Shown: piece by piece, positions 1-25,381 of the stretch | Layout of the letters: each line of letters starts with the position of its first letter | Numbering within the stretch: the stretch's first letter is position 1 | Origin: a virus | IMG/VR virus record: IMGVR_UViG_3300017940_000558 | Coordinates: 1 to 25,381 of that record | Length of the DNA stretch: 25,381 nucleotides | Reading direction: 5' to 3' (one strand) | The notes under the pieces: model-generated | What the model saw: the letters and a program-made list of their open reading frames with translations, nothing else | What the model was told of the DNA's origin: nothing | Databases searched by the model: none | Made by a program: the position numbers and the translations under genes

Positions 1-1749
1 ATGCCTCGTAAGCTACCGGAGGCTGAGCGGTACGCACGGGACGTGGTTGCCGGAAGGATCGTGGCGTGCAAGCTGGTGCGCCAGGCCTGCCAGCGACACC
101 TGGACGACCTGCAGAACGGTGCGGCGCGCGGGCTGGTGTTCGACCAGGCTGCGGCGCAGCGCGCTCTGAACTTCTTCGCGGTCTTACGGCACAGCAAAGG
201 CGAGTGGGCCGGGCAGCCGCTGGTGCTGCAGCCCTGGCAAATGTTCATCACGTGGACCCTGTTCGGGTGGAAGCGGGCGGAGCATAAACGCTGGATCGTC
301 GAGAAGAACGGCCAGCGCGAGGACAGTTCAGGCACGCGCAGGTTCCGAACGGCGTACCTGGAGGTGGCCAGGAAGAACGGAAAGAGCACCTGGGCGGCCG
401 GGATCATGCTGTACCTGGCGTTTGCCGACGAAGTGGCGGGCGGGGAGCCAGGTGCGGAGTGCTACACGGCGGCGACGAAGCGGGACCAGGCGCGGATCGT
501 GCACAGCGAAGCGATGCGGATGGTCAATAAAAGCAAGACGCTCAAAAGGCATGGTGTGGTTGCCTACAGAGACAACCTGCACTGCGCGGAGCGGGATCAG
601 AAATTCGAGCCGCTAGGAGCGGACAGCGATACGATGGACGGGCTGAACGTGCACGCGGCACTGCTGGACGAGCTGCACGCGCACAAGACCAGGATGGTAT
701 GGGATGTGTTGGAGACGGCCACCGGCAGCCGGCGGCAGCCGATGATCATTGCGATCACCACGGCCGGCACGAACCGGCAGAGCGTGTGCTGGGAGAAGCA
801 CGAGTACACCCGACAGGTGCTGGAAGGGAGCGTGGAAGACGATAGCTGGTTCGGGATCATTTTCACGCTGGACGAGGACGACGATTGGCAGGACGAGAAG
901 GTCTGGTTCAAGTCCAACCCCAATCTGGGCGTGAGCAAGAAATGGGCGGACGTGCGCACGAAGGCGGCGCGGGCGAAGAGCATGACCAGGGCGCTGAACG
1001 CCTTCAAGCAATTAGAGTTAAATATCTGGGTGCACAGCGAGGTGAAGTGGATGAACATGGATGTCTGGGGGGCGTGCGCGGGGCCGGTGCCGGCGCTGAA
1101 ACTGCCCGAGCACGTGGCCGGACGGCCGTGTTACAGCGGGCTAGACCTAAGTAACAGCTCGGACATCACGGCACTGGTGCACGTGTTCCCGCCGCTGACG
1201 GAGGATGAGCCCTGGTTCGTGATCTGCCGGTTCTGGATCCCGGAAGACAACATCCTGGAGCGCAGCAAGGACGACGGAGTGCCATACGATGCATGGGTGG
1301 AAGAAGGGTATATCACGGCGACGCCGGGAAATACGGTGGACCAGGCGTGGATCCTGGAGGAACTGGGGGAGGATGCTCAACAGTTCCAGGTGATGGAGGT
1401 GCCATTCGATCCATGGGGAGCGGTGGGGATCGAGCCGAAACTAGCCGACATGGGGCTGCAGATGGTGGCATTTAGGCAGGGTTACGGCTCACTGAGCGCA
1501 CCGATGAAGGACCTGGAACGGATGGTGGCCAGGCACGAGATCGCGCACGGCGATAACCCGGTGCTGACGTGGATGGCGGATAACCTGATCGCGGTGGGAG
1601 ATCCGGCCGGGAACATCAAGCCGGACAAGTTGAAGAGCAAGGAGAAGATCGATGGAATGGTGGCGCTGATCATGGGGCTGGACCGGGGGCTGCGGAACCA
1701 GGGCGAGGCGGGGAGCGTGTACGAGGGGAGAGGACTGGTGATGATATAA
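1..1749 (+). CDS. terL: Phage terminase large subunit (TerL)
   Basis: This is the ATP-driven packaging motor and nuclease that pumps phage DNA into the prohead through the portal. The 582-residue length is normal for the HK97-type family. The N-terminal ATPase shows a Walker A-like ARKNGKST at residues 123-130, a Walker B ALLDE at 220-224 and a TTAGT coupling motif at 253-257. The C-terminal nuclease begins around GLDLS (380-384), where Asp382 is a likely metal ligand. The ATG is the first base of the window, so an earlier start or the ribosome binding site cannot be checked, although the N-terminus looks like a natural TerL beginning. The small terminase is not in view and should lie upstream. 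The next head gene is separated by an AT-rich cassette and a terminator, which is unusual for a terminase-portal pair. Confidence 0.93.
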   Translation: MPRKLPEAERYARDVVAGRIVACKLVRQACQRHLDDLQNGAARGLVFDQAAAQRALNFFAVLRHSKGEWAGQPLVLQPWQMFITWTLFGWKRAEHKRWIVEKNGQREDSSGTRRFRTAYLEVARKNGKSTWAAGIMLYLAFADEVAGGEPGAECYTAATKRDQARIVHSEAMRMVNKSKTLKRHGVVAYRDNLHCAERDQKFEPLGADSDTMDGLNVHAALLDELHAHKTRMVWDVLETATGSRRQPMIIAITTAGTNRQSVCWEKHEYTRQVLEGSVEDDSWFGIIFTLDEDDDWQDEKVWFKSNPNLGVSKKWADVRTKAARAKSMTRALNAFKQLELNIWVHSEVKWMNMDVWGACAGPVPALKLPEHVAGRPCYSGLDLSNSSDITALVHVFPPLTEDEPWFVICRFWIPEDNILERSKDDGVPYDAWVEEGYITATPGNTVDQAWILEELGEDAQQFQVMEVPFDPWGAVGIEPKLADMGLQMVAFRQGYGSLSAPMKDLERMVARHEIAHGDNPVLTWMADNLIAVGDPAGNIKPDKLKSKEKIDGMVALIMGLDRGLRNQGEAGSVYEGRGLVMI

Positions 1750-1780
1750 AACGTAAAACGAAAAACGTAAATCGTTATTC
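1749..1780. repeat. AT-rich short direct repeats after terL
   Basis: The gap contains imperfect repeats of the form AAAACGTAAAACG and AAAAACGTAAATCG. It contrasts with the GC-rich terminase gene and marks the left edge of the AT-rich cassette. Similar low-complexity units are often dispersed in bacterial intergenic regions; that is a general impression, not a search result. Confidence 0.4.
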
Positions 1781-1788
1781 GTGAAGGT

Positions 1789-1794
1789 TATAAT
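1789..1794 (+). promoter_or_regulatory. Candidate -10 box of the small AT-rich cassette
   Basis: A perfect TATAAT lies 23 bases before the ATG at 1818. No convincing -35 hexamer is seen 16-18 bases upstream, so this is only a candidate. It gains weight because a hairpin terminator closes the same cassette at 2326-2377, which is the promoter-gene-terminator layout of phage morons. Confidence 0.3.
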
Positions 1795-1817
1795 TGGCAA
1801 GTGGAAGGAAGGAAAAA

Positions 1818-2024
1818 ATGGAAAAATTCAAAGTGTTGCCCCAAGCAATTAACGCTTATACAATCGATCCAGGACACTCGGACTGGACTGCTTTCATTCC
1901 GATTTTTGTAAATGGTCAATCTCATGGACTTGGGCAGGTAGGTCCGGGAATAAAAGTGATGGCACCTACCCAGTTAGAATTGGATGAGCTGTTCGATTGG
2001 GTGATTGAAAAGCTGATGAGCTGA
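1818..2024 (+). CDS. Small hypothetical protein, cassette gene 1
   Basis: The product has 68 residues and I do not recognise the family. The start at 1818 is chosen because GGAAGGAAGGA lies just upstream; a TTG at 1794 in the same frame has no such site. The protein is soluble-looking and acidic toward the C-terminus (QLELDELFDWVIEKL), with a central glycine-rich stretch (SHGLGQVGPGIKV). Its DNA is clearly more AT-rich than terL and the portal gene. It is followed after one base by the next small gene, so the two are probably co-transcribed. It may be a moron gene expressed in the lysogen, but nothing in the sequence names its activity. Confidence 0.6.
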   Translation: MEKFKVLPQAINAYTIDPGHSDWTAFIPIFVNGQSHGLGQVGPGIKVMAPTQLELDELFDWVIEKLMS

Positions 2025-2025
2025 C

Positions 2026-2241
2026 ATGGCCAAAGGAACGATTGAAATAATGGCAGATCCAGATGCAGCAAAAGTTTTTCATCGCGGCTGGACTGGCACG
2101 TTGGAAGTAGGCACAGAGGGAAGAGCAGAGAAAGTACATGCCATTTGCAAGTATAAATACCGCTTGAGATCAGGTGAAACCCGGGTAGTGTTTACTTATG
2201 ACGAATATTTGCCTATTGTAAAGTTAGGAAACTTGTGCTAA
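2026..2241 (+). CDS. Small hypothetical protein, cassette gene 2
   Basis: The product has 71 residues and I do not recognise the family. Its ATG follows the previous stop after a single base, which suggests translational coupling. It is mixed in charge with several lysine and arginine residues in the middle (KVHAICKYKYRLRSGETR) and a hydrophobic end. The composition is AT-rich like its partner. The pair has the size and coupling of a toxin-antitoxin operon, but no toxin or antitoxin motif is visible, so I do not claim that function. A structured region and a terminator follow directly. Confidence 0.55.
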   Translation: MAKGTIEIMADPDAAKVFHRGWTGTLEVGTEGRAEKVHAICKYKYRLRSGETRVVFTYDEYLPIVKLGNLC

Positions 2242-2272
2242 GATAAAAGACAACTGGGTGTGATGGACGACA

Positions 2273-2291
2273 GGGCGCAAGCCTTGCGCCC
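2273..2291 (+). repeat. Perfect GC-rich hairpin (REP-like) in the cassette
   Basis: GGGCGCAA (2273-2280) pairs perfectly with TTGCGCCC (2284-2291) across a 3-base loop. The flanking GACAGGGCGC is shared with the hairpin at 9251-9269, and GCGCCCCTAC recurs at 8018-8026 with slight variation. This suggests a dispersed palindrome family. No T-run follows, so it is not a terminator by itself. Confidence 0.5.
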
Positions 2292-2325
2292 CTACCCATA
2301 CATCTTCACGGGTTCGACGGAGTAC

Positions 2326-2377
2326 CGCCCGCCAGATTGGATCAGCAATGGTCCGCTCTGGCGGGCGTTTTTGTTTT
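2326..2377 (+). terminator. Rho-independent terminator closing the small cassette
   Basis: An 11-bp perfect stem (CGCCCGCCAGA, 2326-2336, with TCTGGCGGGCG, 2357-2367) encloses a 20-base loop and is followed at once by TTTTTGTTTT (2368-2377). This is a textbook intrinsic terminator for the plus strand. Its position inside the late region means the portal and later genes need antitermination, readthrough or their own promoter. Confidence 0.7.
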
Positions 2378-2413
2378 CCAGCCAAAAGCGCTGGACACGT
2401 AAGCTGGAGTCGC

Positions 2414-2635
2414 ATGACCCTGCCTCAGCAACCTGCAACCGAAACGCCCCAGATCCAAGCACGTAAAAAATTTTTCGTTTCCATCGAAACGACCGACGCG
2501 CTATTCGGCGTCGGACTGCTTTTTTTGTTCTTGGGGCTAACCCTGGCGATCGGCGTGGGCTGGGCATTCGCGGCGGTGGGGACAATTCTGATCGGGCTGG
2601 CCATCTGGTCAGTCACGCCGGCGGGAGGCGGATAA
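2414..2635 (+). CDS. Small two-span membrane protein
   Basis: The product has 73 residues. The ATG at 2414 is preferred because GGAGT lies five bases upstream and an earlier in-frame start would overlap the terminator. Residues 1-25 are polar, with a basic ARKK patch, and are followed by two near-continuous hydrophobic segments at about 29-47 and 48-67, rich in glycine and alanine. The stop is one base before the portal ATG, so translation is probably coupled to portal synthesis. Small membrane proteins of unknown role sit between terminase and portal in some phages. A function is not assigned. Confidence 0.65.
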   Translation: MTLPQQPATETPQIQARKKFFVSIETTDALFGVGLLFLFLGLTLAIGVGWAFAAVGTILIGLAIWSVTPAGGG

Positions 2636-2636
2636 G

Positions 2637-4748
2637 ATGCTGAAGCATCTGGCAGACATGCGGTACACCGATCGGGCCGTGGAGGCACAGACCGCGCCGC
2701 GCGGACGTGGAGTGGAGCGCCGGTGGAACTTCATGGGACAGGACCAGGCGACGTGGACGGGCGACGCGGTCACACCGGACAGCGCCCTGGGTGTGCCGGC
2801 GGTGCTGGCCTGCATCATCGTGCTGACAGAGGATATCGGCTCACTGCCGTGGTACCTGTACGACCGGCTGGCGAAGGGGAAGGGAAAGGCAGCCATGCAG
2901 GCGGTAAACCATCCGCTGTTCGAGCTGCTGCACGACACGCCCAACCCGGAAATGACCAGCATGAACTACCGGGAGATCGTGATCGGGCACCTGGCCGGCT
3001 GGGGCAATTCATATTCGCAGAAGATCTACTCCAAAGCCGGCGAACTCGTGGAACTGTGGCCACTGCTGCCGAACCGGATGCGAGTGTTCCGGGACGTGCC
3101 AGAGGGCCCACGCAGGTATCTGTACACGGCGGGATATGGGGACCCGATAGCGTTCACGCAGGACGAGATCCTGCACATCCCGGGATTTGGCTTTGACGGG
3201 CTGACGGGATACAGCCGGATCGAGGTGGCCAGGCAGGCCATTGCGATCATGATGGCGACGGAGAAATATTCTGGGAGCTTCTTCGAAAACGACGCCCGGC
3301 CGGGAGTGGTGCTGATGTATCCGAACCGGCTGAGCGACAAGGCGCTCGAGAACATCAAGGCGAGCTGGAACCTGGATTACAAGGGGGGCAGGAAGCACAG
3401 CAAGGTGGCGGTGGCAGAGGAGGGAGTGAAAATCGAAACACTGGGCCTGCCGCCGGAAGACAGCCAATTTGTGCAAACGAAACAATGGGGGTTGGAGGAA
3501 GTGTGCCGGATCTTCCGGATGCAACCGCACAAGATCATGCACCTGATCCACGCCACACTGAATAACATGGAGCAGCAGTCCATCGAGCACGTAACGGACA
3601 CGCTGCGGCCATGGGCAGTTCGGCTGGAGCAGAACGTCAACATGCAGTGTCTGACCGAGGCGGAGCGCCAGCGCTACTACAACGAGATCATGTTTGACGG
3701 GTTGCTGCGGGGTGACACGGCGGCGCGCTATACGTCGTACGTGCAGGGGCGGCAGTGGGGCTTCCTGTCAGCCAACGACATCCGCGAGCTGGAGAATCTG
3801 GGGCCGATCGACGGCGGCGACACGTACATGATGCCGCTGAACATGCAGGCGGTCGGGCAGGGGGCGCCGATGGACCCGAACACGGTCAACGACCAGAGCG
3901 GGAACCACTCCAAGACCCCCATGATCGTCGAAAGCCACCTGCTGGACCGCTTCTCTACCGAAGAGCGGATGAAGCGAGCCAAGTCAGCGGTGGAGACCCG
4001 GCGCCGGCTAATGGTGGCTGAGCGGCCGGTGATCAAGGACGTGGCAGCCAGGTGCCTGCGGCGTGAGATCCACGACGTGAAGGAAGCAGCGGGGAAGTAT
4101 TTGAAGCCAGGGACCGGGGAAAGGAAAGAAAAAAGAGACGCGGGCCAAATGGATACCTGGCTGAAGTTGTTTTACGAGGGGCACCAGGACTTCGTGAAGA
4201 AGCAATTTGCGCCGGTGATCAGCAGCTACGGGGAGCTGGTGGCGGGGGCGGCGGGTGAAGAGACGAGCTCGGATGGCTGGACACCCGAAATCGAGCAGTT
4301 CGTGCAGGCGTATCTGGACAGCTACGCAGTACGGCATTGCGGGATCTCCGAAGCGGAAGTGCGCAAGATGGTCCAACGTGCCATCGACGAGGCGAACGCC
4401 AGCGGGGCAGATCCACTGGAAGTGCTGAACGGGGACCTGGCGGACTGGGAAGAGACCAGGTCGGACGAGATCGCCGGGCGGGAATCGGTGCGGGAAGGTA
4501 ACGCGGTTGCAAAGGCGGTATTCGTCGCGGCGGGATTTAGCGAGGTGGTGTGGGTGGTAACGGATGCCAATGCGTGCAATTACTGTGCAGGATTGGACGG
4601 CCAGGTGGTCTCAGTGACCAAGAACTTTTTGAACGCGGGCGAGGATTACCAGCCGGCCGGGACCAGCAGCCCGTTGAAGCCATCCGGGAACGTGGGACAC
4701 CCGCCGGCGCATGATGGCTGCGAGTGCATGCTGGCAGCGTGGAACTAA
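2637..4748 (+). CDS. Phage portal protein fused to a MuF-like head morphogenesis domain
   Basis: The portal ring occupies one capsid vertex and is the DNA entry and exit channel. Residues 1 to about 400 match the HK97-type portal family: an N-terminal region with AVLACIIVLTEDIGSLPWYLY, YGDPIAFTQDEILHIPGFGFDGLTG split over about 167-191, and SFFENDARPGVV near 214-224. At 703 residues it is far longer than a usual portal of 400-500. The extra C-terminal part ends in Cys647-x2-Cys650 and then His688, His692, Cys695 and Cys697 (NACNYC, GHPPAHDGCEC). That is the signature of the Mu F / SPP1 gp7 minor head protein domain, normally a separate downstream gene. A charged, probably helical linker lies at about 430-545. 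The next gene, 16 bases later, is the protease. Confidence 0.9.
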   Translation: MLKHLADMRYTDRAVEAQTAPRGRGVERRWNFMGQDQATWTGDAVTPDSALGVPAVLACIIVLTEDIGSLPWYLYDRLAKGKGKAAMQAVNHPLFELLHDTPNPEMTSMNYREIVIGHLAGWGNSYSQKIYSKAGELVELWPLLPNRMRVFRDVPEGPRRYLYTAGYGDPIAFTQDEILHIPGFGFDGLTGYSRIEVARQAIAIMMATEKYSGSFFENDARPGVVLMYPNRLSDKALENIKASWNLDYKGGRKHSKVAVAEEGVKIETLGLPPEDSQFVQTKQWGLEEVCRIFRMQPHKIMHLIHATLNNMEQQSIEHVTDTLRPWAVRLEQNVNMQCLTEAERQRYYNEIMFDGLLRGDTAARYTSYVQGRQWGFLSANDIRELENLGPIDGGDTYMMPLNMQAVGQGAPMDPNTVNDQSGNHSKTPMIVESHLLDRFSTEERMKRAKSAVETRRRLMVAERPVIKDVAARCLRREIHDVKEAAGKYLKPGTGERKEKRDAGQMDTWLKLFYEGHQDFVKKQFAPVISSYGELVAGAAGEETSSDGWTPEIEQFVQAYLDSYAVRHCGISEAEVRKMVQRAIDEANASGADPLEVLNGDLADWEETRSDEIAGRESVREGNAVAKAVFVAAGFSEVVWVVTDANACNYCAGLDGQVVSVTKNFLNAGEDYQPAGTSSPLKPSGNVGHPPAHDGCECMLAAWN

Positions 4749-4764
4749 CTGTGAAGGAGCGAGA

Positions 4765-5772
4765 ATGAGTGCAATAGCAGTTCATCACACAGCAACGACG
4801 GACGGCGCCTGGGACGGCGGCGCGAACACGAAGAATTTGAAGGCGGACGGCGACGAGGCCTATTATCGCGGCGAGTTCGCCTGGCAGGATCCAGACAAGG
4901 ACGCGACGACCAAAGCGGCCTATAAGATGCCGCATCACATGGTGGCAGCAGCGGATGGCAAGATCGGGGCGGCCAACGTGAAGGCCTGCCAGTCGATCAT
5001 CGGGATCTTGAACGGCGGGATGGGCGGCGTGGACATCCCGGACAAGGACCGCCAGGGAGTGTACAACCATGCGGCTGCCCACCTGAAGGATGCCGGCGAG
5101 ACGCCGGCAGAGCTGAAGAGCCTGGAGATCAACCCAGCCTACGAAACCCGCTCGGTGAAAGTGCAGCTGCGGGCGGGGCTGCTGGACGACCACCCGGTGA
5201 TCGAGGGGGTGGCGACGGTGTACAACCAGGAAAGCGTGATCGGCGGGTATTTCCGGGAGATCATCAAACCGGGATCGTTCACACAGTTGCTGGCAACCAA
5301 CCCGGACGTGATCGCGGCGCCGAACCATAACTGGGACATCGTGCTGGGACGCACCACGAACAAGACTCTGCGGCTGAGCGACCAGGCAGACGGGCTGCAC
5401 TACTCCATCGACGCCAACCCGGAGGACCCGGAAGCGATGGCGATGTATGCCAAGATCAAGAGGGGGGACGTGAACCAGAGCAGCTTTGCCTTCAACGTGC
5501 AGTCGGACCAGTGGGAACATCCGGCGGATATGAACATCCTGCCGCTGCGGACAATCTTGGTGTTTTCCGAGCTGATCGACGTCAGCCCGGTGACATGGGG
5601 GGCGTTCCCCCAGACGAGCGTAGGAGTACGCTCGAAACTACTCGAACTTTCGTCAGAGCAACCGGAGCTCCTGCCAGGCGGCGGGGATGCGGCGGATGCA
5701 GTGGCGCAGTCGCTGGCGCGGGCGCGCCGGGCGACCTACCGGCACTACGTGGATCTGGCGGATCTGTTCTAA
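4765..5772 (+). CDS. HK97-family prohead protease with an N-terminal accessory domain
   Basis: This protease cleaves scaffold or coat sequences during capsid maturation (MEROPS S78/U35 type). The start at 4765 follows AAGGAG at 4754-4759; an upstream in-frame start would lie inside the portal gene. The protease domain covers about residues 126-295. It includes His188 in the NHNWDIVLGRT motif, Ser239 or Ser240 in NQSSFAF, and the conserved VFSELIDVSPVTWGAFPQTS at about 266-285. Residues 1-115 form a separate domain containing YRGEFAWQDPD, YKMPHHMV and GGVDIPDKDRQGVYNHAAAH. I recall this as an extra domain attached to some phage proteases, of unknown job. The C-terminus is a low-complexity and then helical tail. 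The 335-residue length is long for the family because of the extra domain. Confidence 0.88.
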   Translation: MSAIAVHHTATTDGAWDGGANTKNLKADGDEAYYRGEFAWQDPDKDATTKAAYKMPHHMVAAADGKIGAANVKACQSIIGILNGGMGGVDIPDKDRQGVYNHAAAHLKDAGETPAELKSLEINPAYETRSVKVQLRAGLLDDHPVIEGVATVYNQESVIGGYFREIIKPGSFTQLLATNPDVIAAPNHNWDIVLGRTTNKTLRLSDQADGLHYSIDANPEDPEAMAMYAKIKRGDVNQSSFAFNVQSDQWEHPADMNILPLRTILVFSELIDVSPVTWGAFPQTSVGVRSKLLELSSEQPELLPGGGDAADAVAQSLARARRATYRHYVDLADLF

Positions 5773-5777
5773 CCAAC

Positions 5778-5829
5778 GTCGGCGACTCAGGTCGCCGACA
5801 TGCCCGATGGCGGCTTGAGGCCGCCTCGG
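5778..5829 (+). repeat. Paired-hairpin intergenic element, copy A
   Basis: Hairpin 1 pairs GTCGGCGAC (5778-5786) with GTCGCCGAC (5791-5799) across TCAG. Hairpin 2 pairs CCGA plus GGCGGC (5804-5814, one bulged T) with GCCGCC plus TCGG (5820-5829). The Shine-Dalgarno GAAGGAG follows at 5832-5838, and the next ATG is 17 bases after hairpin 2. No T-run follows, so it is not a simple terminator. Confidence 0.8.
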
Positions 5830-5846
5830 TCGAAGGAGAAAAAGGC

Positions 5847-6245
5847 ATGAATACGATCGAATTACGTCAACAGCGGGCGGCAAAGATCGCCGAGGTACGC
5901 ACCCTGGTCGACCTGATCGACCAGGAAGCGCGTGACTTCACACCCGAAGAGCGCAGCAAGTTCGAAGCCCTGATGGGCAAGGACGGCAAGGGCGCCAAGG
6001 GCCCGGACGGTGGCGAGGTCGGGAAACTGGCCAAGACCATCGAGGAACGGGAAGCGCTGGAAGCGCACGAGCACGAGCTGATCGAGATAGCCGGGCGCAA
6101 GCCAGTCAAACCGGACGGGAAGCCCGTGACCCCCAAACAGGATGAAAAGCACATGCAGCGGTCCAAGTTCGAAGAGCTTGGAACCGTCGAAAAGGCGGCT
6201 TTCATCCGGAACGGTGGCGAAGTCGTCGAAGATCCGGCTGCCTAA
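5847..6245 (+). CDS. Probable scaffold / delta-domain-like head protein
   Basis: The product has 132 residues. The start at 5847 is chosen because GAAGGAG precedes it by 8 bases. The first 45 residues (ELRQQRAAKIAEVRTLVDL, then QEARDFTPEERSKFEALM) resemble the coiled N-terminal delta domain that acts as an internal scaffold in HK97-type coat proteins. Here it is a separate gene between the protease and the coat gene. The rest is charged and largely helical or disordered (KLAKTIEEREALEAHEHEL, then KPVKPDGKPVTPK). The role is inferred from position and from the delta-like start. The protease next door would be expected to cleave it. A separate scaffolding protein suits the P22-like coat protein that follows. 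Confidence 0.62.
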   Translation: MNTIELRQQRAAKIAEVRTLVDLIDQEARDFTPEERSKFEALMGKDGKGAKGPDGGEVGKLAKTIEEREALEAHEHELIEIAGRKPVKPDGKPVTPKQDEKHMQRSKFEELGTVEKAAFIRNGGEVVEDPAA

Positions 6246-6304
6246 GCTGGAGCGACTGCATAAGCCTGACAGATCAAATAAGAATATCTATTGGAGAGTG
6301 AAAA

Positions 6305-7453
6305 ATGGCAAACACATTTAATGGGCTATACCCCACCATCTACGCCGCCCTGGACCAGATCACCCGTGAGCTGGTCGGGTACATCCCGGCGGTATCCCGC
6401 AACGCGAAGACCGATCAAGCGGCCCTGGGCGAAACGATCAGCTGGCCGGTCGTCGGGCAAGGCGCGGTCGGGACCCTGACTCCGGCTGCCTATGGTCCTT
6501 CGCCGTCCGACATGACTGTCGCCGCTCCGACCATGACCCTCAGCCACATGCGCGATTACCCGTTCTATCTGACGGGCGAAGAGCTGCTCGGCCTAAAGAA
6601 CGGTGGGAACGATCAAACGATCGTCCAGAACCAGTTCTACCAGGCCTTCCGCTCGCTAGTTAACGAAATCGAAGCGGCGCTGGTCGTCGCCGCCTACCAG
6701 GGAGCCTCGCGTGCCTACGGCACGGCGGGAACCCTGCCCTTCGCAACCGTTGGTGACTTCACCGACGTGGCCCAGACCCGCAAGATCCTGGCGGATAACG
6801 GCGCTCCGATGAGCGATATGCACCTGGTGCTCAGCACGGCTGCCGCAGCGAAACTGCGCGGCACGCAGTCGCTGCTCCTGAAGGTCAACGAATCCGGCAC
6901 GGATGCAATGCTGCGCCAGGGCGCCCTTGGGCAGGTGGAAGGCTTCAGCCTGCACGAGTCCGGCCAGGTGACAGCGATCACGAAAGGAACGGGAACGTCC
7001 TACGTGACCAACGGCTCGACCGCCCCGGGCGTGGCAGCGATCGTGCTGCAGACCGGTTCCGGTACCGTGCTGGCCGGCGACGTGGTGACCTTCGCCGCCG
7101 ATGCGGTCAACAAGTACGTGGTCAATGTGGGCGTGGCCGCCCCCGGCACAATCACCCTTGGACTGCCCGGTGCGCTGGTTACGATCGCCACCTCGAACGC
7201 CATGACGATCGGCAACAACTTCACCCCGCTGTGCGCGTTTGACCGGAACGCCTTGCTGCTGGCTGCACGCACGCCGGCCATGCCGCCCATGGGCGACGCG
7301 GCCGACGACGTGATCGTGGTCCAAGACCCGCTCTCCAATCTGGCCTTCCAGATCGCCATGTACAAGCAGTACCGCCGGGTCGCCTATGACGTGGCGATCC
7401 TGTGGGGCGTCGCGGCAGTCAAGCAGAACAATATCGCCATTCTGCTCAGCTAG
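6305..7453 (+). CDS. Major capsid protein, P22 coat-like (HK97 fold)
   Basis: This is the main shell protein, 382 residues. It follows GGAGAG at 6293-6298. The beginning (TFNGLYPTIYAALDQITREL), the early strand ETISWPVVGQG and the long helix around FYQAFRSLVNEIEAALVVAA are typical of P22 gp5-type coat proteins. A beta-rich block at about 225-305 fits the inserted I-domain seen in that family, after which the fold resumes at CAFDRNALLLAARTP (310-324). The end (QYRRVAYDVAILWGVAAVKQNN) is the conserved final strand and loop. It lacks the long N-terminal delta region, which agrees with the separate scaffold-like gene upstream. HK97-type portal and protease genes with a P22-type coat make this a mosaic head module. 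Confidence 0.85.
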   Translation: MANTFNGLYPTIYAALDQITRELVGYIPAVSRNAKTDQAALGETISWPVVGQGAVGTLTPAAYGPSPSDMTVAAPTMTLSHMRDYPFYLTGEELLGLKNGGNDQTIVQNQFYQAFRSLVNEIEAALVVAAYQGASRAYGTAGTLPFATVGDFTDVAQTRKILADNGAPMSDMHLVLSTAAAAKLRGTQSLLLKVNESGTDAMLRQGALGQVEGFSLHESGQVTAITKGTGTSYVTNGSTAPGVAAIVLQTGSGTVLAGDVVTFAADAVNKYVVNVGVAAPGTITLGLPGALVTIATSNAMTIGNNFTPLCAFDRNALLLAARTPAMPPMGDAADDVIVVQDPLSNLAFQIAMYKQYRRVAYDVAILWGVAAVKQNNIAILLS

Positions 7454-7476
7454 TGATCAGTGATTAGTGATCAGTA
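7452..7476. repeat. Tandem heptamer repeat overlapping the coat gene stop
   Basis: Three and a half copies of a 7-base unit (AGTGATC, AGTGATT, AGTGATC, AGTA) begin inside the stop codon of the coat gene. Such units can form alternative short hairpins because GTGATCA is close to self-complementary. This lies in an otherwise featureless 96-base gap. Confidence 0.6.
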
Positions 7477-7500
7477 AGCAGGAAAGAACCTCACCCCTTA

Positions 7501-7529
7501 CCCCTCTCCTGAGCAAAACTCAGGAGAGG
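7501..7529. repeat. Perfect inverted repeat after the coat gene
   Basis: CCTCTCCTGAG pairs perfectly with CTCAGGAGAGG across a short CAAAA loop. The sequence before it (CCTCACCCCTTACC) is of a kind commonly met in dispersed REP-like elements. The hairpin is followed by an A-run and not a T-run on the plus strand. It could therefore modulate the amount of coat message left intact, but it is not a classic terminator in either direction. Confidence 0.6.
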
Positions 7530-7549
7530 GAAAAAAGAAAGAAGGAAGT

Positions 7550-7951
7550 ATGACAACCAAAGCAGGGTTTTTCGAGATGGTCAATCCGGAGGACCCGGAG
7601 GAAGTGATCGAAGTGCACCCGGCGACAGTGGATGCGCACCGGCAAGCGGGCTGGAAGCTGCTGCACCCGGAAGACCTGGTGAAGATGGCCCAGGCAGGGG
7701 TGATGCAGTTGAAGGCCGAGGGGAAACCCGTAAAGGCCGAGCTGGTCAAGATGTTCAAGGATGGCGAGCAGCTCCTGGTCCATCCGGACACGGTCGCTGC
7801 GCACATCAAGGCCCATTGGACGGTGATCGACCAGGGCTATCTCAAGCAAGCCGTGGAGACGGCCGAGAAGATCGTCAAGGCCGAGACGGCGCCGAAGCGG
7901 ACGGTACGGAAACCGGCCGCAGTGGCCGCGCCAGCGCCGAAGAAAGACTGA
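7550..7951 (+). CDS. Small structural protein with a duplicated VHPxxVxAHxxxxW motif
   Basis: The product has 133 residues and belongs to no family I can name. It carries two copies of the same motif, VHPATVDAHRQAGW (22-35) and VHPDTVAAHIKAHW (77-90). The protein of the next gene starts with a third version, VNPGNVAAHALLGW (15-28). The C-terminus is Lys/Ala/Pro-rich and probably disordered. A strong GAAGGAAG site precedes the ATG. The position directly after the coat gene fits a head decoration or accessory head protein. The shared motif suggests that the two neighbours bind the same partner or arose by duplication; both ideas are inference. Confidence 0.6.
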   Translation: MTTKAGFFEMVNPEDPEEVIEVHPATVDAHRQAGWKLLHPEDLVKMAQAGVMQLKAEGKPVKAELVKMFKDGEQLLVHPDTVAAHIKAHWTVIDQGYLKQAVETAEKIVKAETAPKRTVRKPAAVAAPAPKKD

Positions 7952-7956
7952 TCGTC

Positions 7957-8023
7957 GGCCGGCTTGTCCCCTGATGGGGATGCTACGCGAACGCCGGCTC
8001 GGGCGACGCCTCGAGGAGCGCCC
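7957..8023 (+). repeat. Multi-arm palindromic intergenic element related to the hairpin family
   Basis: GCCGGC (7958-7963) pairs with GCCGGC (7993-7998), enclosing a TCCCC/GGGGA hairpin (7967-7980). A second arm pairs GGGCG (8001-8005) with CGCCC (8019-8023) around the palindrome CCTCGAGG (8009-8016). It shares the 13-base string GCCGGCTCGGGCG with copy E at 13021-13033, which links it to the paired-hairpin family. Confidence 0.6.
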
Positions 8024-8061
8024 CTACGGGATCCACCAGGAAGACAAAGGAACGGTAAATT

Positions 8062-9132
8062 ATGGCAAAGACGAGACTAACCAAGAACGGTGTGACCATC
8101 TACGTGAACCCGGGCAATGTGGCTGCCCACGCTTTACTGGGCTGGATGCCCAACCCCGTGGCCTTGATCACCGCAGGAGCGCTGACGCTGGATGGCGCGC
8201 TGGTGACGGTGCCGGCAGCGCGGCTGAACGAGCTGGATCTGCCGCCCAGCGCGGTGGGAATACTGGAGAATTTGCACCTGCGGCACTACCAGATTGCCCC
8301 GGTGGTGGCCAGCGCGACGGCGGTGCATGCGGCCGCCAACCTGAACGTGGCCACGCAGAAGATCCTGAGCGGATTCAGCGCCCCGGACGTGCCGCGCGTG
8401 GCATCGGTCAAAGGCAGCGTGTCGGGCATTGCCGGCAACGTGACGGTGATCGGGACCAACATCCAGGACGAGCTGATCAGCGACACGATCGCCTTATCGG
8501 GAGCCAGCGCGGTGGCCGGCGTCAAGGCTTTCAAAACCGTGGTGGAGGTCGACGTTCCGGTGGAAACGCACGCACACACCGCCCAGGTGAACACCGCCAC
8601 GGTAGTGGGATCGGTGACCCTCACCGGTAACGCGACTGTGATCGTGACGGCAGCCGGGATGAGTGGCAGCCCGAAGACAATCAACGTAGCAGTGACCAAC
8701 GGCGATTCGGCTACGGTGGTGGCCGGCAAGATCATAACGGCGCTGGCAGCCGATACGTCGGTAAACGCCATGTTCTCGGTCGGGGGAGCGGGCGCCAACG
8801 TGGTACTGACTGCCCTGGTCGCGGCTGCGAACGACGCCACGCTCAACATCAGCACGGCCAACGGCACGTGCACCGGCCTGACATCAGAACCCACTTCGAC
8901 CAACACCACGCCGGGCGTGGCGTACGACACGGTCAGCGTGGGCGTGGCCACCCTGGTGGGCCTGCCGCACATCGTGAGCTATCCGGCGGCGCTGCTGCTG
9001 GCGCTGTTCAACGGGACGGCCGACTCGGGCGGAAGCCTGGCAGTGGATGGGACCTACATCGAGAAAAATCTGTACACGCCGGCAGGCACCTATAACGGCA
9101 CCAAGCTGCTGGACCTGTATTACATGGCATGA
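8062..9132 (+). CDS. Beta-rich phage structural protein (head fibre or decoration-like)
   Basis: The product has 356 residues. It opens with the VNPGNVAAHALLGW motif shared with the preceding protein. Residues about 95-165 form a beta domain with PRVASVKGSVSGIAGNVTVI and VAGVKAFKTVVEV, a pattern I associate with phage structural proteins. Residues about 172-285 form a second, Ala/Thr/Val-rich domain with INVAVTNGDSATVVAGKII, of the type inserted in tail sheath and other virion proteins. The last part returns to the base fold (VDGTYIEKNLYTPAGTYNGT). The position between the coat gene and the connector gene suggests a head surface or fibre protein. The exact role is not certain, and a GGAACGG site precedes the start. 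Confidence 0.65.
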   Translation: MAKTRLTKNGVTIYVNPGNVAAHALLGWMPNPVALITAGALTLDGALVTVPAARLNELDLPPSAVGILENLHLRHYQIAPVVASATAVHAAANLNVATQKILSGFSAPDVPRVASVKGSVSGIAGNVTVIGTNIQDELISDTIALSGASAVAGVKAFKTVVEVDVPVETHAHTAQVNTATVVGSVTLTGNATVIVTAAGMSGSPKTINVAVTNGDSATVVAGKIITALAADTSVNAMFSVGGAGANVVLTALVAAANDATLNISTANGTCTGLTSEPTSTNTTPGVAYDTVSVGVATLVGLPHIVSYPAALLLALFNGTADSGGSLAVDGTYIEKNLYTPAGTYNGTKLLDLYYMA

Positions 9133-9341
9133 CGGATTACGCCTTTCCCTTCCTTAAGGCGTGCCGACGGGAGCGGTCAGACATTGATAAGAGCGACACA
9201 ATTTGCCCTGAGCATGGATCGCCGCCGCTCCTGTTTCTAACGCAACGACAGGGCGCGCACCGTGCGCCCGGCGCCTCATGGCGCCTAACGTCCGATGGCG
9301 GCTCGAAGCCGCCTCGGCCAGCCCTACGGTAAGGAAAACGA
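9133..9341 (+). repeat. Intergenic region packed with hairpins, including element copy B
   Basis: No convincing gene is present in these 209 bases. Three hairpins lie in a row: GGGCGC/GCGCCC (9251-9269), GGCGCC-TCAT-GGCGCC (9270-9285), and the family hairpin CCGA plus GGCGGCT (9292-9303) with AGCCGCC plus TCGG (9307-9317). The last has a CGA loop and one bulged T and ends 24 bases before the next ATG. A distant GGAGCGG/CCGCTCC pairing could close a larger arm upstream. Confidence 0.65.
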
Positions 9342-10367
9342 ATGGATAGACTGTACTGCACGTTTGCTGACATGGTGGCGGACTTGAGCCCAACGACGGG
9401 CGGGGACGAGGCGGCCTGGATGGGGCACATCCGGGAGGCCTCGAGGCTGATCGAAGAGGCTTTCCACGCGCCGTTCATCCCGTATGCCGAGATCAAGCAT
9501 TTCGACGGGAGCGGCGAGCGCATGCTGAAGCTGACCACGCCGCTGCTGGAGATCACCGGGACGATCATGAACTGGACGACCGCACTGACCTCGGCGGATT
9601 ACCTGCCAACGCCGTGCGACCGGATGTGGCCGAACGGACCCTACACCTGCTTCGAGACGGCGCCGCTGGCGCCGCACATGGCGGTGTGGCTGGAGTTCAA
9701 GGACGGGGTGGTGGTGCCGGGGCTGTGGGGGCTGTCGGAGGAGATTATCGACACGGGGGTCACGGTCCAAAACACCACCAAGCAGGCCGCGGCAGATAAA
9801 ACCCTACTGGTGGCAGACGGTTCGAAGCTCAGCGCGGGGATGGTGCTGTTCCTGGACAGTTTGGAGCAGGAGCTGATCACTGCCACCGGCGCACCCACGG
9901 CGGGAGTCACGACGCTGAGCCAGGCGATGGGTGTGGCGGACGATGTGTTGACACCGGCAAACGTGGCAGCGGCAAACGTGGGAGAGATGATCAGGGTGGA
10001 TTTCGAGAAAATGAAGATCGTGGATATCAACACGACGCAGTGGAGCGTGTACCGGAACTGGAACAAGACCAAGGCTGCCGCGCACCTGGCCGCAGCGAAC
10101 GTGGACGTGTACCGCACTTTTACGGTGAGCCGGGGCGTGAACGGCACCACGCCAGCCGACCACCTGAACGGAGTGGAGATCTTCCGCTACGTGCCACCGG
10201 CGGATATCGGGTTGCTGGCCAAGGCTTGTGCGGCGCTGGCCAAGAAACTGGCGGACAGCCAGTACGCCGGGCGGACCGGCGACGCACAGTTGGGCCAGGT
10301 CTTTTACAACGACGTGGTCAATAAGGCGCAGCTGGAGCAGGCGCAGGAGAATTACCAGTGGAAATAG
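9342..10367 (+). CDS. Head-tail connector (adaptor) protein with an inserted beta domain
   Basis: The product has 341 residues. The N-terminal helices (DEAAWMGHIREASRLIEEAF) and the C-terminal part (FTVSRGVNGTTPADHLNG at 260-277, then IFRYVPPADIGLLAKACAAL at 280-299) match what I know of the adaptor proteins that bind the portal ring and receive the tail. Connector proteins of the HK97 gp6 type are often near 100-200 residues. The extra length here comes from a beta-rich segment at about 138-230 (TVQNTTKQAAADKTLLVADG, then AGMVLFLDSLEQELITATG). The gene lies between the head proteins and the gp10-like gene, the standard place for a connector. A TAAGGAA site precedes the ATG. Confidence 0.7.
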   Translation: MDRLYCTFADMVADLSPTTGGDEAAWMGHIREASRLIEEAFHAPFIPYAEIKHFDGSGERMLKLTTPLLEITGTIMNWTTALTSADYLPTPCDRMWPNGPYTCFETAPLAPHMAVWLEFKDGVVVPGLWGLSEEIIDTGVTVQNTTKQAAADKTLLVADGSKLSAGMVLFLDSLEQELITATGAPTAGVTTLSQAMGVADDVLTPANVAAANVGEMIRVDFEKMKIVDINTTQWSVYRNWNKTKAAAHLAAANVDVYRTFTVSRGVNGTTPADHLNGVEIFRYVPPADIGLLAKACAALAKKLADSQYAGRTGDAQLGQVFYNDVVNKAQLEQAQENYQWK

Positions 10368-10373
10368 GAATCC

Positions 10374-10916
10374 ATGAGCGATAAGGAAGTTGTTTTATCA
10401 GACGACCTGCAGACCCAGATCCAGAAGCTGGAGGGGATGGACGACCTGCTGCAGCAGCACATGCGGCCGGCGATGACGCAGTCGGTCAGCCTGCTATCGG
10501 ATGCAGTCGAGCCGAACATCCCAACATTGACAGGCACGGCGCGGGCGTACTTCGGCACGCACGTGCTGGGGAGCGGAATCAACCTGACCGGCTACGTGGG
10601 CTGGAAGGGCAAGCCAACGGCTTTCTGGATGAACTTTGTCGAATATGGGGCCAGGCCACATGACCTGACGCCCAAATCCACCATTCGTAACGCACGCGGA
10701 GCAGCCATGTTCCGGTACATGCAGGAGAACGGATTTACGCCGACCGGCGTACACGTGGGAGTGAATGGGCAGTGGAAGACCATGCACACGCATCCGGGCT
10801 TCGCCGGGAGATTCCTGCTTTCGAATGCCTTCGACAGCAACGAGGAGGCGGTAGAGAGCATCTTCAGCCAGGCAGCGGACGACGTGCTTGGGGATCTGGC
10901 GGTCAACAATGCTTGA
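10374..10916 (+). CDS. HK97 gp10-like tail completion / neck protein
   Basis: The product has 180 residues. The family signature is clear: TLTGTARAYF (51-60) in the region where a newly made chain meets its target, VGWKGKPTAFWMNFVEYGARPH (split over 75-96) and HTHPGFAGRFLLSNAF near the end. In HK97 this protein helps join head and tail. The gene begins six bases after the connector stop and overlaps the next gene by eight bases. A short AGGA site precedes the ATG. The order adaptor, gp10-like, tail terminator is standard, which supports the call. Confidence 0.78.
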   Translation: MSDKEVVLSDDLQTQIQKLEGMDDLLQQHMRPAMTQSVSLLSDAVEPNIPTLTGTARAYFGTHVLGSGINLTGYVGWKGKPTAFWMNFVEYGARPHDLTPKSTIRNARGAAMFRYMQENGFTPTGVHVGVNGQWKTMHTHPGFAGRFLLSNAFDSNEEAVESIFSQAADDVLGDLAVNNA

Positions 10917-11364
10917 GAACTGGATCGACCTGGTGTGCAAGGCTTTCGGGACGCTGAACACGGACGGTAACAACCAGCTGACCAGCTACCGCACCTTCGA
11001 GAAAGGCGAGATCCCGTCTGCATTGAGCGTCTATCCGTGCGCGATCACCTACGTGCCAGAGATGGAGCCGATCTACGTTGCCGGAGCGATCGGATCCCTG
11101 CTATGGTCCGGTACGACCGAGATACACATTACCCCGACCGTCGACCCGGCGCTGCTGCCAGGCGTGGAAAAATTCTACACCCGGGTGCTGCAGATGATGA
11201 CTGCCAACCGCAGCCTGGGCGGCAAGGTGCAGTATTTTGAGCTACCGGAAAATACGAAGGCGATGCACATTTCGCCGGTAACGTTAGGACAAGGACCGCT
11301 GCATTATGCAATGCTGGTCACCTGGGAAGTTCTGGAGAATGTCTCGCTCCCGCTGAGCGGATAA
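10909..11364 (+). CDS. Probable tail terminator / minor tail protein
   Basis: The product has 151 residues from the ATG at 10909, which overlaps the end of the previous gene by eight bases; a TTG 21 bases earlier is less likely. No specific motif is recognised. The role is inferred from the size, the position directly after the gp10-like gene and before the tail tube, and the mixed alpha/beta pattern (WIDLVCKAFGTLN, ALSVYPCAITYVPEM, HYAMLVTWEVLENVSLPLSG). In siphophages this slot holds the protein that caps the tail tube at the head end. An unrelated minor tail protein remains possible. Confidence 0.55.
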   Translation: MLENWIDLVCKAFGTLNTDGNNQLTSYRTFEKGEIPSALSVYPCAITYVPEMEPIYVAGAIGSLLWSGTTEIHITPTVDPALLPGVEKFYTRVLQMMTANRSLGGKVQYFELPENTKAMHISPVTLGQGPLHYAMLVTWEVLENVSLPLSG

Positions 11365-11370
11365 GCATCG

Positions 11371-11444
11371 GCGACTCATGTCGCGGATACGCCCGATCCC
11401 GCAAAGAGCGCGGGACAAGTTGGCAGCTTGAAGCTGCCTCGGGC
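11371..11444 (+). repeat. Paired-hairpin intergenic element, copy C (with an extra hairpin inserted)
   Basis: Hairpin 1 is shortened to GCGAC/GTCGC (11371-11384). The outer stem GCCCGA (11391-11396) pairs with TCGGGC (11439-11444). It encloses an added hairpin (TCCCGC with GCGGGA, about 11397-11414) and GGCAGCTT (11422-11429) with AAGCTGCC (11431-11438). The inner stem differs from other copies by paired changes that keep complementarity. AGAAGGAG follows, and the next ATG is 14 bases after the element. Confidence 0.75.
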
Positions 11445-11458
11445 AGAAGGAGAAAAAC

Positions 11459-11680
11459 ATGTTGAGCTATATCGGTGATGGAAGTGCGATCGTGGGGATC
11501 CCGGCGCGGGATCTGAGTGACGAGGAAGTGGAGGCGGCCGGCGGCGAGCAGCTGCTGCTGGCCAGCGGGTTGTATGCCAAACCGGTCAAGGCCGGGAAGA
11601 AAGTTGCATCGGCGACACAGGTTGCCGATGTAGCAGATGCTTCGGCGACTCATGTCGCCGAAGTGTCCGGTGGCGGCTAG
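11459..11680 (+). CDS. Small phage protein with a repeat-derived C-terminus
   Basis: The product has 73 residues. The first 42 residues (YIGDGSAIVGIPARDLSDEE and then LLLASGLYAKP) resemble a small phage protein of unknown function that I associate with head-tail regions of other siphophages. The remaining 25 or so residues (ASATQVADV, ASATHVAEVSGGG) are encoded by the hairpin repeats of element copy D, and the stop codon itself lies in the second hairpin. The protein therefore probably gained a tail when the element entered its 3' end. A strong AGAAGGAG site lies upstream. The function is unknown. Confidence 0.6.
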   Translation: MLSYIGDGSAIVGIPARDLSDEEVEAAGGEQLLLASGLYAKPVKAGKKVASATQVADVADASATHVAEVSGGG

Positions 11681-11692
11681 AAGCCGCCCCGG
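11607..11692 (+). repeat. Paired-hairpin element, copy D (double hairpin 1, partly coding)
   Basis: There are two copies of hairpin 1: CATCGGCGAC with GTTGCCGATG (11607-11630) and TTCGGCGAC with GTCGCCGAA (11641-11662). Hairpin 2 pairs CCGG plus GGCGGCT (11667-11678) with AGCCGCC plus CCGG (11682-11692), with loop AGA. The outer CCGG/CCGG replaces CCGA/TCGG of other copies, a compensatory change. GAAGGAG follows, and the tail tube ATG is 16 bases downstream. Confidence 0.8.
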
Positions 11693-11708
11693 TCGAAGGA
11701 GATAAGCC

Positions 11709-12971
11709 ATGCCAGTCAACATCAATACCAACTCAGGCTCGAAGGCCATGCGGAAGATCCAGATGGGGCTGGAGGTAACACCGGGGACGATTGTGCCGGC
11801 CACAGCAGTGTGGCGCGGACCGGGTGTCCTGACGGATAACCGCCAGATCGTTTACCCGAAGGAGGATATCGGGATCGGGCCGGGAGCGGACCGGGTGTAC
11901 ATCCCCTTCCTGGGAGCGAGCCTGGCGCTAGCCCCGATCGAGGAGAATTTCGAGCAGGGACCGTACCTGTTCGAGCTGGGTGCCAAGAAAGTAGGGACGG
12001 GCGTGGCGGACGGCGCCGGATCCGGCAAGATCTACACCTACCCGTTCTGGTACAGCCAGGCCAACAAGCCAGTGCAGGCCGGGATCGGGATCCGGACATT
12101 CGAAGCCGGCGACGACATGCACTTCGAGAAGATGGAGTTCGGCTTCGCCGACACGATCACGCTGGACGGCAAGAGCAAGGGCGCCTGGATGATGAGCGCC
12201 AGCCTGCTGGGGCGGCAGGTGACGATCGGGCCGACCTACACGGCCAGCACGATCGCCTTCACCAACACCCATACCATCACCGACTCGGCTAACGGGCTGG
12301 GGGTGTTCCCGACGGGCGTGATCGTCAAAGTGATCGGCTCGAACCTGAACGACGGCATCTACACGGTGACAACGGGTGTAGCTGGAACGCTGACCGTGTC
12401 AGAAACGACCGCGACGGAAATAGCCGGCAACACGATCACGATCACGCAGTTCTTCACCGGCGGTGGGGCCGGACTGGCTTTGCCGGTGGTGGAAGACGTG
12501 CCTTTCGGGGAAAGCAAGCTGTACATCGATGCGATCGGCGGAACGATGGGGGCAACGCAGATGGCAGGGTTGCTGGCAGCCACGCTGACGATCAAGACGG
12601 GCATCGTGGGGCAGGAAACCGCCAACGGGGCGATCACGTTCGACCACCTGGAATTCACGCCGGAAGATATCACGCTCAAGATGACCTTCCTGATGCAGAG
12701 CGGTGCGATCGCCGAGAAGAGGAACTGGCAAACCAAGGTGCCGCGGCTGGTGCGGATCCAGAGCCAGGGCAGCGCGCTGACCACGCCAGGCACGACCTAT
12801 ACCTACAAGACCCGCAACATCGACCTGGCGGGGGTGTGGGACAAGTTCGATGCGATCGGGGATCAGAACGGGGTGGACATCATCGTGGGAACGTTCCATG
12901 CCAAGTACGACGCGACGGCGGCAAAGTATTGTCAGATCCTTTACGTCAATCAAGTTGCGTCGCTTCCTTGA
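11709..12971 (+). CDS. Major tail (tube) protein with an Ig-like inserted domain
   Basis: The product has 420 residues and would polymerise into the tail tube around the tape measure. The opening (KAMRKIQMGLEVTPGTIVPA) and the repeated long strands (TLTIKTGIVGQETANGAITF, HAKYDATAAKYCQILYVNQV) fit siphophage tube proteins. Residues about 180-250 (FTNTHTITDSANGLGVFPTG, VIGSNLNDGIYTVTTGVAGT) form an extra beta sandwich of the kind displayed on tail and head surfaces. The next genes are the assembly chaperones and the tape measure protein, which fixes the identity. An AAGGAG site lies eight or so bases before the ATG, just after hairpin element D. Confidence 0.82.
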   Translation: MPVNINTNSGSKAMRKIQMGLEVTPGTIVPATAVWRGPGVLTDNRQIVYPKEDIGIGPGADRVYIPFLGASLALAPIEENFEQGPYLFELGAKKVGTGVADGAGSGKIYTYPFWYSQANKPVQAGIGIRTFEAGDDMHFEKMEFGFADTITLDGKSKGAWMMSASLLGRQVTIGPTYTASTIAFTNTHTITDSANGLGVFPTGVIVKVIGSNLNDGIYTVTTGVAGTLTVSETTATEIAGNTITITQFFTGGGAGLALPVVEDVPFGESKLYIDAIGGTMGATQMAGLLAATLTIKTGIVGQETANGAITFDHLEFTPEDITLKMTFLMQSGAIAEKRNWQTKVPRLVRIQSQGSALTTPGTTYTYKTRNIDLAGVWDKFDAIGDQNGVDIIVGTFHAKYDATAAKYCQILYVNQVASLP

Positions 12972-12977
12972 GATAAG

Positions 12978-13032
12978 CATCGGCGGCCAAGGCCGCCGAT
13001 GTGCCCGATGGCGGCTCGAAGCCGGCTCGGGC
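12978..13032 (+). repeat. Paired-hairpin intergenic element, copy E
   Basis: Hairpin 1 is an 11-bp perfect stem, CATCGGCGGCC (12978-12988) with GGCCGCCGATG (12991-13001). Compared with copies A and D, an A-T pair is replaced by G-C. Hairpin 2 pairs GCCCGA (13003-13008) with TCGGGC (13027-13032) around an imperfect GGCGGC/GCCGGC stem. AGAAGGA follows, and the ATG is 14 bases after the element. Confidence 0.8.
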
Positions 13033-13046
13033 GAGAAGGATAAATC

Positions 13047-13487
13047 ATGAAGATCGATCTGAATAAGATTTTGGCGGAGAAGATCGTGGAGCCGCTGGAT
13101 TTGGGGGAGTATCACGCACAGTTTGCGGGGCAGGTGATGCAGGTGTGGGTGAACCCGCCGATAGCGGTGCGGCAGCGCTATGCGGCGATCAGGCGGCAGA
13201 TAGAGGGGATTCGGGAGGAGATCAAGGAAGAACTAAAGGCGAAGAAAAAACTGGCAGCCGAGCGATCGCAGGAACGCGAAGCATTATCGGGCCGGCTGCT
13301 TAAAGAGCAGGCGGAGTGGCTGAGCCAGATCTGGAGCCAGGGGCCGGAAGATACGCGCATGACGGCAGAGGAAGTGGAGCGGCTGCGCAGCGAGAGCCAG
13401 GAGACCAACCCGCGCCTGTTTTCCTGGCTGATCAGCCGGACGATCCGCTTGATGGCGGAGCACCTGGGCTTTGTAAAAAACGCATAA
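13047..13487 (+). CDS. Tail assembly chaperone, short form (gpG-like)
   Basis: The product has 146 residues. It follows the tube gene and precedes the tape measure gene, the fixed place for the chaperone that coats the tape measure before tube assembly. Residues about 40-95 are strongly charged and helical (RQIEGIREEIKEELKAKKKL). No catalytic motif is expected. The end of the frame contains an in-frame A AAA AAC just before the TAA stop, so a minority of ribosomes should continue into the extended form. The start follows AGAAGGA. Confidence 0.75.
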   Translation: MKIDLNKILAEKIVEPLDLGEYHAQFAGQVMQVWVNPPIAVRQRYAAIRRQIEGIREEIKEELKAKKKLAAERSQEREALSGRLLKEQAEWLSQIWSQGPEDTRMTAEEVERLRSESQETNPRLFSWLISRTIRLMAEHLGFVKNA

Positions 13488-13687
13488 TCGCCGCCTGCCA
13501 GGATCTGGCGGTCGGCGCAGCCACGGACGAACCCTACATGGCAAAGACGCTACGGGCCATGAAGGTGCACCAGGTGACCGGGAAGGCGCTCTGGCCGTGG
13601 GAAGTGGACGAAATCGTACCGGAAGACTGGTTGGAGGCGATCCTGGCGGTGGTGGACGAGATACCGAAGAGAACGCCAAAGAATTGA
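13047..13687 (+). CDS. Tail assembly chaperone, frameshifted long form (gpGT-like)
   Basis: The long form shares 145 residues with the short form, then shifts -1 at AAAAAAC (13475-13481) and continues as RIIAACQDLAVGAATDEPYM and onward to the stop at 13685-13687. That gives about 213 residues. The tail (KALWPWEVDEIVPEDWLEAI) looks like real protein, while the upstream part of that frame (before 13481) is arginine/proline-rich shadow sequence. That contrast fits entry by frameshift. An independent ATG at 13538 would give only a short fragment. In lambda and many siphophages such a G/GT pair is needed in a set ratio for tail assembly. Confidence 0.75.
13475..13481 (+). promoter_or_regulatory. 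Programmed -1 ribosomal frameshift site
   Basis: The heptamer A AAA AAC fits the X XXY YYZ rule, and its phase matches the zero frame exactly (codons AAA at 13476 and AAC at 13479). It sits two codons before the zero-frame stop at 13485-13487. Slipping back one base places the ribosome in the frame that stays open to 13687. No clear downstream pseudoknot was identified by eye. Confidence 0.75.
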
Positions 13688-13694
13688 GGCATAA

Positions 13695-15620
13695 ATGGCA
13701 AAAGATTCGCTCTTAAACATCATTTTGAATATTGTCAAGCAGGGCACGGGGGACAAGGACGCCAAGGACGGGATGGCGGACCTGGAGGGCCAGCTGGGCA
13801 ATACCACCACGGCGCTGCTGGGATCGGTGATTGGCTTTACCTCGATGACCGGAGCGGCATTCGCGGCAGTTGCGGCGATTAGGGCAGACATATCCGCGGC
13901 AGCCGACGAACAGACGGCGCTGACCCAGTTGAACGCGACCCTCGAGAGCACCGGACGAACCGGGGAAACATCCGCGGCAAGCCTGGATAAGATAGCAGCC
14001 AGCCCACTCTTCACAACCACACAGATCGACCAGGCGGCGAATGCCCTGGCACGCTTCGTGGATATCCCGAGCGAGCAGTTGGGCCCGGACATGTTGATCA
14101 TCGAGAACATGGCTGAGGCGCTCGGAACTGACCTGCCTTCCGCGGCACAGAGATTCGGGCAGGCGATGGAGACCGGGCAGACGCGCGGGATGGGCTTCAG
14201 CCGGGAACTGACAAACCAGATCAGCAAGTTAATGACTGCCGGGGATATCCAGCAGGCGGATGCGATCATCCTGGATCAGCTTAGCCAAAAATATTCCGGA
14301 CAAGCCGCTGTAGCGCTGGATACCTACAATGGTAAGGTGCAGGCGCTAAAGGCATCCTGGGATGAGCACAACGCGTCAGCAGGACAGGCCTACGTCCAGG
14401 AGGGCCTTCTCACAGACATAATAGGAGGGGTCACAGGGGCTATCACAGAAAGCACAGACCGCCAAAATACTCTCAACGAGGCCAAGGCATTGGGGATACA
14501 GGTGGACACCGATGCGGTGGCGGGCATGGTAATAGTCAACAATAATTACATGACCTACGCGCAATTACTGGATATGGTCACTGCGAAGCAAGATGCCCAA
14601 AACGCTTCAATGTCCAAAATGGATGCGTTGACGCAAACCGACATTGACACGATAGGCAGGTGGAAAGCATCTTTTTCTGATGCCACCACCGTAACCGACA
14701 TTTTCACCGGCGCACTGATCGAGGCGACCAATGCCAATAAGCAAGAGGGCGCCGAGCTGGACTTCATCACCGGCTACGCCAAGACGTATCAACAGGGAAT
14801 TGATAATATCGCCAATGCCACGAAGAATGCCCAAAAGAATATAACGGATTACACCAACGATCTTGATTATTTTCAAAACCTTGAGCAGAATGGGCCGGCC
14901 ATCCTTGAATATTATCGCGATAAATTGGATGAGGTTGCAAAGCAATATGGTGTGAACAGTAAGGCATATGACGACGAAAAAAAGATATTAAGTGACACCG
15001 AACAGAACTATAAAGGCGCGGGCGGAGCAATAGATTACTACAATGGAAAGTTGCAGGAAGAAACCGACCAGATTGATGCAACAAAAAAAGCCGCCAAAGA
15101 TGCGACCGACGAAATGATAGCTGGATACCTACAAACAGAACTTGCTGCGGAGGGCGTAGTTCCAAATATTGCTTTCACAAAAGTATTAGATTTCCGGTTA
15201 AGTGTTGGGTTGCTGACGATGGATGAATATAATGCCGCTATACAGGCTATGGCAATAGCAGATAACCTGGCGGGTATTCAGGATAAAACCGTTACAGTAA
15301 CTATCAACGAAAGCATAAATCAAAAAGTTAACAGAATCGATAATCCTCCACTGCCATCAACCACGAACCAATGGACAGAGGGCAAGCCGCAGGCGACCGG
15401 TGGTGACTATATCGTCAACAAGCCGACCACGTTCCTGGCCGGCGAGGCCGGGCCGGAACGGGCCACCTTCACGCCGCTGGGGGGTGCCAGTGGGGGTGGC
15501 GGGGGCAATACGATCTACCTGAACGTGAACGGCGCCGGTGATCCGGGGGCGGTGGCGCGGGAGGTGATCCGCCAGCTGGGCACCACGGTGAACCTGCAGG
15601 GAGCCAGGACCAGGCTATGA
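13695..15620 (+). CDS. Tail tape measure protein
   Basis: The product has 641 residues. It sets tail length and probably passes into the host membrane during DNA entry. The N-terminal half has long helical stretches (GMADLEGQLGNTTTALLGSV, a hydrophobic VIGFTSMTGAAFAAVAAI at about 45-62, and many Gln/Ala-rich helices). The C-terminus has the typical end ATGGDYIVNKPTTFLAGEAG, GPERATFTPLGGASGGGGG and a final beta segment. Using about 0.15 nm per residue, a rule known for tape measures, the tail would be near 95 nm; that is an estimate. The DNA between roughly 14,400 and 15,370 is more AT-rich than both ends of the gene, which suggests exchange of the central part. Confidence 0.85.
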   Translation: MAKDSLLNIILNIVKQGTGDKDAKDGMADLEGQLGNTTTALLGSVIGFTSMTGAAFAAVAAIRADISAAADEQTALTQLNATLESTGRTGETSAASLDKIAASPLFTTTQIDQAANALARFVDIPSEQLGPDMLIIENMAEALGTDLPSAAQRFGQAMETGQTRGMGFSRELTNQISKLMTAGDIQQADAIILDQLSQKYSGQAAVALDTYNGKVQALKASWDEHNASAGQAYVQEGLLTDIIGGVTGAITESTDRQNTLNEAKALGIQVDTDAVAGMVIVNNNYMTYAQLLDMVTAKQDAQNASMSKMDALTQTDIDTIGRWKASFSDATTVTDIFTGALIEATNANKQEGAELDFITGYAKTYQQGIDNIANATKNAQKNITDYTNDLDYFQNLEQNGPAILEYYRDKLDEVAKQYGVNSKAYDDEKKILSDTEQNYKGAGGAIDYYNGKLQEETDQIDATKKAAKDATDEMIAGYLQTELAAEGVVPNIAFTKVLDFRLSVGLLTMDEYNAAIQAMAIADNLAGIQDKTVTVTINESINQKVNRIDNPPLPSTTNQWTEGKPQATGGDYIVNKPTTFLAGEAGPERATFTPLGGASGGGGGNTIYLNVNGAGDPGAVAREVIRQLGTTVNLQGARTRL

Positions 15621-17113
15621 GCTACCCGACCCAGATGATCCCGCAGATCACGATCGCGGGCGTGGATGTTACCGCCCACGTGGATCCGACACGCTCGACC
15701 TGCACGAACGTCCTGACCAAGCAGGTAGACACGGCCGAGCTCTACATGTTCGACGTGGCCAGCCTGAATATTCAGGAATGGCAGGAAGTGATCATCACCG
15801 ACCTGGTGAGCGGGACGAAGCTCTTCGGCGGGTACACCCAGCAGGGGGCGGTGGTGAGTTTCGGCGGAGGGACGCGCCTGGATATCAGCCCGCTGCACTG
15901 TGCGGACTACTCCTGCCTATTCGATCACATCCGTGTCAAAAAAGCGTATGCGCCCGTAAGCTCTACGATCACCGACCTGGCCATCCTGCAGGATATATTC
16001 TCCACTTACTGTACGATCATCAACACGAACACGTTCGTGTGGGCGGTCAACAGCTACCCCCGCATTACCTTTGCCCGGCTGACGCTGCGGGCGATCCTGG
16101 ACCAGTTGGCCAGCGCAGCGAACGGCTTTTGGTACGTGGACTACAACAAGAAGTTGCACTTCGGGCTATCCGAGAGCAACCCGGCGCCGTACGGCATCTC
16201 GGACGTGCTGGCGCACCAGGACCTGGCGACAGTGTTCCCGATGGGCAGCTTTACCCGCAATATTGATGGGACTGGGATAGTCAACCGCGTGGAAGTGGTC
16301 GGCGGCACGTATCTCTCGGGAAATCAGACCATCGAGGTGGCAGGTACAGGCCAGTCGCCCATTGCATTTATCGGCCTGGCGATCCACGAGCAGACCGGGC
16401 AGGCACAGATCCAGGTCTGGCGCAACGACGGTACCCAGGTCACCCCGATCTGGACGGCCATGAGCGTACTGACGGTCATGAACCAGGTGCCGACCGGTAA
16501 CCAGGTGCTGTTTGATTTCAACGGCAAGACACTGACCCAGGCGGCGAACTGGCCGAACCTGACGAATGCCATCAAGATCGCCTGCTGCTACGAAGCGCCC
16601 CTGGCTGACAGGTTCAGCGACGCCAATAGCTTCGCACAGTACGGGCTGCCGTGCTTCCTGGACGGCGAGATCGACAATGCCAATATAACAGACAAGACCA
16701 CCTCGAAGTTGATCGCCAGTGGTTTCCTGAAGGGCAACTCGATGGGGATCAAGGCGTATAACTGCACGGTCTGGCAGCCCGGGCTGCGCTCAGGCATGAC
16801 CATCCCGATGGAGAATGCCGCGCAGAGCATCAACGGGACGCTGCTGATCCAATCGGTGACGACCAAGCTAGACAATGGCGGCTACGCCGAATTCGACCTG
16901 GCGCTGGGCGCATACCAGCCCAGCCTGGTGGATATTTTCATGAAGATCGCCCAAAACGCCCAACCATTACCACTCTACAACCCGGGCGAAGTGCTGCAGG
17001 AAATGCTGCAGGCGGCAGACAGCCAGACCCAGTCAGACACGTTTTCTGTGGCTGCTTCCAGTCCGCCCTACTTGGTGGGCAGCTCCCTGAAAGTGGGGTA
17101 CTTCCATGCTTGA
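15617..17113 (+). CDS. Tail hub / distal tail protein
   Basis: The product has 498 residues. The start overlaps the tape measure stop (ATGA), so translation is coupled. It begins with a beta-rich region (QITIAGVDVTAHVDPTRSTC, ELYMFDVASLNIQEWQEVII) of the type found in tail hub proteins. It continues with LTLRAILDQLASAANGFWYV, a pattern known from gp27/Tal-like hub proteins. A beta insert around 235-320 (IAFIGLAIHEQTGQAQIQVW) may be a carbohydrate-binding or decoration domain. The position directly after the tape measure gene is normal for the distal tail and hub. No peptidase or hydrolase motif was seen. The precise hub subtype is not certain. Confidence 0.7.
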   Translation: MSYPTQMIPQITIAGVDVTAHVDPTRSTCTNVLTKQVDTAELYMFDVASLNIQEWQEVIITDLVSGTKLFGGYTQQGAVVSFGGGTRLDISPLHCADYSCLFDHIRVKKAYAPVSSTITDLAILQDIFSTYCTIINTNTFVWAVNSYPRITFARLTLRAILDQLASAANGFWYVDYNKKLHFGLSESNPAPYGISDVLAHQDLATVFPMGSFTRNIDGTGIVNRVEVVGGTYLSGNQTIEVAGTGQSPIAFIGLAIHEQTGQAQIQVWRNDGTQVTPIWTAMSVLTVMNQVPTGNQVLFDFNGKTLTQAANWPNLTNAIKIACCYEAPLADRFSDANSFAQYGLPCFLDGEIDNANITDKTTSKLIASGFLKGNSMGIKAYNCTVWQPGLRSGMTIPMENAAQSINGTLLIQSVTTKLDNGGYAEFDLALGAYQPSLVDIFMKIAQNAQPLPLYNPGEVLQEMLQAADSQTQSDTFSVAASSPPYLVGSSLKVGYFHA

Positions 17114-17645
17114 GTTAACCCATTCGGACGGCCAGACCTTTGGCGGCATCTCCATCCTGCAGGCCTGGAAGCCGGGTAAGCTGGCCGGGCTGCTCTGGCA
17201 GGGCATGACGCTGCCAGAAGCCAAGGCTTATGCACTACGGCAGGGCTGGCTGGTGGATGAAAACACGGTCCACAACCTGGTTATGACCGGTGGTAAGAAC
17301 TGGGAAGCCCAGATGATCGGCGGTTTACAGACGGTAGGCATAACATACTGCGCCATCGGGACAGGCTCGACTGCCCCATTGGTAAGCGATACCCAGCTAG
17401 CTGCGGAAGCAGCGCGCATGGCGATCACGCTGGCCACGGTGGCCGTGAACGTACTGACCATCGATGCGTGGTTCGCGGCGGCTTCGTGCAACTATGCCAT
17501 TGGCGAGGCGGGTTGGTTTGCCGGGCCAACTGCAACGGGCACAGCCAACTCGGGAGTGCTGGTGGCGCATTACTTGCAGCCATACAACAACAGCGGCGGA
17601 TCTCCCAATGATTTGACCCTGGAGTGGATCGACACGTTCAATTAG
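17106..17645 (+). CDS. Tail tip / fibre-associated protein
   Basis: The product has 179 residues and overlaps the previous gene by eight bases. The motif AIGTGSTAP (83-91) followed by DTQLAAEAAR (95-104) is a pattern I know from phage tail-fibre and tail-tip proteins, where a beta domain follows (here NYAIGEAGWFAGPTATGTAN, then VLVAHYLQPY). The N-terminal 60 residues are helical and may anchor the protein to the hub. The family role is probably structural at the tail end. An enzyme function is not indicated. Confidence 0.6.
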   Translation: MLELTHSDGQTFGGISILQAWKPGKLAGLLWQGMTLPEAKAYALRQGWLVDENTVHNLVMTGGKNWEAQMIGGLQTVGITYCAIGTGSTAPLVSDTQLAAEAARMAITLATVAVNVLTIDAWFAAASCNYAIGEAGWFAGPTATGTANSGVLVAHYLQPYNNSGGSPNDLTLEWIDTFN

Positions 17646-17654
17646 GAGCTACCC

Positions 17655-18713
17655 ATGCCATTTCATATTCCAGTCCAGAACGGCGACACCGCCGACTACA
17701 ATCTCTTCAACGCCCTGCCCGGAGGAGCGCTGTTAGTCTACAACAACTCTGGAGTCTCCCTGCCCGTTGGCACGTATGTAAAATTCGACCCAAGCTACAC
17801 TTCCGGGCTAGGTGTGACCATTGCATCAACACTCTTCGACCAGAGAGTTTTGGGGCCGGTCATCGGAGGGACAATCGGCATTGGAGCGAGCGGCTACATC
17901 TCCGCCCCTGGATTTGCTCTGGCGCAGGCTCTTGTCAAAGACACAACCGTATTTGGACATTCCTTGACCACTGGCTCAGGTGGTTGGTTGGTGGATAGTG
18001 GCGGCGGTGGGTGGGGGCCAGGCATCGCGGGCTGGGCGCTTGGGGCGCAAGGCGCTGGTGGCCCAAACCTGATGAATATCCTGTTACATCCGTATCCGCT
18101 GTTCTATACCGCCGCGCAGGTCATCACGCAGAAATATGGGGCAAACGATGTTGCGGTGGGCGGTGGAACTATCAATGCCAATGTGGTGAATGTCACGCCG
18201 AATCAATGCCTTTTGTTTTATGCATTTGATGCCCACGCAACTACTCTCGTGCCACTCTGGAACTCGTTGACCCCCACACAAATTCAGGCCATATCTGGCA
18301 CCCTTTCGTATGTTGGGCAATTGCTCGGTCCTGGTGCGGCTACCGCAAACTTTACAGGAACCTTCACTACCTATGCCGGGGTGGGGGTTGCGCTGGCACT
18401 GAACGGTATCAACCAGGGCGGCGGGGCGGCGACATTCGGAACGCCGGTAAATCAAAACGGGGCTGGCGCATCTGTTAGTCTCACCGTGGCCTGTGTTCCA
18501 GGAGACATTGTTGTTTGCGTAACTTTGATAAAGGGTACATCCGTAACATTCTCCGGTAGAAACCAAACACCATTAATAAACGCGGCTGGGAGTGCCACAG
18601 CTTATGACGTTCAATGGGCTATTGCTGCCTCGACCTCCATAAGTTTTACTCTGACTATTGGCGGTTCGCTTACGGGCTGGAGTGCGGACGCGATGGCGCT
18701 GCATTCGGCATAA
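17655..18713 (+). CDS. Putative receptor-binding tail fibre / tip protein
   Basis: The product has 352 residues. The start follows TAGGAGC. The N-terminal 105 residues resemble a small beta fold (FNALPGGALLVYNNSGVSLP), followed by a glycine-rich linker (TTGSGGWLVDSGGGGWGPG) and a long Thr/Ala/Gly-rich beta region to the end. This layout (anchor, glycine linker, exposed beta domain) fits a receptor-binding protein. The 3' two thirds are less GC-rich than the head genes, as expected for a host-range gene that is often exchanged. No sequence motif proves receptor binding, so the assignment rests on position and architecture. Confidence 0.5.
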   Translation: MPFHIPVQNGDTADYNLFNALPGGALLVYNNSGVSLPVGTYVKFDPSYTSGLGVTIASTLFDQRVLGPVIGGTIGIGASGYISAPGFALAQALVKDTTVFGHSLTTGSGGWLVDSGGGGWGPGIAGWALGAQGAGGPNLMNILLHPYPLFYTAAQVITQKYGANDVAVGGGTINANVVNVTPNQCLLFYAFDAHATTLVPLWNSLTPTQIQAISGTLSYVGQLLGPGAATANFTGTFTTYAGVGVALALNGINQGGGAATFGTPVNQNGAGASVSLTVACVPGDIVVCVTLIKGTSVTFSGRNQTPLINAAGSATAYDVQWAIAASTSISFTLTIGGSLTGWSADAMALHSA

Positions 18714-18723
18714 GGAGAATGGC

Positions 18724-19014
18724 ATGACAACAGATGCACAGATTTACCAAGTCTACCTTTCCACCCAGCTCTACGCCTCCATCATGGTGGAAAATCTGAA
18801 GATGGCAAATGTGATCGTGAGCGAAGACCCGGGCACGCCCAACCATGCCAACCGGCTGCTGTGGGCGAATTACATTTTTACCAACCCGGACGCAGCGGCG
18901 ACGAAGATGCGCGTGGCGGTGATGAGCAACGGCGACATCCAGAACAATGACCTGTCGGACGCGACAGTCGGCTACGTGGTGGGATTCATGACCAACGTGG
19001 TGGCGAACCTGTAA
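18724..19014 (+). CDS. Small tail-region hypothetical protein
   Basis: The product has 96 residues. The ATG at 18724 follows AAGGAG at 18713-18718; an earlier in-frame start would sit inside the fibre gene. It is mostly polar with short hydrophobic runs (TVGYVVGFMTNVVANL at the end). I do not recognise the family. Its place between the fibre and endolysin genes fits an accessory tail protein or fibre chaperone, but that is guesswork from position. Confidence 0.55.
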   Translation: MTTDAQIYQVYLSTQLYASIMVENLKMANVIVSEDPGTPNHANRLLWANYIFTNPDAAATKMRVAVMSNGDIQNNDLSDATVGYVVGFMTNVVANL

Positions 19015-19024
19015 AGGAGAAACT

Positions 19025-20077
19025 ATGCAGATTCAAGATCCAGTGCTGGTACCGGACGTGAGCGTGTGGTGCGACCACATCAACGCCAAGGAGTTCGAGA
19101 ACGGCGGCTGCCAGTCCGTCATCGTTGGGCTGTACCCGATCATGGTGGGCGGGAAGTGGGTGCTCAACCCGGTCTGCCGGAACCAGTGTGTTGAAGTAGC
19201 GACCAACAGCAGCATGGTGCTGCAAGCATACTACTGGGACGACATCACGCTCAGCCCGACGATGCAGGCGGACTGGGTGGCGGAGACGATCCAAAAAGAG
19301 GGCTTACCGATCACGTTCGCATGGGCGGACCTGGAGCAGTGGTGGACGGACTGGGCGAAGTGGGCGGACGCCAGGCAGTGCAAGGTGCCATGGGCAGCCG
19401 TGCCGACGGCAAGTGGGCTGAACATCAGCAGACACATGCAGGTGTTCTGTGCGGCGCTGCGGGGCGGCTTCCCGGCCACAGGTGTGTACACGAACAATGG
19501 GTTCGTGGGGAGCTGGGCGTACGGGATGAACGCCTGGCTGCCGGGTTATAAGCAATGGGTGGCGCAGTACAAACACGAGCCGAGCCAGGTCACAGCAATG
19601 AGCTGGGCACAGCTGCAGGCGGACTGGCTGCCGAATTACGATATTGCCCTGGCGGCGGGGCAGCTGCCCGGCCAGGTGATGGGGCACCAGTTCACCGGCG
19701 ACATGATCGAGCTGCCGGGCAGTTATGACCAGTACGGCAGGGAGCTGCCGCTGGATGTGAGCGTGTTCTCGAAGGCGTTCATCGAGGGTCTGCGCGGTGG
19801 CGTGCCAGTGCCTGCTGTACCCGTATCCGCACCTGCGCCAGTGCCCGCACCAGTGGCAGTGGCGACTCCGTCAACCCCTACGGTGGTGGGAGCGTACCAG
19901 GTGATCAAGACATCCTGGATCTTCGCGACGGCGAACGACGAGGCCGGCTGCAAGCTGCTGGGGCAGACGAAGCTGAAAGAGACCGTCACGGTGGAGCAGA
20001 TCTCGGGCGAGTGGGCCCAGCTGAGCGCACCGGTCTTCGGCGGCTGGGTGCGGCTGGCGAATTTGAAGAAGATATAG
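19025..20077 (+). CDS. GH25-type endolysin with SH3-like C-terminal domain
   Basis: The product has 350 residues and would cut the glycan strands of host peptidoglycan at lysis. The N-terminal domain (1 to about 255) has the GH25 barrel pattern: Asp11 in PDVSVW, the DxE pair Asp102/Glu104 in FAWADLEQWW, VYTNNGF near 154-160, LPGYKQWVAQY, and a final LPLDVSVF strand. A Pro/Ala/Val linker follows at about 260-290. Residues about 292-350 (TSWIFATANDEAGCKLLGQT, then WAQLSAPVFGGWVRLANLKK) look like an SH3-type wall-binding domain. There is no signal peptide, so release should depend on a holin. The gene ends 18 bases before the next small membrane-type protein gene. Confidence 0.8.
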   Translation: MQIQDPVLVPDVSVWCDHINAKEFENGGCQSVIVGLYPIMVGGKWVLNPVCRNQCVEVATNSSMVLQAYYWDDITLSPTMQADWVAETIQKEGLPITFAWADLEQWWTDWAKWADARQCKVPWAAVPTASGLNISRHMQVFCAALRGGFPATGVYTNNGFVGSWAYGMNAWLPGYKQWVAQYKHEPSQVTAMSWAQLQADWLPNYDIALAAGQLPGQVMGHQFTGDMIELPGSYDQYGRELPLDVSVFSKAFIEGLRGGVPVPAVPVSAPAPVPAPVAVATPSTPTVVGAYQVIKTSWIFATANDEAGCKLLGQTKLKETVTVEQISGEWAQLSAPVFGGWVRLANLKKI

Positions 20078-20095
20078 AGAAAGGGAGAAAACATC

Positions 20096-20425
20096 ATGGC
20101 CGGCGAAAATATCAGTTTCGAGAAATACGTGGACAAGCTGGAAGAGCACATTGACCAGCGGTTCAAGGACGCCGACAAGGCACTTGATAAAGCATTCGAA
20201 GCGATGGATGCAAAACTAAGCCAACGCAATACGGAAATGAACGAGAAATTCCTGACCGCCAAAGACCTGGAGAAACCCTGTAAGGATATCGAAGATTTGA
20301 AAACTTTCCGGGCCGTGTTGGATGCCAAGGCCAGCCAGCGGGCGGTAAATTTTGCCATTGGGTTCTCAATGGCGGACCTGCTATTGGAGGTCGCCTGGAT
20401 CGCCAGTAACCTGTTACACAAGTGA
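20096..20425 (+). CDS. Coiled-coil protein with a C-terminal membrane segment (lysis cassette)
   Basis: The product has 109 residues. The first 75 residues are charged and strongly helical (YVDKLEEHIDQRFKDADKAL, then KLSQRNTEMNEKFLTAKDLE), and residues about 84-106 are hydrophobic. The beginning (MAGENISFEKYVD) resembles small phage proteins that I have seen between tail and lysis genes. It could be a holin partner, an antiholin or a spanin-like protein. The sequence does not decide between them. A GGGAGAAA site precedes the ATG. Confidence 0.6.
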   Translation: MAGENISFEKYVDKLEEHIDQRFKDADKALDKAFEAMDAKLSQRNTEMNEKFLTAKDLEKPCKDIEDLKTFRAVLDAKASQRAVNFAIGFSMADLLLEVAWIASNLLHK

Positions 20426-20430
20426 GTCAA

Positions 20431-20448
20431 CCGGGGCGAGAGCTCCGG
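20431..20448 (+). repeat. GNRA-capped hairpin before the holin gene
   Basis: CCGGGGC (20431-20437) pairs with GCTCCGG (20442-20448), one pair being G-T, around a GAGA tetraloop. It sits between the stop at 20425 and the strong AAAGGAGAAAAGGA site of the next gene. A stable capped hairpin here could separate translation of the two lysis genes or protect the message. Confidence 0.5.
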
Positions 20449-20471
20449 ATAAAGAAAAGGAGAAAAGGAAT

Positions 20472-20954
20472 ATGAATCTCAACCCTGTGCAAGTGCTGAT
20501 CATTGGTCTGGTGGCGCTGGTGCTGACCGCGCTGCTGAGCTGGCTGATCGAGAAGGGCATCCCGTGGATGCTGACGGCCTTCAAGATCAAGACCAGCATC
20601 GACCTGGGGCGTTTTGTGAAGACGCTGATCGTCGGTGTGGTGGCGTTTTTGCTGGCCTGGTGGTGGTACCCGGCCACGCTGCCGGTGCTGCCGATCTGGG
20701 CGCCGCCCTTCGGGAATGAATTCCAACAATTTTGTGTTTGGATACCGATCCTGCTGGCGGCACTGAGCCCCTACGTGGGCGCGGCCATGGTAATCTACAA
20801 CTTGATCCTTGGATACATACTGGACCCGGAGAAGCGGACGCAGCTGCTGCAGTCGCTGATGAATTTGCTGTTACCAGTGCAGGCGGACCCGCCGGCGCAG
20901 CCGACACATCCGGCGATACCACCAGGGACGGTTACACCACCACCCACCCAATAA
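20472..20954 (+). CDS. Holin-like three-span membrane protein
   Basis: The product has 160 residues. The ATG at 20472 follows AAGGAGAAAAGGAAT. Hydrophobic segments lie at about 5-26, 49-66 and 89-115, with a charged DPEKR stretch after the last, then a proline-rich tail (PPAQPTHPAIPPGTVTPPPT). Size, topology and position beside the endolysin fit a holin that releases the lysin and times lysis. No holin-family motif is specific enough to name a class. It is the last gene of the late operon, and a terminator follows 17 bases after its stop. Confidence 0.65.
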   Translation: MNLNPVQVLIIGLVALVLTALLSWLIEKGIPWMLTAFKIKTSIDLGRFVKTLIVGVVAFLLAWWWYPATLPVLPIWAPPFGNEFQQFCVWIPILLAALSPYVGAAMVIYNLILGYILDPEKRTQLLQSLMNLLLPVQADPPAQPTHPAIPPGTVTPPPTQ

Positions 20955-20971
20955 AAGTATAACGATGATAC

Positions 20972-21001
20972 AAAGAGCCTCCAACGGTTTGGAGGCTCTT
21001 T
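20972..21001. terminator. Strong intrinsic terminator between late genes and integrase
   Basis: A perfect 13-bp stem, AAAGAGCCTCCAA (20972-20984) with TTGGAGGCTCTTT (20989-21001), has a 4-base loop and continues into TCTT on the plus strand. The A-run at the other foot gives T-rich sequence on the minus strand too. It therefore probably stops both the late operon and the convergent integrase operon, whose stop codon is 5 bases away. Confidence 0.85.
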
Positions 21002-21005
21002 CTTG

Positions 21006-22067
21006 TTAAGCGGCAGCCGGCCGGAGCTGCTTGATCAGCTCGAGCAGCTGGTCGAGCTTGGCGGCGGTGGAATCGATGGCGGCGGGGGTGTTCAAGCTGC
21101 CGATAATGCGGCGGACGTCGTCGTCGACCAGGCGGCCGTAGATGCTATCCGTGATAGTGAGGGAGGAGTGCATGACGTTCTGACTGACGGCTTTCCAGTC
21201 GGCCATGTTGCGGGCACGCTTGAGGGCGTAGAGCACGTGGCCGTGGCGAAGTTTGTGTGGGGAGAGATAGGGCACGCCGGCCAGGGCACAGACCGGGCGC
21301 AGGTCGCGCTCGACCAGATCGCCGCGGCCGAGATGCGGATCGGAAGTAGCGGTGATGGTGGTGCTGTCACGGGTGAGGGTGGCGTACCAGAGCGAGTCAG
21401 GCGGAAGCAGGCGGACGCGCCGGTCCCATTTTTCTACGATCGTAAGCAGTTCGGGGATCTCGAGCAGGAAGGTGACGGCGGCTTTGCGGTTCTTGGTACG
21501 GACGCCCAGCTCAGGCAACTGGCGGATCTCCCGGCGGGCGATATCGACGCAGGAGACCGGCAGGGTGGCGAGGGCATCCGCGCGCATGCCGGACAGGAAG
21601 AGCATGCAGGCGGCGACCTGGCCGCGCTCCTGGCGAAGCGTTTCCGTGGGCACATGGGCGATCTTGAGCACGTCTTCGACAGTGTAGGCTTTGTGCTCGA
21701 CCAGGTGCGACTCGAGCCGGGAGCCGCGCGGCGGTTGGAGCTGCTCGACCCAGATAGGCCGGATGGCGTGGTAACGCTGCGGCCACTGGTCCCGGGCCCA
21801 GGTGAAAAAGGCCCGGCAGGCTTCGAGACCTTTCTTGATCGAACTGGGGGAGAGCTTACCCTTGCCATCGAGGCGGGCGGTCAGGATGTAGGTCGGCAGG
21901 CCGGGGCTGATCTGGCGGGATCTGGGCAACGGGGTTTCATCCGCCCAGGTGAGCAGGTGGCGCAGGTGGGCACGGTTGCGGGCGACGGTCTCGGGGGAAT
22001 TCTGGCGGACGTCGCTGCAGTAGCGGATGTATGCACGCACGTCTAGGTAGTTCTGTCTGTTGATCAT
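21006..22067 (-). CDS. int: Tyrosine recombinase (phage integrase)
   Basis: The enzyme recombines the phage and bacterial attachment sites. The 353-residue protein has an N-terminal SAM-like domain (about 1-110) and a catalytic domain with the expected residues: Arg162 in SGMRADALATL, Lys192 or Lys195 in RTKNRKAAV, His271 and Arg274 in SPHKLRHGHVLYAL, His300 in VMHSS and the nucleophile Tyr310 in SIYGRL. All catalytic positions appear intact, so it should be active. A helical tail at 330-350 follows. It overlaps the upstream DNA-binding gene by four bases (ATGA) and so is translated with it. It lies beside tRNA-Pro, the expected target. Confidence 0.92.
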   Translation of the reverse strand: MINRQNYLDVRAYIRYCSDVRQNSPETVARNRAHLRHLLTWADETPLPRSRQISPGLPTYILTARLDGKGKLSPSSIKKGLEACRAFFTWARDQWPQRYHAIRPIWVEQLQPPRGSRLESHLVEHKAYTVEDVLKIAHVPTETLRQERGQVAACMLFLSGMRADALATLPVSCVDIARREIRQLPELGVRTKNRKAAVTFLLEIPELLTIVEKWDRRVRLLPPDSLWYATLTRDSTTITATSDPHLGRGDLVERDLRPVCALAGVPYLSPHKLRHGHVLYALKRARNMADWKAVSQNVMHSSLTITDSIYGRLVDDDVRRIIGSLNTPAAIDSTAAKLDQLLELIKQLRPAAA

Positions 22068-22495
22068 GGCTTCACACTTTCCGGGATAGTGTGAAGACGG
22101 GCCCGAAGACGGTTTATTTGCGTACCGCAGACAGGGCAGATGGCCTGCAGGAGCTCAAGGTAATGATTGACGGGTTTGAGGGTGGGGGTGATCAGCTCGA
22201 CCGGAAGATTGCAGCGCATGCACCAGGCCTGCCCATCCTCCAACGATTGGCGTTTGGCGCGGCGCTGGGTGATGGTCTGCCTGGCCCAGCTGGCGAATGT
22301 CAGGCCGTGGATCCAGACCTTGCCACGCGCGTCGACAACGGTGGGGGCGCCGGCCGGAATGTAGGAACGGTAAACCGTGTCGGGATGGACGCCGATCTCT
22401 TCAGCGATCTCGGCGGGTTTGTAGAGCATATCCAACAGGCGGGACAGGCGGACGATCTGGGTGTGGCGCAGGATGGGCTTTCTTACCGGTATCAT
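22064..22495 (-). CDS. Helix-turn-helix plus zinc-ribbon protein, integrase partner
   Basis: The product has 143 residues. Residues about 26-45 (KPAEIAEEIGVHPDTVYRSY) form a clear helix-turn-helix. Cys92, Cys95 (WCMRC) and Cys120, Cys123 (CPVCG) could bind zinc as a ribbon. It is the first gene of a two-gene operon with the integrase, overlapping by ATGA. This suits a recombination directionality factor, a regulator of the integrase or a structural partner of the recombination complex; I cannot tell which. Typical excisionases are shorter and lack the zinc ribbon. The Shine-Dalgarno AGGAG lies nine bases before the ATG inside a small hairpin. Confidence 0.7.
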   Translation of the reverse strand: MIPVRKPILRHTQIVRLSRLLDMLYKPAEIAEEIGVHPDTVYRSYIPAGAPTVVDARGKVWIHGLTFASWARQTITQRRAKRQSLEDGQAWCMRCNLPVELITPTLKPVNHYLELLQAICPVCGTQINRLRARLHTIPESVKP

Positions 22496-22504
22496 AGGGC
22501 ACGA

Positions 22505-22558
22505 CTCCTTGGGCAGGAGCCTTGCGGAGCGACAGCGGTAGGGGCCGCATGCGCAAGG
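22505..22558 (-). promoter_or_regulatory. Structured leader that hides the ribosome site of the int operon
   Basis: On the minus strand CTCCT (complement of 22515-22519) can pair with the Shine-Dalgarno AGGAG (complement of 22505-22509) across a 5-base loop. Just upstream, CCTTGCG and CGCAAGG (22552-22558 and 22520-22526 on the plus strand) form a larger arm with a GCGG/CCGC inner stem. The region between the tRNA and the operon (22496-22615) holds no gene. Confidence 0.45.
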
Positions 22559-22615
22559 ATCTCGCCTGATAGGATGTGCCCAATTCCACCTCCCAGTAAG
22601 AAAAGGGCAAAAATG

Positions 22616-22645
22616 TCGGGGCGGGCGGATTTGGACCGCCGACCT
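22616..22645. other. Probable phage attachment site at the tRNA-Pro 3' end
   Basis: Tyrosine integrases commonly use the 3' part of a tRNA gene as attB, and here the integrase operon starts 120 bases from the tRNA 3' end. The core should be within the T-arm and acceptor stem. The second att copy lies outside this window, so the exact core and crossover cannot be read. Confidence 0.45.
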
Positions 22646-22690
22646 CTGCGTCCCGAACGCAGCGCTCTAGCCGGACTGAGCCACGCCCCG
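22616..22690 (-). tRNA. tRNA-Pro (anticodon CGG)
   Basis: A complete cloverleaf of 75 bases is seen on the minus strand. The acceptor stem CGGGGCG pairs with CGCCCCG. The D-arm is GCTC/GAGC. The anticodon stem CTGCG/CGCAG holds the loop TTCGGGA with anticodon CGG. The variable region is AGGTC. The T-arm GGCGG/CCGCC has loop TCCAAAT. The discriminator is A, and no CCA is encoded. A promoter lies directly upstream. The integrase operon follows in the same direction without a visible terminator, so tRNA transcription could run into it. Confidence 0.93.
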
Positions 22691-22705
22691 AATAAGCAAG
22701 CCGGG

Positions 22706-22734
22706 ATTATAACTGTCCACCTCCAATTTGACAA
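22706..22734 (-). promoter_or_regulatory. tRNA-Pro promoter
   Basis: On the minus strand, TTGTCA and TATAAT are separated by exactly 17 bases, with the -10 box about 15 bases before the tRNA 5' end. This is a near-consensus housekeeping promoter. It also overlaps the upstream control region of the divergent gyrA. Confidence 0.75.
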
Positions 22735-22745
22735 GCCGTTTGCGG

Positions 22746-22751
22746 TATAAT
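22746..22751 (+). promoter_or_regulatory. Candidate -10 box of the gyrA promoter
   Basis: A perfect TATAAT lies 68 bases before the gyrA ATG. TTGACA at 22728-22733 is a perfect -35 hexamer, but it is only 12 bases away, too short for a normal sigma-70-type promoter, and it overlaps the -35 of the divergent tRNA promoter. The real -35 may be a weaker sequence, or supercoiling-sensitive geometry may be involved. Confidence 0.45.
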
Positions 22752-22774
22752 TCACCCGTTAATTCGAATACCCA

Positions 22775-22801
22775 TAAGGGCACAGCTGTGCTGTGCCCTT
22801 A
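22775..22801 (+). promoter_or_regulatory. Perfect hairpin in the gyrA leader
   Basis: TAAGGGCACAG (22775-22785) pairs with CTGTGCCCTTA (22791-22801) as an 11-bp stem with a 5-base loop. It ends a few bases before the GTGAGGA ribosome site. No T-run follows. It may tune gyrA mRNA stability or initiation. Confidence 0.5.
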
Positions 22802-22819
22802 CCGCGTGAGGAAATAATT

Positions 22820-25381
22820 ATGGTAGAACCAGATCCCACAAGCAACCTACCCGAGCCCGTCAAGCAAGTCATCGGCACCGTCCAAATGGCAGACATTGAT
22901 GAGACTATGCGCACGGCGTACCTTGACTATGCCATGTCTGTCATTGTTGCTCGCGCACTGCCGGATGCCCGGGATGGATTAAAACCCGTCCACCGGCGCA
23001 TCTTGTACGCCATGCAGGATATGGGCATCCGCGCCAATTCTGCTTTCAAGAAATCCGCCCGTATCGTCGGCGAAGTACTGGGAAAATACCACCCGCACGG
23101 CGACTTGGCCGTCTATGAATCGATGGCTCGCATGGCGCAGGATTTCTCCATGCGCTACCTGCTTGTGGACGGTCAGGGCAATTTTGGTTCGGTGGATGGC
23201 GATGCCCCGGCTGCAATGCGCTATACCGAAGCCCGCCTGCATAAAATGGCCGAAGAAATGTTGGCTGATCTCGAAAAGAACACGGTTGATTTCACCGATA
23301 ACTTCGATGGTTCCCTAAAGGAGCCGCTGGTACTGCCCTCCCGCCTGCCCAACTTACTGCTCAATGGGTCTTCCGGTATCGCCGTAGGAATGGCGACCAA
23401 TATCCCGCCGCACAATCTAAAAGAGCTGGCCGCAGCTCTTATATATCTCATCGATAATTACGATACGATGGAAGAAGTCCCCATCGAGTACTTGATGAAA
23501 TTCATTCCCGGGCCGGATTTTCCCACCGGCGGCATTATTGTGGGTACGGAAGGCATCGAAGCCGCATACGGTTCAGGCAAAGGGCGGATAGTCCTGCGTG
23601 GCAAGGCGCATATCGAGGAGATGAACGGCAACCGTTTCCGCATTGTCATCACAGAAATCCCCTACCAGGTCAACAAATCCACATTGATCGAACGCATCGC
23701 CGATCTGGTCCGTGACGAAAAAATCGATTCCATCTCTGACTTGCGGGATGAGTCTGATCGCCGCGGCATGAGCATCGTTATCGAACTGAAGCGTGGATCC
23801 CAGCCTAAAAAGGTGCTTAACCAGCTCTACAAGTACACCGCCCTGCAATCCACCTTTGGTGTCCAGATGCTCGCACTTGTTGATGGCGAACCCCGTCTAT
23901 TACCACTAAAGCGGGCATTGCAAATCTTCATCGAACACCGTCAGAATGTTCTCACCCGTCGTACCCAATTCGACCTGGATAAAGCCCGTGCGCGCGCTCA
24001 TATCCTGGAAGGCCTCACCATCGCCCTGAACAACCTGGATGCTGTCATCCAGACCATCCGTGAATCCCCGGATGCTGAAGTTGCCAAAGAGCGACTGATG
24101 AAACGCTTCAAATTGTCCGATCTCCAGGCCCAGGCCATCCTCGATATGCAATTGCGCCGTCTGGCCGCCCTCGAACGCCAGAAAATTGAGGATGAATATA
24201 AACAAATTAAACAGCAGATCGCCCAACTTGAGGACCTGCTGGCCCACCCCAAGAAAATCCTGGCTCTCATCCAAGATGATTTGCGTGAACTCTCCGAAAA
24301 ATATGGTGATGAAAGACGCACACACATCGCCGTTGAGGCAGTGGAAAACTTGAGCGAATCGGACCTCGTGCCGGACGAGGCCGTACTTATCTCGCTGACC
24401 GCCCAAGGCTACGTCAAGCGCGTTGCGGCGGCTGCCTATCGCTCGCAGATCAAGGGAGGCAAGGGAGTGACCGGCCACTTGACCAAGGAAGAGGATGAAA
24501 TCCTGACCCTCATCCCGGCCCGTTCGCTTGATACCATGCTGTTTTTCTCAGACAAGGGTAAGGTCTATTCTGAAAAGGTCTACCAGATCCCGGATGCCGA
24601 CCGGGCTGCCAAAGGCATTCCATTGGTGAATGTCCTGTCGCTGGATGCGGGAGAATATATCACTGCCGCAGTCTCCGTACCGAACTTCGATACGGTGGAA
24701 TATATCACGCTGGCTACACGTACAGGAAAAATAAAGCGGATGGCTCTTTCTGAATTGGCGGCTGTCCGTCCCTCCGGTATCATCGCAATCGGATTGGAAG
24801 ACGGGGATGAACTGGGCTGGGCGCGCCTGACCCATGGCGATAACGAAATCATCCTTGTCACCGAACAGGGACAGGCTTTACGATTTGCCGAGGATAAAGT
24901 CCGTTCCATGGGACGCACGGCAGGTGGCGTGACCGGCATTCGTCTGGGGACCAAAGACAAAGTCACCAGCATGGAAGTAATCGAAAAGGATGGGGATTTA
25001 CTACTGGTGACGACGCAAGGCTATGGCAAGCGTACGCTTCTTTCAGAATATCCAGTCAAAGGTCGTGCAACCGGCGGCGTCCAGACCATTGCCCGGGACG
25101 CGGTCGACAAGATTGGCACTATCACTTCCGCCCGTGTCGTCCAGGAAGCCGATGATTTGACAATCATCACAGCCAATGGCATGGTCCTGCGCACCAAAGT
25201 AAAGGATGTCAAGCAAGCCGGGCGGGCCACCCGTGGTGTCCACTTGATGGACATCAAGGAAGGAGATAAGGTGGCGTCCATCGCCCGCATTGCTGCCGCC
25301 GAACTTAAAAAAGTCGGGGTCAACCCCAATGGTGAACCTGCCGTTAAGCCAGGCAAACAATTTGAATTGCCAATTAAATAG
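22820..25381 (+). CDS. gyrA: DNA gyrase subunit A
   Basis: GyrA cuts and rejoins DNA in the GyrA2B2 complex, which adds negative supercoils. The 853-residue protein is complete and of normal length; the ATG at 22820 follows GAGG, while an upstream GTG-type start would lie in the leader hairpin. The catalytic tyrosine is Tyr135 in [10 protein letters not shown]. The quinolone-binding region reads [19 protein letters not shown], with Leu96 and Glu100 at the positions of E. coli Ser83 and Asp87. The C-terminal wrapping domain carries the GyrA box QIKGGKG (543-549), which separates it from topoisomerase IV ParC. It is a host chromosomal gene beyond the prophage end and is divergent from tRNA-Pro. 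Codon use is less uniformly GC-rich than in the phage genes. Confidence 0.96.

Follow-up and report, generated by a model that had tools for sequence, protein, structure and literature searches.

The window, i.e. the entire 25,381-base virus record analyzed here, encodes a terminase, a portal, a prohead protease, a coat and a tape measure protein, together with an integrase (21006-22067, minus strand), a tRNA-Pro (22615-22690) and, after the latter, a gene named GyrA from its sequence. Considering this succession of integrase, tRNA-Pro and GyrA, we read the window as the end of a prophage in a host chromosome. A comparison with 396 genomes of the class placed the GyrA DNA of G001, a MAG with the title uncultured Anaerolineales bacterium, closest to that of the window (79% nucleotide identity), followed by those of G085 and G515.

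Gaps bordering the head and tail genes hold an element of about 57 nt (consensus cTTCGGCGaCTCATGtCGCCGAAaCAGCCGATGGCGGCTTGANGCCGCCTCGGCTAG), in which hairpin 1 (nine pairs, four-base loop) is followed by a linker and a hairpin 2, whose outer and inner stems are separated by a bulged T. The sequence-only reading had reported such a two-hairpin design in five gaps, and indeed a covariance model, R1, made from 27 elements (two of these being window copies) recovers all five on the plus strand with 34.7-72.4 bits. The distances from hairpin 2 to the ATG and the four paired changes noted earlier also agree with the sequence. Copy A (5777-5833, 72.4 bits) comprises hairpin 1 at 5778-5799, the linker and hairpin 2 at 5804-5829, with AAGGAG at 5833-5838 and an ATG at 5847 downstream on the same strand. 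Copy B (9266-9321, 65.5 bits) displays the expected hairpin 2 (9292-9317, with the ATG at 9342), but the hairpin-1 design proposed as common to all copies does not extend to it, as the outer three pairs are gone and a shortened GGCGCC/GGCGCC stem is left. Copy C (11366-11446), succeeded by GAAGGAG and an ATG at 11459, reaches 34.7 bits, or 23.5 bits plus a separate hairpin-2 match with the search filters off; it has one mismatch in hairpin 1, a hairpin 2 of GGCAGC/GCTGCC and an extra GC-rich hairpin at its bulge, and this inserted third hairpin accounts for the low score of 35 bits. Copy D (11640-11696, 70.2 bits; then AAGGAG and an ATG at 11709) and copy E (12978-13034, 57.9 bits, one pair of hairpin 2 broken; then GAAGGA and an ATG at 13047) complete the set.

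Three features in the same region had been overlooked by the earlier reading, namely a second hairpin 1 before D, the placement of D within a small gene and, at 7958-8004, a degenerate copy. The extra hairpin 1, on the plus strand at 11607-11630, is a direct repeat detected by R1 (15.4 bits) and by its fold. Both this hairpin and part of copy D are contained in a plus-strand ORF of 73 amino acids (11459-11680, translation MLSYIGDG...SATHVAEVSGGG*), the C-terminus of which is encoded by hairpin 1 and half of hairpin 2 of copy D, with the TAG stop in the hairpin-2 loop; the corresponding frame in the related phage contig L014 likewise passes through an element. The plus-strand stretch at 7958-8004, with a GCCGGC/GCCGGC hairpin 2, a TCGGGC tail and hairpin 1 absent, is judging from its anatomy a probable degenerate sixth copy, and carries in the hairpin-2 loop a nested insert, GGGGATGCTACGCGA, identical to one in host copies. 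The neighboring genes without the element had been described as tightly packed or having plain gaps; the latter does not apply to 7952-8061, where the degenerate copy is located, nor to 7454-7549, where a hairpin of different sequence is present. A reversed control of the hairpin-2 pattern gave zero matches in the window and in all six host genomes searched, and Rfam contained no family covering the double-hairpin element.

The pairing of both hairpins is real. In 27 elements from public collections, picked by hairpin 2 alone, six of the nine hairpin-1 pairs are changed on both sides, and across the whole structure 42 cells are changed on both sides compared to 12.1 in shuffles, with none of 500 shuffles as high. 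Conversely, among elements picked by hairpin 1, 484 of 680 hairpin-2 cells are paired (shuffle mean 372, maximum 415). The paired changes highlighted before are consequently significant, since covariation exceeds every shuffle in the tests of either hairpin. In an alignment of 95 distinct host copies, fitted to the model, all 21 pairs are changed on both sides. Thus, two adjacent hairpins are maintained through compensatory change, and the sequence of the element is free to vary so long as pairing stays.

A search of 84,980 species genomes for exact matches to the hairpin-2 pattern gave 18 stretches, all from Chloroflexi/Anaerolineae MAGs (Chloroflexota). Allowing up to three mismatches, G001 has 38 copies (18 plus, 20 minus), G003 and G004 seven each (4 plus, 3 minus), G006 seven (3 plus, 4 minus), and G002 and G005 one each. 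With R1 (E <= 0.1, 150 candidates scored per genome, which makes the G001 figure a lower bound, and with a few weak rows being the reverse strand of the same copy), the counts are at least 113 in G001, 29 in G006, 25 in G003, 16 in G004, five in G005 and one in G002, in fragmented and incomplete MAGs throughout. The search of host genomes for a REP-type family suggested previously hence returned dozens to more than one hundred chromosomal copies, on both strands. The distribution is however patchy: with stricter filters seven of 151 genomes of the order are positive, most of them with low copy number, while G085 and G515 have no copies. Host copies are intergenic in 94 of 98 cases, typically at least 100 and often hundreds of nucleotides from genes, as judged with our own codon-usage gene caller, which placed the window genes at nearly the coordinates of the ORF list.

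The orientation of the host copies shows no bias to gene direction, as tandem gaps hold 16 sense and 22 antisense copies (p 0.42). Instead, it follows base composition. With the elements masked, the product of GC skew and orientation is positive for 29 of 39 contig pieces of G001, 11 of 13 of G006 and all four of G003, and for the pooled hosts 44 of 56 pieces have the element on the G-rich strand (p 2e-5). Congruently, genes codirectional with the element have the higher G content at fourfold sites in 25 of 33 (G001), 9 of 10 (G006) and 4 of 4 pieces (G003). We also considered strand coherence per contig as a proof of replication polarity, but the genes closest to the copies in G001 proved equally strand-coherent at the local scale; such coherence therefore proves little and we relied on the GC-skew test. 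One genome, G145, has copies on mixed strands. In most bacteria the G-rich strand is the leading strand, equal in sequence to the lagging-strand template; replication direction is here read from GC skew in fragmented MAGs.

Scans of IMG/VR recovered the element in various types of phage, which encode terminase, portal, head or capsid proteins. All nine multi-copy phage records searched whole are single-orientation, with up to 15 copies over 30 kb (15, 8, 7, 5, 4, 3, 3, 2 and 2 hits per record, a few of them partial). Most multi-copy records have the sense orientation, yet the idea that all phage copies are sense had to be rejected because in five contigs with capsid or portal-like genes the copies are antisense. 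Nor are these five host fragments, as L005, L007, L015 and L162 encode a PF25209-type capsid protein and L163 a weak portal match. The antisense phages have a C-rich sense strand (fourfold skew -0.51 to -0.59), so that the element is still on the G-rich strand. Of 17 phage contigs, 15 accordingly have the element oriented along the G-rich strand (p 0.002), compared to 12 in which it is sense to the genes (p 0.14). Antisense yet G-rich-strand copies render the strand effect separable from a gene effect, with two reservations: the antisense contigs resemble a single family, and in L011 the orientation is against GC skew. L148 disagreed with the skew when a 6-kb piece was used, but agreed weakly when the whole contig was taken. 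Either orientation relative to genes, which the sequence-only reading had named as grounds for refutation, is indeed observed in hosts, and one phage family has antisense copies.

Further insight comes from the closest relatives of the window phage, L172 (coat 71% and tail protein 90% identical) and L084 (coat 71%, tail protein 82%), both colinear with the window and both with zero R1 matches. Repeat-like words in the corresponding gaps of L172 (ACCACGACGG...) could not be confirmed as abundant host repeats, with only seven near-matches in 12 genomes. At site C, where the window has the element inserted between TAAG and GAAGGAG, L084 (GGTAAGGAGAACCATG) and L014 (GATAAAAAAGGAGCAATCATG) are element-free with the ribosome site in place, and the ribosome site consequently predates the element; the flanks at this site are too diverged to define a target-site duplication of the type expected for a MITE. 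In L014, the D and E positions as well as the site ahead of a duplicated tail gene carry diverged copies, which were either gained independently or are old and have since disappeared from L084 and L172.

Aggregated, these data lead us to favor with reasonable confidence that the hairpin pairs represent a double-hairpin interspersed repeat of about 57 nt, shared by some Anaerolineales-type chromosomes and several unrelated phages, that is inserted into gaps with a strand bias. In appearance it is hence closer to a minute piece of mobile DNA than to a switch by which the phage controls protein synthesis. The sequence-only reading had proposed four roles, and the evidence supports one of them, an invasion of the phage by a host REP family, given the many host copies on both strands. 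This agreement concerns behavior and not membership of the Y1-transposase REP class, as no intact transposase of this type could be tied to the repeat in the six incomplete MAGs.

The main competing view is that of a phage expression element, where the hairpins would stabilize or process late mRNA between cistrons, present a clean Shine-Dalgarno site and set the dosage of head and tail genes. It fits the observation that in 20 of 33 intergenic phage copies in sense orientation, but in none of 16 comparable host copies, a start codon follows at a distance of 9-16 nt, and that the D- and E-site copies of L014 retain the double hairpin despite many substitutions. A ribosome-site-like word abuts the element in 20 of 58 phage copies versus 5 of 98 host copies, a difference that would also suit a selected role. 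However, a gap of a dozen bases admits an insert only between the stop codon and the ribosome site, and such spacing is thus expected from compactness. Moreover, host copies are indifferent to gene direction, one phage family has antisense copies, the element is absent at the corresponding genes of L172 and L084, and the ribosome site at C is older than the element. Strand-biased insertion into compact gaps best explains both the sense orientation and the adjacency to ribosome sites, and a translation or dosage element as the reason for position and orientation is unlikely; the host copies that ignore gene direction and the antisense family contradict that proposal. Selection for an effect on mRNA is possible but not needed, and a secondary effect of this kind is likewise possible.

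The repeat could alternatively serve as a polar DNA marker from which a host protein reads replication direction (cf. Chi and KOPS), with phages keeping copies for host-like handling. Such a function is congruent with an orientation that tracks the G-rich strand in hosts and phages, yet we consider it improbable considering the patchy occurrence in the order, including the absence from G085 and G515, the few copies in most positive genomes, and a sequence that varies freely under kept pairing. Even more doubtful, and in our judgment very improbable, are recombination linkers that allow phages to swap modules at gene borders: although copies are located at borders of head and tail genes, where neighboring phages differ, L084 and L172 are colinear with the window in the genes on either side, no exchange junction was seen at any copy, and host copies are found away from phage module borders.

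Returning to the interspersed repeat, hints of how it spreads are provided by nested inserts of about 15-29 nt, which host and phage copies alike carry at the bulge or in one of the two loops. Their positions are the unpaired parts of the folded strand, although a model-based search may favor these sites, and together with the strand polarity they suggest that folded single strands are inserted, or receive inserts, when DNA is replicated, in the manner of IS608-type Y1 enzymes. A route through single-stranded DNA is thus probable. In the proposed mechanism, a folded single strand would insert during replication and thereby spread the repeat, with the G-rich strand normally being also the lagging-strand template. 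The phage copies that survive would be those in harmless spots between a stop codon and a Shine-Dalgarno site; in the window phage, the tight distance to the ATG would then stem from its compact gaps, and its copies would be sense because the G-rich strand is the one that carries its genes. Single strands are the substrate of Y1 enzymes, and in the case of IS608-type elements the lagging-strand template is used (PMC6006769). Y1_Tnp genes are present in all six host genomes, but no element copy is located within about 1.5 kb of any of them in these incomplete MAGs, and a RAYT neighborhood as the source was therefore rejected. The two Y1_Tnp proteins of G001 are long and, as read by eye, have a receiver-like front and no HUH motif. 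Similarly, no intact Y1 transposase or other mover was found beside the repeat in the six incomplete MAGs. It is conceivable, if speculative, that a hairpin-only mobile repeat inserts as folded single-stranded DNA while bacteria and phages replicate, without a Y1 transposase, selecting the G-rich strand and even loops within existing copies, and that phages carry it from host to host.

No description of this repeat family was found in the open-licence literature. REP, BIME and REPIN sequences are mobilized by TnpA_REP (RAYT) and form GTAG- and CGTC-tagged families (PMC3733652, PMC6006769, PMC8266576), with GTAG families reported also from Chloroflexi (PMC3733652). Akin to REP, the repeat is a short GC-rich palindromic sequence, intergenic (94 of 98 copies) and present in dozens to hundreds per genome (at least 113 in G001). 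Unlike REP, the unit consists of two unlike hairpins in fixed order, mostly in one orientation per contig rather than as inverted pairs, with many phage copies, and no flanking tnpA_REP gene was detected in the incomplete MAGs. Nor does it bear a GTAG/CGTC tag, the main foot being CTAG after hairpin 2; a CTAC foot (GTAG on the opposite strand) is seen only after hairpin 1, in L011, L018, L026 and L030. For IS200/IS605-type single-strand insertion, orientation is tied to replication through the lagging-strand template; the preference here, as gauged by GC skew, is for the G-rich strand (44 of 56 host pieces, 15 of 17 phage contigs). Fungal mitochondrial double-hairpin elements and yeast mitochondrial GC clusters are also small palindromic mobile repeats (PMC4478555), and nested insertion into loops of other copies, a feature of double-hairpin elements, is found here as well; in yeast GC42 the stems are more constrained than the loops, and bigger clusters form by merger of smaller ones (PMC4478555). 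That resemblance is one of description, and the present repeat resides in bacterial and phage genomes. Closer to the phage setting, the SAS/ESAS of cluster K mycobacteriophages represent inverted repeats near start codons at many phage genes, with ESAS being 17-nt inverted repeats near a conserved start-associated sequence (the SAS word GGGATAGGAGCCC) and described as phage regulatory motifs (PMC12699233). Proximity to starts holds for copies A, C, D and E and others but not for host or antisense copies, and, in contrast to SAS/ESAS, the repeat is abundant in host chromosomes away from starts and sometimes antisense. Rickettsia palindromic elements, finally, are palindromic repeats translated within a protein; copy D is likewise translated as part of a protein, a likeness again of description, while here only D and some phage copies are in reading frames.

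An apparent phage regulatory motif is in this manner explained as a repeat common to host and phage, which supplies natural data on the long-standing question of how REP-like palindromes spread. The strand polarity, which is shared by hosts and by phages whose genes lie on one strand or the other, helps to tell insertion linked to replication apart from selection linked to genes, and lends itself to a check in any closed genome. The copies in phages, furthermore, represent a possible route between hosts.

Between the window genes g8062 and g9342, a structured stretch at 9154-9266, with the pieces GACGGGAGCGGTC...GATAAGAGCGA...CCGCTCCTGTT, was found by related-phage comparison to be conserved in L084 and L172, two colinear phages lacking matches to the double-hairpin element. 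Across this conservation, the stem of the stretch shows a paired change, from C-G to T-A, and the stretch aligns to the Rfam DUF1874 RNA (RF02953) at 27.1 bits, under the gathering score of 42 bits. Where the window has an element between genes, these same phages have other hairpin or repeat-like sequences in the gap, located at 1280-1382, 5650-5725, 5900-6004 and 7250-7350 of L172, and at 8400-8520 and 13645-13715 of L084.

In the tail region, the repeat encodes the C-terminus of a small ORF (window 11459-11680). The equivalent frame of L014, a related phage with diverged copies, also passes through an element, while those of L084 and L172 terminate without one. L014 furthermore harbors, at 1907-4543, a tandem duplication of the tail protein gene found at window 11709-12971, the two gene copies being separated by a diverged element.

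The element itself can contain a nested mini-repeat of about 21 nt, TCCCACGGGGATGCTTCGCGA, detected in the loops of either hairpin, as in the host copies L225, L187, L234 and L186 and at window 7967-7990.

Finally, L070 and L074 of the Anaerolineales genome G001, and similar loci among L067-L077, represent chromosomal proteins of approximately 530-570 residues with a receiver-like N-terminus and a Y1_Tnp-like C-terminal domain. The HUH motif is absent from both G001 proteins examined, L070 and L074; long open frames of this kind are present in all six host genomes.

Follow-up and report, generated by a model that had tools for sequence, protein, structure and literature searches.

An arm-less tyrosine integrase of Chloroflexota phages and its winged-helix partner look like a jointly controlled module for integration and excision

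What does an unusual DNA-binding protein do when its gene stands immediately upstream of a phage integrase gene, and what keeps both genes low once the phage has integrated? The window, by which we mean the whole stretch of DNA analysed, is a complete IMG/VR virus record of 25,381 nt. In it, genes that we take from general knowledge to be terminase-, portal-, tail- and lysis-like precede the integrase gene (int) and a smaller frame (ORF1); a tRNA-Pro follows, and beyond it lies a long frame that we presume to be DNA gyrase subunit A. Given this succession of phage genes, int/ORF1, tRNA-Pro and gyrase frame, we take the window to be the right-hand part of a prophage plus adjoining host DNA, the other att site lying outside the record. 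Our preferred reading, which we consider somewhat probable, is that ORF1 serves an arm-less integrase as a Xis-like architectural partner, the two being translated together and limited by a folded leader. The features on which the argument turns are the following.

21006-22067, minus strand: int, tyrosine integrase of 353 aa, with core-binding and catalytic domains and without an arm-binding domain
22064-22067, minus strand: ATGA, overlap of ORF1 stop and int start, from the open reading frames
22067-22495 (with stop from 22064), minus strand: ORF1, winged helix-turn-helix (HTH) and four-Cys ribbon, 143 aa
22496-22615, minus strand: leader from attL to ORF1, which carries hairpins 1 and 2 in relatives; the window's version is divergent
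22503-22521, minus strand: local hairpin GGCUCCU/AGGAGUC over the Shine-Dalgarno sequence, from folding prediction
22505-22509, minus strand: Shine-Dalgarno (SD) AGGAG of ORF1, from the sequence
22571-22574, minus strand: UCCU, alternative long-range partner of the SD, from folding prediction
22586-22589, minus strand: GTGG, 26 bases past the end of the inferred att core, from motif position
22615-22690, minus strand: tRNA-Pro (CGG), from ARAGORN; Rfam tRNA 61.2 bits
22706-22734, minus strand: sigma-70-like promoter TTGTCA-17-TATAAT pointing into ORF1-int, a consensus match only (11/12)

Int is a simple, i.e. arm-less, tyrosine recombinase made of core-binding and catalytic domains only. Pfam places SAM_1 at residues 11-93 and Phage_integrase at residues 130-312 of the window's protein; among 14 int members Phage_integrase is present in all 14 and SAM_1, at E 0.01, in five, and none of the arm-binding families of Pfam is found in them at E 0.01. 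The structural model of int (pLDDT 84.6) opens directly with the core-binding helix (4-19), and lambda Int aligns to it only from lambda residue 73-74, at int residue 3-4, so that the N-terminal domain of the lambda protein has no counterpart here. R162, K192, K195, H271, R274, H300 and Y310 are invariant in the 14 rows, and we take them from general knowledge to be the catalytic R..K..HxxR..H..Y residues. The solved structures closest by E-value are XerA and archaeal Xer proteins, followed by Brujita Int (5vfz) at rank 7.

ORF1 had been described in the initial annotation as a protein with a helix-turn-helix and a zinc ribbon, and this description stood up well. An AlphaFold2 model built on 51 aligned sequences has a mean pLDDT of 93.5 and shows a winged HTH at about residues 11-83 (helices 11-19, 27-34 and 38-45, strand 60-63, helix 64-80), followed by a four-Cys ribbon at about 89-132, a part with five strands. 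Met23, Tyr25, Glu29, Ala31, Pro51, Gly64 and Trp70 are invariant over the 51 rows, as are Cys92, Cys95 and Cys120; Cys123 is at least 90% conserved, and the ORF1 of L045 has a single CxxC. The DUF5679 profile is matched at E <=0.01 by 38 of the 51 family members (best 1.7e-9), and the window's ORF1 alone scores 14.6 bits (E 0.037), short of the cut-off of 27. By profile and by its CxxC...CxxC pattern the ribbon fits the DUF5679 zinc ribbon, and it would presumably bind zinc. Among the 17 host genomes, many have open frames 525-805 aa long that the ORF1 family profile also matches, over its ribbon part alone. In two of the host proteins (G011 C36 and G017 C27; L138 and L139), matched with i-Evalues of 8.8e-10 and 2.3e-8, the ribbon forms the N-terminus; both are topoisomerase I-like, and we take them from general knowledge to be topoisomerase I. 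DUF5679 ribbons, including the N-terminal one of Anaerolineae topoisomerase I, share the CxxC...CxxC pattern, which in ORF1 stands behind a winged helix.

The structural neighbours of this winged helix are mostly MerR-type winged helices; they include a PICI packaging protein, BldC, Nu1, SoxR, RacA, P2 4lhf and the excisionase RdfS (8dgl), the last with Z 5.5 and rmsd 2.4 over 52 positions. Since all these matches have Z <8, and proteins without a role in recombination (BldC, SoxR, packaging proteins) are among them, they support the fold class and nothing finer. As a fold class, then, ORF1 is predicted to be a winged-helix DNA-binding protein of the MerR/Xis type. Profile matches of the window's ORF1 to this end are weak: phrog_664 at E 0.00025, Pfam HTH_23 at E 0.0036 (under that family's cut-off) and the excisionase family phrog_66 at E 0.01, the latter matched by 6 of the 51 family members. 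ORF1 had no match at E 1 in 50,697 records of isolated phages, no convincing match by sequence among solved structures and, with Foldseek, none at E <=0.001 in the PDB and viral models. A library of defence systems returned only mad1 (E 0.025), over a short HTH stretch, and this candidate was rejected.

The initial annotation had counted lack of the gene pair in relatives among the results that would speak against it, and in the samples searched the pair proved constant. In an even draw of 400 genomes from the phylum of L031, ORF1 (E <=1e-15) was found in 10, and these were also the 10 with the int family (E <=1e-40), three of them known beforehand, when scoring among the best 10 (ORF1) or 5 (int) candidates per genome; in all 10 carriers the two matches lie at most ~110 nt apart. 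ORF1 loci numbered 26 in a scan of viral contigs and 17 in genome contigs, 16 of the latter with titles naming Chloroflexota taxa and one titled Bacteroidetes, which has the same leader as viral locus L048. An int match accompanies ORF1 in 42 of these 43 loci, the exception (L062) being on a contig that ends 773 nt past ORF1. Searching viral contigs for int first gave 38 loci, 11 of the testable ones on contigs that the ORF1 scans had missed, and ORF1 was present in 33/33 testable loci (E 1e-31 or better); left out were L085, L106 and L107, cut near int, and the deletion phages L076 and L077 (records G004 and G005), which are without ORF1. The int alignment that served as query came from ints adjacent to ORF1, which favours finding the pair and confines the coverage to the closer ints. 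ORF1 lies upstream of int in 32 of the 33 loci and downstream in L098, and the pairing persists with 0.2-2.8 kb of other DNA in between. The overlap by ATGA (22067-22064) in the window is as first annotated. Among 41 loci, a count that contains near-duplicate rows and some int starts that are match starts rather than sure start codons, 31 have overlapping genes (1 nt or more), 20 of them with an overlap of exactly 4 nt, and in the remaining 10 the genes are 1 to 2,324 nt apart. The fixed association of ORF1 with int and the missing arm-binding domain are the strongest facts that we have.

Around the pair we made some side observations. Two metagenome phages, L005 and L006 (records G004 and G005), match the window's phage at 99.8-100% identity wherever they align with it; the match ends within int (window 21561, about residue 170), and from there they run into an XRE repressor-like gene cut at ~residue 70; bases 1-78 of G005 repeat near its opposite end, as in a circle. 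We read them as deletions of the lysogeny module, comprising the end of the repressor, attP, ORF1 and the N-terminal half of int, and possibly as obligately lytic variants. The idea that ORF1 and the N-terminal half of int are host DNA, the phage having inserted into int, was rejected, because in relatives ORF1-int, with the att core before it, is phage-borne and because a deletion explains the circle-like contigs. Three dispersed copies of 71-86 bp, 78-84.5% alike, sit near gene borders of the window (5779-5862, 11642-11711 and 12980-13064), and G005 has them too. By eye, a second tyrosine-recombinase-like gene lies near the pair in L048 (-1462 to -445 before attP, minus strand) and in G008 (28801-29796, minus strand).

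The prophages of three host genomes tell where these phages integrate. At both ends they carry the 3' part of tRNA-Pro as a direct repeat, the copies lying 39.8, 38.3 and 37.9 kb apart, with the intact tRNA-Pro at the ORF1 end; at the far end, after the repeat, a hairpin and a T-run are seen by eye in two of the three (G010 and G011). From these attL/attR repeats we infer that the 3' part of tRNA-Pro is also the att core in the window. The window's arrangement (group A, 17 rows) forms one clade with support 97/97, and in its viral contigs a fragment resembling the 3' end of tRNA-Pro lies 69-157 nt upstream of ORF1. In other members a tRNA (or T-arm motif) follows int or stands upstream in the opposite orientation. 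Because the leader-bearing arrangement is one clade, its tie to tRNA orientation counts as one event. With attP just upstream of ORF1, tRNA-Pro reads into ORF1-int in the prophages of this clade; in the window, no promoter match other than TTGTCA-17-TATAAT was found in 22400-22800. Before attP and in the same direction stand, by eye, what we take to be XRE-type repressors in 6 of 11 contexts (2 under 3 kb) and HIRAN-like genes in at least 5 of 11. Genes of one or both kinds were noted before attP in L046, L051, L053 and L058 and at attR of G010-G012. Repressor genes in this position would put ORF1-int behind the repressor region in the circle and behind tRNA-Pro in the prophage, which suggests that, in the circle, one transcript may cover both int and the repressor region.

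Between the att core and ORF1 lies the leader, for which the initial annotation had claimed a hairpin pairing the SD with an upstream CTCCT. CUCCU (22519-22515) does stand upstream of the SD AGGAG (22509-22505) across a loop of 5 nt, and the predicted probability of this local pairing is 0.98-1.00 when the transcript includes the first ORF1 codons. With the leader cut at +12, long-range pairing of the SD with UCCU (22574-22571) dominates the prediction (0.77). The window's SD is thus predicted to be hidden in both folds. The motif alone is weak, since 4 of the window's 44 AGGAG have a CTCCT 3-20 nt upstream. The fold of 111 nt is better than 200/200 shuffles (z -3.76), and the probability that the SD is paired (1.00) is above the value of 0.91 that marks the 90th percentile in 150 control genes. 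Taken alone, the 100 nt before the ATG have z -1.5, the weakest value of group A, and with the SD fixed and the leader (cut at +12) shuffled, 47 of 100 shuffles hide the SD too, so that SD pairing in the window is not significant against SD-keeping shuffles (0.47 of them as high). A covariance model of hairpin 2 built from group A without the window gave six hits to E 10, none of them at the window's leader, its best hit in the window lying elsewhere at E 0.017; in 33 other loci, to E 1, it hit only L041 and L033, away from the ORF1 leaders. The window's leader is without a U-run. Rfam found no known leader family in 20900-23000, where only the tRNA scored above its gathering score; STnc230 at 20934-21007, whose 29.9 bits fall short of the cut-off of 50, was taken as chance. 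A terminator scan found no standard terminator in L030 7700-8100 or in window 22400-22800, the relatives' hairpins having long loops beyond the limits of that scan. The window's leader is a divergent, weaker member of the leaders of its clade.

Among the relatives, the 100 nt before the ATG have a mean z of -4.5 in the 17 loci of group A. The mean is +0.4 in the six loci placed in the group with a tRNA downstream of int (>2 kb away in L039, a tRNA-Val in L033), -1.3 in the other 23 loci and -0.4 in 80 control genes. Strong leaders are not confined to group A, since five of those 23 loci (L044, L064, L070, L099 and L108) have z < -3. As a separate observation, L034, L040, L041, L042, L059 and L060 have a tRNA or T-arm motif after int, facing int, and leaders of ordinary folding (z -0.6 to +1.1). 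Arm swapping among 15 of the 17 group A leaders, L056 and L082 being too short for it, makes all three stems weaker: hairpin 1 goes from -17.2 to -7.4 kcal/mol, hairpin 2 from -34.5 to -23.3 kcal/mol and the SD stem from -16.6 to -12.5 kcal/mol. In each of the five tests the mean was unreached by any of 20,000 permutations. In these tests the window ranked first of 15 for hairpin 1, hairpin 2 and the SD stem, and fifth for the apical part; its rank for the SD stem supports this pairing in the window. When 14 leaders other than the window's are compared, 7 of 11 pairs in the apical helix of hairpin 2 are changed on both sides, giving a covariation score unreached by 500 shuffles, which ignore relatedness. 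U-runs of at least 5 occur in the last 55 nt of 11 of the 17 leaders, against 4% of 80 control genes.

The mean probability that the SD is paired is 0.79 in group A and 0.58 in 150 control genes, a difference with p 1.4e-4; the two other groups, of 4 and 8 loci, have means of 0.55 and 0.57; values of at least 0.75 occur in 9 of the 17 group A leaders and in 40 of the 150 control genes. L054 (0.08) and L058 (0.50) are exceptions within group A. This probability is often high in shuffles too (mean 0.73), and for most relatives singly it is not significant against SD-keeping shuffles. Ten of 16 relatives offer as best partner of the SD a CTTC/CTTT/CCTT-like stretch lying 63-87 nt before it, a region into which the window's UCCU also falls; in L082 the partner is a local TCTCT, and the remaining relatives are mixed. 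The pairing with CTCCT claimed at first remains a prediction for the window, but the exact partner is not common to its relatives. The hairpin lock draws on the window's predicted fold and on the covariation seen by arm swapping, but the held-out covariance model misses the window's leader. Taken as a prediction, the folded leader is well supported for the clade and moderately for the window. By eye, an ATG with an SD-like sequence recurs at the 5' arm of hairpin 2 (L030, L031, L032, L046, L047, L050, L051, L053 and L055), and in L030 the short frame that it opens ends on the ORF1 start. Such a frame is possibly a leader peptide; no constant frame or stop was found for it among the leaders.

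The same region carries motifs that might act as DNA. Of the 17 leaders, 11 have GTG 26-27 bases past the end of the core, namely the window's and those of 10 of 16 relatives, and 5 of 14 left flanks have TAGAACAAA or a near form ~75 nt before the core. The 4-mers on either side cluster by position more than in rotated controls (0/150), the top 4-mer on the right side (CAAA) touching the core; a test of CGTG (0/3,000) used a motif picked after being seen. As these phages share ancestry, position-fixed motifs suggest accessory sites on both sides of the attP core and are not proof of them. A search for direct repeats as arm sites gave no consistent set. One might argue that the hairpins are features of attP DNA, such as inverted repeats or protein sites, and that the hidden SD is a by-product. 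The fixed place of GTG in 11 of 17 leaders would then reflect phasing at the DNA level, and most leaders indeed have, by eye, no T-run after hairpin 1. Yet, the stems change sequence with pairing kept, as expected of a folded strand, and the SD is paired more often in group A than in controls, and we think this explanation rather unlikely.

The layout recalls the Xis-int modules found in temperate phages and in integrative elements, lambda xis-int being an example, in which a winged-helix gene also lies directly upstream of a tyrosine integrase gene, with overlapping genes and an att site in a tRNA gene. It differs from them in that int is without an arm-binding domain, and ORF1 differs from Xis by its C-terminal four-Cys ribbon and is larger than a typical Xis. 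ORF1 shares with recombination directionality factors the gene linkage to a tyrosine integrase; the arm-binding domain reported for the integrases that go with Xis is absent from int. The parts drawn on here of a survey counting 27 phages with simple and 410 with arm-binding recombinases (PMC8138268) link mobility to the arm-binding domain and report Xis proteins, in the integrative conjugative elements surveyed, only with arm-binding recombinases, as an association in integrative elements rather than a strict definition. This tie argues against a classical directionality factor. If ORF1 is Xis-like in function, ORF1-int is an apparent exception to it, and it looks like a consistent one, arm-less yet with a Xis-like partner. 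Brujita Int resembles int in having core-binding and catalytic domains only, and its simple recombinase drives both excision and integration according to the same parts of the survey, in which the surveyed elements with simple recombinases are without Xis; the int family, by contrast, was paired wherever it could be tested in the samples searched, deletion phages apart. A zinc ribbon described in the part drawn on of PMC4701971 belongs to serine integrases. Among the open-access papers listed in our literature searches we recognised none describing the ORF1-int pair.

The interpretation given in the initial annotation is partly supported: a putative directionality factor or co-factor of the integrase remains the best reading of ORF1 and is sharpened by the arm-less int. 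We propose that ORF1 would be the obligate DNA-binding partner of int, most likely resembling an excisionase or recombination directionality factor. Its MerR-type winged helix might bind and bend DNA beside the att core, and its ribbon might add a second contact, to DNA or to Int. ORF1 would thereby give int the accessory control that other phage integrases obtain from their own arm-binding domain and Xis, and the overlapping stop and start would allow the two proteins to be made together. In the window's clade, integration would place the pair directly behind the host tRNA-Pro, where the folded leader, by hiding the SD of ORF1, might keep it low in the lysogen; in many relatives a U-run in the leader, as in terminators, might add to this.

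Other roles of ORF1 must be weighed against this one. It could be a co-factor required in both directions, the missing arm-binding module of the integrase and no directionality factor. The absence of that domain from int, the arm-like position-fixed motifs on both sides of attP and the gene overlap, which suggests coupled synthesis, would agree with this; but in the cited parts of the survey the Brujita simple recombinase drives excision and integration with no such partner named, and the winged helix resembles Xis rather than the strand-rich arm-binding fold (PMC8138268), which leaves this role rather doubtful. A bolder version, which we hold to be unlikely, splits arm-binding off the integrase: an obligate, co-translated Xis-like protein with a winged helix and a topoisomerase I-type ribbon would both replace the domain and set direction, under a leader RNA shielding the operon from the tRNA gene that the phage has entered. 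Also quite improbable is that ORF1 only regulates transcription of its own operon, as repressor or activator, with no part in recombination: its MerR-type winged helix, its place as first gene, the position-fixed DNA motifs in the leader and the tightly autoregulated KplE1 intS at attL (in the part drawn on of PMC2951348) would fit, but a regulator is expected to be replaceable, int without ORF1 occurred in the samples searched only in two deletion phages, and ORF1 is kept when up to 2.8 kb from int or downstream of it (L098). In the same source, KplE1 intS likewise lies beside a tRNA gene, with a regulatory region overlapping attL, and a protein autoregulates its promoter, whereas for ORF1-int the evidence points to a folded leader. 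One difficulty for a Xis-like partner is that, ORF1 being first in the operon, Int would rarely be made without it, which is odd for a pure excision factor.

With the Xis-like partner as our preferred reading, ORF1-int of Chloroflexota phages looks like a jointly controlled module through which the phage enters the host chromosome and leaves it again. It is a natural system in which to ask whether directionality needs an arm-binding domain. How an integrase stays off behind a tRNA promoter is a general question for tRNA-integrating phages, which the layout of att site, tRNA and leader poses here, and the folded leader offers a testable answer to it.
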